Of a DNA stretch of 64,000 nt, positions 1 through 64,000 are shown piece by piece. The notes beneath the pieces were generated by a model. The model had not been told where the DNA came from and did not search any database. It saw only the letters and a list, made by a program, of their open reading frames with translations. The stretch is from a virus. A program made the position numbers and the translations under genes. The stretch spans positions 1 to 64,000 of IMG/VR virus record IMGVR_UViG_3300034374_002231. One strand, given 5' to 3'. The number at the start of each line of letters is the position of its first letter. The first letter of the stretch is position 1.

Positions 1-1
1 G

Positions 2-997
2 ACTTTCAACAGGTTCGAGATGATGAAGAACCTGCCCATCTATCTGGACGAGTTGACGAACTGTGCGCCGTCCGAGGCCAGTGCAATCGCGTACAGTCTG
101 TCTGCAGGGCAGCAGCGCATGCGTATGTCAGGCGGCTCCAACAGAGAGCGCGAACGTGGAGAGCCGTGGCACCTGACCGCCGTCAGTTCCGGCAACGCAT
201 CCCTGATGGCAATCCTTGAAGCAGGCAAGGCGCGCCCCGACGCAGAACGCGAACGAGTGTTCGAAATTAACATCAAGGAATACATCTACCCGTACCCGAA
301 GCCTGTGGCGGATGCCTTCCAGCGGGCTATCAACGGGCAGTCCTACGGTGTAGCCGGGCCAGTATATATTGAGTGGTTGGTCAACAACCGCGAGACCGCG
401 CGGGACTTCCTACTCAAGACCCAAGAACGGTTCGACGCCGCGTGCGGATTGTCGTCCACTAACCGGTTCATTTCGGCATCGTTCTCGGCGTACCTCGCCG
501 GAGGAATGCTGGCCAAGCAGCTTGGTCTTATCGACTTCAACATGCGCAAGGTCTTCGATCTGGTGGTCCGTCTGGTCCGAGAGCGGCTGGAGAACAATAA
601 AGAGGATGTACGGTCCAGCTTGGAGTTCTTGACCCAGTACATCACAGAGAACTGGAATAATGTGCTGCGCATCGAAAGTACCATGGACCGACGCGGTAAG
701 GACAATACCGGGCTGACGGATGAGTTTGTTGTACCAGACGCAACGCCGAAAGCGTCCCTGATCGCACGGTGGGAACCAGACACAAAGCGCCTCTACCTGC
801 TGCCGAAACCGTTCCAGAAATGGTGCGTTGACCAGCAGCTGCACATGAAGGGTCTTATGGACGACATCAAGCGGACTAATCCGGTAGCTTACAAAAAGGT
901 GCGGATCGACAAGGGAACCAAGATGAACATGGCGGCTATTCACGCCTACGTGATCGACCTACCGGCTGAGGCTCTGGATGCGGGCACCGGGGATTGA
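2..997 (+). CDS. Primase/helicase, C-terminal part (DUF927-like), cut by window start
   Basis: The frame is open from base 2, so the ATG at 20 is probably internal and the gene begins before the window. The visible part opens with NLPIYLDELTN and later SSGNASLM, which resemble the post-Walker part of the DUF927 helicase-like domain found fused to phage primases. No Walker A is present, so the ATPase core must lie upstream. The primase gene at the right end of the window stops just as such a domain begins, so this is very likely the other end of the same gene on a circular genome. It would act in DNA replication. It overlaps the next gene by 20 bases. Family call is from motif memory; the join is inference. 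Confidence 0.75.
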   Translation, partial: TFNRFEMMKNLPIYLDELTNCAPSEASAIAYSLSAGQQRMRMSGGSNRERERGEPWHLTAVSSGNASLMAILEAGKARPDAERERVFEINIKEYIYPYPKPVADAFQRAINGQSYGVAGPVYIEWLVNNRETARDFLLKTQERFDAACGLSSTNRFISASFSAYLAGGMLAKQLGLIDFNMRKVFDLVVRLVRERLENNKEDVRSSLEFLTQYITENWNNVLRIESTMDRRGKDNTGLTDEFVVPDATPKASLIARWEPDTKRLYLLPKPFQKWCVDQQLHMKGLMDDIKRTNPVAYKKVRIDKGTKMNMAAIHAYVIDLPAEALDAGTGD

Positions 998-1199
998 CGA
1001 CCTCTTTCCTGATGGACTGCCCATCGACGTTGCATGGGACACATGGCGTGTCGGGCAGTCTATTTTCGTGCCATGCCTCAACACAAAGAAGGCCGTGGTA
1101 CAGGCCCGGGCTGTGGCACGCCGGAAACAGTATACGCTGGAGTCTCAGGTCCGAATCGAGAATGGATATTTAGGGGTTCGCATCTGGAGAACCACATGA
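978..1199 (+). CDS. Small protein of unknown function downstream of primase/helicase
   Basis: A 73-residue protein that I do not recognise. It starts at an ATG inside the last codons of the primase/helicase gene, the usual translational coupling of this phage, and is the last gene before the terminator. The C-terminal half is basic (ARAVARRKQ) and ends in an alternating hydrophobic strand-like segment (NGYLGVRIWRTT), suggesting a small beta fold. Its position suggests an accessory to replication, but nothing in the sequence proves a role. Confidence 0.6.
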   Translation: MRAPGIDDLFPDGLPIDVAWDTWRVGQSIFVPCLNTKKAVVQARAVARRKQYTLESQVRIENGYLGVRIWRTT

Positions 1200-1248
1200 T
1201 ATAGATGGGCGTGTAACAACAGTCCTGTTGTTCTCCGCTTGTCTACTA

Positions 1249-1282
1249 CCCCGCAGGTGCCCCCCGCCCTGCGGGGTTTTTT
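1249..1282 (+). terminator. Intrinsic terminator between convergent early and late blocks
   Basis: CCCCGCAG (1249-1256) pairs with CTGCGGGG (1269-1276) around a 12-base loop and is followed directly by six T. It ends the plus-strand early transcript. The T tract overlaps the stop codon of the convergent ejection-protein gene. On the minus strand no U tract follows the stem, so it should be one-way. Confidence 0.9.
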
Positions 1283-4200
1283 AGTTGAGGCCGAACTGCT
1301 CCCAGAACGTGGTCGGGCTGTCGTAGTCTGCCGCCATCTGCCGGATAATCGGCAGGTTCCGGTTGTTGAAGATCATGCCGTTGACCGCCCGCTGCGTTGT
1401 CTGTTCGAAGGTGCGCGCCGACCGCTTCAACGTGTCCCGAGTGATCGCCTGCTGCGGATGCCGCTGGTTGTATTCGCGGATGTCGGCCAGTACTTCTCGC
1501 ATGCCGATTGCGTCGTTGTTCCGTCGAGCAAGATTCAGCCTCCGCATCAGCTTGGACTTCTTCTCTACAATCGCAGTGTCGATGTTCTTCAACTGCGTGT
1601 TGACTTCCAGCTGCCGGATGTAGTCCGCGGAGGAGAAGCCCATAGCTTGCGCCATAAGACTGTATGGCCCGAAGTCATCATAGATCACGTCACCGCGCAG
1701 GGTCTCTGCACCGCCTTGCGCGAACCGGAGGGCACGCATCACACTACCGATAGATGCGGGGAGGGAGGCTTCTGCCGCCCGGTAGTATTCTCCTTCGGAC
1801 AACAACGCCGGAATACGCTCGCTGTACTTGATAAGCAGACTCGCAATCGGCCCCCCAGCGCCTTCGATGAGGTTCATGACCGCGCCTTGGCTGTCCGCAC
1901 GGAGCGGTTCACGGTAGAAGGTGTTGGACAGACCGATACGGCTCGACATCTCGGTGCCGAAGAAATAGTTACCGATGCCCTTGAAGCCCAGTTCGCCAAG
2001 CGACGTGCGGACGATGGTGTCAAAGTCTTCTTCGTCGTCATCAGTGAACAGCGTGTCGAATAGTGCTGCAAACGCCCCGTACATGGGCAGACCGGATGCA
2101 CCGGCCCAGAGGCCGACGCTGCCGACGATACCACCGAACTGGAAGCGTGCGACCTTCCGCATCATCAGGGCTTCGTTGTACTCGGGCGTACCCTCGCCAT
2201 ACATCTCGGCCAGTTTGGCTTTGCTTGGGAACGACTTGTTCGCCACTGACAGCAGCAGATTGTACATGGCCAGCGGGTAACGCCGGAACAGATAGAACGG
2301 CGCACCGATGTTGCCCTGCGCCAGCTTCGGCGCGGCGGCGGCAGAGATACTGCCGTTGGTCATCTCGGTCATGTACGCGGCCTTGTTGGCTGCGGCCTGC
2401 TTCTCTTCCACGGTCAGATCAGTTGGCTGCCCACGCTTTGCCTTCTCGGCCTGCAGGCGCTGTACCTCAAGGTCGTAGGCGGCGATCAGCGTGGACTCCC
2501 GCACGCTGCGTTCGAGATGGTGGAACAGGAAGCCGGACGTGCGGTTCAACTTATCCCATATACTTGTGCCGATGCTGCCTTCGATGTCCAGCGTGTCGTA
2601 GTTGATGGAGTTATGGAACAGGCCCCGAGCACGCCCCTCTTCCCGGAGGTAGTAATACCGGCTGTTCTCATCCATCTCGTAGTTGTCGAGTGAGTAGTCC
2701 ACGAGATTTGTCTTGACGCGACGGGTCTCTGTCTCGCCGCGTTCGTTGATAAATTCAACGGTGCGTTCTCGTCCGCTGCCACCGTAGACACGCATGGCGT
2801 TGCCCAGCGCCTTAACTGTCTGGCGCATCCCGTACTGTCCGCTGAGGTACGGTGCGATGATGGTCGGAATAGCGAAGAAGTTGAGGGTCGCCGATGAGAT
2901 GTTGGCACCCAATGTCAGGCCGAAACCCAGCGACGTGGCGAGTTTGGATATTCTAGACCGATCACGGTAGATAGCCCCGGCATAGTCCTGCATGGCTTCC
3001 AGATAGACCTGTGCCTTGACCTGCTCGTCAAGGCCGAGGCGACCGCTGAGTTGGCCCTCTGTGAATTCCTGTGTCATCCGATTGACCGCGGCCCGTGCCT
3101 TGGAGCCATACTCCATGTCAGCAAGCTGACGCGACAGGCTGGCAGCCTTCGTCAGCAGCAAGTTTGTCGTATCGGTGCGGCTGAGTTTTTGTGAGATCGG
3201 GGTCTTGTCGCCAAGGTAACCCTTGATGTTCTGGCGTCTGCGGTACGAGTTGAGGATGGACCGCTCCGGTGTCATCTCCAACGCCAACTTCACAATCTTA
3301 CCTTGAATGTCGCGGGCACGGGCCATCTCTGCGCCGAGCGCAGACTGCGCAGCTGCACGCGACTGCTCTACCGTTGCGCCTTCAGCCAGCGCCTTGGCTT
3401 GCGCTGCGTTGCCTGCCGCCCGGGCATCCCGCTCCAGCATGCGGCCGATGTCCATGACGAACTTGCCCGCGGGCTGGTTATCGGTGCGGAACAAGTCCTC
3501 GATTTTAACGTACGCCTGCACATCGGTGATCCCGAGATCCGGCTCGGCTTGCTTGAGCCTCTGCAGCTCTTTATAGGCAGCGGCCCGGTCGCCCTCGGTG
3601 AGGAACGACTGCTTCGCCAGTGTGGGCTGCTTGGTCTCCGGGTCATTGTAGAAGTACGCCAGCCAGAACCGGCCCTGACGCTGCAGCGGCTGGTACGGCA
3701 CAACGACTTGATCTGCGAGGATCTTCTCGTAGATGTCTTTGTACAGCGTCTCGCTGAGCTTCTTCTGGAACGGCAGCATCTCGTCCAGACGTGCTTTCAG
3801 CACACGCCCGGTCTCTTTGTGCATGTTCTCGAACAGGGCGATGACCTTGTTGTATGCCTTCTGGCCGTCGGGTCCGAGGGCCTCCCACTGCCTGCGTATC
3901 TTACGATAGGCGTCCAGCGTCTCCTGATCGAAGTCCCTGTGCACCCGGGCCTGCGTGCGGCTTGCGGCCTTGCCTGCGTCAGTATCCTGCTTGAGCCGCG
4001 CGTTGAGATCCACAAGCGCCGAATCCCGCGCAGCTTTGGTGGGGTAGGACAGTAACTCGACCCCATCCATCTCGCCCTTGGCGTTCAGTTTCTTATAGGC
4101 CAGCGTGTAGCCCGTGTAGAAACTTTCTTTGCGGCGAGGGTCGATCTGCAATTCGCTCGAAATGAGACGAACGTCGTTGAACAGGTCGGTCTTGTCCTTG

Positions 4201-7200
4201 GGCACCAGCTTCATGATGTCGTCAACGGTCTGCCGCGCACGCTGATTGAGACGGTGGATGGCCCCCGAGTGGCCCGTCAGGGCCTTGTAGAGATCATCGA
4301 CGTTGCTGCGACCCAGATACTTACCTGCAGGCTCCAGCATGTTGACCAATCCGACGAAGGCGTCCAACGCGAACCGCTTGAGGCCAGACCGAGACGCCCC
4401 GCCTGCAGCCAAGAAGTTGTCGATCTTCTGTTGATCCAGCTTGGTGAAGTCCTTGATGCGCCCTGCTGGACCATTGAGCCGTGCCTCAGCGCGCAGCGGG
4501 ATCAGGGAGTCTTCGTACAGGTTATTGTCAGCACGCACCTCGGGGGCCGCGTCGAAAATAGTCCGGACAAGGAAATCCACCTCGTCGAACACACTGTCCT
4601 TGCCTGCGCCTGCCTCCGGACCGACACTCATAGCGGTGTAGTCAACCGGCTGCCACTTTAGAACCCGAGTGCGTACGAAGTTTACGACGTTGCGCCAGAA
4701 CTGCGTGAACGCAGAAGCCTTCCGGTCATTGGGGTACAGTTGGGCCAGCTTGGCTTGGAACTCTTGGTTCGACATAGCCTCCGCTGCGAACTCCAAAGTG
4801 TTCTTCAACCCATAGTCCTGATCCAGCAACGGCTCGACCTGCTTGCGAAGGCTTTCGAGGCGTGCCCGCACCGGGTTGGTTGGGTCCGTCAGGGCCTTGA
4901 TTGTCGCCGCATGGATCATCTCGTGCAGTAGTATGTGCGCGTTCATACCGGTTGCGGAGTTCAGGAAAATGGCATCTTGCATGAGTTCGGCTACGGCAGG
5001 GTCGACCTTGGCTATTGCCGCCTTCGATTTTGCCGTGAGCAACAAATACGCGCCCGGATCAATTTTACCGGTATCGTCGTCACGTAGAACCTCGCGTGCA
5101 TAGGACACGTTGTCGGTTGTGTATACCTTGGTCTTGCCCACGTAGGGGATCAGACCTGCGGCCAGCTTTGAGATGTAGGGGTCCGTGCTGGTGTCAGCCA
5201 AGCCACGAAGGGCACCGCGCAGATCACCTTTATTCAAGGCACGCACGATGTCGGGATGGAACGGGGCTTGCAGGCCGTACACGATGCTACGACGAGGTGC
5301 ACGCAGGAGGGCATCACCGAACCCTTTGCCGATGGCGTCTAGTTCTTCAGCCGTCAGTGCGTCCGGTGTGGTATCTTCAAACGCTTCGGTACCGCGCAGG
5401 GCAGACTCTGCATCGTAATAAGACTTCAAGAACGCGGCTTCGTTCTTCTCGCGCTCCCGACGCGTCATCTGCTCTTGGTCAAGCGTATTGCCAAGGGCGT
5501 CAGCACGTCCTTCGGTGTACTCCGCGATCTGCTCGTCCATGTAGGCAATGCTGTTGAACGACAGGTTCTTCTCCACCCACTCACTGGCGGCGGTTGCAGC
5601 GTTGCGTCCAGTGCCTTGCTCTATCGCGCTAAGCGGAGTGGCCTTACTGCCCCGGCGTATTTTCGGCACGTCGGGAGACGAGAGATCAAAGGCGATAGCC
5701 GCCAACGCATCGTTCGGATCAGGGTACTTGCTGAAGTACGCATGCGCGTTCCGAGCGTTCTTGTCTTTCTTGAGCTGTTCCTTCGATGTGGTCAGCAGGT
5801 CGAGCAGGGTGCGCTTGTCACCTGCGGTCGTCTGGTCAAACGCGGCTTCCTGCGCCAGCAGACGGGCTTCGCGGTCTGCAAGGCGGTCACGCTCACGCTG
5901 CAGTGCCCGGGCCTCGGCTTCATTCTTGGCTTCTTCGACAGGCTTGAGGCGCGCACGTTCACGGGCAACAAGGGCGGATGCGCTATCGGCGTCAGCCTCG
6001 CGAACCAGTTCCTCGGATGCGTTGGAGCGGAACCAATCACGAAGCTGTTGACGCAGAGAGACGTTGTCGGCGCGCTCCATGAGGTTGACCGCATCCTGCG
6101 CGCCTTCAATTTCGGCCTGCTGACGCCCCGCCTCACTGCGAAGATAGGACGTCACGTTATACAGCTGTGCGCTAGTCCGGTTCAGCTGCCGCTGCAGTCG
6201 GTCCTTTACGACGCTTGGCTTGACGCCTTCTTCCTTGGCCCGTGCACTCACCGCGCGACGGGTCAGTGCCGCCTGCAGGTCTTTGACTTCTTGTTCCAGC
6301 CGAGCCTTGGTGGTCATCTGCTGCGCAATAGGTTCACGCTGTGCCGCCTTTTGCGCCTCAAGCTGCTTGCCCTGCACCCCGGCGACCCCTGCAGGGATCA
6401 ACTGACCCGTAGGTGTAACGGTCGCGCCTTCAGGACGACGCAGTGTCGGCTCCGGAACCACCGGACGCCGCAAGTTGGGTGGCATTTGTTCAGCAGCGAG
6501 CGTGGCTTCTGGCGTGGCTTCTGGCGCGGCTTGCGGGGCAGCTTCTGGTGCGGTTCCCTGTTTGATCCGCTTAATGGTATCTATAATGTTTGTGTTTGCG
6601 GCTTCAGTGTTTGGTTCCGAAGGACGCATGTCTTGGTTAATGAAATCGACGAACGCGGTGTCGGTGTCGCGCGTAACCGTTGGAACCGTGGTATCCCCAC
6701 GGATGTCCCCGACCGAAGCATCCAGCGCCTCGGCTGCGGCGCGCAGTTCTGGCGTGAAGTAGTAATCGGTTATGGCGCGCCCGCTAGACTTATTGAACCA
6801 CCCCGTTTTAGACAAGCCAAAGAAAGGATACCACTTACCGGATGGCACGTCTGTTTTACCACCCTCGCCAGTGCTCAAGTAGAACGGCACCTTTACACCG
6901 TTTACCTCCCGTATGGCAATGGCGCGAGGTGCGCGAGAGACTCCTGCTGCTTTCTCCACAAACGAAGTAATGTCGTACATAGCCACGTCTGCTTGTGTTC
7001 CGTCCGGCAGTGGGAGGGCTATCGGCGCGGCTTCTGGCGCGGCTTTTACTGCTCCGGGCTGTTGTCCTGTTCCTCCTGCAGATTCGCGAGGGTCTGGGCT
7101 AGGAATTCCCAGTGGTGTTCCTGCAGGTGCTGCAGCTCCGGGGGTATCTTCAGGGACACTTGGTCCTCGTCCGCGTTTACCCACGCGTCGTGTATCACTC

Positions 7201-8738
7201 GGAACGCCTTCTCGACGTCCTCCATCGTCAAGCTGACCATCGACCGCTCCTTCTGACGGCGCTTGGCTAGGCGCAGTGCTAGGTTCCGGTGCAGGGGCGA
7301 CCTCCTTCGGTTTCGCCAGATAATCCGCAATAGCGATTTTGGTCTCTTTTTTGACCCCGGGCAAGCGTGAATACCGTTGCAGTTCTTCTAAGAACCGGTT
7401 GTCGGTTTCGATAGCATTCTTCAGCTTGGAACGAATCGGCGCACCGGGCGCTACTTTCAACTCGTCAAGGACCACGCTGGCGGGACGCGCCGGACGCCTC
7501 AATGGCGTAGCTGGGACGGACGGGAACCCGGTCGTCTGACGTGCTGTCGCAAGGTCGGCGGAAGCTGTCAGATAGTCACTGATCTTGGTGCGTGTGGCTG
7601 TAGGAAGCGCCGTATTCGAACGCAGCTTGGCCAGCGCCGCACGGCCTTCAGTGTCGTAGAATGGGCGGCTACCGTACTTCTTTCGAAGCGGAACGGTTTT
7701 CGGCAGCCCCAGATCATCAGCCACATCGCTGATCGTTTGCGGAAGCCCACGCGGGATGCCTGCCAGCCCCGGGGCGGCTTCAGGCGCAGCCGCTGGAGCC
7801 TCTGCATCGTCTTCTATTTGGGGGCGAGAGCCGCGGAACGGACCCGACACGCCGCCGACAGCACCGCCAAGCAGACCTGCTGCGATGCCGACTTCGATGT
7901 ACTCTTGGATGGCCTCGTCATCATCAAGCGGAAGCCCCGCCTGTGCGCGTTCCAGAACCTGTTGTGTGATTTCTGTGGGGACTTCGACGGCTGCACCGGT
8001 TGCTGCAAACTGTCCCGACCGCACAAACAGGTTCTTGCTGGCCGGAATACTGATCCCGAACAGCTTACCAGCAAGGAGCAATCGCTCCCCAACAGAGTTC
8101 AGAATGGACTGACCGCCCGCCGCAAGAAACGCGTCCATGCGGTCTTTCTCTGCAAGTTCTCCAGCATTGACCTGCGTCTCTTGGCGCTGGATGTTGCGAC
8201 CATAGAAAAACGGCATAGCGGTCGCAGTGCCCGCCGCAAGGCCTGTCAGAGGTGTACCAAGAACTGTACCTGCCGCCGTAGCCCCAAGGGTTGCCCCCAT
8301 TTCGGGCGCGGTCTGCCCCGCAATCTCACCGAGGTAGCTCAGCCCACTTCCTAGACCCTTGATGTCCGCAGAGGTCATAGGTGCCGGAAGTTCGATGGAC
8401 TCTCGCAGCTGCTCGCGCCGCGCACTTTCTTCCATGCCACTACCGAGGTTCTCAAGGAACCCAAAGCCGGTAGCCTCGCCGATGTCGCGTGCCGCGGTGC
8501 CCAACGCGCTGTAGGCAGACGTCTTGCCCCGGTCAAAACCACGACCAAGGGCAGTGCCGTCGCCTTCGGGAGTAAGTTGATCCCCCGTAAAATACTCAGC
8601 CAACGCATTAAGACGCGCCCGATCTTGGCTGATGTACTGCTGCATCTCGGCAAAGTCTTGGTCTGACGGGGCATCCCCCCCATGGTTGAACAGATAGACT
8701 TTACCGGTCTGCTCGTCAGTATACTGATACTGCCCCAT
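1281..8738 (-). CDS. Giant internal virion / DNA-ejection protein with HEMIH metallopeptidase motif
   Basis: A 2485-residue protein, last gene of the late block. An N-terminal Gly/Ala-rich hydrophobic stretch (about residues 120-190) could insert in membranes. A long disordered Pro/Ala/Glu-rich region (about 300-800, with PEAAPQAAPEATPEAT) follows, then helical regions. A zinc-binding HExxH motif, HEMIH, lies at residues 1272-1276. The C-terminal third has hydrophobic segments and resembles the large polyvalent-protein regions of marine podophages. Size, last position and association with other repeat-rich internal proteins fit a protein ejected with the DNA; the peptidase might cut the cell wall or host proteins. 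A second gene is nested in another frame at 7046-7240. The role is inferred, the HExxH is seen. Confidence 0.8.
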   Translation of the reverse strand: MGQYQYTDEQTGKVYLFNHGGDAPSDQDFAEMQQYISQDRARLNALAEYFTGDQLTPEGDGTALGRGFDRGKTSAYSALGTAARDIGEATGFGFLENLGSGMEESARREQLRESIELPAPMTSADIKGLGSGLSYLGEIAGQTAPEMGATLGATAAGTVLGTPLTGLAAGTATAMPFFYGRNIQRQETQVNAGELAEKDRMDAFLAAGGQSILNSVGERLLLAGKLFGISIPASKNLFVRSGQFAATGAAVEVPTEITQQVLERAQAGLPLDDDEAIQEYIEVGIAAGLLGGAVGGVSGPFRGSRPQIEDDAEAPAAAPEAAPGLAGIPRGLPQTISDVADDLGLPKTVPLRKKYGSRPFYDTEGRAALAKLRSNTALPTATRTKISDYLTASADLATARQTTGFPSVPATPLRRPARPASVVLDELKVAPGAPIRSKLKNAIETDNRFLEELQRYSRLPGVKKETKIAIADYLAKPKEVAPAPEPSTAPSQAPSEGAVDGQLDDGGRREGVPSDTRRVGKRGRGPSVPEDTPGAAAPAGTPLGIPSPDPRESAGGTGQQPGAVKAAPEAAPIALPLPDGTQADVAMYDITSFVEKAAGVSRAPRAIAIREVNGVKVPFYLSTGEGGKTDVPSGKWYPFFGLSKTGWFNKSSGRAITDYYFTPELRAAAEALDASVGDIRGDTTVPTVTRDTDTAFVDFINQDMRPSEPNTEAANTNIIDTIKRIKQGTAPEAAPQAAPEATPEATLAAEQMPPNLRRPVVPEPTLRRPEGATVTPTGQLIPAGVAGVQGKQLEAQKAAQREPIAQQMTTKARLEQEVKDLQAALTRRAVSARAKEEGVKPSVVKDRLQRQLNRTSAQLYNVTSYLRSEAGRQQAEIEGAQDAVNLMERADNVSLRQQLRDWFRSNASEELVREADADSASALVARERARLKPVEEAKNEAEARALQRERDRLADREARLLAQEAAFDQTTAGDKRTLLDLLTTSKEQLKKDKNARNAHAYFSKYPDPNDALAAIAFDLSSPDVPKIRRGSKATPLSAIEQGTGRNAATAASEWVEKNLSFNSIAYMDEQIAEYTEGRADALGNTLDQEQMTRREREKNEAAFLKSYYDAESALRGTEAFEDTTPDALTAEELDAIGKGFGDALLRAPRRSIVYGLQAPFHPDIVRALNKGDLRGALRGLADTSTDPYISKLAAGLIPYVGKTKVYTTDNVSYAREVLRDDDTGKIDPGAYLLLTAKSKAAIAKVDPAVAELMQDAIFLNSATGMNAHILLHEMIHAATIKALTDPTNPVRARLESLRKQVEPLLDQDYGLKNTLEFAAEAMSNQEFQAKLAQLYPNDRKASAFTQFWRNVVNFVRTRVLKWQPVDYTAMSVGPEAGAGKDSVFDEVDFLVRTIFDAAPEVRADNNLYEDSLIPLRAEARLNGPAGRIKDFTKLDQQKIDNFLAAGGASRSGLKRFALDAFVGLVNMLEPAGKYLGRSNVDDLYKALTGHSGAIHRLNQRARQTVDDIMKLVPKDKTDLFNDVRLISSELQIDPRRKESFYTGYTLAYKKLNAKGEMDGVELLSYPTKAARDSALVDLNARLKQDTDAGKAASRTQARVHRDFDQETLDAYRKIRRQWEALGPDGQKAYNKVIALFENMHKETGRVLKARLDEMLPFQKKLSETLYKDIYEKILADQVVVPYQPLQRQGRFWLAYFYNDPETKQPTLAKQSFLTEGDRAAAYKELQRLKQAEPDLGITDVQAYVKIEDLFRTDNQPAGKFVMDIGRMLERDARAAGNAAQAKALAEGATVEQSRAAAQSALGAEMARARDIQGKIVKLALEMTPERSILNSYRRRQNIKGYLGDKTPISQKLSRTDTTNLLLTKAASLSRQLADMEYGSKARAAVNRMTQEFTEGQLSGRLGLDEQVKAQVYLEAMQDYAGAIYRDRSRISKLATSLGFGLTLGANISSATLNFFAIPTIIAPYLSGQYGMRQTVKALGNAMRVYGGSGRERTVEFINERGETETRRVKTNLVDYSLDNYEMDENSRYYYLREEGRARGLFHNSINYDTLDIEGSIGTSIWDKLNRTSGFLFHHLERSVRESTLIAAYDLEVQRLQAEKAKRGQPTDLTVEEKQAAANKAAYMTEMTNGSISAAAAPKLAQGNIGAPFYLFRRYPLAMYNLLLSVANKSFPSKAKLAEMYGEGTPEYNEALMMRKVARFQFGGIVGSVGLWAGASGLPMYGAFAALFDTLFTDDDEEDFDTIVRTSLGELGFKGIGNYFFGTEMSSRIGLSNTFYREPLRADSQGAVMNLIEGAGGPIASLLIKYSERIPALLSEGEYYRAAEASLPASIGSVMRALRFAQGGAETLRGDVIYDDFGPYSLMAQAMGFSSADYIRQLEVNTQLKNIDTAIVEKKSKLMRRLNLARRNNDAIGMREVLADIREYNQRHPQQAITRDTLKRSARTFEQTTQRAVNGMIFNNRNLPIIRQMAADYDSPTTFWEQFGLN
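7046..7240 (-). CDS. Nested overlapping gene inside the ejection-protein gene, 64 residues
   Basis: A 64-residue reading frame in a different minus-strand frame from the surrounding gene. Its ATG is preceded by AAGGAG with a six-base spacer, a textbook Shine-Dalgarno. The product looks like a folded amphipathic helical protein (MEDVEKAFRVIHDAW, then IPPELQHLQEHHWEFLAQ, then LANLQEEQDNSPEQ). In contrast, the host frame over the same bases reads as disordered Gly/Pro/Arg/Ser-rich linker. I recall small phage proteins with a similar P-E-L-x-x-L ... W-x-x-L pattern as stand-alone genes, but I cannot name a family. Function unknown. Confidence 0.7.
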   Translation of the reverse strand: MVSLTMEDVEKAFRVIHDAWVNADEDQVSLKIPPELQHLQEHHWEFLAQTLANLQEEQDNSPEQ

Positions 8739-8747
8739 GCCGTCCCC

Positions 8748-11138
8748 TTACGTTTTGGGTTGGGAGGATGATAGATTCACTGCCCCGTTGCCAGTGCCGA
8801 GTCCGGCGCCACCAAGCCCAAGCACGCTGTCAATGCTGTTAAGCTGTGCCTTTATAGCCGCCATTTGCTCCAGCTCATCGGCCGTGGGAGTTCCACCCAG
8901 CCCACCAAGGTTATTCATCTGATCTATAAGGCTCTTTCGGAGCGAAATCAGATTGCTTGGGGACAGACTTTTGGACGCGCCACGTCCTGCACGCTTGAGT
9001 GCGAGCGCCTGCTGGGCCAGTTTGGCTTCTTCGTAGTCTTTGCGGGCCTGCTTCAGATCGTCGATCCCTGCAGCTGCGGCTTCGCCGAATGCAGCGCCGA
9101 TGTTGGGCTGCCGCGAGGCCATCATAGCAAAGCCGACCTTGGCCAGCGCAAGCCACTTGTCCTGATTAAAGGCGCGCTCCATGTCCGACATGACGGCCTT
9201 GCTGGACCCGCCGAGAGCACTGCTGGCCCCACCGCCACCACCGCCAGCCCCACTTGGCTGGGCAAGCGTGGTTGTACCGCTTGGAGGTGTAGCAATGTCG
9301 GTGTCTGCACCAGCGTCTACGCCTACTTCGGCAGCTGCAGCTGCGTCAACGTCCGCTTGAGACGGAAGGAACAGGTCTTCGTCTAGTCCCGGTGCGCCGG
9401 TAAACGGAGCCGTTGGTGAGGGAGCAGTAAACGCAGCCTTGAGCGCGCCACCTCCAGCCGTATCAGTTTCGGCCTGTCTAGTTATGTTTGCTACCTGTTC
9501 GGGACTTGCCCCAAAAAACCGAGCGCCAGCCTCCGCAGCAGGAACCACAACTGCGTTTTTAACCGATTGAACACCGGAGCTAACAGCGTCGAACACCGCC
9601 CCCGGAGCAGAGGTTATGGCGTCCGACATAGCCTGACCTGCGTTCAGGTCGTCGATTCGTAACTGGAGTTCGGCTTGAAGGAGCGGATCATTGGTTGCCG
9701 CGAGCTGCTCCTGCAAGGCTATGATCTCGTCTGTCCGCTTTTTGTCGCTCGCCTCCATCATGGCGGGTAGGAAGAACTCAGGGACATTTTTTGCTGGACG
9801 GGGGCCGAACCCAAAGACGTCTTCATCCATGCCCATAAGATCATAAGCGGAAGGCTCAAGGAACGTACCTGCAGCCTGTCTATCCCTGACAAAGCGCGGA
9901 GTTTCAGGCTGGAACCCTTCGTCGAGTTCGCGAAATGGTACGTCCGTCGGAGACAACTTGGATCGAACCTGTTGCGCAATCGTTGCAGGCGCAGGCTCTC
10001 CAGACTGGGCGTTAAACACCGCGCCGTTCTGGTGCATTGTATAGGGTACACCGTTTATCATGGTGGACCGCCCTACAGTAGCGTAGTCTTTCGCGCTTGC
10101 CGGGGTGGTATCGGAAGCCGGTGTTTCCGCTGAGAAGATGCCCCCAAACATCTCTAGTAGCTCTGGCGGCGGTGGGCCTTCAGCGTAGTCGAAGCCTATC
10201 TCTGGCAGCGTGTCGGTAGGCATATAGGCTTCAAGTTTGCCGGAAACACTGGTGCTAAGAGGCGCACCTTCGCTGGTACGAACGTCTCCCCGATCAACCA
10301 TGGGTCGTTCGGGCGGGACAACGGGCCGAAGAGCGCGTTGCCCGGGACGATAACCCACCGAGGACATCCCCATGTACATATCGCCTTGCACGTCGGTCTC
10401 TGCGTCCGGCTGGGGCAGCACGTCCCGCAGGTCGATAATCCCGTCGAGGCTGTCCACGCCCATATCTGGACTTCCGATAGTCGGACTAGGGGTACGCGAG
10501 ACTGACGCTTCTGCACTGGGGTCCATCATCTTGCGCGTGTTGTATGCGCTCGGCGCTGCGGCTAGGCTTCCAATATCAGCCATCGCCTCCGGTTCAGGCG
10601 CGCCGCGGCCGCCTAGCTTGCTTTCAGCCATCTCCTCAAGAAGATCAGCCCGTTCGTACGCGTCAACGACAGGGAACATTCCTGCAGGATCTTTGTAGAC
10701 GCTGTAGGTGCCCGGATCGAAATACACCGTCTGACGTGTGCGTTTGGACGTAAACGACTCCAGCGGGCCACCCGCCTGCATGCGCTGTACCATGCCGCCA
10801 CCAGCCATCTGCTGGACGGGGGCCGGACCTTGCGGCATCGGAGGCATCGGTGCCTGACCTGAGTTCATCCCCATGTCGGTCTTAGGGGCCATGGCTTGCG
10901 CCATTCCAGCGATGCCTGCTTGTGGCACTCCTGCCGCGGCGACCACGTCTTCGGCGACAGTTGTCTGGTTCTGCTGCGCTTGTGCGGCGGCCTGTTCGGT
11001 CTCCATGCGCTTGCGGCGCTGCATCTCGCCCAAGACAAGGTACTGCGGGACCGACCCGCTGGGCATCTGCATCTCCTGTGCAAGCTGTTGCTGGGAGTAG
11101 TCCTTAAGGCGCTCCTGAAGCTGCAGTACGTTCATCAT
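8748..11138 (-). CDS. Internal virion-associated protein, Met/Gln/Pro-rich N-terminus
   Basis: A 796-residue protein between two other internal-type proteins. Residues 1-60 are helical and Gln-rich. A Met/Pro/Gly-rich stretch follows (APMPPMPQGPAPVQQMAGGG, about 95-115). The middle is acidic and probably disordered; a Gly-rich linker ([10 protein letters not shown]) precedes a C-terminal helical region of about 130 residues ending near the stop. No enzyme motif is seen. This type occurs beside ejection proteins in marine podophages. Its start overlaps the stop of the upstream 710-residue gene by four bases (ATGA), so they are translated together. An inner-core or ejection role is inferred. 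Confidence 0.75.
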   Translation of the reverse strand: MMNVLQLQERLKDYSQQQLAQEMQMPSGSVPQYLVLGEMQRRKRMETEQAAAQAQQNQTTVAEDVVAAAGVPQAGIAGMAQAMAPKTDMGMNSGQAPMPPMPQGPAPVQQMAGGGMVQRMQAGGPLESFTSKRTRQTVYFDPGTYSVYKDPAGMFPVVDAYERADLLEEMAESKLGGRGAPEPEAMADIGSLAAAPSAYNTRKMMDPSAEASVSRTPSPTIGSPDMGVDSLDGIIDLRDVLPQPDAETDVQGDMYMGMSSVGYRPGQRALRPVVPPERPMVDRGDVRTSEGAPLSTSVSGKLEAYMPTDTLPEIGFDYAEGPPPPELLEMFGGIFSAETPASDTTPASAKDYATVGRSTMINGVPYTMHQNGAVFNAQSGEPAPATIAQQVRSKLSPTDVPFRELDEGFQPETPRFVRDRQAAGTFLEPSAYDLMGMDEDVFGFGPRPAKNVPEFFLPAMMEASDKKRTDEIIALQEQLAATNDPLLQAELQLRIDDLNAGQAMSDAITSAPGAVFDAVSSGVQSVKNAVVVPAAEAGARFFGASPEQVANITRQAETDTAGGGALKAAFTAPSPTAPFTGAPGLDEDLFLPSQADVDAAAAAEVGVDAGADTDIATPPSGTTTLAQPSGAGGGGGGASSALGGSSKAVMSDMERAFNQDKWLALAKVGFAMMASRQPNIGAAFGEAAAAGIDDLKQARKDYEEAKLAQQALALKRAGRGASKSLSPSNLISLRKSLIDQMNNLGGLGGTPTADELEQMAAIKAQLNSIDSVLGLGGAGLGTGNGAVNLSSSQPKT

Positions 11139-13267
11139 GCTGTGAGACCCCTATAGAGACCGACCGCACCGAGACCGGCACCGAGTAGCTGCTGCATCGG
11201 GTTATACGGCACAGACAGCGTCTGCGTCGTGTCCGGCGTGACCGGCACCCCGCGCATAATCATGTTCATGTAGTTCAGCTGTTCTTTCGGGAAGTCGCGC
11301 TGTGCAAGGAAGTCTTGATACGCGAGGTCCTGACCACGCTGTTGACGCGCTTCGAGCTGCTGACCGATGGTTTCGAGAAGCTGTGCCGACTGAATGTCGC
11401 CTGCACGGGCCATCTCGCCGAGGTTGGCAAGCTGCTGTGCCTGTTCGCTGCTGAAGCCCAGTGCCGCAAGTTGCTGGTCCCGGATACGGGCGTTCTCGTC
11501 TGCTTGCGCAGCTTCCACACGGGCGCGTTCGGCGGCGTTAGCGGCTTGAACCCGGGCGGCTTCTTCGACCGAAATGCCCTGCACGCGGGCCAGTTCAGCC
11601 GCCTGTGCGGCCTGAACCCGGGCGGCTTCTTCAATGCTGATACCCTGCACTCTGGCAAGTTCAGCTGCCTGCTGTTGCTGGATACGCGCGAACTCTTCAG
11701 CGTTGGCCGATTGTACGCGGAACCGGTCGTCTGCGATCTGCTGCTGCACCCGGGCGGCTTCTTCGATACCGATGCCTTGCGCCCGGGCGAACTCTTGTGC
11801 CCGTGCTCCTTGAACCCGAGACTGTTCTGCGGCCTGCGCGGCTTGGACCCGTGCCGCTTCTTCGATACTGATTCCTTGCACCCGTGCGATTTCGGCTGCC
11901 TGCTGTTGTTGCACCCGTGCCGCTTCTTCAACACTGATACCCTGAACGCGCGCCAGTTCCGCGGCCTGCTGCTGTTGGATGCGGGCAAACTCATCCGCAT
12001 TGGCGGCTTGGATACGAGAGTTGTCAGAGGCGATAGCGGCTTGGACGCGACCCGCTTCCGAGACACTGAGGTTATTAGCGCGGGCAAATTCTTCCGCCTG
12101 CGCGGCCTGCACGCGGGCGGCTTCGTCTATGCTGATGCCTTGAGTCCGTGCCAGCTCTGCGGCTTGCGACTGTTGGAATCTGGCTGCTTCGGCGGCTTCG
12201 GCCGCTTGGATACGCGCCGCTTCGGATACGCTGATACCCTGTGTGCGCGCCATCTCTTCGGCTTGCGCACGCTCCCGCTGAAACTGAGCAGCGCGGTCGG
12301 CTTCGAACTGTTGCGCCGCTTGCGTGTATCCCCGTTCCAGCCCCTCGGCTTGGATACGTGCCATGCGATCCAGCATGTCTTCTTCAGCAATAGCTTCTTG
12401 AACCGCGGCGCGAGACCCGCCAAAGGCTCCAGCCTGTACAGCCTGCGCTGAACGACCTGCCTTGGCCATCTCGTAGTCCTCGCGGGCCTTATCCTTTTGG
12501 ATGTCCACTACATTCTGGATGTAGGGACTCATGTATTGTTCGGCCTCAGCACTCGTGAACTGCCGTGCTGGATCGAACTCATACGCGGCTACGCCTTCGT
12601 CTCCGCGCCGAAAGCCCGTGTACTGTTCAAAGTCAGCGTAGGGATCAGCAGACCCAGCCGAAAAGTCCGTAAATTGCCTCACATCACCTTCAACGAAGTC
12701 GGCTGCAGGGCCAAACTCAGACCGTTCAAAACCAGCGTAGGGACTTACCTGTGTCTCACGAAACCCTGCGTATGGGTCCGCAGCTCCTTTTTGGAACCCG
12801 CCATATAACGAGAATTGATCCGCAAACGAATCCGGTCGTGCTGCTTGGTATCCGCCGAAAGTATCAAATTGGGTGCCTTGAAAACCCATGTAAGGCGAGG
12901 CTTGCCCAGACTGGAAACCCATATACGGGCTAACGCCCGCCGCTTGAAACGACGATGGCCCGAACTGATACGGTGTTGCTCCTGCAGCGATATTCTGAGC
13001 GTTTATGAGGTTTTGCCCCGTAACACCCATGGCCGTATCAAGCCCCGGTATGCCCCCCGCTGCCGTTTGCCGGGTTAGGTCATACGCAGCAAGCTGATCC
13101 GGGGTAATGTCTGCAATCCGCTGACCCGGATACGCTTCATAGGGCGTGAGAGATAATCCCTCCGCGCGATCCATCATCCGTTCAAAGTACGGACGTGCAT
13201 ACTCGGGAAGATTAGACGTAGTGGTCTTGCTCTCGACCTTCTGCGTGCCGCCGCCCTTGCTACCCAT
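11135..13267 (-). CDS. Internal virion protein built of 11-residue (hendecad) repeats
   Basis: A 710-residue protein. Residues about 75-200 carry aromatic 11-residue units such as PYMGFQSGQAS and PYAGFRETQVS. Residues about 340-585 are about 22 near-tandem 11-residue helical units of the form ARVQGISVEEA / ARVQAAQAAEL. Eleven-residue periodicity is typical of nearly straight or right-handed coiled coils and helical barrels, so a long tube or bundle in the ejection apparatus is plausible. The gene overlaps the acetyltransferase-like gene upstream by eight bases and the 796-residue gene downstream by four, fitting one operon for internal proteins. No catalytic motif is seen. Confidence 0.8.
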   Translation of the reverse strand: MGSKGGGTQKVESKTTTSNLPEYARPYFERMMDRAEGLSLTPYEAYPGQRIADITPDQLAAYDLTRQTAAGGIPGLDTAMGVTGQNLINAQNIAAGATPYQFGPSSFQAAGVSPYMGFQSGQASPYMGFQGTQFDTFGGYQAARPDSFADQFSLYGGFQKGAADPYAGFRETQVSPYAGFERSEFGPAADFVEGDVRQFTDFSAGSADPYADFEQYTGFRRGDEGVAAYEFDPARQFTSAEAEQYMSPYIQNVVDIQKDKAREDYEMAKAGRSAQAVQAGAFGGSRAAVQEAIAEEDMLDRMARIQAEGLERGYTQAAQQFEADRAAQFQRERAQAEEMARTQGISVSEAARIQAAEAAEAARFQQSQAAELARTQGISIDEAARVQAAQAEEFARANNLSVSEAGRVQAAIASDNSRIQAANADEFARIQQQQAAELARVQGISVEEAARVQQQQAAEIARVQGISIEEAARVQAAQAAEQSRVQGARAQEFARAQGIGIEEAARVQQQIADDRFRVQSANAEEFARIQQQQAAELARVQGISIEEAARVQAAQAAELARVQGISVEEAARVQAANAAERARVEAAQADENARIRDQQLAALGFSSEQAQQLANLGEMARAGDIQSAQLLETIGQQLEARQQRGQDLAYQDFLAQRDFPKEQLNYMNMIMRGVPVTPDTTQTLSVPYNPMQQLLGAGLGAVGLYRGLTA

Positions 13268-13703
13268 CGGTCAGCTCCATTCTGTATGCGATATAGTCTT
13301 GCTTCCAGCCATACCGCTCGTTCCACCGAATCCACGCGCGGCGGCCGTAGCCTTCCATGTGCGTGCACCCGCAATCCTTGGCAAACTGTTCAATCGTCTT
13401 TTGCGCCATAGGCAGCCACTCTTTCATCCGGCGACCACCAATCCAGTCAAGTGCCATGGCTTTGCACTGCGGATACTCAATGATCCGGGTAGTTATGGCT
13501 GCAACCGGTTTGGTTCCGTCTGTGACAAGCCACAGAATAAGATAGCCGGTGTCTAGGTTCTTCTTTACATCATCTAGCGTGAACTTTCCATTGGCAGTTT
13601 TCACCGCTCCAACCAAAAGCTCCTTGGCATCCGGCCAAACAATGTCCACAAAGTCCAGTGGAATAAACCCAAACGTCAGCGATCTATCCTGCGTATCCTT
13701 CAT
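13260..13703 (-). CDS. GNAT-like acetyltransferase-fold protein, virion module
   Basis: A 147-residue protein resembling the short GNAT-fold proteins that accompany internal virion genes in marine podophages. It has an N-terminal strand/helix region, then LILWLVTDG and AITTRIIEY as central strands, and a conserved C-terminal block (IGGRRMKEWLP, then GYGRRAWIRW, then YGWK) near the end. A classical acetyl-CoA loop (Q/RxxGxG/A) is only loosely visible around GGRRMKEW, so activity is uncertain. It lies between two large internal virion genes and overlaps both neighbours by a few bases. It may act as an inner-core component rather than an enzyme. Confidence 0.6.
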   Translation of the reverse strand: MKDTQDRSLTFGFIPLDFVDIVWPDAKELLVGAVKTANGKFTLDDVKKNLDTGYLILWLVTDGTKPVAAITTRIIEYPQCKAMALDWIGGRRMKEWLPMAQKTIEQFAKDCGCTHMEGYGRRAWIRWNERYGWKQDYIAYRMELTDG

Positions 13704-14989
13704 GCCGGTAGCAATCCTCCAGCGGCAACCTGCTTAGGCTGTCGAGTCATACCGGTGCGTTCCTGCCGCACCCGAGACATCATACCTTCAAGCTCTGCCG
13801 CACCTGCGTCGGTAGAGCCATTTCCGAGTCCGCTGACCACATCCGCCGGGACAATGAACTCTCCATCACTCAGCAGTACGTCCATGGACCCGTCGTCCAT
13901 TTGTGCGGGAACGAGGTCATCCATACCGTCGCCGGGGCCGCGAATCTGGCCTTCCATGTCGCCGCCTTCCGTGCGGCCCTCAGACACGTCGTTCACGAGC
14001 TTGCGAAGCGCGTCTTCACCGTAGGTCTGCACAAACTGGGCCAACACGACCGCAGCCTGTTCTTCTGGCAGCTCCTCGCGGACAGCCTTGATAGTCATGG
14101 ATACCAACTCGCGCTCGTTCATGCGCGGCGCTGCCGACTCCCGCGGTGCCCGGGGGAACAGCTCGTCTCCTTGGGGCAACTCCGCAATGCCGCCGCCCTG
14201 CAACTCAATCGGCCCGCCCATAGCCATGCGAACAAGACCACCTTCGGCGTAACCGGACCCAATCGGATACGGATCGAAATACAAGAACTCGCCGCTCCGG
14301 CCCGGATCATAGTCAGCTCCGGGGGTATACCGCTCGCGTTCACGCGGCGTGGCTTGTGGGCGTCCTTTGTATTTCTTGTCGTCGTCCCCTTCGTCCTTCT
14401 GAAACAGTCCCGGCATAAGACTGGGAGTCAAAGCGGAACCGAGACCAGCCCGGGTAAGCACCCCTTGTTTAAGACCTTGTTGGTACATGTCTTTGAAGCT
14501 CGAACCGGCGGGTAACTTTGCACCGGCCTCCAGTCCCGAGGGCATATTCTTCAGGAAGCCAAACATACCTCCATTGCCGCCGAACAGACCCCCACCTGTG
14601 GTGGGTGAAGTAGTCGGAGGTGTGACGGGCGGTGCTACTGCGGGGACACCCGCTGCAGCCTGCTGGGCCAGCGTGGACGTAGTAGCTTGGGTTGCAGCCT
14701 GCGTTGCCGCATTTGCTGCGCCCTGCGCCCCGGCCTGTGTGGCCGCCTGTGTTCCGGCCTTTGCCGCTTCGGCTGCTGCAGTTCCGGCTCCGCCACCAAG
14801 TGCGCCGCCAAGAACAGCCCCACCAAGACCACCAAGCAGACCGGCTTGCAGGCCTTTGCCGATGTCTCCGGTTTCGATTGCTGTACCAAGGCCAGATCCA
14901 ACTGCGCCTGCGATGAGTGGACTAAGCCCACCAAGAAGGCCTGCGCCAGCCGCACCCGACCCAAGAAAGCTAAGGATGAGAGGTAGCAT
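13700..14989 (-). CDS. Internal virion protein with hydrophobic N-terminus and conserved LSDGEFIVPADVV motif
   Basis: A 429-residue protein. The first ~75 residues are a Gly/Ala/Leu-rich membrane-active stretch (LLGGLSPLIAGAVGSGLGTA). An Ala/Thr-rich linker and a Gly/Met-rich middle with a basic-acidic patch follow. The C-terminal part carries a GPGDGMDDLVPA segment followed by LSDGEFIVPADVVSGLGNGS, a combination I recall from internal proteins of many marine podophages. It overlaps the GNAT-like gene by four bases. The membrane-active N-terminus fits a protein ejected into the cell envelope with the DNA; that role is inference. Confidence 0.75.
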   Translation of the reverse strand: MLPLILSFLGSGAAGAGLLGGLSPLIAGAVGSGLGTAIETGDIGKGLQAGLLGGLGGAVLGGALGGGAGTAAAEAAKAGTQAATQAGAQGAANAATQAATQATTSTLAQQAAAGVPAVAPPVTPPTTSPTTGGGLFGGNGGMFGFLKNMPSGLEAGAKLPAGSSFKDMYQQGLKQGVLTRAGLGSALTPSLMPGLFQKDEGDDDKKYKGRPQATPRERERYTPGADYDPGRSGEFLYFDPYPIGSGYAEGGLVRMAMGGPIELQGGGIAELPQGDELFPRAPRESAAPRMNERELVSMTIKAVREELPEEQAAVVLAQFVQTYGEDALRKLVNDVSEGRTEGGDMEGQIRGPGDGMDDLVPAQMDDGSMDVLLSDGEFIVPADVVSGLGNGSTDAGAAELEGMMSRVRQERTGMTRQPKQVAAGGLLPA

Positions 14990-15046
14990 GACGCCTCCAG
15001 TTCAAAGTTCGTGTGCGTACATTACCACGCAGCATAGCGTTTGTAA

Positions 15047-15259
15047 CTACTGACCACAAATACGTTCGTTCGTTTCGTTGTGGACAATCACGTCCACCAG
15101 AAAAGTTCTGTCGTTTTGCACAAGCCAATCGACGGTTTTCTGACTTTCAAACAGTAACGGCTTCGTGATGTCGCAGTAGCTGTCACTGCTGATCTTTACT
15201 CCGCACCCACTTACTAGCGCGGTCAGCAAGGTCGCTGTCATCCAAGATCTGCACTTCAT
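15047..15259 (-). CDS. Outer-membrane spanin lipoprotein (Rz1-like)
   Basis: A 70-residue lipoprotein. The ATG at 15259 follows GGAGG with good spacing. After a basic start (MKCRSW) and a hydrophobic core (MTATLLTALVSGC) comes a lipobox with the Cys to be lipidated. The mature part is short and hydrophilic, typical of o-spanins. The first 77 bases are embedded in another frame in the 3' end of the inner-membrane spanin gene, the classic Rz/Rz1 arrangement. It would fuse inner and outer membranes in the last step of lysis of a Gram-negative host. Confidence 0.85.
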   Translation of the reverse strand: MKCRSWMTATLLTALVSGCGVKISSDSYCDITKPLLFESQKTVDWLVQNDRTFLVDVIVHNETNERICGQ

Positions 15260-15419
15260 CGTTGACCTCCTTGGCGGCGGCAAAGTTATCCAGCCGCTTT
15301 TCGTCAATCTTGCGCTTCGTCCGGTCAATGCCGCGCTGTACGCCGCTGGCGTATATGCCGAAAATACCGGCGATGAAGGCCAGACCTATCAGAGCATAGA
15401 GCTGCAGTCGTCCAAACAT
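15183..15419 (-). CDS. Inner-membrane spanin (Rz-like)
   Basis: A 78-residue protein starting at an ATG that overlaps the endolysin stop (TGATG). One N-terminal transmembrane helix (LYALIGLAFIAGIFGIYASG) is followed by a charged helical periplasmic part. Short for Rz but with the right topology, and the lipoprotein gene nested in its 3' end makes the pair recognisable. It lies directly after the endolysin in the lysis cassette. Confidence 0.8.
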   Translation of the reverse strand: MFGRLQLYALIGLAFIAGIFGIYASGVQRGIDRTKRKIDEKRLDNFAAAKEVNDEVQILDDSDLADRASKWVRSKDQQ

Positions 15420-16105
15420 CACTTAATCCCTGCCGCCCATTTCTTCAGACGCTCACGCATGATCCACAACGTGAACAGCACGCTGACTCCCAAGAAGCCA
15501 AGAACAATGTACTGCGACGCGCCATCCAGAGCAGACAAGGCGGCAATGCCAGCGCCAGCTTTGGCTGCAATATCCATGGTGCTTGCCTGCATAGTCTTGG
15601 ACTGAGCTACAGACGTGCGCGGTGCCTCTGCTACCTCTTCAGTGTCCACTATTTCCATCGGTTTCAGGAAGAGCTTCTTTTCGGCTTCACGGCGGCGTAC
15701 CAGCCCCTTGAGAACCTTACCGCCTGCCTTGTTCCATAGAAGCAAAGCCTTGGCAGCGCCAGCCTTGTCACCCTCGTTGAACTTGCGTAGTGCGCTGGAC
15801 TTCTTGAACGCACCGGGGCCGATGTTATAGGCCAGACTAATGAACGCGCCGTACTCGTTGTTGTTGATAGGTGCCGTGATGTAGGGCTGTATTTGAAAGC
15901 CAAATTTCTCCAGCGTGGCTTCAAGATAGGCTTCAGCCTCGTCCTCTGTGATGACCATACCCGGCACCGGATCAATGCCGACATTCGCTGCAGCAGTGGT
16001 GCCGTAGCCGATAGTCCAGACACCCGCAGGGCACTTGTATGCCTTGGCACGGAAGCCCTCGAACTCCTTGATAAGGTCCAGTGTGTCTTGGTTAATCTGC
16101 ATCAT
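15419..16105 (-). CDS. Endolysin, GH24 lysozyme with C-terminal transmembrane anchor
   Basis: A 228-residue T4/P22-type lysozyme that cuts peptidoglycan. The catalytic triad spacing is seen: Glu16 in EFEG, Cys25 in the position usually Asp or Cys, Thr31 in GVWTIGYG. The domain covers about residues 1-150. Unusually, the C-terminus (about 175-228) holds a hydrophobic segment (YIVLGFLGVSVLFTLWIM) followed by a basic tail, so the enzyme seems tethered to the inner membrane or combined with a holin-like element. No N-terminal signal-anchor is seen. The start overlaps the previous stop (ATGATG, two possible Met). It lies between a membrane protein and the spanins in the lysis cassette. Confidence 0.9.
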   Translation of the reverse strand: MMQINQDTLDLIKEFEGFRAKAYKCPAGVWTIGYGTTAAANVGIDPVPGMVITEDEAEAYLEATLEKFGFQIQPYITAPINNNEYGAFISLAYNIGPGAFKKSSALRKFNEGDKAGAAKALLLWNKAGGKVLKGLVRRREAEKKLFLKPMEIVDTEEVAEAPRTSVAQSKTMQASTMDIAAKAGAGIAALSALDGASQYIVLGFLGVSVLFTLWIMRERLKKWAAGIK

Positions 16106-16398
16106 TTGCTCATCAACGCCATCTCTAGGTGCTTGATGGTTGTCTGGGCAGAGGCCAGCTGCGCCTTTAACTCTGCCATCTCAAGCAACAGTTTCTTGTT
16201 TTCAGCAGTGACTGCATCCAGCTTTTCAGCCAGACGGTCTACCTGCTCCCGGAGGGTGTCGTTAAACTCACCACGCTCCTGCTTATCGGCAATGCGCGCT
16301 TCATGCGCTTGCTTTGCCTTGAGGGCGAACAATTGCCACATGCCACCAGCGCCGACGAGGGCAATAATAATCGGCGTCAGCATATTAAAGTCGGGCAT
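16102..16398 (-). CDS. Membrane-anchored coiled-coil protein of the lysis cassette (holin/spanin-like candidate)
   Basis: A 98-residue protein with one N-terminal hydrophobic segment (MLTPIIIALVGAGGMWQLFAL) and a long charged coiled coil (about residues 30-95, repeated leucines in VDRLAEKLDAVTAENKKLL). Single-span plus coil is the shape of i-spanins and of some small phage membrane proteins placed before endolysins. It overlaps the membrane gene upstream and the endolysin downstream. Since a clear spanin pair follows the endolysin, it may instead be a holin regulator or pinholin-like protein. Exact role unknown. Confidence 0.65.
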   Translation of the reverse strand: MPDFNMLTPIIIALVGAGGMWQLFALKAKQAHEARIADKQERGEFNDTLREQVDRLAEKLDAVTAENKKLLLEMAELKAQLASAQTTIKHLEMALMSK

Positions 16399-16846
16399 CG
16401 AATCGCATCCTTTCCAGCATCTGGCGATGTACCAAATTTGCCAAGTACAGGCTCCATAACGCCATCATAACACAAGCAGAAATATGTGACACCTCATCCC
16501 ACATGGTCATAGGCGTATGGCTCGGCATGTGCATCTTCATCTGCTCGGCAGTTCTACTATAGTAGACGAAGCCCTTCGGTGCAGGTTCGTGCATGACGTA
16601 GAATGACAGCACGCAGCACGACAGAAAGAAATCAACGAGCAAGGCCCGTTTCAGCCACCAGCGCGTCAGCCAAATGGTGGCAATCAAAACTGCAGCGGAG
16701 CTACCCATCCATGCCCACAAGATTGAATCTGGAACCATGCCAGAAAACATTCCGGCATAGGTTAAACCAACCATGGAAATGGCGATGTGTTGGGCTGAAC
16801 CGTTCGCGCTTCGTATTGCGCGGTATGTATCGTGAATCCCCGGCAT
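16385..16846 (-). CDS. Multi-span membrane protein, holin candidate
   Basis: A 153-residue protein with about four hydrophobic segments (about residues 22-38, 43-60, 68-85, 120-142) and a His/Met-rich loop (MKMHMPSHTPMTMWDE). It is the most hydrophobic protein before the endolysin, so it is a candidate holin, though longer than most. No family recognised. Its 3' end overlaps the coiled-coil gene by 14 bases. Confidence 0.6.
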   Translation of the reverse strand: MPGIHDTYRAIRSANGSAQHIAISMVGLTYAGMFSGMVPDSILWAWMGSSAAVLIATIWLTRWWLKRALLVDFFLSCCVLSFYVMHEPAPKGFVYYSRTAEQMKMHMPSHTPMTMWDEVSHISACVMMALWSLYLANLVHRQMLERMRFDARL

Positions 16847-16854
16847 GACCTCTC

Positions 16855-17082
16855 CTACGGTACGATCTTCAACGTGCCCGCGTCATTCCAGACGGAACCA
16901 GATTCAAGACCAGATGCTGATGTCGGCAGCTCTGTCAAGACCAGCGTTGTATTACGTCCTTCTCCCGGGTTTTGAATCTGTTGCAAAGCCACAGAAAATG
17001 CGCGCGTAAGTTCAGCCATGTATTGCTGGCTGTACTCGTTTGGTGGAACCGGAAAGTATGGAAGCGGTAGTTTGCTTGGCAT
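16855..17082 (-). CDS. Small conserved-type phage protein between nozzle and lysis genes
   Basis: A 75-residue protein that I cannot assign. The N-terminus is Pro-rich (LPLPYFPVPPNEY), then a helix (YMAELTRAFSVALQQI), and a C-terminal part LESGSVWNDAGTLKIVP that resembles the last strand of short virion proteins. The start overlaps the nozzle stop by one base. It may be a minor tail component. Confidence 0.6.
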   Translation of the reverse strand: MPSKLPLPYFPVPPNEYSQQYMAELTRAFSVALQQIQNPGEGRNTTLVLTELPTSASGLESGSVWNDAGTLKIVP

Positions 17083-18944
17083 CAGCGTCTCCCGTCTGTG
17101 CGGGCATCAACGCGTGGCGTACCCAAGCGCCACTGCACATTCCGCGTATTGGACGAAACCTTAATTCGCATCTGTCGCCCACGAAGACGGAAGAACAACT
17201 GCTCCGTTCTGTCTGTAATCGGCGCAGCTTGTGTCTTTACAAAAGTTTCAGTAGCGGCGTCGTTGTAGGTGCCGTCAGGAAAGTTGCGAATGCTGACTGT
17301 AAAGTCTACCTGTGGCACGGTTTCCGTAGACTGCATGAACGAGACGTCGGGTATCATGCGCGATATGAACATGAACTCATCCCCGTCTCCAATGTCTATA
17401 GGGCTAGACTCGATATACGAGTTTATGCCGACGGTCGGGTTTTGGCTGCCATCATTGATACCGACCTCATGCTCATAAAGGTAATTGTCGGTGCCCGCGG
17501 CGATTGGCTGGTCAAATATGCCACGGTCAAACCATGCAGTTCGTGCAAGTGTCCCATAAGCCCAAGTGTTCTCTTCGTAGTTATAGATGACGTACTTGTC
17601 TACAAATCCACCACCAGCTGTGGATGGGTAGAACCACCAGATCTCAGAATGCTCGGAGTTCAGACCAGCAAAGACCTTTTCAAACTGAAGCTGGTCGATG
17701 TCATCAAAGACGTAGTCCCGCACCATGCAGGGCACCTTCTGCACGGCACCCGTGTACATATAAAACTCAGACTGACCCATCCAGTACACACGATCTTGAA
17801 CAGCGACAGCGGCGTTCGGAGATGCAATCGTCACGTTTTCAGTAAGTGGATTTATACCGAAGATGTACGGCGGTCCAAGGAATTGCATGCCGTACAAGGT
17901 CGTGTTCGTGAACACGAGGATCTGCTGGCGTGTTTCTATGGCGCAGATAATTTCCGACCCGGAACTTAGCGGGAGATCTCCGGCTGTGTTGGTGGTGCTT
18001 GTGACATCCCAGTCAGACGCATCTAACTGACTGGAAAAGCGAATAAGCATGGGGTCTTGGACACCGGGATCAAATTGGCTGTCGCAACCGAAAGCGATTA
18101 CGTGCCCATCTTGGTCTGACACAAGAACTTGCTTCGCTATCGTGGGAGGGTTACTTGCGCCAGCGAGGCTGGACAACGGCACTGCCCTAGACGCAAGTCC
18201 ACTAGATTTGTCCCAGTAATAGATTCCGCCATCTCGGACGTTAATAATTAGGTCTTCTCCAAAGTTGTCATGGCTCCACAGACGCAAGGTTCCTGTAATC
18301 GCAGCCACAGAAGACGCTGACCCCCAGCCGCCACTGCCCCATGTGTCTGTGCCCCAGCCGGTGCCTACGACCGTTGTATCAAGGCCGGTGTTGATCTGGT
18401 ACGCAGCCGTGACGCTACCGCCGTTTCCGGTGTCAGATGCGTTCGCGGTTACGCTAAGGGTGACTTCGTACTCCGAGGTCGAATTGATCGCCGTGATCTG
18501 GTGCTCTGCGTTCAGTACATCTGCGGTCACATTGCCACCAAGGCCAGTGGCCCCGCTGAAGGTCACGAAGTCGTTGACCACAGCGCCGTGATTCACCTGC
18601 GTTACCGTAAGAGTGGCACTGCCGTTGGTCGCGGAAAACGGCCCTGTGAGGCTGTCTGTAGCACGAATAGGCGTGATGTCGTTAAAGTTGCCACCGGAGG
18701 AGATGTAGTACTTCAGATGTGTTCCAACGCCGATAAATTTGTCCCCTGCAAGGGAAATCCACGGAAGCAACGCACGGCATGTGCCCAAGAAGGTGCTGTT
18801 TGAGTGCTTCTGCCAGCCGCCAATCTGCTCTGGGAAACCCTTTTGAAACCTGACCTTGTCACAGTCTCTCCAGCCGCCCTCGTTGCTGTACGAGGTGATT
18901 TCGCGGTTGATGCCGGGTTTGAACTGGAGCTTCATGAAGGGCAT
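17082..18944 (-). CDS. Tail nozzle / DNA stabilisation protein (P22 gp10-like)
   Basis: A 620-residue all-beta protein. The N-terminus (FKPGINREITSYSNEGGW then DKVRFQKGFPEQIGGW) is characteristic of the phage stabilisation/nozzle family. An inserted Thr/Gly-rich domain (about 95-215) is followed by repeated strand pairs with aromatic turns (LVFTNTTLYGMQFLGPPYIF, DRVYWMGQSEFYMYTG) as in a beta-propeller. In P22-like virions such proteins close the tail tube below the adaptor ring. It follows the fibre genes and precedes the lysis genes. Assignment by pattern memory. Confidence 0.8.
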   Translation of the reverse strand: MPFMKLQFKPGINREITSYSNEGGWRDCDKVRFQKGFPEQIGGWQKHSNSTFLGTCRALLPWISLAGDKFIGVGTHLKYYISSGGNFNDITPIRATDSLTGPFSATNGSATLTVTQVNHGAVVNDFVTFSGATGLGGNVTADVLNAEHQITAINSTSEYEVTLSVTANASDTGNGGSVTAAYQINTGLDTTVVGTGWGTDTWGSGGWGSASSVAAITGTLRLWSHDNFGEDLIINVRDGGIYYWDKSSGLASRAVPLSSLAGASNPPTIAKQVLVSDQDGHVIAFGCDSQFDPGVQDPMLIRFSSQLDASDWDVTSTTNTAGDLPLSSGSEIICAIETRQQILVFTNTTLYGMQFLGPPYIFGINPLTENVTIASPNAAVAVQDRVYWMGQSEFYMYTGAVQKVPCMVRDYVFDDIDQLQFEKVFAGLNSEHSEIWWFYPSTAGGGFVDKYVIYNYEENTWAYGTLARTAWFDRGIFDQPIAAGTDNYLYEHEVGINDGSQNPTVGINSYIESSPIDIGDGDEFMFISRMIPDVSFMQSTETVPQVDFTVSIRNFPDGTYNDAATETFVKTQAAPITDRTEQLFFRLRGRQMRIKVSSNTRNVQWRLGTPRVDARTDGRR

Positions 18945-18952
18945 GGTCTACC

Positions 18953-19591
18953 TCACAGTGTAACCGTAGCGTCGCAGTCAAAGTACGTCCCGTCTTGGAC
19001 TTCGTACAGCCGCCCACGGCCTGTCTTGTCTACCATCCAGCCGGAATCAAGGAGACCGTTACCCTGCCGCCCGTAATCAACGCCGCCAGTAAGGGGGTTG
19101 TCAAACTCATCGTATCCAGTGGCGCCGGACCCGTCGTTGTTTTGTCTGGAAAACAGGCGCAGGCACGGCATGGGCGCAGAGTAGTTAATGTTGTTGCTGC
19201 TTACCAAGCCGCCTCCAGAGTCCACAACGGTCAGCACAGGACTGCGTCCAGACACGCGCTTGAAGAAGTGCCAGATGTAATCGTCATATGTTTCACCGCC
19301 CCTGTTGAAGGCAAAGGTGGTCTGCCCCTGTTCAACGGTACATCCCCAAATCTCAACTTCGTAAGACGTGGAGTAGCTTGAAAGCTGCACGGACGGATTC
19401 CCCGTTGCGGGACTATGGCTTTGTGCAACACTGAACAATGTCATAATCAGGACATCCCCCGGAACGGGTAGCGTTCCAGTGGTGGTTTGGATGTCAGAGA
19501 GAGTGGGTGTGCGCCCGCCACCTCCCCCGGCATACTCAAGGATGGGGTAGCTGCTTTCACCCATCATCTGCATTTGCTGGATCGCGGACAT
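18953..19591 (-). CDS. Fibre-tip adhesin candidate, paired with the 770-residue fibre
   Basis: A 212-residue protein starting at an ATG that overlaps the fibre stop (TAATG). It opens with a short Met/Gln helix (AIQQMQMMGES), then a Gly run (AGGGGG), then a beta-rich domain with PVPGDVLIMTLFS and a Tyr/Asp-rich C-terminal part. The protein at 23584-24267 has the same design, including a matching [10 protein letters not shown] motif, and also follows a fibre gene. This fibre-then-adhesin order recalls gp37/gp38 of T-even phages, so a receptor-binding tip is likely. No chaperone motif seen. Confidence 0.65.
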   Translation of the reverse strand: MSAIQQMQMMGESSYPILEYAGGGGGRTPTLSDIQTTTGTLPVPGDVLIMTLFSVAQSHSPATGNPSVQLSSYSTSYEVEIWGCTVEQGQTTFAFNRGGETYDDYIWHFFKRVSGRSPVLTVVDSGGGLVSSNNINYSAPMPCLRLFSRQNNDGSGATGYDEFDNPLTGGVDYGRQGNGLLDSGWMVDKTGRGRLYEVQDGTYFDCDATVTL

Positions 19592-21903
19592 TAGCTGATG
19601 TTCCCGGACATTACGCAGACTGTGCCACTGATAAACAAGATCGTCGCGGTCCCCCGTGTTGCGAGCGTGACACTCGCCTTGTCGAGATTGTTGCCAGCAA
19701 TATACGCCGTGGTAATGCTGCATGTGATCGTGATGTCGCCAGAGGTGTTGTTGAAGATGCTTACAACGTCACCTTCGCTAAAAGTCGCGTCAGGGATTGT
19801 GATGCTGCCGCCCGTACCCACTTGGACGTACTTGCCTACATCCCCTGTCGCCAGCGTGTAGCTGGTGGTCTTGGTGCCGACAGCCGGGACGTTCCGGAAG
19901 CCAACCTCGTTGGTCCCGTCAGCAGTAGAGTTCGAAAGATCAAGTGCCGGCGTGCCGGTAGAGTTCGAAAGATTAAGTGTGGGCGTGCCGGTGCAATTCG
20001 ACAAATCCCCTGATGTGGGTGTACCAAGAACTGGCGTCACCAAGGTCGGTGACGTGTTAAACACGACGGCACCCGTTCCGGTCTCGCCGGTAATAAGTGC
20101 GGCGAAATTTGCGGTGGTCGGACTGTTTACAAACGCGTCAAACCCGGAGGCTCGGCCCACTAACCCCCACGAGGTCAGATTCGAACTGTAGGCCTGCACG
20201 TCATAGCCGATAGCCACGCCAAGATTAGTACGAGCCGCTGCCGCTGTAGAAGCCCCAGTGCCCCCGTCGGCTACCGCAAGGTCGGTGATTCCCGTTATAG
20301 ATCCACCAGTGATACTGACGCTGGTGCTGTTTTGGGTAGCCATTGACCCCAAACCCAACGACGCCCGAGCAGTAACACCACTTTCGGCTACCCATGTAGA
20401 CCCGTTGCCGACGATAAAGTTGCCGTTGGTCTTAGCGAGGCCCCCCAGTGCGGTAAGGTCTGCATCATAGGCCTGCACATCGGTACCGATAGCAAGACCC
20501 AACGAGGCCCGAGCGGTTGCGCCACTTTCGGCGACCCAGCCAGCTGCGCTGCCAACAATGATGTTTCCGTCAGCGGAAGACAACGCCGCAATCTTAGTAA
20601 GGTCTGCGTCATAGGCCTGTACATCGCTTCCGATAGCGAGTCCAAGACTCGACCGGGCTGCGGATGCCGTAGTGCCTCCAGTACCCCCATTGGCGACCCC
20701 AAGCGTACCACCGAGCGTCATAGTACCAAACGACGTGATGGGGCTTCCTGAGACTGTCAGCCCTGTGGTCCCGCCGCTCAGACCAACCGAGGTAACCGAA
20801 CCGTCCCCGGAGCCAGTCGAGACAAACTGCAGCGTGCCATTACCATCCGTGGCTAGAACATAGTTGGCCGTGGAGTCCGCGGTAGGAAGGGTAAAAGTGC
20901 TCAAGAACGCAGCGCTGTTCGCGTCGTATGCCGCTACGTCTACGCCGATTTCGAGGCCAAGATTAGACCGCGCTGCCGCCGCTGTGGAAGCCCCTGTCCC
21001 ACCGTCTGCGATAGCGAGGTCGGTAATTCCAGTAATAGACCCGCCAGTGATACTAACACTGGTACTGTTTTGTGTAGCTACTGTGCCAAGGCCAAGCGAC
21101 GTGCGCGCAGAGCTGGGAGTCTCTAGCGCCCACGACGTTCCGGTACCCACAATAAAGTTATTAAGCGTAGGAGCCAACGCAGCGATCTGGTCGAGGTTTA
21201 CGTCCCACGCCTGTACATTGCTACCAATAGCCACTCCGAGGTTAGTACGTGCATCCGCGGCAGTAGATGCTCCAGTTCCACCGTCTGCTACAGCAAGGTC
21301 CGTGATGCCAGTGATAGAGCCACCAGTAAACGCAACACTGCTGCTAGACAGCGTGGCGGCCACCGAGCCACCTGTGATGCTGACGTTATTGCTGTTTTGA
21401 GTTGCAATGGTTCCAAGACCAAGGTTTGTTCGCGCAGTGGAGGCACTGTTGACGTCAGACAAGTTATTGGACGCCAATAGGAAATCTCCGAAATTGGCAG
21501 TAAGATCCACAACCTGTGCCGTCGCACCGCCGCCATCTGCGTATACGACCGCGGCTTTGCCATTGGTAACAGTGACGTTACCCCCCGACCCTTGGGTAAG
21601 AACGACAGCCTGCCCGCTGTTGTTCTGGACAAAGAACAGCTTAGTCTGGTCGTTCGGGCTGATAGTTACAGTATTGGTGCCGGTCGGAGAACCTGCGAAC
21701 ACAAGGACCGCATAGTTGGCGTCAGAAAGGGTGCCATCTGTTGTCGTCAGCGTGTGTGTGGTGCCAGACAGCGATATTTCCTTGACGCCCTTGGTGGCGG
21801 CATCAAGCATCTGCAGGTTCACGTTGGTGTTATCGCCCCATGTGCCACTGTCGGCACCTGTGACCATCAAGCGAAGCCCATTGATGTTCGTGTAGCTTGT
21901 CAT
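19591..21903 (-). CDS. Long tail fibre protein with repeated DGGTGASTAAAARTNLG units
   Basis: A 770-residue fibre. The N-terminal ~150 residues (TSYTNINGLRLMVTG, then TWGDNTNVNLQMLDAA) form a typical virion-binding fibre head. The shaft (about 150-620) is built of repeats containing ITDLAVADGGTGASTAAAAR, NLGVAIGSDVQAYD and STSVSITGGSITG, as in trimeric phage fibres. A Ser/Thr-rich end with LDLSNSTGTPALDLSNST repeats and a C-terminal beta domain follows. It lies in the fibre cluster and is followed by the paired adhesin. Confidence 0.85.
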   Translation of the reverse strand: MTSYTNINGLRLMVTGADSGTWGDNTNVNLQMLDAATKGVKEISLSGTTHTLTTTDGTLSDANYAVLVFAGSPTGTNTVTISPNDQTKLFFVQNNSGQAVVLTQGSGGNVTVTNGKAAVVYADGGGATAQVVDLTANFGDFLLASNNLSDVNSASTARTNLGLGTIATQNSNNVSITGGSVAATLSSSSVAFTGGSITGITDLAVADGGTGASTAADARTNLGVAIGSNVQAWDVNLDQIAALAPTLNNFIVGTGTSWALETPSSARTSLGLGTVATQNSTSVSITGGSITGITDLAIADGGTGASTAAAARSNLGLEIGVDVAAYDANSAAFLSTFTLPTADSTANYVLATDGNGTLQFVSTGSGDGSVTSVGLSGGTTGLTVSGSPITSFGTMTLGGTLGVANGGTGGTTASAARSSLGLAIGSDVQAYDADLTKIAALSSADGNIIVGSAAGWVAESGATARASLGLAIGTDVQAYDADLTALGGLAKTNGNFIVGNGSTWVAESGVTARASLGLGSMATQNSTSVSITGGSITGITDLAVADGGTGASTAAAARTNLGVAIGYDVQAYSSNLTSWGLVGRASGFDAFVNSPTTANFAALITGETGTGAVVFNTSPTLVTPVLGTPTSGDLSNCTGTPTLNLSNSTGTPALDLSNSTADGTNEVGFRNVPAVGTKTTSYTLATGDVGKYVQVGTGGSITIPDATFSEGDVVSIFNNTSGDITITCSITTAYIAGNNLDKASVTLATRGTATILFISGTVCVMSGNIS

Positions 21904-21912
21904 GTCGGCCTC

Positions 21913-22875
21913 TTATGCGGCTATGTCGTCCCAACCATCACCAGACGGCGGAACTATTTCTGTCCATGTGCCCCCAGAGGGTGGCGTTACTCCAGACCAA
22001 GTTACAGGCGGTTCTGGTGCTATTGGCCCCCAAACTATCACAGACGGAGTTGCTAGGGTAGCCTCAACACCAAGCAGAGACACAACAGCAGAGCCTATTA
22101 CAGAGGCTGCGCCAACGGTCCCCGTGGCAGTAACACCTGTAACGGGAGCAGTAGCACTGATAGAAATTACAACGGAGCCAATAGCGCCAGACGCTTCAAC
22201 ACCTGTCGGGGAGACGTTGGCGGCAGCAAGTACCGTGACACTGCCGACAAAGCCAGTTGCCGATACTCCAGAAGCATTAACATTTGCCGGGACAGAGGCA
22301 GTGACAGAGCCGATCTGACCGGACGCAGATACGCCCGTAGCAGATACGTTTGCCGTCCCCACGACCGCAGCCGTGCCAATCGCGCCGGAGGCGGAAACGC
22401 CAACTACGGTCGTGTTGCTGTCAGCGGAAACGGTCAGGGTGCCTGCCGCGCCAGTCGCGAAGACGCCCGTAACGGGGACGTCTATGTCTATACCCTCAAG
22501 GATAGATACAGTGCCGACCTGTCCGGTTGCCTCAACACCCTCAAGGATGACATCTGGGTTAACGTCAACAATGCCTACATTGCCTGCACCAGAAACGCCT
22601 GTTGCCACCACATTGGCCGTGCCAACCATAGTGATGGAGCCAACCGCACCGGACGCAGGGACGCCTGTGACTGTGGTATTGCTGTCAGCAGACACCGAGA
22701 CAGTGCCAGCCGCACCAGTGGCGGCAACGCCGGTTACAGATACACTGGCCGCGCCTACAACAGATAGGCTTCCTACACTGCCTGTAGCCTCAACGCCGGT
22801 TAGAGTAACGGCGGTTTCACCTTTCAGGCCATCATCGGCAAGCGGCGCGGCTGATAGTGGGGCGAAGCCAAGCAT
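21913..22875 (-). CDS. Virion repeat protein of about twelve 22-residue beta repeats
   Basis: A 320-residue protein. After MLGFAPLSAAPLADD come about twelve repeats of roughly 22 residues with consensus TGVxATGxVGxVxVxxxAxVxx, strongly alternating and Val/Gly/Thr rich, as in a beta solenoid. The C-terminal 45 residues carry three W-containing Pro/Gly-rich turns (VIVWGPIAPEP, VTWSGVTPPSG, TWTEIVPPSG). Its place between fibre genes suggests a fibre or spike component. Not a named family to me. Confidence 0.75.
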   Translation of the reverse strand: MLGFAPLSAAPLADDGLKGETAVTLTGVEATGSVGSLSVVGAASVSVTGVAATGAAGTVSVSADSNTTVTGVPASGAVGSITMVGTANVVATGVSGAGNVGIVDVNPDVILEGVEATGQVGTVSILEGIDIDVPVTGVFATGAAGTLTVSADSNTTVVGVSASGAIGTAAVVGTANVSATGVSASGQIGSVTASVPANVNASGVSATGFVGSVTVLAAANVSPTGVEASGAIGSVVISISATAPVTGVTATGTVGAASVIGSAVVSLLGVEATLATPSVIVWGPIAPEPPVTWSGVTPPSGGTWTEIVPPSGDGWDDIAA

Positions 22876-22879
22876 CTAT

Positions 22880-23116
22880 TTACTCCGTAGTAGCAGCATT
22901 CCCAGCAGCGATGGCTGCATCAATCGGAGCCATGTCCTCGGTCGTCCAGAAATCAGCGCTGCGCATAACCTCAAGATGCTCCACATTGCGCTCGATCACT
23001 GTATCGTCGTCTGCATACTGATCAGGGTTGGCGATTGCATCGTTTATGATCCATACGCTGTCGAGGCAGGCGCTATAGTGCTTTGCAATGCGTTCTGGTG
23101 TCAATTCATCTTCCAT
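22880..23116 (-). CDS. Small acidic protein in the fibre cluster
   Basis: A 78-residue acidic helical protein (MEDELTPERIAKHYSACLDS ... AAIAAGNAATTE). I chose the ATG at 23116; a TTG four codons upstream is possible. It follows the tail-assembly-chaperone-like gene. Function unknown; perhaps a fibre assembly factor. Confidence 0.6.
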   Translation of the reverse strand: MEDELTPERIAKHYSACLDSVWIINDAIANPDQYADDDTVIERNVEHLEVMRSADFWTTEDMAPIDAAIAAGNAATTE

Positions 23117-23124
23117 TTTATATC

Positions 23125-23562
23125 TCAAAGTTTAGTGGGCCAAGTGACTTCGTAAGGGAAGCCTGCTTGTCCTGTTATATCACGAAGGGCTTGGCGGTAC
23201 ACTTCCCATTCCAATGGAATGTTGGTGCCTTTCTCAGTGTGCATAATAACAATCCAATCAGTGTCTTTTAGAAGCCCATCACGTCTATTACGGATGTTGC
23301 TCTGGGCCTGTTCTAATGGCAAGGCTTCCAGCACATACGATAAAGACCAGTTGCCAACAGAATCTTGTTCGAAATTGCCATCAACAAGTTTCCATGAGAG
23401 TGAATCGTACTCACTTGGTGTTGGGCGAGTGTACGGATACACATCGTAGCTTGCCAAGAGTGCATCAGGTATCTTCTTGGGAAAGGATGTTTGCGGATTA
23501 TCACGGCGCAGTTGTCCCAGTGTGTATTTGGCCGGGACGCCGTTTGTAAGTTTCAGGTACAT
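23125..23562 (-). CDS. Tail/fibre assembly chaperone-like protein
   Basis: A 145-residue protein. The C-terminal ~65 residues (NIRNRRDGLLKDTDWIVIMH, then EWEVYRQALRDITGQ, then GFPYEVTWP) match the pattern of the phage tail assembly chaperone family (RDxLLxxTDW ... YRQALRDI ... FP...WP). The N-terminal half is a separate region with YTLGQLRRDNPQTSFPK. These proteins fold or trim fibres, fitting its place between fibre genes. Confidence 0.8.
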   Translation of the reverse strand: MYLKLTNGVPAKYTLGQLRRDNPQTSFPKKIPDALLASYDVYPYTRPTPSEYDSLSWKLVDGNFEQDSVGNWSLSYVLEALPLEQAQSNIRNRRDGLLKDTDWIVIMHTEKGTNIPLEWEVYRQALRDITGQAGFPYEVTWPTKL

Positions 23563-23583
23563 TATTCTCTGGCCTCCTTAGCC

Positions 23584-24267
23584 TCAGTCAAAAACCGCCG
23601 TGACGGCTCTCCAAACGTCATTTCCACCGCCGCCAAACCCGCCGGGGTCATCTGATGTTTGCTCGGCAATTTTATACGCAATCGCCGTAGACGAAGATTG
23701 AGAACCACTACGATCTTCAGCGCCACTAAGTTCCCAACCGACCGGCGCTGTCATTGTAACCGGGTCGTCGTCTAAATGCCCGGTGGCAATCCACAACCCA
23801 CCACTTGCAGTTAAGCTGGGGGGATTAGGCATACCAATATTAGCGAAAGCAACAGCTGAATTTACAAAGCTGCTCACCCCTCTGAAGACAGACGCAACAA
23901 CTGATAACCCTTCCCAGTATTCGTCATCGTGATCGTTCCACGGATTAGCATCTCCCGCCTGCACAAACCGATAGCCCACGAACCAACCGGGGTCGCTTTG
24001 ACTAGATTGATTGTAAATGTTGGAAAATGACATACCCTCCCACCGAACATTCCTGCCCCCTCTGGAAAAGCTAAACGCTATAACAACAAGGTCTCCGGGC
24101 GAAGCGATTGATAAAACGTCTAACGCCTCAGCGCTGCTATTCCAAACGCCCACATCCGCACCGCTTTTGGTCACCGACCCAAGATGCTGTATGCCACTAC
24201 CGCCGCCGCCGCCGCCGCCACCAGCCCCAGCACGAGCCATCAACAGCTTCTGTGCAGAAGTAATCAT
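23584..24267 (-). CDS. Fibre-tip adhesin candidate, paired with the 548-residue fibre
   Basis: A 227-residue protein whose ATG overlaps the fibre stop (ATGA). A short helix ([14 protein letters not shown]) is followed by a run of eight Gly, then a beta domain with [12 protein letters not shown] and a Ser/Trp/Gly-rich C-terminus ([20 protein letters not shown]). Same architecture and PGDxxxxxFS core as 18953-19591. Gly-run plus variable domain directly after a fibre gene is typical of receptor-binding tip proteins; that role is inferred. Confidence 0.7.
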
Positions 24268-25910
24268 GCCATCGCATCCCCAGCGAGGAAGCCATACCAA
24301 GTAGTGCCGCCGTCCACTGTCATAAACGTGTAGATGTCCTTTTCACCGCTTGCAGGCGCATCAGGAGCCGTGCCACCAGCCCAGTCAACCGATGCAGGCC
24401 ATGTCAGCGTGTGCGTGCCTCCAGCCGTGATGATGAGACTGAACGTGCCGACCTGACCTGACGATGGTGCGCCAGTGAAGGTAAACGTGGTATTGCCAGA
24501 TGTGGTCAGCGTGTAGGTGTCTCGTGCTCCTACGTCCACCGATGGGGTGGTGCCTGAGAGGGCAGCACTGGTGTTGTCGATACCTGCACCCGGAATACGG
24601 AAGCGAGTAATGCTCGTATTCCCCAGCGTGATCTCGTTGGAGACTGTGGCAGAGGATGCGTCAGAGCCTTGGCCGATGACGATCTGGTTAGAGCCTGTAG
24701 TGGTGGCGTCACCAGCAGTCTCACCGATGAAGATGTTGTCTGTGCCAGAGGTTACGGCGAAGCCTGCTTGATACCCAATGGCGATGTTATCACCAGAAGC
24801 ATCAGTAGCCACCCCAGACCCCATAGCATCTTGGCCGATGGCGATGTTACGTCCGCCAGTAGTAGCAGCATCAAGAGCATCAAGGCCAATCGCAATGTTG
24901 TAAGACCCAGTTGTAACGGACCGCGCCGCATCTTTGCCAATAAAGGTGTTTCCTATACCTGAAGTAACGCTTGTTCCGGTTGCAGAGCCTAAAAATGTAT
25001 TCCAAAAACCCGTTGATACGTTTTCACCAGCTTGAAATCCGATGGCTACATTTCGTCCAGCCGTAGATGATGCTACACCATACCTCATGGCTCCAGTGCC
25101 GACTACAGTGTTTGCCGCGCCAGTTACACTTGTGTTCAAAGCCCTAGAGCCGACTACAGTATTATCAGCGGCGCTTACTAAATTAGCACCTGCGTTATAG
25201 CCCACAAAAACACTATCGTCAGTCGCCGTTGCATCCTGTCCCGCATTTCGTCCAACTGCCGTAGTATACCTAGTAGCGCCGAGTGATGGGATTGCGCCCT
25301 GCCCAAGGCCAACCGAAAATGCTGGTGTAACAGCGTCCGACAAGTCACTTAGGCTAGTGGCACCACCAGCCGTAATCCAATCATAGTCACTACCGTTCCA
25401 CGACAGCACCTCACCAGTCGTAGCTGTGCCAGTGTTCAGGTGGGTGTCAACGTCACTGTCGGTGTATCCGGGCGTAGCTATTTCAAAATTAGGATACGTT
25501 CCGCTGGCAGTAATCGCCCCAGAACCAGTGATGCTAACCGTCTGATCTGGCGCAGAGTTTGTAATTGTCGAACCAGTGATGCTTATGCCAGTGCCTGCGG
25601 TCAGGTCGGCTTGTTGCAAAATATCCTCGGCAGCAGCCGTAACATACACTACAGCGTCACCCGACAGGTTCAACAAGCTGCCTGTGCTGCTTTCGTCCAG
25701 CGTCCGCGACAGGGTGGTGCCGGTCGCCGTGTAGGTGCCTGTTCCAATCTCCCAAGCCGTACCGTCCTCAATGACATAACGCACGGTCTCCCCGTCAGCC
25801 ACGCCAGCATCACCAAATGACTGATAGCCGCTTTCAGCAGAGCCAAGAGTGATGGTCCCTGTACCAGTCGTGGCCGTGGACATCTTGGCGCGGTTGACGA
25901 GTTTGACCAT
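24264..25910 (-). CDS. Tail fibre with YadA-like head repeats
   Basis: A 548-residue fibre. The N-terminal ~95 residues ([20 protein letters not shown] ... [15 protein letters not shown]) are a typical fibre head. The central region (about 210-430) has repeated 14-17-residue units of the form GxNIAIGxxAG / NTFIGKDAA, the left-handed beta-roll repeat of trimeric autotransporter adhesins and some phage fibres. A compact C-terminal beta domain ([20 protein letters not shown]) follows. Its stop overlaps the start of the paired adhesin. Confidence 0.85.
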
Positions 25911-25921
25911 GTTTTAGCCTC

Positions 25922-26371
25922 TTACGCGATGCGGATGATAGCGTTCGAAGCATCCGCTGTTGGGAACAGAATCTGGAAGTCGCCAGCCGTAGAGGTCTTG
26001 TCAGACCCAAAATCAAGCACAGCAACAGTGTCTGTTGTGCCTGTGCCCCCGCCAGTGGTGGTGTTGTAGATCAACGCGCCACGGGCCGTGATGGTTGCCG
26101 ACGTGAACGTGATGTCTGCAAAGTCTGCAAATGCGGTGGTGCCACTGGTAGTGGGCGTGATGTTCGTCAAAGTTCCGCCGCCCGCAGAATACGATCCGGA
26201 GTTGCTGACCTCGTTGGTGGAGGTGTAATCTGTGGTCGCTGCGGTAAAAGACGCACTGTTGGTGTACAGAGCAATCTTGAACGTGTGGCCGGTGGAAGCC
26301 GTGAAGTCGTGCTTGGCCTGAAGCAGTTCCTGCTTGAAGCTGGTGCACATGAAGTTGCCGGTGAACGCCAT
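25922..26371 (-). CDS. Virion beta protein upstream of the fibre cluster
   Basis: A 149-residue Thr/Ser/Gly-rich beta protein with a conserved-looking start (FTGNFMCTSFKQELLQAKHD) and the strand HTFKIALYTNSASF. I recall such proteins in marine phage tail modules without an assigned function. The Thr/Gly-rich centre (TLTNITPTTSGTTAFADF) supports a surface beta-sandwich. Probably a tail or fibre-connecting component. Confidence 0.65.
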   Translation of the reverse strand: MAFTGNFMCTSFKQELLQAKHDFTASTGHTFKIALYTNSASFTAATTDYTSTNEVSNSGSYSAGGGTLTNITPTTSGTTAFADFADITFTSATITARGALIYNTTTGGGTGTTDTVAVLDFGSDKTSTAGDFQILFPTADASNAIIRIA

Positions 26372-26656
26372 TTAGAGTCTCCTGATAAGTTCGGCCAACT
26401 CTGGCTGGCCTGCATCCATAAGGGCATTATACACAGTTGTGCGGTCACTGTTAATCGCTTGCTTCAAGTACAGCATTATGAGGTGCTGCACCGTCCCGCG
26501 AAACGCTTCTGCCTGCTCTCGGATTGGCGCAGGAGCAGAGGCGGACACATGCACGATCTTTTGAACGCACTGTTCAGCCAACTCTTCCGGCGTAAACCCA
26601 CGGCGGTCAGTGGTTCTGACGCCAACGGGGCCTATCTCCATCATGCCAAGACTCAT
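26372..26656 (-). CDS. Small helical protein of the neck/tail module
   Basis: A 94-residue helical protein with a short N-terminal strand (MSLGMMEIGPVGVRTTDRRG), then a long helix-rich part (EELAEQCVQKIVHVSASAPA, REQAEAFRGTVQHLIMLYLK). Similar small genes sit next to adaptor genes in marine phages. It overlaps the upstream adaptor gene by four bases. Function unknown. Confidence 0.65.
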   Translation of the reverse strand: MSLGMMEIGPVGVRTTDRRGFTPEELAEQCVQKIVHVSASAPAPIREQAEAFRGTVQHLIMLYLKQAINSDRTTVYNALMDAGQPELAELIRRL

Positions 26657-27303
26657 TGCTTAGGCCTTATAAGTTGACCGGAGCGATATTCGTCCGTCGT
26701 TTCCTTTGCCTCTCCAAGCTGCTTCAGGCCCATCAGGCTTTCCTCGAACCGCTTATCATAATAAGACATCAGATCCTGTGCGCCTTTCATAAACACATAA
26801 GCCTCGACAAGCGCTCCGTACAGAAGACTAAGCTCCGCGTTTACACTAAGCCATGTGGTGCCGCTGTCAGCGCCCGCGGTAATACTTGTAGGGCGGTACA
26901 AATAGTGAAGCTCGGCGGTGTACGATCCATCTGCGGACGGGGCCACGATAAAGTTGTCCACATCAAACTGTGCGTAATACCGAGGCACGCCAGTATCAGC
27001 CGGGTCTGGGTTCACCTCCTGCACAAAGTTCGCAGACTTGAACAGCAGAAACTCCTTATCGCCTGACGTACCAGTCAAGCTCAGCGACCAAGGCGCTAGG
27101 AAGTCAGACGGGCACGGGAGGTACTGAGAGCTAGAGGACAGAGTGGCAGTAGCGTTCTTGCGGAACAGACTAAGCTGCACACTCTTCAGTATCCTCTCCT
27201 CCGCAGAGCGAATAAACACAGGAAGATTGCTGACGAAGGTGCTCTCCGTGTTTTCAGCGTAGTCCTGAATTGCCTGCTTTAGCTCTGCGTAGGTGAAGCT
27301 CAT
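26653..27303 (-). CDS. Head-tail adaptor / tail-tube protein candidate
   Basis: A 216-residue protein beginning with helices (FTYAELKQAIQDYAENTEST, FIRSAEERILKSVQL), then beta segments (FLAPWSLSLTGTSGDKEFLL, YYAQFDVDNFIVAP), then a long helix (YGALVEAYVFMKGAQDLMSY) and a charged end. This helix-sandwich-helix plan matches gatekeeper/adaptor proteins of podoviruses. The gene at 27994-28665 has the same plan, so the two may form successive rings. Confidence 0.7.
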   Translation of the reverse strand: MSFTYAELKQAIQDYAENTESTFVSNLPVFIRSAEERILKSVQLSLFRKNATATLSSSSQYLPCPSDFLAPWSLSLTGTSGDKEFLLFKSANFVQEVNPDPADTGVPRYYAQFDVDNFIVAPSADGSYTAELHYLYRPTSITAGADSGTTWLSVNAELSLLYGALVEAYVFMKGAQDLMSYYDKRFEESLMGLKQLGEAKETTDEYRSGQLIRPKQ

Positions 27304-27306
27304 GGG

Positions 27307-27669
27307 TTATGCCTTGCTGTACTTGCCACCCTTGGTGGCTGCGCCCATCCCACGGCACGTGCCGCCGGACTTCTTCTTGACGACGCCGCCGGACTTTTTC
27401 TTGACGACACCCCCTTTTGCAAGCCCGGAGGCTTTCCGTGCATCACGCGTTTTCTGCTTCATATCCTGCATACCCTTTATGCGGTGCGCCTCAGAGACTT
27501 TACCGCTCCTCAGTTTTTGCCTGAGACGATTTGCAGCGGCCTTGTCCAGATCGCCACTAGTCTCTCTAGCATTGATTTTAGAGTTCACCGCTCTTGCAGC
27601 TTTGATAATTTTTGACGCTTTCTTTTCGTCGCGGTTGTACGGACGTGCAGTTGAATTTCCACCGGGCAT
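27307..27669 (-). CDS. Basic protein with KKKSGG repeats
   Basis: A 120-residue Lys/Arg-rich protein. The ATG at 27669 follows GGAG with a six-base spacer inside the end of the previous gene; an ATG 12 bases upstream is possible. A helical charged middle (KKASKIIKAARAVNSKINAR) precedes a Gly/Lys-rich tail with a repeated GGVVKKKSGG motif. One of five small basic proteins between neck and coat genes; DNA condensation or packaging support is plausible but unproven. Confidence 0.7.
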   Translation of the reverse strand: MPGGNSTARPYNRDEKKASKIIKAARAVNSKINARETSGDLDKAAANRLRQKLRSGKVSEAHRIKGMQDMKQKTRDARKASGLAKGGVVKKKSGGVVKKKSGGTCRGMGAATKGGKYSKA

Positions 27670-27670
27670 T

Positions 27671-27994
27671 TCATTCTCCATCGGTTGTGGTGACAGTGAC
27701 AGTTCCAACAGATGCTACCATATACTGGGCAGGATTGCCTACGGGATTCCACCCCCACAACGCCCGGCTTTCCTGCAGCGAGGTGTCGGGTCGTGGATCA
27801 ACGAGCGATTGTGGGTCAAAAATTTTAACTCGCCCAAGGAAGTTCTGCGGGTGATCGGGGTCCACGACATCCTTACCGACACGCATGCCTGTCTTAACGC
27901 CGTCCTTGTATTCCCACACAAGGTCAGCAAGTGGGTATCGAAACCCCGTTTTGTCACAGTAACCGTATGCGTATTTACCGGCAGCGCGAGGCAT
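27671..27994 (-). CDS. Conserved-type small virion-module protein (YCDKTGFRYP motif)
   Basis: A 107-residue protein with YGYCDKTGFRYPLADLVWEY near the N-terminus and DHPQNFLGRVKIFDPQSL in the middle, a combination I recall from marine phage proteins beside the adaptor. The single Cys and the aromatic pattern suggest a small beta fold. It overlaps the adaptor stop by one base. Function unknown. Confidence 0.7.
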   Translation of the reverse strand: MPRAAGKYAYGYCDKTGFRYPLADLVWEYKDGVKTGMRVGKDVVDPDHPQNFLGRVKIFDPQSLVDPRPDTSLQESRALWGWNPVGNPAQYMVASVGTVTVTTTDGE

Positions 27995-28665
27995 TAGATG
28001 TACCCCATATAAGGAACGAACCTAGACGACGAACGATCTTCGTCTTCACTTGCGGCAAGGGCAAACTGTTCGTCATAGTCGGCCTTGAGTGCTGGTACCC
28101 GAGGCGCGGCATCCGGCTTCTTCATGGCAATCTGATAGGCAAGACCAGACACAAGGGCGGGTACAAACCGCGGCGGGATAGCTGCCGAGGTTCCGATACC
28201 AGACGCCAAACCATCAATACCTTTCAAGCGATAGTAGAACAGCGTATACGATGTCGTAGCGTCAGGAACCGGCCATAAAGTAACAGTGACGTCACTGATA
28301 TTACGCGCCACATAAATCTGTGTCGGGCGTCCAGTTGTGTTCTTGTTGGTCTGTTGTGCGTACGTGGATACGCTAATCCGCTCCAACGACGTGTCAACCT
28401 GATTGACCCCGCTACCAGTACGCAGCTGATGCTCTATCAGATCAATCGTATCTGTAGGCATCGTGTACGAGGCTGTACCCGCGGTCAGAGCTTGTGTGCC
28501 AGACTCAATCGTGAAGAGGTTCAGACCCCGGTTTTGCCATTCAAGAGTCAGCAAGTTCAGACTGCGTCGGGCGGTCTTCAGGTCGTACCCCGTACGCATT
28601 TCGAGGCCTGCGCGCTCGTAGGCCTCCTCAAACAGCTCCGCAATATCAGGTACGACTACAGCCAT
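27994..28665 (-). CDS. Head-tail adaptor candidate (P22 gp4-like)
   Basis: A 223-residue protein with N-terminal helices (IAELFEEAYERAGLEMRTGY, LKTARRSLNLLTLEWQNRGL), a beta-rich centre (YTMPTDTIDLIEHQLRTG, QIYVARNISDVTVTLWPVPD) and a C-terminal helix pair ending SSSRFVPYMGYI. This is the pattern of gp4-like adaptor or tail-completion proteins that sit under the portal. It precedes the fibre and nozzle genes in transcription order, as expected. Confidence 0.75.
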   Translation of the reverse strand: MAVVVPDIAELFEEAYERAGLEMRTGYDLKTARRSLNLLTLEWQNRGLNLFTIESGTQALTAGTASYTMPTDTIDLIEHQLRTGSGVNQVDTSLERISVSTYAQQTNKNTTGRPTQIYVARNISDVTVTLWPVPDATTSYTLFYYRLKGIDGLASGIGTSAAIPPRFVPALVSGLAYQIAMKKPDAAPRVPALKADYDEQFALAASEDEDRSSSRFVPYMGYI

Positions 28666-28919
28666 CAGGTCTTCTTCCTATGCCGTGCGGTTTTCTTCGC
28701 AACCGTCTTTGGCTGCTTGGAGAACTGCTTTCCCTTTTTTGTGTCCTCTCGCTTCTTGCGAGACGTCGCCGCGTATTCAGACGCGGACAAGGACTTGATC
28801 GCGTTCTCCGGCAAGTACCGCTCGCCAGTCGCTGTGGGGCCTTGCGTGGAGGGCTGACCAGACTTGGTGCGCCACTTCTGCTTTGTCCACGCGTTCAGAG
28901 ACTTCTGCGGGGCCTTCAC
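28665..28919 (-). CDS. Small basic protein (LNAWTKQKWRTKSG), DUF5872-related
   Basis: An 84-residue Lys-rich protein. The order SLNAWTKQKWRTKSGQPS, then GERYLPENAIKSLSASEYAA, then KREDTKKGKQFSKQPK recalls a small family common in marine phages and loosely called DNA-binding. The stop overlaps the adaptor start by one base and the gene overlaps the upstream one by four. Role in genome packing inferred from charge only. Confidence 0.75.
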   Translation of the reverse strand: MKAPQKSLNAWTKQKWRTKSGQPSTQGPTATGERYLPENAIKSLSASEYAATSRKKREDTKKGKQFSKQPKTVAKKTARHRKKT

Positions 28920-29233
28920 GACGTGTACCCTCCGCCCTTGTCCTTGTACTGCTTGGCAAGCATCTGGGCCTTACGAGCAGACCACTGCCCGGGCTTGCCG
29001 CCCTTGCCACCCGCCTTGATACTCTCGAACAAGCTCTTGCGCATCCCGGGATTCGTGTAGTTACCAGACTCGTTGACCCGACTTTCGGTTTTACCTCCAG
29101 TCTTCATGGGCTTGGTGCCCTTGTACCCAGACGCGTACGCGGCACGCCCCTGCCGTTCGGCAGCGGCTTTGGTCTTGTAGACCTTGCCTTTGCTACCCCA
29201 CTTGTAGCCTCCGGGTACTTTTTTGACCGGCAT
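28916..29233 (-). CDS. Small basic protein with DUF5872-like C-terminus
   Basis: A 105-residue basic protein. The N-terminal part (GYKWGSKGKVYKTKAAAERQ) and the C-terminal block (AGGKGGKPGQWSARKAQMLA followed by KQYKDKGGGY) match motifs I recall from DUF5872-type phage proteins. The same C-terminal block occurs in proteins beside coat genes of other marine phages. It may bind DNA or be packaged; unproven. Confidence 0.75.
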   Translation of the reverse strand: MPVKKVPGGYKWGSKGKVYKTKAAAERQGRAAYASGYKGTKPMKTGGKTESRVNESGNYTNPGMRKSLFESIKAGGKGGKPGQWSARKAQMLAKQYKDKGGGYTS

Positions 29234-29547
29234 TACCGCATAGTCCCCTTGGTCTTACCCCGCTGGCAGACACCGTCTCCACGGACCCGGCCGCCGGATT
29301 TCATCTTCTTCATGCCCGTCACTTTGCGCATTAGAGGGGCTGCGTCCTTACGAGGGGCTTTATCCTTCGCCACCGCCATAGCCTGCGCTACGGCCTGTTC
29401 CATAGCCTGCTTGCCTGCCTGCGGTGTGGCGGAGTAGTTGCCCTCAGCGTCAGGCATCATGCCGCCCGCCTGCATCTTCTTGGTGCCTTTGCAGTTCATG
29501 CGGTTTCCTTTCATCTGGCTGCCCATCTGGGCACGCGAAATAGCCAT
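29233..29547 (-). CDS. Small basic Met/Gly-rich protein sharing its first seven residues with the coat protein
   Basis: A 104-residue protein. The ATG at 29547 follows GGAAG with a six-base spacer and overlaps the previous stop (TGATG). It opens with MAISRAQ, exactly as the coat protein does, and the DNA around both starts is nearly identical over about 20 bases. The rest is Lys/Met/Gly-rich with GTKKMQAGGMMPDAEGNY and GMKKMKSGGRVRGDGVC. Function unknown. Confidence 0.7.
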   Translation of the reverse strand: MAISRAQMGSQMKGNRMNCKGTKKMQAGGMMPDAEGNYSATPQAGKQAMEQAVAQAMAVAKDKAPRKDAAPLMRKVTGMKKMKSGGRVRGDGVCQRGKTKGTMR

Positions 29548-29843
29548 CAGCACTTCCAGCGCTTGCGCGCCTGCCTCAGTCGGCTGTTTGGATCTTTGGC
29601 CGCTTTGGGAAACTGCTTCATCTGTCCAGCGGAGCGTGCGCAGAACGACTTACGTCGCTTAGCCCTTTTACCCGTTGGGTTATCTTCGGTCACCGCGGTC
29701 TGCAGTTTGGACCCGGGGTTCTTCTTTCGATACGCGGCAACGCCTTTTTTGGTCATGCCTGCGCCCTCAGAGGTCTTCCGGTAGTTTGCGCCCTTGCCCT
29801 TTGTGGTTCGGGCAATCGGCTTATCGCGTTTCTCTTTAGCCAT
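29547..29843 (-). CDS. Small Lys/Arg-rich protein (VAAYRKKNPGSKLQTAV)
   Basis: A 98-residue very basic protein with the conserved-looking blocks GVAAYRKKNPGSKLQTAV, then KRAKRRKSFCARSAGQMKQF and a C-terminal RQARKRWKC. Such proteins recur in marine phages close to virion genes, one family being DUF6321 as I recall. The charge suggests nucleic-acid contact. It overlaps the upstream 244-residue gene by eight bases. Confidence 0.75.
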   Translation of the reverse strand: MAKEKRDKPIARTTKGKGANYRKTSEGAGMTKKGVAAYRKKNPGSKLQTAVTEDNPTGKRAKRRKSFCARSAGQMKQFPKAAKDPNSRLRQARKRWKC

Positions 29844-30570
29844 TGCTAATCAGAACCCCCTCAAATGTAGCGGATACCGCGTTGATCTGGTTCTTGTTAC
29901 AAATAGCACGGACCTCAAGGTCGCTCTTCTCAGGGAGGCGAAGAGGGTAGGTAAACGGGAACAGAAGCTCCCCACCAGTCACATCGACCTTGACGGTGGT
30001 TCTGAACACACCACCGGGCTGACGAACCATGAATCGGATCGTCATGTATGCCCCAGCAGTATCTGTTCCGTGCGTGGCCGTACCGCTGGAAAGGTAAAGC
30101 GTCTTACCAGCAGGCACAGTATAGACCGCCATTAGAGTTTGGTTTTCACCAGCCGTAATCTGGGCATACGTTGTGCCGCCATTGGCGACGGTGATATTGC
30201 CTGCGGGTGCCGTTGCGCCAGAAACAAAGGCCCGGAAAACACGCAGGAATGTCTGTGTGGTTGTGGCCGTTCCGCTGGCGTTCAGGGTGACCTCTTCATT
30301 CACCTCGACGCAATCCGCATCAAGTCCGTAGACCTGAACCTTTACACCAGAATCAGTTGCACCGCTTGCCGATGTAACAGTCATGGCAACAGCGGAACCC
30401 GGATAGGTATAGATACCACCACCATCCCATATGGTCTCTTCGACATTGATGATGTTGGAGTTGTACCCATACTTGAACAACGTGTTGTGCAGATAAATCT
30501 GCCCACGCGCAGCTTGAAGCTCGAACGGCTCAGACGTGCCGACCCGTGTGATAGAACTTATCTCAGCCAT
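29836..30570 (-). CDS. Virion beta protein, possible head fibre or decoration
   Basis: A 244-residue beta-rich protein starting at an ATG preceded by AGAGAGG. N-terminal LQAARGQIYLHNTLFKYGYN leads into a Thr/Gly/Ala-rich beta domain (TVTSASGATDSGVKVQVYGL, LNASGTATTTQTFLRVFRAF) and a C-terminal FMVRQPGGVFRTTVKVDV. The gene is close to the coat gene and flanked by small virion-type genes. Decoration or collar role is inferred. Confidence 0.65.
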   Translation of the reverse strand: MAEISSITRVGTSEPFELQAARGQIYLHNTLFKYGYNSNIINVEETIWDGGGIYTYPGSAVAMTVTSASGATDSGVKVQVYGLDADCVEVNEEVTLNASGTATTTQTFLRVFRAFVSGATAPAGNITVANGGTTYAQITAGENQTLMAVYTVPAGKTLYLSSGTATHGTDTAGAYMTIRFMVRQPGGVFRTTVKVDVTGGELLFPFTYPLRLPEKSDLEVRAICNKNQINAVSATFEGVLISNG

Positions 30571-30581
30571 CCGAGCCTCTC

Positions 30582-30854
30582 TTAGTTGTAGAACACCGTC
30601 ATCGCAGTGATGTTTGTGAACGCAGAGACGTAAATGTCGCTAACGCGCAGTCCATCCGCCGGTATGTTAACCGAATGCGAATCCGACGCCAGAAAATCCA
30701 AGTCCAGAACCGTAGCACCGCCGCTGCCATCAGTAATGGTCAACCGAGGAGTGCCTGTTGTGGTCAAGACCTGAATCTGCCGAATACGGGCAGGGCCAAC
30801 GGCCACAGAGCCGGTGCCCGTTACCCGCTTTGACTGTACGTCAGAGCTTGCCAT
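30582..30854 (-). CDS. Small beta virion protein
   Basis: A 90-residue all-beta protein (KRVTGTGSVAVGPARIRQIQ, TPRLTITDGSGGATVLDLDF, ADGLRVSDIYVSAFTNITAM). The pattern of a Gly-rich turn and Val/Ile strands fits a small decoration or connector protein. It starts four bases after the stop of the 38-residue gene. No family name. Confidence 0.65.
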   Translation of the reverse strand: MASSDVQSKRVTGTGSVAVGPARIRQIQVLTTTGTPRLTITDGSGGATVLDLDFLASDSHSVNIPADGLRVSDIYVSAFTNITAMTVFYN

Positions 30855-30857
30855 AGG

Positions 30858-30974
30858 TCAGTCGCCCTTCTTCGTCGCGGTTTTCTTGGTGCTCTTAGGG
30901 ACCGCAGGCTTTGCTGCGGCCTCCCGTTCAGCCAGCTCCTCCTTGGAAGGAGCCTCCCATTTGATAACGCCCAT
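30858..30974 (-). CDS. Very small basic protein, 38 residues
   Basis: A short frame: MGVIKWEAPSKEELAERE followed by an Ala/Lys/Thr-rich tail KKTATKKGD. The ATG follows GAGG with seven bases between. It fills the space between the two neighbouring genes almost exactly, which supports it. Function unknown. Confidence 0.65.
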   Translation of the reverse strand: MGVIKWEAPSKEELAEREAAAKPAVPKSTKKTATKKGD

Positions 30975-30982
30975 AGCTCACC

Positions 30983-31243
30983 TCACGATGCCGCGATGGT
31001 AGCGCCAGTATCCGAACGCTTCCAGTTGGTGCCGTCCGAAAACGCGAGAATCGGCGAACCAGCAGCGCCATTAGAAACGTAGATTAGCGTCCCTGCGCCT
31101 GCCGAAGCGGCGGAAGGTGCGCCTGCCACAGTGTAGGTGGGAACGGTGATCGCGCCAACGACGTCACCTGTCACATCGCCCGTCACGTTACCCGTGAAGC
31201 CGTTGTTTGAAACAACCGGACCGCTGAAAGTAGTCGTACCCAT
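30983..31243 (-). CDS. Small beta-repeat virion protein next to the coat gene
   Basis: An 86-residue protein. I chose the ATG at 31243, six bases after AGGAG; the ATG at 31249 touches the Shine-Dalgarno. The N-terminus (MGTTTFSGPVVSNNGFTGNV then TGDVTGDVVGAITVPTY) resembles a short spike or fibre head, followed by a LIYVSNGAAGSPILAFSDGT strand pair. Such proteins sit after coat genes of marine phages as head-fibre or decoration candidates. Confidence 0.7.
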   Translation of the reverse strand: MGTTTFSGPVVSNNGFTGNVTGDVTGDVVGAITVPTYTVAGAPSAASAGAGTLIYVSNGAAGSPILAFSDGTNWKRSDTGATIAAS

Positions 31244-31320
31244 GTGCATCTCCTGTCGTGGGTCAAGTCAGCCACCCTATGCGGCTGTCAGGGATGCACG
31301 CAGCATACACTCGTACAGAA

Positions 31321-31350
31321 TAAAAAGAAAGGGGCCGCCGAAGCGGCCCC
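31321..31350 (-). terminator. Intrinsic terminator after the coat gene
   Basis: On the minus strand GGGGCCGC, loop TTCG, GCGGCCCC is followed by TTTCTTTTTA. It lies 79 bases after the coat stop codon. It probably limits read-through so that head genes, above all the coat gene, are expressed more than the tail genes. The rest of 31244-31428 shows no gene. Confidence 0.92.
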
Positions 31351-31428
31351 AGTTTGGAAGACAGTCATGTCAAACAGGGAGGAGTTTAACAAGACCAGAC
31401 TACCAAACTTTCACGGTCACGTCACGCT

Positions 31429-32337
31429 TTATGCAGCGCCCGGCGAACCATAGATGCCCAGCGGGTCCGAGACGCCGAAGCTGTAACGCTCACGGGCCTT
31501 GTAGCGGACGTTGCCGGTGTCGAAGTCACCGTCCATCGACGTTGCCATCGGCGTACGCACAAAGTGCTTCATACCGTTGGGGATGTCGGTGGTCAGGAAC
31601 CAAGCATCGTTGTCGGTCAGGTAGTGGTTTACACGGTACCCTTCCGGAATCGACCCGTTCGACTTCAGAGCGTTCAGATCGTTGTCGGCGGTGCCAACAC
31701 GAAGCTCGGTCTGCAGCAGACGAGTTGCAACGAACATCAGCGCCGGAGGAACGATCAGCTTACGCGGACGGGCCGCGATCAGCAGACCACGCTCGTCAGT
31801 GTACGCAGCGATGTCGATCACTGCCTGTTCGAGCGAGGTTTCGTTCAGATCCGAAGCTACCGTCGGGCGGTTCGAGTTGTTCGAGCCGGTGACCGTCGGG
31901 TGTGAGGTCGAGAACAGGGTAACACCGTCGCCCGAGTTGAACGAGGTGAAACCGGTGTTCAGCAGCGAGGCTGCTTTGACCTGCTTGGTATACGCCATGG
32001 CACGTGCAAGCGCCTTGGTGTAGCGAGCCGAGAGCGAGTCGTACAGGTTGTCTTCCATCGCCTCTTCGGTGATGGAGAAACCCATAGCGACGGTCTCGTG
32101 GGTGTAACGAGCAGTGAATGCTTCCTGCGCGTTGTCGTAGGAGATCGCCTCACCTTCGGCCTTGGTCGGTGCAGCACCGAAGCCCGAAAGTTTGACTTCT
32201 TCCTCGAACGAACGTTCGGAGTTTTCAGTCTCGTAAATCTCAGCGTGCTCGCCTTCATAGGAGTCATACTCCATGCCGAAGAGCGCGTTGAGGCCGGGAA
32301 GCAGCTCTTTAAGGAGCTGGGCGCGCGAAATAGCCAT
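31429..32337 (-). CDS. Major capsid protein (Mu gpT-like)
   Basis: A 302-residue coat protein. It opens with MAISRAQLLKELLPGLNALF and contains RSFEEEVKLSGFGAAP, AFTARYTHETVAMGFSITEE and ARYTKALARAMAYTKQ, the pattern of the Mu gpT-like coat family common in marine phages. The end is GVSDPLGIYGSPGAA. It lies after scaffold and decoration genes and before a strong terminator, the expected place. Forms the icosahedral shell. Confidence 0.88.
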   Translation of the reverse strand: MAISRAQLLKELLPGLNALFGMEYDSYEGEHAEIYETENSERSFEEEVKLSGFGAAPTKAEGEAISYDNAQEAFTARYTHETVAMGFSITEEAMEDNLYDSLSARYTKALARAMAYTKQVKAASLLNTGFTSFNSGDGVTLFSTSHPTVTGSNNSNRPTVASDLNETSLEQAVIDIAAYTDERGLLIAARPRKLIVPPALMFVATRLLQTELRVGTADNDLNALKSNGSIPEGYRVNHYLTDNDAWFLTTDIPNGMKHFVRTPMATSMDGDFDTGNVRYKARERYSFGVSDPLGIYGSPGAA

Positions 32338-32349
32338 CAGTCAGACTCC

Positions 32350-32946
32350 TTATGCTACGCCAAGACCAGCAGTGTACGCATGCGACGACGGGTTAAACTT
32401 AACCAGTACGTCGGTGTACGCATCACCAACAGTCGAAGTAGTGCTGTCCACAAAATCCACGACCTTGAAGGCAATGGTTGCGGTGGTAGCACCGGTTGCA
32501 ACGTCAAGCGAAATACCCGACACACCGGTCGCCGTGGAACCCGCGCCCTGATTGACCGCATAGTTCAGGTGAAGACCAGTCTGAGCAATCGACGCATCCG
32601 CTTGGATCATGAACAGAGTGTCCGGATCGTCCACGACATACGCGACAGCGTCAGAAGCGACAGTGCCCGACGGCCAGTAGTTCTGGGTACGAAGACCCGA
32701 AACAGCATCAGTGTAGGCGCAGCCCACAAAGACACCCACTGTACCAGCGGGGAAGGCGTCGGCGGCGGTGCCGACATTGGTCACCTTCGTGATGGTGCCG
32801 TCAGTGTGCACTTGCACAATGTCACCATTGAAGATGTTGGCTGCATAGCCCGATGCAATCTTGATCTGCCGTGTCGAACCAGCGAAGGGGCGACCACCGA
32901 TAAGATTGACCGGACGCAGACCATAGGGAGTGGCAGTGGTAGCCAT
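32350..32946 (-). CDS. Capsid decoration-like protein
   Basis: A 198-residue protein with MATTATPYGLRPVNLIGGRP at the start and a beta-rich body (NIFNGDIVQVHTDGTITKV, AGTVGVFVGCAYTDAVSG, YVVDDPDTLFMIQADAS). The opening TPYGLRPVNLIGG is frequent in proteins found directly upstream of coat genes. It probably binds the capsid surface or stabilises it. The gap to the coat gene is 12 bases with a Shine-Dalgarno. Confidence 0.75.
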   Translation of the reverse strand: MATTATPYGLRPVNLIGGRPFAGSTRQIKIASGYAANIFNGDIVQVHTDGTITKVTNVGTAADAFPAGTVGVFVGCAYTDAVSGLRTQNYWPSGTVASDAVAYVVDDPDTLFMIQADASIAQTGLHLNYAVNQGAGSTATGVSGISLDVATGATTATIAFKVVDFVDSTTSTVGDAYTDVLVKFNPSSHAYTAGLGVA

Positions 32947-32975
32947 AGTTCTCTCCTTGTTGCGTCAAATGGCAA

Positions 32976-33419
32976 TTACTTGCCAAAGCTAGTCCGCGAT
33001 GATCGTTCCGGTTTAAGAACGGGCATGCGCGGATCAGACTCGCGGAGGTAGTTACGATCCACAGAATCCATCTGCTGCTTGGCCTTTTGAGCCATCTGAT
33101 CGTTTCTGTCCTCTACGATTTCGGTCGGGATAGAACACAGAAGCAGACCGCCGACTTCGATGTTGCCTTTAAAACGTGAATCCACGTCCGACATCACCAT
33201 AAGTTCCGGATGGTCCTCGGCTCTGACTGGTGTGTAACCCTCACGGAAGCGCATAGACACATTTCGGTTGTCTGCCTCACCAAGCGTCGAGGTGCGAATC
33301 CAACGAAAGCTCAAGCCATCTTTGGGTTCGGGGGTGGGCAGGGCCGAGGGTTGTTGCCATGTCCGCTTACGTTCACCCGATTCACGGGTTTCAGTTGTGC
33401 GTGGGGTCCGGTCAGCCAT
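32976..33419 (-). CDS. Head-module protein of unknown function
   Basis: A 147-residue hydrophilic protein between scaffold and decoration genes, overlapping the scaffold stop by eight bases. Blocks DGLSFRWIRTSTLGEADNRN, RFREGYTPVRAEDHPEL and GNIEVGGLLLCSIPTEIVED look conserved. The C-terminal third is a charged helix (VEDRNDQMAQKAKQQMDSVD). I recall it as a frequent gene of marine phage head operons; possibly a minor head or scaffold partner. Confidence 0.7.
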   Translation of the reverse strand: MADRTPRTTETRESGERKRTWQQPSALPTPEPKDGLSFRWIRTSTLGEADNRNVSMRFREGYTPVRAEDHPELMVMSDVDSRFKGNIEVGGLLLCSIPTEIVEDRNDQMAQKAKQQMDSVDRNYLRESDPRMPVLKPERSSRTSFGK

Positions 33420-34338
33420 TTCTCTGGTCCTTCAGTAGTTGCGCCGCGTACTGTTCAGGTTTCAACCCAAGGCGCTTGGCGAGAGCAACCTGAGTGGAGG
33501 TCAGTTTGACTTTGCGTGGATTTGTTGCGCTGCGAGCAGCAGGGGCCACCACGTTGGCCGTTTTCCGAGGAGTAACGTCAACCTCTTCCGTTACACCGCC
33601 GAAGCGTTCGGGGAAACGCTTGCGCATTCCCTCGTTAATCTTAGCATAATACGTATCAGTGTTTGGATCAACACCACTACGTACCAATCGTTCATGAAGC
33701 CCGTAGGCTGCACCGGTCATCTCTTCATCCTTGCCAAACCAGTCGTTGTCAGCAAGCCATGCACGCTGGCGATCATCCAGCTGCGGAACCGGCGGGTTCT
33801 TTTGCTGGTACTGCTGATACGCCTGCTGAAGCCGTTCCGGGCTATACTCCGGCTGGACAGGCTGCGGACGCCAATTCTGCACGCGAGACAAGCTGTTCTG
33901 AGCTTCGACGAGGCGCTGCTGTGCCTCAACAAGCCCGTCGGAGTCACCGGCTTCGTACGCCATTTTGTAATCGCGTTTGGCCCGCTCTACTTCGGACTGA
34001 TAGCGCATCTTTGCGCTTTCAACGACACTGTTCTGTCCCTTAGAAAGACGCTCACTGAGTCGCTGGTTTTCTTCGGCGGCACGCTGTGCGTACTGAATGG
34101 CCTCCTCTCGGAGACGGATCGCTTCTTGCTTCTGTCGTTCGGCTTCATGATACTCGAACTTCAGTTGCTTGATGCGCTTCTGCACGGACTCGCTGTACTT
34201 CTCGACTTCATCATCGTCGGGAAGGTCTGCTTTATGGTCCTCCGCGAGGCGCGGTCTCTCTTCCGCGGGAACGTCATCTACGACTTCCAACTCGAAATCG
34301 TTGTCGTCGCGGTCGATCTGGTCAGTTTGTTCAGTCAT
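33412..34338 (-). CDS. Scaffolding protein candidate
   Basis: A 308-residue charged protein with an acidic N-terminus (DRDDNDFELEVVDDVPAEER), a long coiled coil rich in Glu/Gln/Arg (about 55-150, with KQEAIRLREEAIQYAQRAAE), a Pro/Gln-rich linker (QPVQPEYSPERLQQAYQQYQ) and a basic helical C-terminus (QVALAKRLGLKPEQYAAQLL). This acidic-coil-basic design and its place between portal and coat genes are typical of scaffolds, whose C-terminus binds the coat. Confidence 0.75.
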   Translation of the reverse strand: MTEQTDQIDRDDNDFELEVVDDVPAEERPRLAEDHKADLPDDDEVEKYSESVQKRIKQLKFEYHEAERQKQEAIRLREEAIQYAQRAAEENQRLSERLSKGQNSVVESAKMRYQSEVERAKRDYKMAYEAGDSDGLVEAQQRLVEAQNSLSRVQNWRPQPVQPEYSPERLQQAYQQYQQKNPPVPQLDDRQRAWLADNDWFGKDEEMTGAAYGLHERLVRSGVDPNTDTYYAKINEGMRKRFPERFGGVTEEVDVTPRKTANVVAPAARSATNPRKVKLTSTQVALAKRLGLKPEQYAAQLLKDQRNG

Positions 34339-34341
34339 AGC

Positions 34342-34707
34342 TTATGCCCTCGTGTAGCCGCGAGGGTCGTCAACGACGGCCTCCACAGTATCGTCGTTGA
34401 TGAGGCGGAACTCTTTTCCGCCAACCTTGAAGCGGGTTCCGGAGTAAGACCGGAAGATCACGAAGTCTCCCTCCTTACACCACGGCCCGTTCGGAAAACG
34501 ATCACGGTCTGCGTACGCCTCACTACCGGCCTTCATCACGAAGCCAATAATGGACGCGGTAGACTCCGCGGCTTTCAACTTGTCGGGCATATAAACGCCA
34601 CCTTCGGTCTTTTCATCAACCTCTAGCGTGGCGATCAGGAGCCGGTATCCTTTCGGTTCCGGCAACTTGTGAACGATACTCTCGTCCACCGCAGTGGGTG
34701 TATACAT
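34342..34707 (-). CDS. Phage GroES-like co-chaperonin
   Basis: A 121-residue Cpn10-like protein: LPEPKGYRLLIATLEVDEKT, GGVYMPDKLKAAESTASIIG, WCKEGDFVIFRSYSGTRFKV and RLINDDTVEAVVDDP follow the GroES barrel, with a short mobile-loop equivalent around DEKTEGGVYMPD. It is probably the lid for the host GroEL when it folds the coat protein, like T4 gp31, and its place within the head operon fits. It lies between the portal/small coiled gene and the scaffold. Confidence 0.88.
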   Translation of the reverse strand: MYTPTAVDESIVHKLPEPKGYRLLIATLEVDEKTEGGVYMPDKLKAAESTASIIGFVMKAGSEAYADRDRFPNGPWCKEGDFVIFRSYSGTRFKVGGKEFRLINDDTVEAVVDDPRGYTRA

Positions 34708-34774
34708 GCTTCCCTCTGTTCGCAGTGATTAAGGCTCACCGTTGCCTGCCCCGGCCCATCCGGGGTCGCCTCCG

Positions 34775-34957
34775 TTAGGAGGATATGTGCCGCTCTATCA
34801 ACTCGCGGAGATCATCCTCAACCACATTGAACGCTTCTAGGCGGCCAACGATCCGCTGGTATCCGTCGTAATCTTTGACAGACCCAGCAGCGAGGTAGTC
34901 TTTAAGTTGCTCGCGGTATTCAGTCACCTTCTTTAGAAGGAGTTGTAGTTCGTCCAA
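34775..34957 (-). CDS. Small coiled-coil protein with probable TTG start overlapping the portal gene
   Basis: A 60-residue helical protein (LDELQLLLKKVTEYREQLKD ... DDLRELIERHISS). The TTG at 34957 follows GGGAG with a seven-base gap, whereas the ATG at 34987 has no good site, so I prefer TTG. It overlaps the portal 3' end by 38 bases in another frame. Similar tiny coiled genes sit between portal and co-chaperonin in related phages. Function unknown. Confidence 0.65.
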   Translation of the reverse strand: MDELQLLLKKVTEYREQLKDYLAAGSVKDYDGYQRIVGRLEAFNVVEDDLRELIERHISS

Positions 34958-37451
34958 GGTTTGCTCCCTTTGCCAAGTCAGTGGCAATCTTCACGCCCAG
35001 CTTCGCACCTTCTGTCTTCTCTTTGCGAGAGTTGGCGTCCAACTGCGTAGCCATACGGGCGCTGATATTCGCAGCATCACGCTGCATGTCGGCGTCGAGA
35101 CGCTCCTGCTGAACCGCCAAGTTGCCTGCCTTTGCGGCGGTGTCCATCTTGAAGCGTTCCAGCTCCATGATGGCGTTGTGCTTCGCTTGATCCTCTTTCA
35201 ACTTGATCTCGCGGGCTTTCAACTCCAGCTCCGCACGCTGGATCTGCGTAAGCGGGTCCTGCTCTTGCTGCTGGGCCTGCTGCTGTGCAGCCTCTGCTTG
35301 GTTACCCTTGAGCAGCTTGTCTGCGGCCATAGCCGCCATGCGGGACACTTCAAGCTCCACATCCTCGGGCAGCGGAGCCTCCGGATTAGGCAGTTCGACA
35401 CCAAGGCGTTTCTGTATCTCCACGCGGTACTGCAGGGCGATGTGCTCGGTGATATGCGCCGACATAGCGTTCATGATCGCAGGCGCGAAGGGTGACTGTC
35501 CGACCATCTGCTGGATCTTCGGGTCTTGAGCCATAGCCATATGGACCTGAATGTGTGCTTGGTGGTCCTGATACGCAAAGGCCTTAACCGGCTCCTGCTT
35601 GAGGATCGCCATGTTTTCAGTGACCGGATCAGCAGGCTTGATGTCGTCAGGCAACTTGATGATGTCGTCTGCGTCCTGAATCCCCAGCACCTCCAGCATC
35701 TGACGATGTAGCTTACCCATATCATAGAGCTGCGGAGCCTGCTGAGCCAACTGCAGTGCAGACTGATACTGCACGACTCGCTGCGCCATAGTCGCGGCGT
35801 TCGGATCAGACACGGGGATTACGTCCACACGACCGTCGAAGTCTTCGATTCGGTTAAAGGTCTCGCCGTCTTCGGCCTCCATGTAGGAGTATTCGGCGGG
35901 CATGTAGTCGTGGATTACACGAGCCAACAAACGAAGCTCGTTCTTCATGGCGGCATGCAGGCGAGCCTGTACACCCGACATGACCTTCAGAGACCGTTCG
36001 AGCAGGGCCAGTGTCGTACCGACCGGTGCTTCCGGGTTCATATTCCCGACCTGAATATCGGCCACGGAGCCAATGCGGCGTCCTTCCTCAACCACATTTC
36101 CCAGCAGTTGGTACAAGACACCCGACGGTTCTTTATACGGTAGGAACGTAATAGAATCGCGAATGGCTCCGCCCGGGATGTCAACGTCTCGGAACTCTCC
36201 CGGCATGATAGGCGTATCGTCCCCACGAATACGCATACCACGGGCTTTAAGACCGCCGGGAAGGTTAGACAATGTGCCTGCGTCGATCAGCTGGCGCATG
36301 ATAGACGTTGCAGACTTAGCCAGACCACCAATCAGATGGATCAGACCTGTACCGTAGAACCCAAGGCCCGGCAGATACTTATAATGCACGAAGTGCATCA
36401 GCTTCTTTTTCTTCGGGTCGTCTTCGTCATAGTTGCGACGAATCGACAGCACGGTACGGGACGACTTGTCGATAGTAATAATGTATGGCCGTGCAACACC
36501 GTCAGGGTCGTCAAACCCCTCCGGCATGTTCATGTCCACGTGCATCTCTAGCAACGTATGACGGTCGTCATCGTCCAGTGTGGCTTCTTCCCCGTCGAGA
36601 TCATCATACTTCTCTTGGATGTCAGAAATATCTGCGGTGGGGGCAGGAAGGTCTACATCACGATAGAAGCCGCTGATCTGCAACTTCAAGATTTCGTTGG
36701 CGTCCTTCTTCATGACGTGCGTATAGCGCGAGCAGGTCTGTAGATCAGACGCCCCATACGACACCACAAAGTCCTCTACGGGCACGAACATAGCCACCGG
36801 GCGCTCCCGGATCGGATCATAGTAGACTTTCTTAAACGCAGAACCAGCCAATGGGAGACGGAACAACATCTGCTCCATTTCGTCACGGTATTCTGTCATT
36901 TCTTCGGTTAGCTGATAGTTCAGCTCGTTCTGGACGCGTTCGGCCTGCTTGAATTTTTCAGGCGTCAACTTGCCGAGAATCTTTGACTTCGCAGGGCCAG
37001 AGGCAGGGAATATCTCACCCATAGCTTGCGCTTGAAACCGCACAACGGCTTCCGTAAGCAGGGGGTGGAACACCCCCGACGCACCCTGCCATGGCTGACT
37101 ACGATCTTCGACCTTGAAACCCAAAAGGTCCAGACCCTTCATGTACGCCGCGGCCCAATCCTTGCGAGACCGACGATCAGCCTCGAACTCCTGAACCAAC
37201 TCGCTGGCCATCGACTCCAGTATATCTTCGTCAATGAAATCAGCGAGGTTCGCGGTATGGTCCGGACCAAGAAGGGCATCACTGACTCCGCCAGTGAAAT
37301 CAAGGATCATACCACCATCATCGGTTTCGATAGAGATTGCATCCGGATTGACGATCTCCAGTTCGAGATCGGCTTCATCCAGTTCCATGTCATCATCCTC
37401 AAGCGCCTCTGGAGGAATCTGAAATGGTGTTTGTACTTTATCGACAGCCAT
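34920..37451 (-). CDS. Portal protein
   Basis: An 843-residue portal. After an acidic N-terminus (~65 residues) the core has ADRRSRKDWAAAYMKGLDLL, QPWQGASGVFHPLLTEAVVR, FRLPLAGSAFKKVYYDP and RYTHVMKKDANEILKLQ, then GGLAKSATSIMRQLIDAGTL and NPEAPVGTTLALLERSLKVM, the pattern of large podovirus portals. The last ~130 residues are Gln/Ala-rich helices (KLLKGNQAEAAQQQAQQQEQ) as in the barrel of P22-type portals. It forms the dodecamer through which DNA is packed and ejected. Located after terminase, as usual. Confidence 0.88.
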   Translation of the reverse strand: MAVDKVQTPFQIPPEALEDDDMELDEADLELEIVNPDAISIETDDGGMILDFTGGVSDALLGPDHTANLADFIDEDILESMASELVQEFEADRRSRKDWAAAYMKGLDLLGFKVEDRSQPWQGASGVFHPLLTEAVVRFQAQAMGEIFPASGPAKSKILGKLTPEKFKQAERVQNELNYQLTEEMTEYRDEMEQMLFRLPLAGSAFKKVYYDPIRERPVAMFVPVEDFVVSYGASDLQTCSRYTHVMKKDANEILKLQISGFYRDVDLPAPTADISDIQEKYDDLDGEEATLDDDDRHTLLEMHVDMNMPEGFDDPDGVARPYIITIDKSSRTVLSIRRNYDEDDPKKKKLMHFVHYKYLPGLGFYGTGLIHLIGGLAKSATSIMRQLIDAGTLSNLPGGLKARGMRIRGDDTPIMPGEFRDVDIPGGAIRDSITFLPYKEPSGVLYQLLGNVVEEGRRIGSVADIQVGNMNPEAPVGTTLALLERSLKVMSGVQARLHAAMKNELRLLARVIHDYMPAEYSYMEAEDGETFNRIEDFDGRVDVIPVSDPNAATMAQRVVQYQSALQLAQQAPQLYDMGKLHRQMLEVLGIQDADDIIKLPDDIKPADPVTENMAILKQEPVKAFAYQDHQAHIQVHMAMAQDPKIQQMVGQSPFAPAIMNAMSAHITEHIALQYRVEIQKRLGVELPNPEAPLPEDVELEVSRMAAMAADKLLKGNQAEAAQQQAQQQEQDPLTQIQRAELELKAREIKLKEDQAKHNAIMELERFKMDTAAKAGNLAVQQERLDADMQRDAANISARMATQLDANSRKEKTEGAKLGVKIATDLAKGANLGRTTTPSKEGD

Positions 37452-37460
37452 GATGGCTCC

Positions 37461-38249
37461 TTACCTCATTGCATAGGACGGTGCAGTGCGGGGACCGCCC
37501 GACATCTGGTCAGAACGCATTTGCGGGCCACCCTTGCCGCCCATGCCGCCCATCTGGGGCTGCATAGGCGGACGGCCAAAGCCGCCAAAGCCGCCAAAGC
37601 CGCCAAACCCACCAAACCCGCCACCAAACTGCGGAGGCATAGGCGGACGGCCAAAGCCGCCAAAGCCGCCAAACCCACCAAACCCGCCACCAAACTGCGG
37701 AGGCATAGGCGGACGGCCAAAGCCGCCCATCTGTTGTTGCATCGCAAGCATCTGTGCAAGACCACTGGCCATCGGCGGGCGGGTAAAACCGCCCGGCGGC
37801 ATCTGCCTCATACTGTCGGGCACGGACCGAACGTCCGACATTCTAAATGGCAGCCTCTGCCCGCCCTGCATGTTGTTCGTCTGTGGTTGTAATCTTCCCG
37901 AGCGGTACTGATCGTATCGCTCCGCGAGAACCGGATCGACCATCTTGCCTTCGTATTCAACCAGCGGACGTAACTCTTGTGTGGTCGGACCCATCAAAGA
38001 CGACCTAGAAAACTCGTCTATGGACATAAGCGGCTGCGCTGGCTGAACTTGCGGTCGGAACGGAGCCATGCCGCCACCCCGTGGACCCATGTCAGGAGCG
38101 TAACCGCCCTTTGGCCTAGAACCACCTTTGCCACCCATGCCGCGGGCCATCGGCTGGCGTGCAGGCATCACAGCGGGACGAGGGCCGTACATACGATCAT
38201 TTACAGCGTCCATTGTCGCCTGCGACGTTCCGGGTGCAAAACTGGTCAT
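37461..38249 (-). CDS. Gly/Phe/Pro-rich repeat protein upstream of the portal
   Basis: A 262-residue low-complexity protein. The N-terminal half is Met/Pro/Gly-rich with one ordered-looking segment (SIDEFSRSSLMGPTTQELRP, YEGKMVDPVLAERYDQYRSG). The C-terminal half has two copies of FGRPPMPPQFGGGFGGFGGF. The start overlaps the previous stop (ATGA). It could be a disordered glue for the portal vertex; no family known. Confidence 0.7.
   Translation of the reverse strand: MTSFAPGTSQATMDAVNDRMYGPRPAVMPARQPMARGMGGKGGSRPKGGYAPDMGPRGGGMAPFRPQVQPAQPLMSIDEFSRSSLMGPTTQELRPLVEYEGKMVDPVLAERYDQYRSGRLQPQTNNMQGGQRLPFRMSDVRSVPDSMRQMPPGGFTRPPMASGLAQMLAMQQQMGGFGRPPMPPQFGGGFGGFGGFGGFGRPPMPPQFGGGFGGFGGFGGFGGFGRPPMQPQMGGMGGKGGPQMRSDQMSGGPRTAPSYAMR
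37567..37730. repeat. In-gene tandem repeat coding FGRPPMPPQFGGGFGG
   Basis: A 75-bp unit (37567-37641) is followed by a 66-bp unit (37642-37707) and a partial third. The two full units differ by one 9-base Gly-Gly-Phe unit, so the tract probably changes length by slippage. Confidence 0.85.
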
Positions 38250-39127
38250 GCGTAGCCACCTCCAAAGAAGCCACCAACCCCAGCGGCCATGTTGTTACCT
38301 TGTCCGCCCCCCTTGCCACCATAGCCATAAGACGGCGTGCTATAGGCATTATACTGAGGAGCGATACGAAATCCACTGGCCGACGGTTGCTGCATGCCAT
38401 AGCCACCGTAGCCGCCGTAGCTGCCGTATGACGGCTGCTGCATGCCATAGCCACCGTATGACGGTTGCTGCATGCCATAGCCACCGTATCCATAGGAAGG
38501 CTGTCCGTAAGCCATAGCAGGTGGCTGCATGCCATAGCCACCATAATTGTATGATGTCTGCATCGGCATAACTTGCGGGAGGTAGGACGCCAACATCTCG
38601 TTCAGACGAGACACCTGCGAAGAATACGGTGTGAATGACGGCTGTGTGTAGGAAGGAGTAGAATTAAAAAACTGAGTAACCGCAGGGGAGGGGACATATG
38701 AAAATTCAGGGGCTTCGATAGCGATACCACGGGGAGCGTTAGGATCACCCGCGGCTGAAGAGGGCAGAAAACGGCGTCCTTCAGAGCCTTCACCTTGGCT
38801 GACATACCCACCATAGGAACTACCTGCGCCCTCTCGGCCCGGATCAAAATAGCGGGCAATCCCAGTGGCCCGTATACCCGAGCCGCTCGGCGTGGCTCCT
38901 ATGGCGTTGGACGTACGCCCAATCCACCCGCCCGGGCTGCTGGTGTTCTGACGATTCTCGCCCGCGCCTAGAGTACCACCCCCGGCAACATAGTCAGCGT
39001 TCGAGCCAGAGTAGAAATAGTCACCCGCGCCGCCAGCACCGCCGCCGTTGACCATATCCAGCTGCTTGTCGGCAAAATTTATCTTGCCATCGTTGTTTGC
39101 GTCGTACCCGCCGTAGCCCGACCCCAT
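38246..39127 (-). CDS. Gly/Tyr-rich repeat protein with dockerin-like calcium loop
   Basis: A 293-residue protein. I place the start at 39127, after AAGGAG; a longer frame begins at 39172. Residues 8-19 (DANNDGKINFAD) match the calcium loop of dockerins and EF hands (D-x-N-x-D-G-x-I-N-x-x-D). A Gly-rich central region follows. The C-terminal third is built of GGYGMQQPSYG-type repeats. It lies between terminase and portal genes, so a portal-vertex or capsid-bound role is possible. The calcium loop is seen; its use is inference. Confidence 0.75.
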   Translation of the reverse strand: MGSGYGGYDANNDGKINFADKQLDMVNGGGAGGAGDYFYSGSNADYVAGGGTLGAGENRQNTSSPGGWIGRTSNAIGATPSGSGIRATGIARYFDPGREGAGSSYGGYVSQGEGSEGRRFLPSSAAGDPNAPRGIAIEAPEFSYVPSPAVTQFFNSTPSYTQPSFTPYSSQVSRLNEMLASYLPQVMPMQTSYNYGGYGMQPPAMAYGQPSYGYGGYGMQQPSYGGYGMQQPSYGSYGGYGGYGMQQPSASGFRIAPQYNAYSTPSYGYGGKGGGQGNNMAAGVGGFFGGGYA

Positions 39128-39187
39128 ACGCTGTCTCCTTGCCCTAACACGGTGGACTATACCGTGAAACACCCCAATCTGGCAATG

Positions 39188-40750
39188 TCAGTAATAGTCT
39201 GCCTTCCTACGGTAGTTGAAGTCCTCCTCCGGCTCGTCCGTGGGCAGTCGAATGAACCCGCCCTGACGGAACCGCAGCAGTGCCATAACCGTAGAGTCAA
39301 CCAAGTCGTCGTGTGACCCGTACGGGAATGACGCCACTTCTTCAATGACCTCCTCAGCCCACCGTTTAGGCGGTGCCCAGACCATCCCAGAGGCCAAAAT
39401 GTCCGCAACGGAGTTCAGGCGGGCCAACTTGTCCCCTGTACCGCGGTGCGGTGTGTACTCCTGCAGCGGGATACCCATCCGGCGCAGTTCTTGATAGATA
39501 GCCACCCCCGCACTCTTCTTTTCCACAATGAAGCTGTCCGGCTCCCACTCTTTCCAGTGCTCTAGGCACAGAGCCTTCAGTTCCGGGAAGTCCAGACGCT
39601 CTTTGACAGCATTCAACAATATCAGCCCGGGTTCCCCCGTGTCCTCGTTGTAGAATACCCCCCACGTCGTCAGTGCGGTGAAGTCGGCACGGTTATGTTT
39701 CTCTGCCGCGGCGTCGAGTGACGATATAATGTATTCGCACGCGGGGGGTCGTTCCTTACCCCATGTGTTCCACCACTCCCGCTTGACGATTGACGCTTCT
39801 TCGGACGTGGGGTTCTGCTGATACTGAGCGTTCCACTGGAACAGCGGCATCGACGCCTTGGTGCGGTGCAGGGCAGGCAGGTCGAAGAACTCCGGCCAGA
39901 GCGCTTTCTCCTTAGTCCGACCCTTCTTGTCCTCCACCTCCATGATGGCAGGCAGTTCGACAACCTCATATTGATCCGAGCCTTCGTTTTGTACCATATC
40001 TCGTACAACGCGTCCGGTGAGATCATCCATGTGCCAACGTGTCTGCACGACCGCTACGCGCCCCCCGGGCATCAGACGGGTACGGGCACCGAATGTGAAC
40101 CACTCGTAGGCCTTCTCGAACACTTCGAAGTTACCGTTCAGCACGTCCTGTTCTGAGTGGGGGTCGTCGATCAACAACAAGTCCGCACCGCGACCGGCCA
40201 AGGCCGACCCGACGCCGCAGGCGAAATACTCGCCTCCCGCGTTCGTGTTCCACCGACCGGCCGACTTACTGTCTGCAGCCAGCGTCACTGCCGGAAAAAC
40301 TTTCCGGAAATCCTCAGACGCGATGAGGTTACGGACTTTGCGACCAAAGTCTACCGCGAGATCCGTGGTGTGCGACACCATCATGACTTTCTTGTTCGGA
40401 TTGCGACCCAAGAACCACGCAGGGTAATATACTGAGACCAACTGCGACTTACCGTGACGAGGCGGCATGTTTACGCAGATCCGGTCCTTATCCCCGGCCT
40501 CAATAGCCATAAGCTGATCCGCAAGGATGCGGTGGTGTCGGCCTACCTTATAATCAGGTTGCATGGCCTTGCAGAACTCAATCAGGTCGTCCTGCACCGC
40601 CTTTTGGGCGTTTCTACGCTCCAACTCCTCCAGTTGTTCGCTGATGGCCGCGACTTCCCGGTCCGACAGATTGTCTATATTTTGAAGCAGCAGCTGAAGC
40701 TCAGCTTCGCTGAATCCGAGGTCGCTGACTGGCTCCACAGTGTCTTTCAT
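39188..40750 (-). CDS. terL: Terminase large subunit
   Basis: A 520-residue packaging motor. The ATPase domain has a Walker A-like PPRHGKSQ at 96-103, adenine-motif context RICVNMPP, and Walker B LLLIDDPH. The nuclease domain starts near YIISSLDAAAEKHNRADFTA with the first catalytic Asp, and later SFIVEKKSAG. It ends FNYRRKADYY. It uses ATP to drive DNA into the prohead and cuts concatemers. It overlaps the small-subunit gene by four bases. Confidence 0.95.
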   Translation of the reverse strand: MKDTVEPVSDLGFSEAELQLLLQNIDNLSDREVAAISEQLEELERRNAQKAVQDDLIEFCKAMQPDYKVGRHHRILADQLMAIEAGDKDRICVNMPPRHGKSQLVSVYYPAWFLGRNPNKKVMMVSHTTDLAVDFGRKVRNLIASEDFRKVFPAVTLAADSKSAGRWNTNAGGEYFACGVGSALAGRGADLLLIDDPHSEQDVLNGNFEVFEKAYEWFTFGARTRLMPGGRVAVVQTRWHMDDLTGRVVRDMVQNEGSDQYEVVELPAIMEVEDKKGRTKEKALWPEFFDLPALHRTKASMPLFQWNAQYQQNPTSEEASIVKREWWNTWGKERPPACEYIISSLDAAAEKHNRADFTALTTWGVFYNEDTGEPGLILLNAVKERLDFPELKALCLEHWKEWEPDSFIVEKKSAGVAIYQELRRMGIPLQEYTPHRGTGDKLARLNSVADILASGMVWAPPKRWAEEVIEEVASFPYGSHDDLVDSTVMALLRFRQGGFIRLPTDEPEEDFNYRRKADYY

Positions 40751-41370
40751 TCTTCATCCCATGCGTTGTCGAGCGCCACCGAAGACATAGGCTCGACTTC
40801 GACCACCTCTGCATCCACGACGTCCTCTCCGACAAGTCGGGACAACTTCTGCCGCAGGGAATCCCGCAGCTCATCAGACGTACGATGCGTCACCGTAACC
40901 TCGCTACGCTCTGCAAACAGTCCGACATCGCTGACCTTACCAAGCAGTTCCAGTGCCTTGATCCGAATACGAGGGTCAGGGTTGTCCGTCTCCTCCAGCA
41001 GCTTGTTCGTCACGTAGTTCCGCACCTGCTCGGCATCATCTACGATCCTATGGCTGAATTGCCGGAGTTGGTGGTCAATCGCACGCAGGGCTGAGGGTGT
41101 CATGGTACCTATCCGTCTCTCTGTCATGGCCTTTGTCGCCGCATCTGGGTCTCTTGCATAATCCATCAGCACCGAGCCTGCCGTTTCGCAGTCGTCCGAA
41201 CCAAGGACGACCTTTAGTCCGTGAGTCGCCAGCAGCTCCACCGTTTTCGCAGCTGCGGCCATGTGTTCTGGCAGCGACTCCGTAGGTGGCGCGCTGCCAT
41301 GCTTAAAGCTCAGCCCATCAGGCATCGGTACGTCTGACTCAGGCACAAGAGATAGTGTCATGTGGTGCAT
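40747..41370 (-). CDS. Terminase small subunit candidate
   Basis: A 207-residue acidic helical protein directly before terL, with a four-base overlap. Segments MAAAAKTVELLATHGLKVVL, RRIGTMTPSALRAIDHQLRQ and KALELLGKVSDVGLFAERSE suggest a DNA-binding/oligomerisation helical core. No clear Shine-Dalgarno at 41370 or at the Met three codons later. Position and shape make it the likely recogniser of packaging sites; no strong motif proves it. It is the first gene of the late block. Confidence 0.75.
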   Translation of the reverse strand: MHHMTLSLVPESDVPMPDGLSFKHGSAPPTESLPEHMAAAAKTVELLATHGLKVVLGSDDCETAGSVLMDYARDPDAATKAMTERRIGTMTPSALRAIDHQLRQFSHRIVDDAEQVRNYVTNKLLEETDNPDPRIRIKALELLGKVSDVGLFAERSEVTVTHRTSDELRDSLRQKLSRLVGEDVVDAEVVEVEPMSSVALDNAWDEE

Positions 41371-41778
41371 GGTACCAACAAATATAGGGGTCTGACAATC
41401 CGGGACTCTTTATGCACGAAACAGGGGGTCGGCAGGGGGGTGGGGTGCTCCTTAATGCGCATGCGATTGATACCCCCGGGGGAAGGTCGAATGGTCGGCT
41501 TGGACCGAATGTTCCGGTAATGTTCTGAAATGTGGTGTTGTGGGTGCGGAATAGCATTACTGCCGCAGCGGGCCGCCGCCTCGAAGCAGGGGGGATGCCC
41601 CCCGGTGGGGGTCCAGCCCCGGGGCGTTATACGTGCCGTATAACAGACCGTGACGCGATATTAAATGACACGTTCCGAAACCAAACCGTGGCAAGGCATG
41701 GCAAAACGTGTCAGATATAGGTTATCGGAAGGGCAATCCCGCCTGACCGAAACCATGTCAACCGAGAAAGGACAAGAC
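41371..41778. other. Divergent intergenic region before the late block
   Basis: No convincing gene. It holds palindrome copy 1, a TGTTCC box at 41510-41515, and C/G runs around 41580-41622. The late promoter for the terminase should lie here on the minus strand, but I find no good -35/-10 pair; a phage activator may be needed. Confidence 0.6.
41626..41644. promoter_or_regulatory. Palindrome copy 1 (core TGC)
   Basis: Perfect GTTATACG-TGC-CGTATAAC, 135 bases before the Ala/Lys-rich gene. Confidence 0.85.
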
Positions 41779-42477
41779 ATGACAAACGCAACCGCAACCG
41801 CAACCGCCAAGGCAACCGCAACCGCCAAGGCAACCGCAACCGCCAAGGCACGCAAGCCGCGCGCTGCAAAGGCGCAAGCCGCCCCCGTCAATTTTTCCGT
41901 CAAAGATGCGGCGCTTGCCGCAACGGATGGGCTGAAAGCGCAAGGGCGGCTCGAAAGCGCGCAAGCTGCGCGCGACAAGGCCGCCCTTGCTTTCCGCGAT
42001 ATGGTCATCGCGGCAAGCCTGACCACGAACGATTTTCGTGGTGCGACAAAAGACAAGACGCGTGGTGAAGGCAAGCATTGTCAGGCCTTGCGGCAAGAGG
42101 TGGCCTTGTCTTGGTTGAACGCGGCCGAACGCAAGATTGTCGAAACGGCGAACGATAAGGCGAACGGTTCGCCTTATCACAAGGCCATGACCAAGGTCAC
42201 GAACGCGGTCAATCGGTTCCTTGACCATGTGGATCGCGTGGCCAAGGCTGAGGCTGAGGCCAAGGCCAATGGCGGCAAGGGCAAGGGCAAGGCTAGCCCC
42301 GGCGGCCGCACAATCAAGGCCATGTCCGAGGTACTGACCGAGGGTTTCGGCACGATGCTGAAACGCCTTGGCAACGACAAGAGGTCGAAAAACCCCAGCG
42401 GGGCGAACCACGATACGGTCCGCAGGGTTTTGGAAAAGGCATTGAGAGATGCCTTGGCGGAAATGGCCAAGCAATAA
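41779..42477 (+). CDS. Ala/Lys-rich protein with histone H1-like N-terminal tail
   Basis: A 232-residue basic protein. I chose the ATG at 41779 after GAGAAAGGA, the same ribosome-binding sequence as other early genes; an upstream frame from 41665 is possible. The first ~30 residues are short repeats (ATATAKATATAK) ending KARKPRAAK, coded by 18-base DNA repeats, as in bacterial H1-like proteins. The rest is helical (LESAQAARDKAALAFRDMVI, HKAMTKVTNAVNRFLDHVDR) with a Gly/Lys linker (NGGKGKGKASPGGR). A DNA-binding role is likely by composition. Single gene with its own terminator. Confidence 0.75.
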   Translation: MTNATATATAKATATAKATATAKARKPRAAKAQAAPVNFSVKDAALAATDGLKAQGRLESAQAARDKAALAFRDMVIAASLTTNDFRGATKDKTRGEGKHCQALRQEVALSWLNAAERKIVETANDKANGSPYHKAMTKVTNAVNRFLDHVDRVAKAEAEAKANGGKGKGKASPGGRTIKAMSEVLTEGFGTMLKRLGNDKRSKNPSGANHDTVRRVLEKALRDALAEMAKQ

Positions 42478-42484
42478 CACGAAG

Positions 42485-42511
42485 GGCGGCGCGAAAGCGC
42501 CGCCTTTTTTT
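42485..42511 (+). terminator. Intrinsic terminator after the Ala/Lys-rich gene
   Basis: GGCGGCGC, GAAA tetraloop, GCGCCGCC, then seven T. Perfect 8-bp GC stem, so this gene is a transcription unit of its own. Confidence 0.95.
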
Positions 42512-42567
42512 GTGCCTTGCGTCCTGCGGGACGCTGCGTCACCAGTTACCCCAACAGCACGGGGCGC

Positions 42568-42586
42568 GTTATACGCACCGTATAAC
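42568..42586. promoter_or_regulatory. Palindrome copy 2 (core CAC)
   Basis: Perfect arms GTTATACG / CGTATAAC in the control region. Confidence 0.85.
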
Positions 42587-42692
42587 AGCACCGGGTCGAC
42601 AGCGGTTCCGGCCCAGCGACACGTCTCCACGCGTCACCAGTTACCGCAGCAGCACAGGGCACGAGGTCGGACAGCACACGGCATACGAGGTT

Positions 42693-42711
42693 GTTATACG
42701 GGCCGTATAAC
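42693..42711. promoter_or_regulatory. Palindrome copy 3 (core GGC)
   Basis: Perfect arms; lies in the first 70-bp repeat. Confidence 0.85.
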
Positions 42712-42762
42712 ACGTTCGGCCGCCGCATCACCAGTTTCCACAGCAGCACAGGGCACGAGGTT

Positions 42763-42781
42763 GTTATACGGGCCGTATAAC
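42763..42781. promoter_or_regulatory. Palindrome copy 4 (core GGC)
   Basis: Perfect arms; lies in the second 70-bp repeat, exactly 70 bp after copy 3. Confidence 0.85.
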
Positions 42782-43004
42782 ACGTTCGGCCGCCGCATCA
42801 CCAGTTTCCACAGCAGCACAGGGCGCGCTACACGCTAGGCGCGAAGCCGGGCGAAAAATTTACAACTTGTGGGGGGTGCGAGGATTACGCTCAGAGCATT
42901 GCGTCCACCACTGCGTGGTGTAGCTAACGCTACGTGTAGCGTAACCCAAATTGAGATTTTGTCAACCCCCTCGCTCACGGGTTGTAACAATTCTACCCAG
43001 AGAT

Positions 43005-43434
43005 TGTTCCACAAATATATCACAACGTGGATGCGTTATACGGCCCGTATAACACTGATTTCATGTAATGTTCCAGTCTACAACCATACACCTATTGTTC
43101 CAAATGTTCCAGTCGCCTAAAAAGAGTGGAACAATATAACGCGTTGATAACAAAAGAAAAAACGGGTATTGTTCCAATGTTCCATAAATTCGAGGAATAG
43201 TGACCTCGGCAACCGTTTTCGTCTGACCGAATGCACCGCACCGTCAAACACCCCCCAAATTTTTCCAACCCGGTATATACTAAAAAATGTGGAACATTTG
43301 GAACATTTGGAACAATAGGCATCTACTACTACTACTAACTATAAATATATATATATATATCAGACACTTACACCAACACACATGCAGGTTTGTATTGTTC
43401 CAATTCAAAATCTTGAATAGGAACATTTGGAACA
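43005..43434. repeat. Cluster of thirteen GGAACA/TGTTCC boxes
   Basis: TGTTCC starts at 43005, 43069, 43096, 43105, 43170, 43178 and 43396; GGAACA starts at 43128, 43291, 43300, 43309, 43420 and 43429. Neighbours are often 9 bp apart (TGGAACATT in tandem). A further box lies at 41510. Candidate iterons or operators flanking an AT-rich run. Confidence 0.85.
43035..43053. promoter_or_regulatory. Palindrome copy 5 (core GCC)
   Basis: Perfect arms; inside the GGAACA-box cluster. Confidence 0.85.
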
Positions 43435-43515
43435 TTACCGAATATCAATGACTTAGCGTTTTCGGTCCCGCTGGACCGCACACCCTGCACCCTATGCTGC
43501 CAATCCCACACCGTT

Positions 43516-43534
43516 GTTATACGACCTGTATAAC
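43516..43534. promoter_or_regulatory. Palindrome copy 6 (core ACC)
   Basis: Left arm perfect, right arm TGTATAAC (one mismatch that breaks pairing). Confidence 0.8.
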
Positions 43535-43561
43535 AGCTACCAATACTTACCAGAACCTCAC

Positions 43562-43601
43562 ATGATATTCTCAAATGAAACATGAGATTCTCAAATGAAG
43601 C
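43562..43601. repeat. Two 20-bp direct repeats before a candidate promoter
   Basis: ATGATATTCTCAAATGAAAC and ATGAGATTCTCAAATGAAGC in tandem, ending four bases before a TTGACT box. Likely activator sites or upstream promoter elements. Confidence 0.6.
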
Positions 43602-43604
43602 ATA

Positions 43605-43633
43605 TTGACTCAAATCGTATTATATCGTACTAT
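43605..43633 (+). promoter_or_regulatory. Candidate sigma-70-type early promoter
   Basis: TTGACT, a 17-base spacer, TACTAT, in an AT-rich stretch before the plus-strand block. The -35 matches five of six, the -10 four of six; an alternative -10 TATACT lies three bases on. Position is right for the early promoter. Confidence 0.5.
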
Positions 43634-43726
43634 ACTACGTATAGTTTGTTTGTTCCCGGGTCTTGTTGACCAACGCTCTTTGACATCGTGATTGGCTGCG
43701 CCTGACGCAGCCCGGCCTAGCTAGGT

Positions 43727-43745
43727 GTTATACGCCCCGTATAAC
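43727..43745. promoter_or_regulatory. Palindrome copy 7 (core CCC)
   Basis: Perfect arms, extended by GGT/ACC to a 25-bp dyad (43724-43748). Confidence 0.85.
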
Positions 43746-43975
43746 ACCGATGATGCAGAACCAACCGGCCATTGCCTGTGACGCGCGGCTACGAAAACAC
43801 CGCAGCGTGGGCACGCTCCCACTTCCAGTGGGGGCGTTGCAGAAATCAAGAACCAGCAAGCCACTGTATTGGCATCAAGGGAGACGGGAGTTCCCCCCTA
43901 CAAAACTCGAAGCCCCACGCAGCTATCACACGCGACGGTACGTTGGCCTGTTATACTTCGCGACCCGCGATGCGG

Positions 43976-43994
43976 GTTATACGCCTCGTATAAC
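43976..43994. promoter_or_regulatory. Palindrome copy 8 (core CCT)
   Basis: Perfect arms. A half site GTTATAC lies 26 bases upstream (43950-43956). Confidence 0.85.
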
Positions 43995-44185
43995 GGCTCA
44001 TGCCACTTCATACCTAGCCCAGCCTGCACCCGAGAATGGTGCGGAAGCTGCTGCCGGTTGGTTCGACAAAACACATACGTCAGCATCCGCTGACGTGGGC
44101 GACAACAGCTAGGACACGCGGATGCCCGCGTGTCTCATGGTGCAGTCGCGCCACCACACCGAAACCATTGAGAAAGGAACTACAG

Positions 44186-44395
44186 ATGAAATTGACACAC
44201 ATCCCCCTCGCAGTCCGCGCCACTGTTCTGGCGCATGCCCGCGACATGCGCAGTATCAGGGGCGATCAACAACCAGATCAGTGGCTGGACGCCCGCTATC
44301 GGGCCGCTGCTGATCTGGCGCATGACTTGCGCCGTCTGCACGGCATCCACGCGCCCCAGTGGGCGCGCGACCTGATCTTTCAGGTCGCAACATAA
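44186..44395 (+). CDS. Small early protein of unknown function, first gene of the early block
   Basis: A 69-residue helical protein (MKLTHIPLAVRATVLAHARD, then QWLDARYRAAADLAHDLRRL). The ATG follows GAGAAAGGAAC. It is the first well-supported gene after the control region and is followed by palindrome copy 9. No motif or family is recognised. Confidence 0.7.
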   Translation: MKLTHIPLAVRATVLAHARDMRSIRGDQQPDQWLDARYRAAADLAHDLRRLHGIHAPQWARDLIFQVAT

Positions 44396-44423
44396 CCACA
44401 CCGAAACCATCGCAACACGCCCC

Positions 44424-44442
44424 GTTATACGGGGCATATAAC
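44424..44442. promoter_or_regulatory. Palindrome copy 9 (core GGG) with alternative hairpin
   Basis: Left arm perfect, right arm CATATAAC (one mismatch). It lies 18 bases before the next ATG. The left flank GCCCCG (44419-44424) can also pair with CGGGGC (44430-44435) around TTATA. Confidence 0.85.
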
Positions 44443-44460
44443 AGTGAGAAAGGAAGTATC

Positions 44461-44892
44461 ATGCTCAGCACAACAACACAGAACCAGATCAATCAGGAAT
44501 GGGAACGCAAGGCAGAAGCCTTTGCGTGGGAGGACAAGCACCCTGTCCACCCGACAACCGACGTGCGGAACGACGCGTTCCGCAACGCGATGAACGCAAT
44601 CGGGCACAAAGCCCTGCCGTTCATGAATGCCAAGTATACATACGTCAGCGATCTGGCGTGGGATGCCGCTGCCTGTGCCGACCTGGAGAAGGGGGACACG
44701 CTGTTCCTCCTCATCCGCGAGTGCGGCACGTCCCTGTTCACGCCGATCACGCAGGAGCCAGATCACGTCCAGCGCAAGCTGGAGGAGGTCATCGAACACG
44801 TAGACGTGTGCAGCACCCGCAAGGCTGTACTGCGCGTGGTGCGTGAAGCCTATGACACCTTCACGGTGTCGGTCGTGTACAACCGCGTGTGA
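44461..44892 (+). CDS. Early protein of unknown function, 143 residues
   Basis: A 143-residue protein starting at an ATG after GAGAAAGGAAG. N-terminal helix (QINQEWERKAEAFAWEDKH), then a mixed domain with YVSDLAWDAAACADLEKGD and LFLLIRECGTSLFTPITQ, and an alternating C-terminal strand (RVVREAYDTFTVSVVYNRV). Compact alpha/beta fold likely. No family recognised. It has palindromes on both sides, so it forms its own block. Confidence 0.75.
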   Translation: MLSTTTQNQINQEWERKAEAFAWEDKHPVHPTTDVRNDAFRNAMNAIGHKALPFMNAKYTYVSDLAWDAAACADLEKGDTLFLLIRECGTSLFTPITQEPDHVQRKLEEVIEHVDVCSTRKAVLRVVREAYDTFTVSVVYNRV

Positions 44893-44911
44893 CGCGGACA
44901 ACCAGCGCCCC

Positions 44912-44930
44912 GTTATACGGGGCGTATAAC
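44912..44930. promoter_or_regulatory. Palindrome copy 10 (core GGG) with alternative hairpin
   Basis: Perfect arms, 19 bases before the ATG at 44950. CGCCCCG (44906-44912) can pair with CGGGGCG (44918-44924) around TTATA, which excludes the main stem. Confidence 0.9.
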
Positions 44931-44949
44931 ATGAGAAAGGAGACCAGCA

Positions 44950-45126
44950 ATGGCTGGAGAACTTATGACATTTGCCGCCCTGCCACAGGGCGCGCCGTTT
45001 TTCTTCAACGGCAACCGCTGCATCAAGCGGTCGTCCAAGACGGCCGAACTCGTTGACTACAAGCGGACGTTCTACTTCCGCAAAGACGACGTGATCGCCC
45101 TCGGCTGGCCGGGAGATGGCGAATGA
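44950..45126 (+). CDS. Small early protein, 58 residues
   Basis: A short protein (MAGELMTFAALPQGAPFFFN, then RCIKRSSKTAELVDYKR). The ATG follows GAGAAAGGAG. The pattern of F-x-x-L-P-x-G-x-x-F-x-F-N-G resembles small SH3-like phage proteins I have seen beside early genes, but I cannot name it. Its stop overlaps the next ATG (ATGA). Confidence 0.7.
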   Translation: MAGELMTFAALPQGAPFFFNGNRCIKRSSKTAELVDYKRTFYFRKDDVIALGWPGDGE

Positions 45127-45326
45127 CGCAGAAACCCACGCCCAAGACGTGCGCGTGCTGTGGGGAGATGACCCCGCCGCTGATGCAGTGGTTCAACCAA
45201 GACACAGGCTACGGCCTGTGCGAGCCGTGCGCTGACTGGATCGAACAGCGAAGCGGGGCCGACTATCTCGCCGAAACCTACGGGCAGCGCGGAGTGCATA
45301 TTGCAGATAACAGGGAGCAGAGATGA
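45123..45326 (+). CDS. Small zinc-ribbon-like protein, 67 residues
   Basis: Two Cys pairs, CACC (residues 10-13) and CEPC (33-36), about 20 residues apart, make a zinc ribbon likely. The rest is acidic and helical (CADWIEQRSGADYLAETYGQ). It overlaps both neighbours by four bases. The next gene also codes a Cys-pair protein; together they may be small regulators or nucleic-acid binders. Confidence 0.75.
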   Translation: MTQKPTPKTCACCGEMTPPLMQWFNQDTGYGLCEPCADWIEQRSGADYLAETYGQRGVHIADNREQR

Positions 45327-45535
45327 GAACTAACGTAGACCCACACTGTATAACGTGTGGTGACGAGTACCCTCACGCGCGCCGCGCGTTGGGGTACCAG
45401 ACCTGCCTTGACTGTGGGCAGGAAGCCGCTGTGGCCATGCGCGCAGGGTGGTGCATCGTGCCGCTGCCCAAGCAGGGTTACACACGGGTCACCCGCAAAG
45501 ACGAACTGCAACACCTCAACCAGAAGCCCCGCTGA
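45323..45535 (+). CDS. Second small zinc-ribbon-like protein, 70 residues
   Basis: Cys pairs CITC (9-12) and CLDC (28-31) suggest a treble-clef or ribbon, followed by QEAAVAMRAGWCIVPLPKQG and a basic tail. It is coupled to the previous gene by ATGA. After it comes a GC hairpin (CCCCGC-TGAT-GCGGGG, 45527-45542) that runs into palindrome copy 11. Function unknown. Confidence 0.75.
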   Translation: MRTNVDPHCITCGDEYPHARRALGYQTCLDCGQEAAVAMRAGWCIVPLPKQGYTRVTRKDELQHLNQKPR

Positions 45536-45541
45536 TGCGGG

Positions 45542-45560
45542 GTTATACACAGCGTATAAC
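45542..45560. promoter_or_regulatory. Palindrome copy 11 (core CAG)
   Basis: Left arm GTTATACA has one mismatch, right arm perfect; 13 bases before the DUF3150-like gene. CGCTG (45530-45534) can pair with CAGCG (45550-45554), a weak alternative stem. Confidence 0.8.
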
Positions 45561-45573
45561 AAGGAGAACGACA

Positions 45574-46473
45574 ATGACTTTTACTTTCGATAACGCACCG
45601 GCACCGCAGGGTGCCACTCTTCAGTCCTCGACCATGCTGGTCGAACTGAGTATCTCGGTCTGGACTGCGCGCAAGCTGGACAAGCGTGCGTCTGACGACG
45701 TGACAACGCAGAAACGTGCCGACAAGGGTATGGCCAACGTCCACAAGAAGCTGATTGCCTGTGACGAGTTGACCGCGATCCAGAAGTTCGCCGCGAACGC
45801 ACGCACGTCGCACCACTATGCTATGACGCTGCCGTGGTCCGACAGCGGGCTGCGTATGCTGCCGACGTCGAAGTATTTCGGCTATCACAAGACCATGACC
45901 GGACTGCAAGCCGAGTTCGACAGGCTCGTGGAGAAGTTCTTGGCCCGGTACGAGTGGCTTATCAACGAGACCCAGATCAAGCTGGGCGACATGTATAACC
46001 CAGCCGAGTACCCGTCGCTTGACAGGATGCAGGCCAAGTTCGGCTTTCGCCTCAACTACATTCCCTTGCCCGAGGCGGGCGACTTCCGCGTGGACATTGG
46101 CAACCAGCAGGCTGCCGAGTTGCAGCAGCAGTATGCTTCGTTCTACGAAGCGCAGCTGACCCGGGCGATGGGCAACCTGTGGTCCCGTACATACAAGACG
46201 CTGACCCACATGTCCGAGCGGCTGGACTACGCTGACCACGAACAGAAGAAGGTGTTCCATAACACGTTGGTGTCCAACGTGCTGGACCTGATCGACATGA
46301 TGGAGACCATGAACATCACCAACGATCCGAACATGCAGCTGCAAAGCCGTCGCCTCAAGATGGCGATGCAGGGTATCTCGCCGGACGCGTTGCGTGAGGA
46401 CGAGGGTCTGCGCCGTGAGACCAAGCGGGCTGTGGACGAGGCCATCAAGGCCCTGCCGTCGCTCGACTTCTAA
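45574..46473 (+). CDS. DUF3150-like protein of the MoxR/VWA module
   Basis: A 299-residue helical protein; the ATG follows AAGGAG. It resembles the DUF3150 family: N-terminal LVELSISVWTARKLDKRASD, then MANVHKKLIACDELTAIQ, a long helical middle with a conserved-looking PSLDRMQAKFGFRLNYIPLP, and a Glu-rich C-terminus (RETKRAVDEAIKALPSLDF). In bacteria and phages this family is usually next to a MoxR-like ATPase and a VWA protein, exactly as here, so it is probably a substrate or adaptor of that machine. Family from memory. Confidence 0.75.
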   Translation: MTFTFDNAPAPQGATLQSSTMLVELSISVWTARKLDKRASDDVTTQKRADKGMANVHKKLIACDELTAIQKFAANARTSHHYAMTLPWSDSGLRMLPTSKYFGYHKTMTGLQAEFDRLVEKFLARYEWLINETQIKLGDMYNPAEYPSLDRMQAKFGFRLNYIPLPEAGDFRVDIGNQQAAELQQQYASFYEAQLTRAMGNLWSRTYKTLTHMSERLDYADHEQKKVFHNTLVSNVLDLIDMMETMNITNDPNMQLQSRRLKMAMQGISPDALREDEGLRRETKRAVDEAIKALPSLDF

Positions 46474-46496
46474 TACAATACGTCAACCAGCGGGGC

Positions 46497-46515
46497 GTTA
46501 TACGCCCCGTATAAC
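46497..46515. promoter_or_regulatory. Palindrome copy 12 (core CCC) with alternative hairpin
   Basis: Perfect arms, 30 bases before the AAA+ gene. CGGGGCG (46491-46497) can pair with CGCCCCG (46503-46509) around TTATA. Confidence 0.9.
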
Positions 46516-46545
46516 AAATCAAATCAAACCAAACGGAGAACTACC

Positions 46546-47634
46546 ATGACTAACACTATGTATCACCTCGGTCTGGACCAGACCGCAAACCTCATCAAGA
46601 TCATTGGCCACAAGCGCACCGTGCTGGCGCAGGGTCACATGGGTACCGGCAAGTCCTCGCTGCTCAAGATGCTGGCCGAGATGCTGCCGACGCACACCCC
46701 CGTGTACTTCGACTGCACGACCAAGGACTTGGGTGACCTCATGTTGCCACGCATCGCCGAGGTGGACACAGAGACACCGTACGTCAGCTACGCACCGAAC
46801 GAGGAGTTGGGTATCCACCACAACACCCCCGTGATCGTCATGCTTGACGAGTATGGCAAGGCTAACGCCGCTGTGAAGCAGGGCCTGACCGCCTTCATGC
46901 TGGAGCGCCGGTTGGGTAACAACGTGCTGCACCCTGACAGCATCGTGTTCTGCACCACCAACCTCGGGGCCGAGGGCGTGGGCGACTTGCTTGTGGCACA
47001 CCAGCGCAACCGCATCATCCCTGTCACGGTACGCAAGCCTAGCAACGTGGACTGGATCGAGTGGGGCATCAACAACGGGATCGACCACAGCCTGTTGGGC
47101 TGGTGCCGTGACAACCCGCAGCTGTTCGCTGACTTCACCGAGATCAAAGATCCGGACGAGAACCCTTACATCTTCCATCCTCGTGCGCAGCGTGCTGCCT
47201 TCGTCACACCTCGTTCGCTCGAAACTGCGTCTGACATTCTCAAGACGCGTGAGTTCCTTGACGACCAGACGGTGGTGGCTGGCTTGATCGGTGCCATCGG
47301 TGATCGTGCGGCGATGGACTTGATGGCCTTCGTCAAGCTGGCTGACCAGCTGCCCAGCTTGCAGTCTATCAAGGACGACCCGAAGAACGCTATCGTGCCG
47401 ACCAGCGCCGCAGCTGTGTGTATGGTGGTGTATCGTACCATGGCAGCGCTCGAACGTGACTGGCTCGACGCGTGGATGGACTACATGGTGCGGCTGCCGA
47501 AAGAGGCGCAGGGTATGTTTGCCAACGGTGTCCGCACCCCGAAGTATTCCAAGCAGCCCATGGTGATGACCAACACCAAGTTCACCAACTGGGCCATGCA
47601 GAACAGCTATCTCTACGCAGCTGACATCAAGTGA
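46546..47634 (+). CDS. MoxR-family AAA+ ATPase
   Basis: A 362-residue AAA+ protein. Walker A GHMGTGKSS at 30-38, Walker B VIVMLDEYGKA with D101/E102, sensor-1-like IVFCTTN, and an arginine-finger region around HQRNRIIPVTV. The helical C-terminal part covers about 250-362. MoxR ATPases work with VWA proteins to remodel or load metal into partners. The DUF3150-like gene upstream and the metallopeptidase/VWA gene downstream make the set. It lies after palindrome copy 12 with a Shine-Dalgarno GGAG. Confidence 0.88.
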   Translation: MTNTMYHLGLDQTANLIKIIGHKRTVLAQGHMGTGKSSLLKMLAEMLPTHTPVYFDCTTKDLGDLMLPRIAEVDTETPYVSYAPNEELGIHHNTPVIVMLDEYGKANAAVKQGLTAFMLERRLGNNVLHPDSIVFCTTNLGAEGVGDLLVAHQRNRIIPVTVRKPSNVDWIEWGINNGIDHSLLGWCRDNPQLFADFTEIKDPDENPYIFHPRAQRAAFVTPRSLETASDILKTREFLDDQTVVAGLIGAIGDRAAMDLMAFVKLADQLPSLQSIKDDPKNAIVPTSAAAVCMVVYRTMAALERDWLDAWMDYMVRLPKEAQGMFANGVRTPKYSKQPMVMTNTKFTNWAMQNSYLYAADIK

Positions 47635-47641
47635 GGGACAC

Positions 47642-47797
47642 ATGTCGACCGATGACCTGAAAACGGCCCAGCTTATTCTGGACCTCAAGGAAATGCTTCG
47701 CGTCTACGTAGACGGGAAGGATCACAACGAAACTCGTGGCCAAGCCTTGGCCACGATACGCGAAGCAAACGCATGGCTATATGGAGAGGACAAATGA
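47642..47797 (+). CDS. Small acidic helical protein, 51 residues
   Basis: MSTDDLKTAQLILDLKEMLR is followed by GQALATIREANAWLYGEDK. It lies between the ATPase and the Myb-like gene and overlaps the latter by four bases (ATGA). Helical, no motif. Function unknown. Confidence 0.65.
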   Translation: MSTDDLKTAQLILDLKEMLRVYVDGKDHNETRGQALATIREANAWLYGEDK

Positions 47798-48087
47798 AAC
47801 CGTACCAGAAGAAGTACAAGCCCAAAGAGGGCAAGCGGAACACGCTTTGGACTGAAGAAGACCGCGACCTGCTGCGCACACTGGCTGCGCAAGGTGTGCC
47901 GCATTGGGACATTGGCAAGCGTCTCGACCGCTCGCCCGGTTCGATCAGCCAGCAGCTGTACCTGATGCGTAAGCAAGATGAGGCGGAACGCTTCATCGAC
48001 GCAGTGATGGAGGACTACCACGAGGTGGAGGTCACGCCGAAACCGTCGCTGTGGCGGCGCATCATGAACATTATACGACGCGTATAA
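47794..48087 (+). CDS. Myb/GcrA-like helix-turn-helix protein
   Basis: A 97-residue basic protein; I chose the ATG at 47794, coupled to the previous stop. WTEEDRDLLRTLAAQGVPHW followed by IGKRLDRSPGSISQQLYLMR is a three-helix Myb/SANT-like DNA-binding domain (about residues 19-61), also reminiscent of GcrA-type regulators of Alphaproteobacteria. The C-terminus is coded by the left part of palindrome copy 13, which also contains the stop. A candidate regulator of this block. Confidence 0.75.
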   Translation: MKPYQKKYKPKEGKRNTLWTEEDRDLLRTLAAQGVPHWDIGKRLDRSPGSISQQLYLMRKQDEAERFIDAVMEDYHEVEVTPKPSLWRRIMNIIRRV

Positions 48088-48088
48088 C
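48070..48088. promoter_or_regulatory. Palindrome copy 13 (core ACG), overlaps a coding end
   Basis: First base A instead of G, the rest perfect. It codes the last residues and stop of the Myb-like protein and lies 15 bases before the next ATG. Confidence 0.8.
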
Positions 48089-48103
48089 AGACAGGAGAAC
48101 AAC

Positions 48104-49318
48104 ATGTTTATGGGTAAGTTGACACCCGAGCAACGGGTGCAGAAAGCCGTGATCGACATCATGGCCAAGGATCGCTACGCCGCACTGGCTGGCATTCTGA
48201 TGATCGGCGAGAAGCGTGTGGAGTATGACGCTGACAAGTGTCCGACCGCGTACACCGACGGTAAGAACGTGGTGTTCGGTGCTGACTTCATGGACGGCAT
48301 GACCGACGCAGAGTTGCGGTTCCTCGCTATCCACGAGGAGAAGCACAAGATGTATCGCCACCTGACAACGTGGGAGTGGATGTGGAAGGAGGACAAGCAG
48401 CTTGCCAACCAAGCGTGCGACCACGTCATCAACATTGAGACAGTGGACGAGAACCCTGACGGCTTCGCCACTATGACAGGCAAGCTGGCCGAGGGTTGCT
48501 GTGACTTCAAGTACCGTGGGTGGGATGCTGCACAGGTATTCCATGACCTCAAGCGCAAGCGTGACGAGCAGGGCGGCAGCAGTGGTGACGGTGATGGTGA
48601 CTACGACGGCAGCTTCGACCAGCATGGCTGGGAAGAAGCGCAGGACATGACCGCCGAGGAGAAGCGCGAATTGTCCCGTGCCGTGGACGAGGCCATACGT
48701 CAGGGTGTCTTGCTTGCAGGTAAGACCGGGTCCGGTGGCGACCGCAGCTTCGAGGAACTGCTGACACCGCAGGTCAACTGGCGTGACGCGCTGCGTGAGT
48801 TTGTACAGAACACATGCGCTGGGTCTGACTACTCAACGTGGCGCAAGCCCAACCGTCGGTACGTCGGGATGAACATCTACATGCCCTCCGGTGTCAGCGA
48901 GACAGTGGGCGAGATGGCCGTGCTGATCGACACGTCAGGGTCTACCTACGCACCGGGTGTGCTGCCCGCCTTCATGTCCGAGGCCAAGGCCATAGCCGAG
49001 ACTGTCCGACCGGAGCGGGTGCACATCATCTACTGGGACACCTCGGTGTGTCAGGCTGAGGTGTACGAGCAGGACGAGTTGGACAAGATGATCTCCAGCA
49101 CGCAGCCCAAGGGCGGTGGAGGCACCGACATTACCTGTGCCATCGACTACATGGCCGAGCATAACATCAAGCCGCAAGCATCCATCGTACTGACTGATGG
49201 TTATCTGTTCGGTGGCTGGGGATCGTGGTCACACCCTGTGATGTGGTGCGTGATCGACAACAAGAACGCCAAGCCCGACACGGGCAAGGTCGTACACATT
49301 CGTGCGAGTGACATGTGA
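48104..49318 (+). CDS. Putative metallopeptidase + VWA-domain protein (DUF2201-like)
   Basis: A 404-residue protein. The N-terminal domain has a zinc motif HEEKH at 77-81 (in LRFLAIHEEKHKMYRHL). An acidic linker (GDGDGDYDGSFDQHGW) follows. The C-terminal VWA-like domain has the metal-site motif DTSGS at 276-280 and LTDGYL later. This domain order matches the DUF2201 family that partners MoxR ATPases. It probably works with the AAA+ and DUF3150-like proteins; the target is unknown. It has palindromes on both sides. Confidence 0.85.
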   Translation: MFMGKLTPEQRVQKAVIDIMAKDRYAALAGILMIGEKRVEYDADKCPTAYTDGKNVVFGADFMDGMTDAELRFLAIHEEKHKMYRHLTTWEWMWKEDKQLANQACDHVINIETVDENPDGFATMTGKLAEGCCDFKYRGWDAAQVFHDLKRKRDEQGGSSGDGDGDYDGSFDQHGWEEAQDMTAEEKRELSRAVDEAIRQGVLLAGKTGSGGDRSFEELLTPQVNWRDALREFVQNTCAGSDYSTWRKPNRRYVGMNIYMPSGVSETVGEMAVLIDTSGSTYAPGVLPAFMSEAKAIAETVRPERVHIIYWDTSVCQAEVYEQDELDKMISSTQPKGGGGTDITCAIDYMAEHNIKPQASIVLTDGYLFGGWGSWSHPVMWCVIDNKNAKPDTGKVVHIRASDM

Positions 49319-49333
49319 TACCAACCACGCCTC

Positions 49334-49352
49334 GTTATACGGGGCGTATAAC
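49334..49352. promoter_or_regulatory. Palindrome copy 14 (core GGG) with alternative hairpin
   Basis: Perfect arms, 15 bases before the ATG at 49368. CGCCTCG (49328-49334) can pair with CGGGGCG (49340-49346) with one G-U pair, around TTATA. Confidence 0.9.
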
Positions 49353-49367
49353 ACAAGGAGATGAGCA

Positions 49368-50399
49368 ATGGCTCGTTACTACAAAGCAATCAACAGTTTC
49401 GCCGACATTGAAACTGCCTATAACCTAACCCTCCCTCTGCGTGGCGCGAAGAACAAGGACAAAGACATCCGTCCCATTGGCGACCGCAAGCGCAAGTGGG
49501 AGCGCATCGTCAAGGTAAGCAACAACTGCTACGCCCTGACTAACGGATGGCACCCGGGCGAACCGGATTACTGGATGCGTGATAGCGCGGTTGATGGTGA
49601 GCCTCCTATCAGCTGGATGGCCAAGTATTCGCCCATCGTCTGGCGTAGGCATAAAGATGGAACCGAGACCGTCACCCTGCGTAACGGTACAGGCTCCCGT
49701 CAGCACAATAGCGTGTATGATTTCCTGCAGCGCCACGTCCCGAGATATATGTTTTTCCGACAGACGAACGTCGGACACCAGTATATCAGCGTGCATGGCA
49801 CTGACTACTACTTGGCGAAGGGTCGCACCATACCGAAGCAATACGCTGCTCGCGCGTTGAAGTACGACTCGGAGCGTGTGTGGTACCAGACCACTGACGA
49901 CAACGCGTCTCTGACCTTCAAGGTGTTGGACGGCCGCTATGAATTTGTTGGCGAGGCGCTGACGGTACCGAAGCCGCCCAAGAAGCGCGTAGATAAGGCC
50001 CGCAAGGCAGCCCTCAAGCCGCACATCGACGCGTTCCGTGACTGGGCTATAGCTATCCTGCCCATGATGCCTTCTGACTGGAAGTCCGAGAACGAGGTGC
50101 TGAACCAAGCCCGCACCGTACCTATCGGTGCCTTCCGTCTTGGGTACTCTGTTGGGTGGGCCTTCAATACCTACAACTCAAAACTAGCAGAGCAAATTAT
50201 ACAGCACGACCAGCACGCGCTTCGCGTTTTGTTGGCGCTTGACATGCGTGCGGTGGTTCGTTCTGCGCTTGAGACTGAGCACGGGAGCGGCACGAACTAC
50301 ACACACCTGCACCTGAATGCCGGGTTCCAGACCGCCTATAACCGCTGGGTCAACAGGGTACTCGGACTTATCAACGAAGTACAAGGAGATGCGAAATGA
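49368..50399 (+). CDS. Early protein of unknown function, 343 residues
   Basis: A 343-residue protein; ATG after AAGGAG. The N-terminal half is beta-rich with many Trp/Tyr (RKWERIVKVSNNCYALTNGW, SPIVWRRHKDGTETVTLRNG). The C-terminal half is helical (AALKPHIDAFRDWAIAILPM, HDQHALRVLLALDMRAVVRS). No motif or family recognised. It is coupled to the next gene by ATGA, and both probably act together. Confidence 0.75.
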   Translation: MARYYKAINSFADIETAYNLTLPLRGAKNKDKDIRPIGDRKRKWERIVKVSNNCYALTNGWHPGEPDYWMRDSAVDGEPPISWMAKYSPIVWRRHKDGTETVTLRNGTGSRQHNSVYDFLQRHVPRYMFFRQTNVGHQYISVHGTDYYLAKGRTIPKQYAARALKYDSERVWYQTTDDNASLTFKVLDGRYEFVGEALTVPKPPKKRVDKARKAALKPHIDAFRDWAIAILPMMPSDWKSENEVLNQARTVPIGAFRLGYSVGWAFNTYNSKLAEQIIQHDQHALRVLLALDMRAVVRSALETEHGSGTNYTHLHLNAGFQTAYNRWVNRVLGLINEVQGDAK

Positions 50400-51256
50400 A
50401 CGCAGAATGGATGGAAGTAGACGACCTCAAGCCAGTGAGTGATAACACGCACCCAAACCTGTTGGCCTTTATGCGTGGCGTTCAGGCCAAGATACCCGGC
50501 ATACAGTTCGGGCAGCGCGGTCCTTCGGCAACCAGTGCAGTGTTTGCGTACCTGCCCGGAGAACACGTGACTATGGGCCGTATTGGCTACGGCGATTTCA
50601 AGGTCCGAGGTAAGGGCACCGCCGAATACATCGTGGAGTCCGACTATATTAATAATTGCAAGTACAGCAGCTCCAGTAGGCAGCATCACATGGCGATGAC
50701 TAAGGACCGCGAAAAAGCGGTGACGAACGCACAGAAGTTCTTGCGTCGGATGCCTACTCCTGTAGTTGCGCTCCGTTTGTTTGCTGGGGCAAACGCGTTT
50801 GTGCACGATAGAGCATCCAAACTCCGGGACGCAGCTGCAAAGGCCGAGTCGAAGGTGTTTACGACGTCGCTCTCTAGATACGGTTCAGGTGCCGTACGCA
50901 TACGACTGCTGGCTGAAATGCAACGCCTTATAGATACAGATCACATCTTCAGCGATCCATCGTTTGGTACGGATCTTGCCGCTATGCTTACTGCACGTGC
51001 CGAGTATGACGCGCTTAAAGACGGCGTGGAGTTTACATTCGTGGGCGTCAAAGACACGCCGTTCGGTCAGCAGATAGAAGTAATAGATTTGGATAAGTAC
51101 GGATGTGACGGAAGTGATGTACGCATCTTCACCGAAGCTGATATGCCTACTGACCTCGCAGGTAAAGTGGCCGTACTGTCCATGCTTCAGCCTCGCGAAT
51201 ACGTCGATGGTGTAGGCTGCCGTCGTACAGAGCGGGTGTTCTATGTCGTACGGTGA
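50396..51256 (+). CDS. Early protein of unknown function with C-terminal module shared with next gene
   Basis: A 286-residue protein. The N-terminal part (ADL-free, beta/alpha; FAYLPGEHVTMGRIGYGDFK) precedes a helical basic middle (HDRASKLRDAAAKAESKVFT). The C-terminal ~85 residues end GKVAVLSMLQPREYVDGVGC then RTERVFYVVR. The next, short gene ends with a closely similar pattern, so the end looks like a duplicated module. No named family. Confidence 0.75.
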   Translation: MNAEWMEVDDLKPVSDNTHPNLLAFMRGVQAKIPGIQFGQRGPSATSAVFAYLPGEHVTMGRIGYGDFKVRGKGTAEYIVESDYINNCKYSSSSRQHHMAMTKDREKAVTNAQKFLRRMPTPVVALRLFAGANAFVHDRASKLRDAAAKAESKVFTTSLSRYGSGAVRIRLLAEMQRLIDTDHIFSDPSFGTDLAAMLTARAEYDALKDGVEFTFVGVKDTPFGQQIEVIDLDKYGCDGSDVRIFTEADMPTDLAGKVAVLSMLQPREYVDGVGCRRTERVFYVVR

Positions 51257-51488
51257 GTTGTCATATCGCGTGGAATATCTGCCTGACAACGAGCATGTCA
51301 AAGTACTATGTTTTACGTCGAAACAACTTGCATTGATACCGGATGGTACGTATCGTATAGATACCCTCCCGCAAATTCTGCGCGACAAATTGGCTGTTCT
51401 AGCCATACTGGAGACCCCACCTCCGCCGGTTGATGTGGCGGGAGTGGGCCAGCGCGTAGGAGAGCGAGCGTTCTGGGTGTACCTCTAA
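51243..51488 (+). CDS. Short paralogue of the preceding gene's C-terminal module
   Basis: An 81-residue protein overlapping the previous gene by 14 bases. The body (SYRVEYLPDNEHVKVLCFTS, LIPDGTYRIDTLPQIL) is beta-rich, and the end DKLAVLAILETPPPPVDVAG then GERAFWVYL mirrors the end of the upstream protein. Probably a partial duplicate that became a gene. Function unknown. Confidence 0.7.
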   Translation: MSYGELSYRVEYLPDNEHVKVLCFTSKQLALIPDGTYRIDTLPQILRDKLAVLAILETPPPPVDVAGVGQRVGERAFWVYL

Positions 51489-51503
51489 CAACGTACGAGG
51501 CGT

Positions 51504-51522
51504 GTTATACGCCTCGTATAAC
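51504..51522. promoter_or_regulatory. Palindrome copy 15 (core CCT) with 10-bp alternative hairpin
   Basis: Perfect arms, 25 bases before the VRR-NUC ATG. TACGAGGCGT (51494-51503) is fully complementary to ACGCCTCGTA (51509-51518), giving a 10-bp stem with loop GTTAT. Confidence 0.92.
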
Positions 51523-51547
51523 ATCACCAGTTACATGGAGACGACGA

Positions 51548-51898
51548 ATGGGAATGACGCCCGAAGCAAAGATCAAGAAGGTTGTCGCACAGCAACTCAA
51601 GGACATGGGTGCGTACTACTTTTATCCAGTGACAGGGGGGTACGGGGGCAGCGGAGTGCCCGACATTGTTGGATGCTACAACGGTAGATTTTTTGGCATC
51701 GAATGCAAAGCCGGGAACAATAAGCCAACCGCACTGCAACAGAAAAACATCGACTCCATCTTAGCCGCAGGTGGCCTGTCATGGGTCGCCAATGAGAAAA
51801 ACATGCGTATGACCGAAGAAATTTTACTCGCAGCAGAAGAAGTCCTACGCGAAGACGAAAGGATCGCATCTGAAAATAACCGAACCATGGGGGACTAA
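51548..51898 (+). CDS. VRR-NUC-type nuclease (PD-(D/E)xK)
   Basis: A 116-residue protein. GVPDIVG with D39 and then IECKAG with E52 and K54 form the PD-(D/E)xK core, preceded by helix EAKIKKVVAQQLKDMG and strand YYFYPVTGGYG. This is the small single-domain VRR-NUC form of phages, thought to cut branched DNA or to act in recombination and host-DNA degradation. A second ATG two codons later is possible. It lies after palindrome copy 15. Confidence 0.88.
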   Translation: MGMTPEAKIKKVVAQQLKDMGAYYFYPVTGGYGGSGVPDIVGCYNGRFFGIECKAGNNKPTALQQKNIDSILAAGGLSWVANEKNMRMTEEILLAAEEVLREDERIASENNRTMGD

Positions 51899-51992
51899 CC
51901 TACGGGAGTTCCTACTCATCATGTTCCAACACGACATCGTGTGGAAACCAAACAAACCCGGCGATACGCCACCCTTTTAAAGGACTAAAACA

Positions 51993-52634
51993 ATGGCTGA
52001 TACAGCATATGAAGCGATAACGATCACTAACGAAATACACACAGGTGCAGCTTTCGGTATTCAACATGGCACCGGACGCAGCTGCTATATCCCAGCAACC
52101 GTTATGTATTCTAGTGGCTCCCGCCCCGGAGACGTCGTGCAAGCGGTTCTGATAGACAACCCGAGCAACGACCCCGACATCCGGAACCGCACGCCGTATT
52201 TGGTACGGTTCATCAAGCCCATGGTAACCCCGACACAGCTCGAACTGCCACTGGAACAGCCCTCGCAGCTGGCGCAAGAGATCGTCGCAAAGCTGGGCGG
52301 CGCCGCCCCGACCCCGGCCCCGGCCCCGGCTCCGGTACCTACGATAAAGGAGCGTGCGGCAAAGCACGTCGAGGCGACCATGATGGCCGGTGGGGTGTGG
52401 AGATTTGCGACTATGTTTGAGGATTTCATGGCGGCCGAGGGTAAACCCGGAGCAGCACGCTCGGATCACATGGAGGAGTATTGGGCAGTGGCGCATGTTA
52501 TGCGTCGTTTGTTTGAGACTGATCGCTGCGCGAAATGGGTTCTTTACAATCGAGCCTCAAACACCAAAGCCTCAAGAGAGTGGTATAGCTGCCGCCCTGA
52601 AACCATCGACGTAGCGGAGTTCGACGATGAGTAA
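51993..52634 (+). CDS. Early protein of unknown function with Pro/Ala linker, 213 residues
   Basis: An N-terminal ~80-residue beta domain (AITITNEIHTGAAFGIQHGT, CYIPATVMYSSGSRPGDVVQ) has the look of a small OB or cold-shock-like fold. A Pro/Ala linker (AAPTPAPAPAPAPV-like, coded by a CCCGGC repeat) leads to a helical C-terminal domain with W residues (GVWRFATMFEDFMAAEG, YWAVAHVMRRLFETDRCAKW). An ssDNA/RNA-binding role is possible. It overlaps the next gene by eight bases. Confidence 0.65.
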   Translation: MADTAYEAITITNEIHTGAAFGIQHGTGRSCYIPATVMYSSGSRPGDVVQAVLIDNPSNDPDIRNRTPYLVRFIKPMVTPTQLELPLEQPSQLAQEIVAKLGGAAPTPAPAPAPVPTIKERAAKHVEATMMAGGVWRFATMFEDFMAAEGKPGAARSDHMEEYWAVAHVMRRLFETDRCAKWVLYNRASNTKASREWYSCRPETIDVAEFDDE

Positions 52635-53115
52635 GCCGTTAACAGTCAACGAACAGCACGTATGGGCATACCTCCTGCAACACCGAAACGCCCGGGCCTT
52701 TGAAGTGGCCGAGGCTGTTGGCGTGAGTGAGGCGCTCGTTGCGGCCATGATGGACCGCATTTCCTCTGACAACTGGCGGGAGGAGGTAACCCCTCCCGCT
52801 ACCAGCGGCGTCAAGTATGACAGTGACAAGCTGCCGATGCACCTCTTGCCACCTGAACTGCTGGAAGGCACCGCTGCGGTGCTGGCCTTCGGTGCTCGCA
52901 AATACACTCCCCGCAACTGGGAACTCGGCATGGAGTGGCACCGACCCTACTCTGCCCTGATGCGTCATATGTTGGCGTGGTGGGGTGGAGAGGATCTCGA
53001 CCCGGAGACTGGGCTGTCACACACATGGCATGCGGCATGCTGCATCGCGTTCTTGATGGCCTACGAACAACGCAAGATCGGAACAGACGACCGACCGAGG
53101 GAGCACACCGCATGA
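52627..53115 (+). CDS. Winged-helix domain fused to dATP/dGTP diphosphohydrolase-like (DUF5664) domain
   Basis: A 162-residue protein. Residues 1-50 form a winged-helix-like unit (VNEQHVWAYLLQHRNARAFE, AVGVSEALVAAMMDRIS). Residues 60-150 match the DUF5664/dNTP diphosphohydrolase pattern: KYDSDKLPMHLLPPELLEG, LAFGARKYTPRNWELGM, ALMRHMLAWWGGEDLDPETG, SHTWHAACCIAFLMAYE. Such all-helical MazG-like enzymes remove dATP/dGTP or modified dNTPs. In Z-genome phages a related enzyme (MazZ) works with PurZ, but no PurZ is seen here. The fusion to a DNA-binding-like domain is unusual. Confidence 0.8.
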   Translation: MSKPLTVNEQHVWAYLLQHRNARAFEVAEAVGVSEALVAAMMDRISSDNWREEVTPPATSGVKYDSDKLPMHLLPPELLEGTAAVLAFGARKYTPRNWELGMEWHRPYSALMRHMLAWWGGEDLDPETGLSHTWHAACCIAFLMAYEQRKIGTDDRPREHTA

Positions 53116-53492
53116 GGACCATTCACTTTAACCTTATCAGACGCCGCCGCTGGCGCGAATGTGCGGAGGCTCTGGAGGCCCACGGCAACGCGACCGATGC
53201 GGCAACGGCGCTGGGGTGGAAACGACAGCAGGTCTACGACGTGATCCACCGAATGAAGAAAGCCGGGATCATTGAGCAGACAGCGCCCTACACATGCAGC
53301 TACGCCTCGTCGCAGCAGCGCGCGGGCACTATGCGGGCTGGCCGTATCTTGGAAGCAGCACAGGCATACGACCGAGACTTCCAGCGGTGGTTGGTAGGAC
53401 AGATACCAGAGGGCGGCACGTTGGCAGAGTTGCTCATGGCCATGGCGTTTGACGCTTACATTGAAGAAGAAAGCCAGAAGGAGGCAGCGTGA
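53112..53492 (+). CDS. Helix-turn-helix protein, 126 residues
   Basis: Starts at the ATG overlapping the previous stop (ATGA). The basic N-terminus (RRRRWRECAEALEAHGNATD) and NATDAATALGWKRQQVYDVI, then HRMKKAGII, form a probable helix-turn-helix. The C-terminal half is helical (RILEAAQAYDRDFQRWLVGQ, LAELLMAMAFDAYIEEES). A possible transcription regulator of the phage; target unknown. Confidence 0.7.
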   Translation: MRTIHFNLIRRRRWRECAEALEAHGNATDAATALGWKRQQVYDVIHRMKKAGIIEQTAPYTCSYASSQQRAGTMRAGRILEAAQAYDRDFQRWLVGQIPEGGTLAELLMAMAFDAYIEEESQKEAA

Positions 53493-53692
53493 TGGGTAAG
53501 TATTACACAACACTGTCCGACATGCACAGGGTAGAAGCTAACCACCTGCGGGACAAGCTGCGGATCGCTATGGCGGCGCTGGATGTAATCATCCGCTTTG
53601 GAAACGAAACGTACCCCGACCCCGAGCGGGCTGTTACCGACATGAAGGTGGTAGCGGAGAGAGCGCTTGAAAGGATCGAAGGCGATGAGTGA
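53492..53692 (+). CDS. Small helical protein, 66 residues
   Basis: A small helical protein (DMHRVEANHLRDKLRIAMAA, DMKVVAERALERIEGDE). A GTG directly before the ATG is an alternative start. A GGAGG sequence lies just upstream. It is translationally coupled to both neighbours. Function unknown; its ending ALERIEGDE loosely resembles the array genes that follow. Confidence 0.65.
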   Translation: MGKYYTTLSDMHRVEANHLRDKLRIAMAALDVIIRFGNETYPDPERAVTDMKVVAERALERIEGDE

Positions 53693-53939
53693 GGTTGCAA
53701 GGATCGGCCCCGCCGATGACGGGGTGCAGCGGTTTTACCGGCTGTATGCGCGGCGCAAGTCTGATTTCGTGGTTGCCGAGCATGACTTTTGCTGCCGCAC
53801 ACTTGGTGGTGCGGTCGCGGAACATAAAGCCAGAAAGCATGCAGAGTGGTTGATGAACACCAAGCCTGCGTACGATCAGGTCCGCATCACCCTGCACGTT
53901 GTCCATCCAATCATGGAGAAGGGGTTTGAAGATGAGTGA
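53685..53939 (+). CDS. Small basic protein, 84 residues
   Basis: RIGPADDGVQRFYRLYARRK is followed by CCRTLGGAVAEHKARKHAEW and ITLHVVHPIMEKGFEDE. The start overlaps the previous gene by eight bases and its end overlaps the first array gene by eight bases. I cannot assign it. Two adjacent Cys with a nearby His may bind a metal. Confidence 0.65.
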   Translation: MSEVARIGPADDGVQRFYRLYARRKSDFVVAEHDFCCRTLGGAVAEHKARKHAEWLMNTKPAYDQVRITLHVVHPIMEKGFEDE

Positions 53940-54420
53940 CGATCTGGTGAAGCGGGCAAGGCATAATGCTCTGTCTGACATGCCCCATTATGCAAGCGTT
54001 GAACTCATTGAAGCGTTAGCCGACCGCATCGAGGAGTTGGAGCGGGAGCGGGTTCTATCAAAGGCGGCGTATGATGGTGTGTCGTCGCTGCTTTTGAGTG
54101 TCCAGCAGGACTGCATCAAGGAACACAACCGCGCCGAAGCCGCAGAGGCCGCGCTGAAAGAGGCGATTGAAAAAGAGCTGGATGCAATCAGCACTCTGGA
54201 CGCTTGGTTCGACCGAAGGGAACTTGGTCACGCCGCCGTGGATCAGGCAGTTGTTGACGCCGCTTCAGGGTATCTCAGAACATCAAGATGCGGAGGAATG
54301 CCTCAAGAGGAAAGTGACCTGATCCTTGGCGTGATGCAGAACATGGCTAGGCTTGGACTGTTTGCCGACCTGTTTGCCCGCGCCTACCCCGCCGAACTGA
54401 AAGGGGAGGGTCGGGGATGA
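53932..54420 (+). CDS. Array gene 1: MSDDLVKR ... AELKGE paralogue
   Basis: A 162-residue protein, first of six overlapping array genes. It opens MSDDLVKRARHNA and has ADRIEELERERVLSK (coiled coil), a unique centre (ELDAISTLDAWFDRRELGH, QAVVDAASGYLRTSR) and ends AELKGEGRG. The next gene starts four bases before its stop. These proteins share only N-terminal, coil and C-terminal segments. Function unknown. Confidence 0.75.
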   Translation: MSDDLVKRARHNALSDMPHYASVELIEALADRIEELERERVLSKAAYDGVSSLLLSVQQDCIKEHNRAEAAEAALKEAIEKELDAISTLDAWFDRRELGHAAVDQAVVDAASGYLRTSRCGGMPQEESDLILGVMQNMARLGLFADLFARAYPAELKGEGRG

Positions 54421-54791
54421 GTGACGATCTGGTGAAGCGGCTGCGTGAAGATCGACCCGTGACACAGGATATGGCAAGCACGATGCAATGCGCCCTGCAA
54501 GACGCAGCAGCCGACCGCATCGAAGAACTGGAGGATAAGCTGAACTGGGTCATCGTAGAACGAGATGAGACATTTGCTTTGATGCTGGATCGTGCACAAA
54601 CAGCGGAAGCCAAGCTGGCAAAGAATGAAGCCCTGATGCAAGCAGGCTTTGCGGAATACGAACACAGGCTGGCGAAGGCGGTGGAGGCTTTGGAGAAACT
54701 GGCACGGCTGGGTAACGGCGACCTTTACGGCAACAGCGATGGCAACATGATTGCCCGCACCACCCTCGCAGAACTGAAAGGAGATAAGTGA
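54417..54791 (+). CDS. Array gene 2: MSDDLVKRLRED ... AELKGDK
   Basis: A 124-residue protein with MSDDLVKRLRED, AADRIEELEDKLNWVIVERD, then ETFALMLDRAQTAEAKLAK, AVEALEKLARLGNGDLYGN and IARTTLAELKGDK. Nearly all of its second half recurs in array gene 5, which lacks an 18-residue stretch lying between two LAK motifs here. Coiled-coil protein of unknown role. Confidence 0.8.
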   Translation: MSDDLVKRLREDRPVTQDMASTMQCALQDAAADRIEELEDKLNWVIVERDETFALMLDRAQTAEAKLAKNEALMQAGFAEYEHRLAKAVEALEKLARLGNGDLYGNSDGNMIARTTLAELKGDK

Positions 54792-55252
54792 TGACTAAGC
54801 CAGACTGGGAAAACTTCGCCAAGGCTGTGCTGACAGACTGGCCAACTGGTGATCTGGACGGCTCTGTTCTGTTCGACTTGTCGCTGCAATACGGCATGAT
54901 CCAAGAGGTGCCGGGTGGGTATAACTCTGACCACCATATCGACGCAGACTGTATCTGCCCGGAAGAAGGCGATCCTTGGTATGAATACACCTTCCGAGGC
55001 GAGGCTGGGCCGGGGCTGTATTCCATTTCCAACATGACCAAGCGCATCCAAGAATTGCATGACGAGAACGCACGGCTTCGTGATGCCGTTTACATTGATG
55101 ACTTGACTGTAACCTTGCAGGGGAAAGACAGAGCCGTTGCGATTGCAGGAATGGAGCGGGCTTTAGACTTAATCAATGCAGACCTAACGCAAGAAGCAAA
55201 AGTGGCTCTGCGCACCACCCTCGCAGAACTGAAAGGAGAGAAGGATGAGTGA
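54791..55252 (+). CDS. Array gene 3: unique N-terminus, shared coil and AELKGEKDE end
   Basis: A 153-residue protein; the ATG overlaps the previous stop (TGATG) after GGAG. Unlike its neighbours it opens MTKPDWENFAKAVLTDWPTG, with an acidic domain (DCICPEEGDPWYEYTFRGEA), then RIQELHDENARLRDAVYIDD and ALRTTLAELKGEKDE. It looks like a different N-terminal domain joined to the array's shared end. Function unknown. Confidence 0.75.
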   Translation: MTKPDWENFAKAVLTDWPTGDLDGSVLFDLSLQYGMIQEVPGGYNSDHHIDADCICPEEGDPWYEYTFRGEAGPGLYSISNMTKRIQELHDENARLRDAVYIDDLTVTLQGKDRAVAIAGMERALDLINADLTQEAKVALRTTLAELKGEKDE

Positions 55253-55475
55253 CGATCTGGTGAAGGCAGCGGTGCTGGCACAAAACACAATAGAAGCGAT
55301 CTATCAATGGGTCGATAAGGTCGAAAAGGCTGGCGGCACAACTTCAATCGAAGGGATTGCCGTTGCCCATGCAATGTTCAAAAGCCTTCAAAGCAACAGA
55401 AGTAGACTTGATAAGCTAATAACACAGCCGCTGGAGAAAGCCCTCGCAGAACTGAAAGGAGAGAAGGATGAGTGA
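55245..55475 (+). CDS. Array gene 4: short MSDDLVKAA ... ALAELKGEKDE
   Basis: A 76-residue protein. Shared start MSDDLVKA and shared end ALAELKGEKDE flank a unique helical centre (NTIEAIYQWVDKVEKAGGTT, AHAMFKSLQSNRSRLDKL). It overlaps both neighbours by eight bases. It shows best that the ends are conserved while the middle is exchanged. Confidence 0.75.
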   Translation: MSDDLVKAAVLAQNTIEAIYQWVDKVEKAGGTTSIEGIAVAHAMFKSLQSNRSRLDKLITQPLEKALAELKGEKDE

Positions 55476-55824
55476 CGATCTAGAAGTGCTTGGGTCAGAC
55501 GGTATTAGACGTACATATGATGAGCACTACGACACCATGATGGATGTAGAACAAGACCCAACTGGTGCTTGGCAGGCCATACATAACCAACACGACCGCA
55601 TCGAGGAACTTGAGGACAAGCTGGATTGGGTTATCACGGAACGGGACGAGACTTTTGCTTTGATGCTGGATCGTGTGCAAACAGCAGAGGCCAAGCTGGC
55701 GAAGGCGGTGGAGGCTTTAGAGAAGCTGGCACGGCTTGGCAATGGCGACCGTTATGGCAACAGCGACGGCAACACGATAGCCCGCACCACCCTCGCAGAA
55801 CTGAAAGGAGAGAAAGATGAGTGA
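55468..55824 (+). CDS. Array gene 5: close paralogue of array gene 2
   Basis: A 118-residue protein. The start MSDDLEVLGSDGIRRTYDEH differs after five residues, then HDRIEELEDKLDWVITERDE, LMLDRVQTAEAKLAKAVEAL and ARTTLAELKGEKDE closely match array gene 2 at protein and DNA level. The 18-residue stretch between LAK motifs is absent. Recent duplication with a new N-terminus. Confidence 0.8.
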   Translation: MSDDLEVLGSDGIRRTYDEHYDTMMDVEQDPTGAWQAIHNQHDRIEELEDKLDWVITERDETFALMLDRVQTAEAKLAKAVEALEKLARLGNGDRYGNSDGNTIARTTLAELKGEKDE

Positions 55825-56206
55825 AGATCTAGTGAAGCGGCTGCGAACATCTTGGGATGCTGACCGCAGTATAATTTCACAGACTGACAACTGGATGAGG
55901 GAACGGCAAGAAGCAGCCGACCGCATCGAGAAATTAGAGGCCGAACTGCACCTGATGAAAACATCAGGTATCGCAGAGGTGGCCGCGCGAAACCCAAGCG
56001 TCATGGAATACATGCGGCATTGGGAAGGAAGAGCAGAAGCAGCAGAGGACAAGCTGGCGAAGGCGGTGGAGCTGGTCAATACAGCGTTTAATGAAGGCTT
56101 TGGCGAGGGAATGAATGACGTGATGCGCCGCCGTGGTGGAAAGTCTTGGTATGAAAGCAGATCTCGCAAGCGCATCGCAGAACTGAAAGGAGGCCCCGAT
56201 GCCTGA
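55817..56206 (+). CDS. Array gene 6: MSEDLVKRLR ... RIAELKGGPDA
   Basis: A 129-residue protein with MSEDLVKRLRTSWDADRS, AADRIEKLEAELHLMKTSG, then EGRAEAAEDKLAKAVELVNT and a distinct C-terminal part (GFGEGMNDVMRRRGGKSWYE) ending RIAELKGGPDA. It is the last array member; its 3' end carries GAAAGGAGG, the ribosome-binding site of the following gene. Function unknown. Confidence 0.75.
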   Translation: MSEDLVKRLRTSWDADRSIISQTDNWMRERQEAADRIEKLEAELHLMKTSGIAEVAARNPSVMEYMRHWEGRAEAAEDKLAKAVELVNTAFNEGFGEGMNDVMRRRGGKSWYESRSRKRIAELKGGPDA

Positions 56207-56375
56207 CAATCGCGGGGTCAACGAGGCGCTGCGGCGGGCCGGGTACAAATGCTTGCCCGACTGGTGGGTGACTGAAGCAGAGTTTGACGTGATTTGGAGG
56301 ATGGCCCATAATCACGAGGACATCGTGAATGAAATCAGGGCTTTCTATCGGAACAAGGATGACGACGATGGATGA
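56199..56375 (+). CDS. Small protein, 58 residues
   Basis: MPDNRGVNEALRRAGYKCLP is followed by DWWVTEAEFDVIWRMAHNHE and RAFYRNKDDDDG. Starts after AAAGGAGG within the previous gene's end and overlaps the next gene by eight bases. Trp-rich helix in the centre. Not recognised. Confidence 0.7.
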   Translation: MPDNRGVNEALRRAGYKCLPDWWVTEAEFDVIWRMAHNHEDIVNEIRAFYRNKDDDDG

Positions 56376-56571
56376 AGAAGACCTGACCCCAAACCAGTTG
56401 GAGGTTGTTTCGAAGTTGTACCCCCGCGTGCAATACCTTATGGGTAAAGGCCTGACGGAGAAGCAGGTTGTTGACACGCTGGTGGTCGGTGAGGGGTGGC
56501 CTGTCGGTGCCGTTCAGGCGACTATGAGCCGGGTCAAGCGCTCACGCCCCAATCGAAGCAGCGCCACTTGA
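56368..56571 (+). CDS. Small helix-turn-helix-like protein, 67 residues
   Basis: MDEEDLTPNQLEVVSKLYPR, then LTEKQVVDTLVVGEGWPV and ATMSRVKRSRPNRSS. Two helices around a turn and a basic C-terminus resemble a small DNA-binding fold. It is the last gene before the opposite-strand candidate and the polymerase gene. Function unknown. Confidence 0.7.
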   Translation: MDEEDLTPNQLEVVSKLYPRVQYLMGKGLTEKQVVDTLVVGEGWPVGAVQATMSRVKRSRPNRSSAT

Positions 56572-56725
56572 GGACGAACGTGCCGGGTGGCAGGGCTGGT
56601 GCAAGAGCGTTGTTGACGTAGTCCTCTGTTGCCATCTGGCACATTTCGATTGTTTCGAATACCGGCGCTGGGGGCGTATAGCACTCCCCACTCATCGAAC
56701 ATATGAGGATCAACGGACTGAACAT
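56534..56725 (-). CDS. Possible opposite-strand small protein, 63 residues
   Basis: A minus-strand frame filling the only ~200-base gap in this plus-strand block: SPLILICSMSGECYTPPAPV, then CQMATEDYVNNALAPALPPG and FVLKWRCFDWGVSA. The Cys pattern and hydrophobic start look protein-like and recall small phage proteins I have seen, but there is no Shine-Dalgarno. It overlaps the previous plus-strand gene by 38 bases. Uncertain. Confidence 0.4.
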   Translation of the reverse strand: MFSPLILICSMSGECYTPPAPVFETIEMCQMATEDYVNNALAPALPPGTFVLKWRCFDWGVSA

Positions 56726-56771
56726 GCGCTGATACTACCACAAAATATAACACCGACAAAGGAGAACAACG

Positions 56772-58601
56772 ATGGACCTGATTACGCTCGATTTCGAGAC
56801 GTACTACGACAGGGAATACAGCCTGTCGAAGCTGACGACAGAAGAGTACATCCGCGACCCGCGGTTCCAAGTTATCGGGGTGAGCACCAAGCTGAATGAC
56901 GATGAACCTGTCTGGGTTACAGGGAAGGCCAGCGAGGTGCTGACACATCTGCACACGTTGCCGTGGGAGAATGCGATCATGCTCTGTCAGAACACCATGT
57001 TCGACGGGGCGATCATGACGTGGCGCTGCGGTATCAAGCCGAAAGTGTTGGCCGACACGATGCTTATGTCGCGCGCCATTTATGGCGTGGAAGTATCACA
57101 TAGCCTCAAGGCTATATCCGAGCGGCTGGGCATCGGGGTCAAAGGCGACGAGGTAATCAACGCGCTGGGCAAGCGCCGGGCCGACTTCACACCAGAACAG
57201 ATGGAGCGGTACGGTGAATACTGCCGCACCGATGTTACGCTGACATACATGGCGTTCAAGAAGTTTATAGAGGCAGGGTTCCCAAAGAAGGAACTCAAGC
57301 TGATAGACACTACATTGCGCATGTTTACTGATCCGGTTCTGGAGTTGGATCGCGCACATCTGGAGAAGCACCTCGCCGAAGTCACTGCGCGCAAGAGCGC
57401 ACTGCTGACCGATGCAGGTGTCACCGACAAGAAAGACCTGATGTCGAACCCGAAGTTTGCAGAGATGCTTCTCTCGTACGGTGTAGAACCGCCCATGAAG
57501 GTCAGCCCGACTACTGGCAAAGATACATACGCCTTTGCCAAGGGTGACGAGGAGTTTGTCGCTTTGTTGGAGCACGACGACGAGAACGTGCAGACACTCA
57601 TGGCAGCGCGTCTAGGTAACAAGTCCACACTGGAAGAGACCCGCACGCAGCGGTTCATCGACATCGCCAAACGTGGCCCTCTACCCGTGCCTATCAGATA
57701 CTACGCGGCACACACCGGACGCTGGGGCGGTTCTGACAAGATCAATCTGCAGAACCTGCCGAGCCGTGGACCGAACGCGAAGCAGATCAAGAACTCCATT
57801 GTGGCCCCGGCAGGGCACAAGCTGATAGACGCCGACTCCGCACAGATCGAAGCCCGGGTGCTGGCGTGGCTGGCCGAACAAGAAGATGTGGTGCAGACCT
57901 TCGCCGAGAATGGTGACGTGTACAAACGCATGGCTGCCAAGATCTTCAACAAGGACGAGGGGGACATCGACAAGCAGGAGCGCCAGATCGGCAAGGTTGT
58001 GATCCTTGGCGCAGGATATGGTGTTGGTCATAACAAGCTGCAGACGTTTCTCAAGCTGCAAGCCGGGGTCGAGGTAGACCTCAAGGAAGCCAAGCGGATC
58101 ATCGACGTGTACCGCAGTTCCAACGATAGGATCAGTGGCCTGTGGCGCGAAGCGGACAACATGCTCCGCGAAATGTCCAAGGGTAACAGCAAGCAGTTTG
58201 GGCGGCCCGGTGTGCTGACAGTGCATGGTGACCGCAGCGCCATACAGCTGCCGAGTGGGCTGGACATCAAGTACACGGACCTCAAAGCGACACCGGGTGA
58301 GATCGGGTACGACTACACATATCAGACCCGCAGAGGGCCGAACAATATCTATGGCGGGAAGGTCATAGAGAACGTGACGCAAGCACTGGCACGTTGTATT
58401 GTGGGCGAACAGATGTTAAAGATTGCCAAACGGTACCGTGTGGTGCTAACTGTACATGACTCCGTTGTGGCATGTGTACGCAGCGAAGAAGTAGACGAAG
58501 CACAGGCATACATCGAACAGTGTATGCGCTGGACCCCTGACTGGGCAGAGGGCTTGCCGGTAAACTGTGAGTCCGACGTCAGTCGCAGATACGGAGAATA
58601 A
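56772..58601 (+). CDS. DNA polymerase, family A, with 3'-5' exonuclease domain
   Basis: A 609-residue replicative polymerase; ATG after AAAGGAG. Exonuclease motif LDFETYYD is at residues 5-12 and the second at LCQNTMFDGAIM. Polymerase motif A is DADSAQIEARV with D353 (usual DYSQIELR). Motif B is RQIGKVVILGAGYGVG, with Leu where Phe is common. Motif C is TVHDSVV with D563, Ser replacing the usual Glu. TGRWGG and LQNLPSR are also typical. It copies the phage genome with the helicase and primase encoded downstream. It is followed directly by the Cas4-like nuclease gene. Confidence 0.95.
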   Translation: MDLITLDFETYYDREYSLSKLTTEEYIRDPRFQVIGVSTKLNDDEPVWVTGKASEVLTHLHTLPWENAIMLCQNTMFDGAIMTWRCGIKPKVLADTMLMSRAIYGVEVSHSLKAISERLGIGVKGDEVINALGKRRADFTPEQMERYGEYCRTDVTLTYMAFKKFIEAGFPKKELKLIDTTLRMFTDPVLELDRAHLEKHLAEVTARKSALLTDAGVTDKKDLMSNPKFAEMLLSYGVEPPMKVSPTTGKDTYAFAKGDEEFVALLEHDDENVQTLMAARLGNKSTLEETRTQRFIDIAKRGPLPVPIRYYAAHTGRWGGSDKINLQNLPSRGPNAKQIKNSIVAPAGHKLIDADSAQIEARVLAWLAEQEDVVQTFAENGDVYKRMAAKIFNKDEGDIDKQERQIGKVVILGAGYGVGHNKLQTFLKLQAGVEVDLKEAKRIIDVYRSSNDRISGLWREADNMLREMSKGNSKQFGRPGVLTVHGDRSAIQLPSGLDIKYTDLKATPGEIGYDYTYQTRRGPNNIYGGKVIENVTQALARCIVGEQMLKIAKRYRVVLTVHDSVVACVRSEEVDEAQAYIEQCMRWTPDWAEGLPVNCESDVSRRYGE

Positions 58602-58602
58602 C

Positions 58603-59271
58603 ATGAGCGCAGGTGCGTGGTCGTTCAGTCGCATGAAGGGGTTCGAGACGTGCCCGAAGCAGTATTATCACGTCAACGTGTTGAAGGAGTTTCCCTTCAA
58701 AGAGACTGATGCCACGCGCTATGGTACCGAGTTCCACAAGGCGGCCGAGGACTACATTCGGGACGACACCCCTGTGCCGGAACGGTTCTCGTTTGCCATG
58801 CCGACGCTGGAGGCCCTCAAGGCCAAGCCGGGCGAAAAGCACTGCGAACTCAAGATGGGTCTGACCGAAGACCTGCAGCCCTGCGGGTTCTATGACAAGA
58901 ACGTGTGGTTCCGCGGCATCGTAGACCTCGCCATCATCAACGGCGAGAAAGCGTTTATCGTGGACTACAAGACGGGCAAGTCTGCAAAGTACGCGGACAC
59001 TGGGCAGCTGCAACTGATGGCCCTGTCTCTGTTTGCGCACTTCCCCGAAGTTAAACGGGCCAAGGGCGGGCTTTTGTTTGTCATCGCGGATAAGTTTGTG
59101 GGCGCGGACTTCAATGCGTCAGATCACAACGTGCTGTGGTCTCCGTGGATCAAGAAGTACGCCCAACTGCAGAAGGCCCACGAGACAAACGTGTGGAATC
59201 CGGTACCGAGTGGGCTATGCCGAAAGCATTGTCCCGTGGTAGAATGTCCGCATAACGGACAGCACAGGTGA
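58603..59271 (+). CDS. Cas4/RecB-like PD-(D/E)xK nuclease with Fe-S cysteines
   Basis: A 222-residue protein. SFSRMKGFETCPKQYYHVN with Cys17 opens the fold; RYGTEFHKAAEDYI has the His; FRGIVDLAIINGEKAFIVDY then KTGK gives the Asp...Asp-Tyr-Lys catalytic core. The C-terminal GLCRKHCPVVECPH adds three Cys, making with Cys17 the four ligands of a 4Fe-4S cluster as in Cas4 and AddB. It is probably a 5'-3' exonuclease in recombination or replication. It starts one base after the polymerase stop. Confidence 0.9.
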   Translation: MSAGAWSFSRMKGFETCPKQYYHVNVLKEFPFKETDATRYGTEFHKAAEDYIRDDTPVPERFSFAMPTLEALKAKPGEKHCELKMGLTEDLQPCGFYDKNVWFRGIVDLAIINGEKAFIVDYKTGKSAKYADTGQLQLMALSLFAHFPEVKRAKGGLLFVIADKFVGADFNASDHNVLWSPWIKKYAQLQKAHETNVWNPVPSGLCRKHCPVVECPHNGQHR

Positions 59272-59274
59272 CGC

Positions 59275-59544
59275 ATGCCGTACGTCAACAAACCACGCCC
59301 CTACGCGAAAGAGTGGCAGCAAGAGAAGGCCCGCAACGAGAAGCCAGCCCGTGCAGAGCGGGCCAAGGCACGGCGGGCCTTCGACAAAAAACACGGTAAG
59401 AAAGCCCGAGAAGGGCTGGACCTCAGCCATCGCAAGGACTTGTCCCGTGGTGGTGATAATTCGGACGGTGTACGTCTGGAAAGCCCGAGCGCTAACCGCG
59501 CCCGTGGCGGTGCCTTGAGCAAGCCCCCAAAGAAAAAGGCCTAG
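59275..59544 (+). CDS. Small basic protein, degenerate HNH-like
   Basis: An 89-residue Lys/Arg-rich protein. YAKEWQQEKARNEKPARAER is followed by DLSHRKDLSRGGDNSDGVRL and ESPSANRARGG. The LSHRKDLSRGG...N..L..SP..N pattern resembles the second half of HNH motifs, but the metal Cys/His set is incomplete. May be a DNA-binding remnant or structural homologue. Its stop runs into palindrome copy 16. Confidence 0.65.
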   Translation: MPYVNKPRPYAKEWQQEKARNEKPARAERAKARRAFDKKHGKKAREGLDLSHRKDLSRGGDNSDGVRLESPSANRARGGALSKPPKKKA

Positions 59545-59562
59545 TTATACGGGCCGTATAAC
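59544..59562. promoter_or_regulatory. Palindrome copy 16 (core GGC)
   Basis: Perfect arms, 10 bases before the helicase ATG. It touches the stop codon of the previous gene. The left flank GGCC gives only a weak alternative stem. Confidence 0.88.
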
Positions 59563-59572
59563 GGAGAACCAC

Positions 59573-61108
59573 ATGAAGATCGTTGACAACCGCGCACTGC
59601 AGCTGCAGCTGCGCAACCCTACAAGAGTCACTACTGTCATCCCAAAGAGCAAACAGATCGGCCCGCACGAGGTGTTGGTGCACTGGGGGGTAGAAGAAAC
59701 ACAGACGCTGCGGGAGTTGAACATCAAGGCCCCGTCGCCGATTTCGTCGCGTTACGACTGGCCCGGTCAGTACCCGCCGATGTCTCATCAGAAGGCCACC
59801 GCGGACTTCCTTACCATGCACCGCAAGGCCTTTTGTTTCAACGAACAGGGTACAGGTAAGACTGCCAGTGCAATCTGGGCTGCGGACTTCCTTATGAAAC
59901 AGAAGAAGGTACGCCGCGCGCTGGTCGTGTGTCCTATCTCCATCATGGACTCGGCTTGGCGCGCGGACCTGTTCAAGGTCGCTATGCACCGCACGGTAGA
60001 CATCGCGCATGGCAGCGCGGACAAACGTAAGAAGATAATAAACGGCGGTTCTGAGTTCGTTATTATCAACTACGACGGCATCGGTATCGTCGAAGAGGAG
60101 ATACGCAACGGTGGGTTCGATCTCATCATTGTGGACGAAGCCTCACACTACAAGAACTCGCAGAGCAAGCGGTGGAAGACCATGCACCGTCTGCTGCGTC
60201 CTGACACGTGGCTATGGCTCATGACGGGTACACCGGCAGCGCAGTCGCCGACCGACGCCTTCGGCCTTGCCAAGCTGGTAAGCCCGCACAACGTGCCGAA
60301 GTTCTACGGCGCGTTCCGAGATATGGTACAACGCAAGGTCACGCAGTTCCGCTGGGAGAACAAACCCAACGCGGTGGAAACGGTGCACCGGGTGCTGCAG
60401 CCCGCCATTCGGTTCTCCAAGGACGACTGTCTCGACCTACCAGATATGCTGTACACAAGCCGCCACGTCCCCATGACGAGGCAGCAGGAGGTGTACTACA
60501 AGAAACTGAAAAAAGATTTCATGATGGAAGCGGCTGGGGCTGAAGTCACGGCTGTTAACGCCGCCGTGAAAATGAACAAGCTGCTGCAGATCAGTGCAGG
60601 TGCGGTCTACACCGATGACGGTGACACACTAGAGTTCGACATCTCAGAGCGATACAAAGTGCTGCGTGAGGTCATCGACGAGACGACCAAGAAGGTGCTG
60701 GTGTTCGTGCCGTTCAAGAGCACAATCCGCATGTTGTCGGAGGCCCTGCAAGCTGACGGTATCACCACCGAAACTATTTCGGGCGATGTGAGTGCTGGAG
60801 CACGGACCGACATCTTCAAGCGGTTCCAGACTACACCAGACCCACGCGTGCTAGTCATTCAGCCGCAAGCAGCCGCACATGGTGTCACGTTGACCGCAGC
60901 CAATACCGTTGTGTGGTGGGCACCCACAGCCTCACTGGAGACGTACGCGCAGGCCAACGCCCGCATCCATCGTTCCGGCCAGACGTCTAAGTGTACTGTA
61001 GTGCATCTGGAAAGCGCCCCTGTGGAACGCCGCCTGTACAGCATGCTGGAACAGCGCATTGACGTACATGCGCAAATCCTCAATTTGTACAAAGAATTGC
61101 TTGACTAG
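59573..61108 (+). CDS. SNF2-family DNA helicase/translocase
   Basis: A 511-residue superfamily 2 protein. Motif Q-like region MSHQKATADFLTMHRKAFCF, Walker A NEQGTGKTAS, motif Ia VVCPISIMDSAW, DEAS box in LIIVDEASHYKN, motif III LMTGTPAAQSPTD. The second lobe has VLVFVPFKSTI, TISGDVSAGARTDIF, VIQPQAAAHGVTLTAANTVV and motif VI QANARIHRSGQT. Phages of this type often carry one such enzyme with the polymerase; it moves along double-stranded DNA at forks or remodels DNA. It lies after palindrome copy 16. Confidence 0.93.
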   Translation: MKIVDNRALQLQLRNPTRVTTVIPKSKQIGPHEVLVHWGVEETQTLRELNIKAPSPISSRYDWPGQYPPMSHQKATADFLTMHRKAFCFNEQGTGKTASAIWAADFLMKQKKVRRALVVCPISIMDSAWRADLFKVAMHRTVDIAHGSADKRKKIINGGSEFVIINYDGIGIVEEEIRNGGFDLIIVDEASHYKNSQSKRWKTMHRLLRPDTWLWLMTGTPAAQSPTDAFGLAKLVSPHNVPKFYGAFRDMVQRKVTQFRWENKPNAVETVHRVLQPAIRFSKDDCLDLPDMLYTSRHVPMTRQQEVYYKKLKKDFMMEAAGAEVTAVNAAVKMNKLLQISAGAVYTDDGDTLEFDISERYKVLREVIDETTKKVLVFVPFKSTIRMLSEALQADGITTETISGDVSAGARTDIFKRFQTTPDPRVLVIQPQAAAHGVTLTAANTVVWWAPTASLETYAQANARIHRSGQTSKCTVVHLESAPVERRLYSMLEQRIDVHAQILNLYKELLD

Positions 61109-61156
61109 GGTACCGTTTGGTACTAATTGTCACGTATAGACAACCCGGAGACAACA

Positions 61157-61561
61157 ATGACTGATGCTACGACAGCACCGTCGGTAGATGACCTGACGCG
61201 TACATACGTTAAAATTCGCACCCGGCTGCAGGAAAAAGCAGCTGCGTTCAAAGAAGAAGAGGCAAAGCTGAAATCGCAGCTTGACCTCATCAAGCGCGCT
61301 CTGCTTGATTACTGTTCTGAACACGGTGTCGAAAGTGCCCGCACTGCGTACGGTACGTTCTACCGGACTACAAAAACCCGCTACTGGACTAGCGACTGGG
61401 AGGCCATGCACAAGTTCGTGCTGCAGCAAGAGGTGCCTGACTTTTTGGAGAAGCGCCTTAACCAGTCAGTGGTCAAGCAGTTTCTGGAGGAAAACCCTGA
61501 ACAGGTGCCTCCCGGGTTGAACACCGACGTGGAGTACGTCGTAACTGTGAGGAAGACCTGA
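61157..61561 (+). CDS. Coiled-coil early protein, 134 residues
   Basis: I chose the ATG at 61157 after CCGGAG; a TTG at 61127 also fits. Residues 10-50 are a charged coil (TRLQEKAAAFKEEEAKLKSQ), followed by SARTAYGTFYRTTKTRYWTS and WEAMHKFVLQQEVPDFLEKR with a long C-terminal NQSVVKQFLEENPEQVPPG. I recall similar proteins beside phage ssDNA-binding genes and as Gam-like nuclease inhibitors, but I cannot be sure. It overlaps the next gene by one base. Confidence 0.7.
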   Translation: MTDATTAPSVDDLTRTYVKIRTRLQEKAAAFKEEEAKLKSQLDLIKRALLDYCSEHGVESARTAYGTFYRTTKTRYWTSDWEAMHKFVLQQEVPDFLEKRLNQSVVKQFLEENPEQVPPGLNTDVEYVVTVRKT

Positions 61562-61758
61562 TGGCCAGCACGTATGTCCCCATCAAAGACGTCGCGGACT
61601 ATTTCAACGTGTCCGTCTCTACAATTCGGAACTGGATTCGCAGCGGAACCATTCCAGAAGATACCTACATCAAGGCCGGAGAGACTTACCGTTTCAGCCT
61701 TGATCGGGTAGAAAACGCGCTACTGCGCAGCAACGAGTCGAAGGAGAACGACAAATGA
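61561..61758 (+). CDS. Excisionase/MerR-like helix-turn-helix protein
   Basis: A 65-residue protein: VPIKDVADYFNVSVSTIRNW then IRSGTIPEDTYIKAGETYRF is the winged HTH_17 pattern (helix-turn-helix and a wing with aromatic end), followed by VENALLRSNESK. No integrase is present, so a regulator or replication accessory is likelier than an excisionase. It overlaps both neighbours (TGATG and ATGA). Confidence 0.8.
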   Translation: MASTYVPIKDVADYFNVSVSTIRNWIRSGTIPEDTYIKAGETYRFSLDRVENALLRSNESKENDK

Positions 61759-62663
61759 CAATGGACCTTTCTGCGTTCGAGGGGAACGCACTGGTATCGT
61801 CCGACGCTTTCAAGCGGATGATGGAACTGAACAAGGCGCTGTCTGGCGGCGGCGGTGCTACAAGCCGTCGTATCAGCATCAGGGGCGGTCGCTTCCGTGA
61901 GATGGTCAACGGTGAACAAGTGAACGTCAACAGTTCCGGATCGCTTAACGTGGTCGTGCTGGGTACGTCGAAGATCGGCCGCACCTATTTCGAGGGTACC
62001 TATGACCCCGAGAACCCGTCGGGGCCAACATGCTGGTCTGCGGATAGTGAAACCCCTGCAGCGGATGTTCCGGCCGAGAAGCGCAAAGCCGCCGCGTGCC
62101 GTAATTGCCCGATGAACATTAAGGGTTCGGGTCAAGGAAACGGCCGCGCGTGCCGCTTCAACCAGCGTCTGGCTGTCGCCATAGAGGGACAGTACGACAA
62201 GGTGTACCAGCTGCAGCTTCCCGCCACATCGCTGTTCGGTGATGCCAAAGACAACAAGTACGGCATGCAAGCCTACGCACGGTTCATGGATGCACGTGGC
62301 TTCCCGGTCAGCGCCGTGGTCACCACTGCGTATTTCGACGAGAACAGCGAGACACCGAAGCTGTTCTTCAAGGCTGCGCGGCCCCTGAACGATCAAGAGT
62401 TGGTGCAGGTCGAGGCACTGATGAACGATCCGGACGTGAAGAAGGCAACCACGCTGACCGTGTATCAGCGCGACGAAGGTGAAGACCGCGCTGGCTCCAA
62501 GCCGTATAACCCGAAGTCGCAAGGGTTTGAAGTTGACGACACGCCTGCACCGAAGGCCGCAGAAGAGCCGGTCGCAGAACCTGCCAAGCGCGAAAGCAAA
62601 CCCGCGCCGATGGCGGAACCCCAACAGCTGAATAACCTCGTGCAGGCGTGGGACGACGAGTAA
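61755..62663 (+). CDS. Single-stranded DNA-binding protein candidate with acidic tail
   Basis: A 302-residue protein. The N-terminal ~240 residues form a beta-rich domain (SRRISIRGGRFREMVNGEQV, SLNVVVLGTSKIGRTYFEGT) with a Cys cluster (ACRNCPMNIKGSG, then GRACRF) that may bind zinc. A Pro/Ala-rich linker (PKAAEEPVAEPAKRESK) leads to an acidic tip NLVQAWDDE, typical of SSB-type proteins that recruit partners. It lies just before the primase. No classical OB signature is visible by eye; role inferred. Confidence 0.75.
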   Translation: MTMDLSAFEGNALVSSDAFKRMMELNKALSGGGGATSRRISIRGGRFREMVNGEQVNVNSSGSLNVVVLGTSKIGRTYFEGTYDPENPSGPTCWSADSETPAADVPAEKRKAAACRNCPMNIKGSGQGNGRACRFNQRLAVAIEGQYDKVYQLQLPATSLFGDAKDNKYGMQAYARFMDARGFPVSAVVTTAYFDENSETPKLFFKAARPLNDQELVQVEALMNDPDVKKATTLTVYQRDEGEDRAGSKPYNPKSQGFEVDDTPAPKAAEEPVAEPAKRESKPAPMAEPQQLNNLVQAWDDE

Positions 62664-62672
62664 TATAGTGGT

Positions 62673-62688
62673 GGGGCGTTCGCGCCCC
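62673..62688 (+). other. GC hairpin between ssDNA-binding and primase genes
   Basis: GGGGCG, TTCG loop, CGCCCC without a U tract. It lies in the 51-base gap; it may slow polymerase or protect the upstream mRNA, but is not a full terminator. Confidence 0.55.
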
Positions 62689-62714
62689 GCCCTCACACGA
62701 GCGGGGGTAATCGC

Positions 62715-64000
62715 ATGGACACGAATACGTTTCTGTCCAGCACGTTGGCAAGTGATGGGTACTATTGTCTGTGGGTATTTAATCGGGCTAACGAGCGGAA
62801 GATACAGAAGTTCTACGACACAATAGAGCAGCTGGAAGCTGCCGCACTGGACTATGACCGCAAGGGATGGGATGCGTACTTCGCCCTTGCAACATTCAAG
62901 AATAACCAGAACCGCACGTCAGCCAACGCACACAAGCTGCGGTGTTTCTTTTTAGATTTGGATTGCGGTCCTGAGAAAGACTACCCGGATCAGGTGACTG
63001 CGGTGCAATCATTGCAGAATTTCTGCATGCGGATGGCCTTGCCGAAACCAATGCTGGTCAATAGCGGACGAGGTATCCACGTCTATTGGATTATGGATCG
63101 CGACCTGACACGCGACGAATGGCAGCCAGTAGCGGACCAACTCAAGGCATCGTGCCTTCAGCACAATTTCCCGATGGACTCATCGGTGCCCGCAGACGCG
63201 GCACGCATCCTGCGTATACCGGGAACCCACAACCACAAAGACAGCCCGCCATCACCAGTTACTGCGTTATCCCAAGCAGGGGCAAAGCGCGTGTCGTTCG
63301 AAGCGTTTGCGTCAAAGTTTGACGGGGTCGTGGTCAAGAAGCCTCGGTTCACGCCGAAGGTCATGGATGCTGTGACGCAGCAGCTTATGGGCAACAAGAC
63401 CAATAACTTCAAGAAACTGCTTACCCGGTCCGACCCATGTGCGCAGATCCTGCACGCTGCGCTGAACCAGCGTAGTATAGATGAACCGCTGTGGCGCGCC
63501 GCGCTGTCTATCGCTGTGCACTGCGAAGATGCCGACAAGGCAATTCACGCCGTATCCAAAGAGCACCCGGAATACGATCCGCGCCTGACCGAAGAAAAGG
63601 CCAGTCGGATCAAAGGTCCATACCTGTGCAGTCGGTTCGAAGAATATAACCCCGGGGGCTGCGACGGGTGCCCGCACAAGGACAAGATCAAGTCGCCCAT
63701 CGTTCTAGGTAGCGAGTTGCGCGCCGCCGAAACCGAAGAAGAGCGCACAGTGGAAGTGCCTGCGGACGTACAGTTTGACAGCACGCTGCGCACCCAGAAG
63801 GTGGTCGTACCGAAACCCCCAGCGCCGTACATACGAGGCGTCAACGGAGGTGTCTACAAGCAGACCAAGGACGACGACGGTGATCCAGTTGACGTCTTAA
63901 TCTACCACCACGATCTGTATGTGACGCGTCGTGTTTATGATGAGACGTTTGGTGACGGGGTTCTTGTCCGTCTGCATCTGCCCCAAGACGGTATGCGTGA
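62715..64000 (+). CDS. Archaeo-eukaryotic-type primase fused to DUF927 helicase-like domain, N-terminal part
   Basis: The frame is open to the last base, giving at least 428 residues. AEP primase motifs are seen: FFLDLDCG with D81/D83, SGRGIHVYW with H122, and ADAARILRIPGTHNHK. Then comes a PriCT-like helical unit and a Cys segment (GPYLCSRFEEYNPGGCDGCP). The last residues PYIRGVNGGVYKQTKD, IYHHDLYVTRRVYDETFGDG and VLVRLHLPQDGM look like the start of a DUF927 domain. The protein would prime replication. The rest of the gene is very likely the partial gene at 2-997. Confidence 0.88.
   Translation, partial: MDTNTFLSSTLASDGYYCLWVFNRANERKIQKFYDTIEQLEAAALDYDRKGWDAYFALATFKNNQNRTSANAHKLRCFFLDLDCGPEKDYPDQVTAVQSLQNFCMRMALPKPMLVNSGRGIHVYWIMDRDLTRDEWQPVADQLKASCLQHNFPMDSSVPADAARILRIPGTHNHKDSPPSPVTALSQAGAKRVSFEAFASKFDGVVVKKPRFTPKVMDAVTQQLMGNKTNNFKKLLTRSDPCAQILHAALNQRSIDEPLWRAALSIAVHCEDADKAIHAVSKEHPEYDPRLTEEKASRIKGPYLCSRFEEYNPGGCDGCPHKDKIKSPIVLGSELRAAETEEERTVEVPADVQFDSTLRTQKVVVPKPPAPYIRGVNGGVYKQTKDDDGDPVDVLIYHHDLYVTRRVYDETFGDGVLVRLHLPQDGMR

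Follow-up and report, generated by a model that had tools for sequence, protein, structure and literature searches.

Why should a palindrome that recurs directly before phage genes be preceded by a short flank complementary to its own core? The question arises from a window of 64,000 nucleotides (the whole stretch of DNA analyzed, positions 1 to 64,000 of IMG/VR record IMGVR_UViG_3300034374_002231), for which a preliminary description proposed that flank and palindrome form the two alternative hairpins of an RNA switch or cruciform. Here, hairpin A denotes pairing of the upstream flank with the core, and hairpin B the pairing of the palindrome's own arms with each other. The best reading, held with modest confidence, is one of stoperator-like distributed DNA operators, accompanied in gene leaders by a constitutive RNA hairpin that would insulate the transcribed operator.

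Palindromes and leader elements of the record

The virus record of 64,667 bp holds 16 copies of GTTATAC-N5-GTATAAC, eight of them in a control region and eight directly 5' of plus-strand genes (Table 1). With 0–1 mismatch allowed, 16 sites were found in 64.7 kb, compared with 0 for a reversed-pattern control. The five flank:core hairpins of the preliminary description were located where it had placed them, and their lengths exceed its figures by 1–2 bp when inner and outer pairs are included. All five pair in excess of dinucleotide-shuffled flanks (2,000 each; p 0.0165, 0.0035, 0.0055, 0.0115 and 0.0020). A "weaker case" described at 45530–45554 is not flank:core pairing; a separate hairpin precedes the palindrome there, and the DUF3150-gene leader of a sister phage (L018:7106) carries a regular flank:core hairpin. 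At two further leaders the flank coincides with the end of the preceding gene: no flank hairpin was found at 48070 (p 0.44 against dinucleotide-shuffled flanks), and the 5-bp flank pairing at 59544 is non-significant (p 0.24, shuffled flanks). The statement that control-region copies have little or no such flank is correct for the class, though not for each member, since 43976 shows pairing (p 0.0075) and 42568 pairs four of its five core bases (p 0.085).

Table 1. Palindromes and leader elements, with positions numbered as in the window
Element	Positions	Strand	Description
Leader element 1	44419..44442	+	flank CCCC + GTTATAC-GGGGC-ATATAAC; hairpin A 44419-44435, 6 bp (7 when the inner U-A pair is counted); a C.A mismatch nearly abolishes hairpin B
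Leader element 2	44905..44930	+	flank GCGCCCC + GTTATAC-GGGGC-GTATAAC; hairpin A 44905-44925, 9 bp, z -3.81
Leader element 3, DUF3150 gene	45526..45560	+	palindrome 45542-45560; separate hairpin 45526-45543 before the palindrome
Leader element 4, AAA ATPase gene	46490..46515	+	flank GCGGGGC + GTTATAC-GCCCC-GTATAAC; hairpin A 46490-46510, 9 bp, z -3.66
Leader palindrome 5, VWA gene	48070..48088	+	ATTATAC-GACGC-GTATAAC, within the 3' end of the upstream ORF
Leader element 6	49327..49352	+	flank ACGCCTC + GTTATAC-GGGGC-GTATAAC; hairpin A 49327-49347, 9 bp, z -3.98; one G-U, which is G-C in sister phage L042:5129
Leader element 7, VRR-NUC-like nuclease gene	51493..51522	+	GTACGAGGCGT + GTTATAC-GCCTC-GTATAAC; hairpin A 51493-51519, 12 bp, loop UAU, z -3.42
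Leader palindrome 8, helicase gene	59538..59562	+	weak 5-bp GGCC flank pairing spanning the upstream stop codon TAG
Control-region palindrome 1	41626..41644	.	co-varying flank absent
Control-region palindrome 2	42568..42586	.	
Control-region palindrome 3	42693..42711	.	70-bp unit repeated with palindrome 4
Control-region palindrome 4	42763..42781	.	70-bp unit repeated with palindrome 3
Control-region palindrome 5	43035..43053	.	
Control-region palindrome 6	43516..43534	.	
Control-region palindrome 7	43727..43745	.	context conserved among relatives having other palindromes
Control-region palindrome 8	43976..43994	.	

Several other identities were considered for these elements. No Rfam family was found at the leader sites at gathering score; the sole Rfam match in the record, to Mu-gpT-DE, lies well away from them at 31241–31293. 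Intrinsic terminators were rejected, as none of the five flank:core hairpins gave a terminator-like match and a T run is absent. The right arm contains TATAAC, which resembles a -10 box, yet at several leaders a Shine-Dalgarno sequence follows directly (59544, 45542, 48070), and a transcript starting at this box would lose it; the promoter reading was therefore rejected. For an N4-type hairpin promoter, which a virion RNA polymerase reads, the search for a phage-encoded single-subunit polymerase returned no PF00940 match, but the control was also without a match; the 2485-aa protein of the phage resembles DarB.

Covariation of flank and core across relatives

Among relatives sharing the operator type, flank:core pairing was found with 20 different cores. 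A copy's own flank pairs more strongly than one swapped in from another copy, with a z score of -12.8 for leaders (matched by none of 2,000 permutations) and -1.2 for non-leaders, which bears out the earlier claim that the flank follows a freely varying core at gene leaders only. The leader signal was z -7.1 after thinning to <65% identity, and the downstream-flank control gave 0.6. For a second operator type (GTTAGT), the same test yielded z -7.0 at leaders and 0.7 elsewhere.

The covariation predicted for relatives is likewise present: the covariation score was 0.604 vs 0.199 after shuffling, with both sides changed in 7 of 9 pairs, a further score was 0.350 vs 0.119, and compensatory changes in the RNA stem exceed both shuffled and slid controls. 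One orthologous leader pair displays a compensatory double change, GAGG/CCTC at 51504 vs GGGG/CCCC at L042:7302. Where no CDS overlaps the flank, hairpin A is present in 32 of 34 leaders, compared with 8 of 23 in which the flank is coding. Its register and loop are variable and the core and right-arm start nearly always paired, as expected if coverage of the core is what counts.

The palindrome as a probable operator

Repeated palindrome families occur in most of the relatives scanned, and their arms are lineage-specific at control and leader positions throughout the clade. That most relatives have a palindrome sequence of their own at comparable places is expected of a DNA operator co-evolving with a dimeric regulator. 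The distribution is stoperator-like, with many near-identical sites per genome, both in the control region and in gaps between genes. Two regulator candidates, the HTH ORF at 52935–53492 and the ORF at 41665–42477, were rejected, neither being conserved across the clade; stoperators of lysogeny were also rejected, as no tyrosine integrase was found in 14 records. The phage family carrying leader palindromes is uncultured and apparently mostly marine. Repeats of this kind are absent from isolates HTVC027P and DSL-LC04, two of those with the most similar terminase, and no relative of the ATPase was found in bacterial genomes.

The computations show co-varying pairing confined to leaders and to the upstream side, together with signs of selection against hairpin B in leader mRNA. 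Hairpin B is weaker at leaders than at other copies (-7.8 vs -9.5 kcal/mol, p 1e-5). Arm variants favor A.C over G.U by 27:5 at leaders (p 1e-4) and 11:8 at non-leaders (Fisher p 0.05), an orientation bias that is in part concentrated in a small number of phages (L150, L146), and the other operator types supply very few cases (2:0). In leader mRNA, hairpin B looks selected against rather than kept as an RNA structure, and a role as double-stranded DNA operator probably explains it better. Neutralizing B is not universal, since relatives with GTTAGG or GAATTC-core palindromes combine a strong leader B (about -10 kcal/mol) with the absence of A. The retention of A at leaders whose B is already broken also speaks against neutralization of B as its role.

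In leaders with a free flank, predicted energies average -15.9 kcal/mol for A vs -6.0 kcal/mol for B. According to folding programs that treat RNAs singly and ribosome-free, hairpin A lowers the probability of B:B' pairing (0.62 without A, 0.08 with it) and also that of right-arm pairing (0.77 and 0.40, respectively); its computed effect at the Shine-Dalgarno sequence is small (paired 0.41 to 0.38; -20..+13 stretch 0.45 to 0.39).

Considering these patterns, we infer a DNA operator, its putative regulator and a translational benefit. The palindrome (B-core-B') would be the double-stranded DNA operator of a putative phage-encoded dimeric regulator, with copies recurring in the control region and, at early genes, between the stop codon and the ribosome-binding site. 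In the mRNA of a transcribed leader copy the arms could pair (B:B'), which would place the 3' arm immediately ahead of the Shine-Dalgarno sequence. Selection may have shaped the upstream flank (A) so that it pairs with the core (A') plus two bases at the start of the right arm. The resulting hairpin, predicted to be stronger and to form first in transcription, would leave the ribosome-binding region and most of the right arm single-stranded. The flank would then act as a constitutive anti-operator (insulating) RNA hairpin rather than half a switch. In general terms, we tentatively propose that phages carry natural RNA insulators: at operators within transcribed gene leaders, the flank evolves pairing with the operator spacer and blocks folding of the mRNA operator that would disturb translation, so that one sequence may serve both as DNA operator and as harmless leader; such a device would have evolved with at least two operator specificities.

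Alternative explanations

Hairpin A could be wanted for itself, as a stable stem between cistrons whose 3' side is AU-rich and free (fixing a site of mRNA processing or stability, e.g., through RNase E cleavage in the right arm), or as a hairpin-type RNA polymerase pause, the operator merely sharing its bases. An AU-rich right arm does lie directly 3' of every hairpin A, A is retained by five leaders whose B has almost vanished (-0.9 to -1.3 kcal/mol), and the separate hairpin at 45542 replaces it. However, palindrome-free gaps are unstructured (z -0.4 vs -2.9), for which reason a generic intercistronic hairpin was rejected; the register and loop of A vary widely; and the cheapest route to a stronger stem, extending B outward, is unused, such extension being hardly ever seen at leaders. 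We regard this explanation as unlikely.

A true two-state RNA switch, in which a protein, the ribosome or a ligand moves the leader from A to B and turns the genes off, was the original suggestion, and its geometry was described correctly: the helices are mutually exclusive, in the order A-B-A'-B', directly 5' of the ribosome-binding site. The switch itself is improbable, as A is about 10 kcal/mol stabler than B. Two maintained alternative structures were not found at leaders, where B is disfavored as leader RNA, much weaker, and nearly absent in the five cases above. A ribosome-set version is disfavored because the spacing between the upstream stop codon and A varies too much.

It is less probable still that the pairing works in DNA, as a cruciform, a single-stranded-DNA hairpin or an additional dyad that the regulator reads. 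Internal G-U pairs are scarce in hairpin A (4 G-U and 1 A-C by strict count), and hence sequence alone hardly separates RNA from DNA; the signal, however, is confined to gene leaders and to the upstream side, and the free variation of the stems does not fit a dyad read by a protein, whose sequence would be conserved. The earlier alternative of RNA or cruciform is thus retained for a single strand, most likely mRNA, and the cruciform is unlikely, given pairing on the upstream side of leaders only. Finally, replication template switching is known to correct quasi-palindromes and could, by repairing imperfect inverted repeats, generate covariation without selection, but it predicts equal action at control copies and at the downstream flank, neither of which gives a signal, and is very improbable.

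Comparison with known systems

Distributed operators are already known; for a co-varying anti-operator hairpin, no literature report was found. In phiC31, conserved intergenic inverted repeats are bound by the phage repressor, and the present palindromes are similarly inverted repeats conserved in intergenic regions. We know of no flank:core RNA hairpin in phiC31 and, to our knowledge, no co-varying leader hairpin accompanies stoperators. The stoperators of mycobacteriophage L5 and cluster A comprise more than 20 regulator sites genome-wide, located in promoter regions and short intergenic gaps, and are asymmetric 13-mers that bind a monomer and follow the direction of transcription (PMC9283540). 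As in L5, the sites described here are spread across the genome and their specificity differs among relatives, but they are 19-bp dyads rather than asymmetric 13-mers (PMC9283540). The SPbeta motif SPBRE, a 15-bp site of repressor MrpR in prophage promoter regions, also represents a regulator site repeated between genes at several places in a single phage, and the passages covered describe no leader hairpin, whereas the present leaders have one (PMC10516654). SPbeta is a prophage; no tyrosine integrase was found here.

In this largely uncultured clade, operator sequences change by lineage while their positions persist, so that operator–regulator co-evolution could be traced from metagenomes. 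Synthetic biology is familiar with the problem posed by distributed operators within transcribed gaps, which can fold within the 5' leader; if the insulating reading is true, these phages hold a natural, genome-wide solution to operator folding with a clear covariation record, and the flank supplies a directly testable sequence rule. The leaders resemble RiboJ-type synthetic insulators, in which a hairpin RNA module normalizes the transcript's 5' leader (PMC7536230). RiboJ, however, is an engineered self-cleaving ribozyme (PMC7536230), whereas here a ribozyme is not evident and the hairpin is partly built from the operator itself.

Palindromes and their genomic context

The window takes in almost the whole of a 64,667-bp virus record, in which a pattern scan detected 16 copies of GTTATAC-N5-GTATAAC, 14 perfect and two with one mismatch; a reversed-pattern control scan of the same record returned 0 copies. 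In all leaders studied, i.e., palindromes just before genes, 10-34 nt (median 17) separate the palindrome from the start codon. Relatives were gathered by exact-pattern and protein scans of IMG/VR, which revealed records with the same operator type (GTTATAC or GTTATGC arms) and a related AAA ATPase at 80 loci. Most of these loci carry a repeated, lineage-specific palindrome (GTTAGT-N5-ACTAAC, GTTAGG-N6-CCTAAC, TTTACG-N6-CGTAAA, GTAGTG-N3-CACTAC, and others), likewise occupying a control region and sites before genes. Between lineages both arms change jointly, at similar places, as a dyad operator with a co-evolving dimeric regulator would show. A regulator of the palindromes was not found, and neither of two candidate ORFs checked across the clade is conserved.

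Features of the window and their positions
Feature	Position	Remark
Minus-strand genes	up to about 41.4 kb	terminase, portal, Mu-like head, tail proteins
Mu-gpT-DE RNA (Rfam match)	31,241-31,293 (-)	just upstream of major head gene
Palindrome copies 1-8	41,626-43,994	control region between minus-strand and plus-strand gene blocks
Second repeated motif	42,550-42,830	(GAT)ACCAGTTCTTAGAG-NN-GCG or ACCAGTTWCC..CAGCAGC; after control-region palindromes
AT-rich control-region part	43,060-43,450	many TGTTCCAAATGTTCCA / GGAACATTTGGAACA repeats, iteron-like
Sigma-70-like promoter match	43,605-43,633 (+)	TTGACT-17-TACTAT
Palindrome copy 7	43,727	context AGCTAGG..palindrome..CCGATRATGC
Plus-strand genes	from about 44 kb	DUF3150, AAA ATPase, VWA/DUF2201, nucleases, helicase, DNA polymerase
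Palindrome copies 9-16		shortly before plus-strand genes
DUF3150 - MoxR-type AAA ATPase - VWA (DUF2201) cassette	45,574-49,318	distant relatives in N4-like phages
Small HTH protein	53,112-53,492	best sister-record match only 28% identical

The DUF3150 cassette is common to hundreds of uncultured phage contigs. The HTH gene seems locally replaced, since the sister record is 97% identical to the window at the AAA and VWA genes. The second motif, possibly an origin or promoter element, also occurs at relative loci L065, L069, L084, L091, L124 and L129 and is clade-conserved despite differing palindromes; the copy 7 context is likewise kept in relatives with other palindromes. The sigma-70-like match is a candidate early rightward promoter, such matches being near chance number in the region. 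In some relatives, extra GTGGC-TAC-GCCAC hairpins (C-UACG-G loop; L064, about 7,940, and L067, about 430) lie between the palindrome and the ribosome-binding site of the AAA gene.

Flank-core pairing in leaders

In hairpin A, the upstream flank pairs with the palindrome core and the start of the right arm; in hairpin B, the palindrome arms pair together. The five flank:core hairpins of the preliminary description are present where it placed them, each slightly longer than claimed and each unlikely by chance against dinucleotide-shuffled flanks (p 0.002-0.017). Its "weaker case", at leader palindrome 45542, proved to be a separate hairpin without flank:core pairing. At leaders 48070 and 59544, where the upstream gene's 3' end supplies the flank, flank pairing was not significant against shuffled flanks.

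A swap test compared the folding energy of each copy's own flank with that of flanks exchanged between copies. The 59 GTTATRC-type leaders gave -12.3 kcal/mol for own flank, arm and core versus -7.7 swapped (z -12.8, matched in 0 of 2,000 permutations), whereas 106 non-leader copies gave -6.05 versus -5.81 (z -1.2); thinning to under 65% identity left z at -7.1 and -0.6, respectively. GTTAGT-type leaders, independent of GTTATRC, behaved similarly (z -7.0; non-leaders 0.7), GTTAGG-type leaders displayed no flank effect, and the downstream flank gave no signal in the same test (z 0.6). Twenty different cores are involved in flank pairing. Two register-matched alignments yielded covariation scores of 0.350 (shuffled 0.119) and 0.604 (shuffled 0.199), which both lean towards structure because sequences were sorted by register beforehand, a bias that leaves the swap test unaffected; 3/7 and 7/9 pairs, respectively, were altered on both sides, and the signal was lost when the partner was slid. 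The claimed covariation with a freely varying core thus extends to relatives. Between the window and its sister phage (L018/L042), the orthologous leader at 51504 carries a compensatory A-U to G-C change, and control copies drift without compensation.

Hairpin A, counted at -9 kcal/mol or better (a threshold taking any flank-involving hairpin, as at 45542), occurs in 32/34 leaders whose flank lies outside the upstream CDS and in 8/23 with the flank inside it, although some "coding" assignments may be spurious owing to the TAA in the right arm. Intergenic gaps of these phages are unstructured without a palindrome (mean z -0.4, versus -2.9 with one); the hairpin therefore goes with the operator and is no general leader feature.

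Hairpin A versus hairpin B

The preliminary description proposed an RNA switch between the two hairpins. In flank-free leaders, however, hairpin A is about 10 kcal/mol better than B on average, and three signs indicate that B is disfavoured in leader mRNA. Palindromes with unlike half-sites can lie in either of two orientations, which are equivalent for a dimer but yield A.C mismatches or G.U pairs, respectively, in the mRNA; A.C outnumbers G.U by 27 to 5 in leaders and by 11 to 8 in non-leaders (Fisher p 0.05), and the A.C orientation predominates at 12 of the 13 loci that have leader palindromes of this kind. Outward extension of B averages 0.12 extra pairs in leaders versus 0.86 in non-leaders, and, when four flanking bases are included, B is less stable in leaders than in non-leaders (-7.8 versus -9.5, p 1e-5). 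The predicted probability of B rises from 0.08 with own flanks to 0.62 with foreign ones. The register of hairpin A is variable (mainly 0, -2, -3), as is its loop, and the core and first two right-arm bases are paired in nearly every case. Given this stability, the disfavoured B and the constant core pairing in a variable register, a constitutive anti-operator hairpin fits the data better than a switch.

Three observations sit badly with this reading: in phages with GTTAGG arms or a GAATTC core, a strong B persists upstream of genes although A is absent, some leaders retain A with B already broken, and the computed effect of A on the Shine-Dalgarno itself is small. A serious rival is therefore that hairpin A serves mRNA stability or pausing.

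Comparison with known systems

Searches of open-licence literature brought up no case in which a flank co-evolves with the spacer of an operator. The 14 records checked yielded no tyrosine integrase, so a lysogeny role for the palindromes is hypothetical. The phiC31 inverted repeats reportedly have an arrangement resembling that of the window's palindromes. A similar arrangement of sites is seen in the SPbeta repeated element (PMC10516654) and in the L5 stoperators (PMC9283540); the window sites, however, are dyads and therefore not L5-type stoperators.
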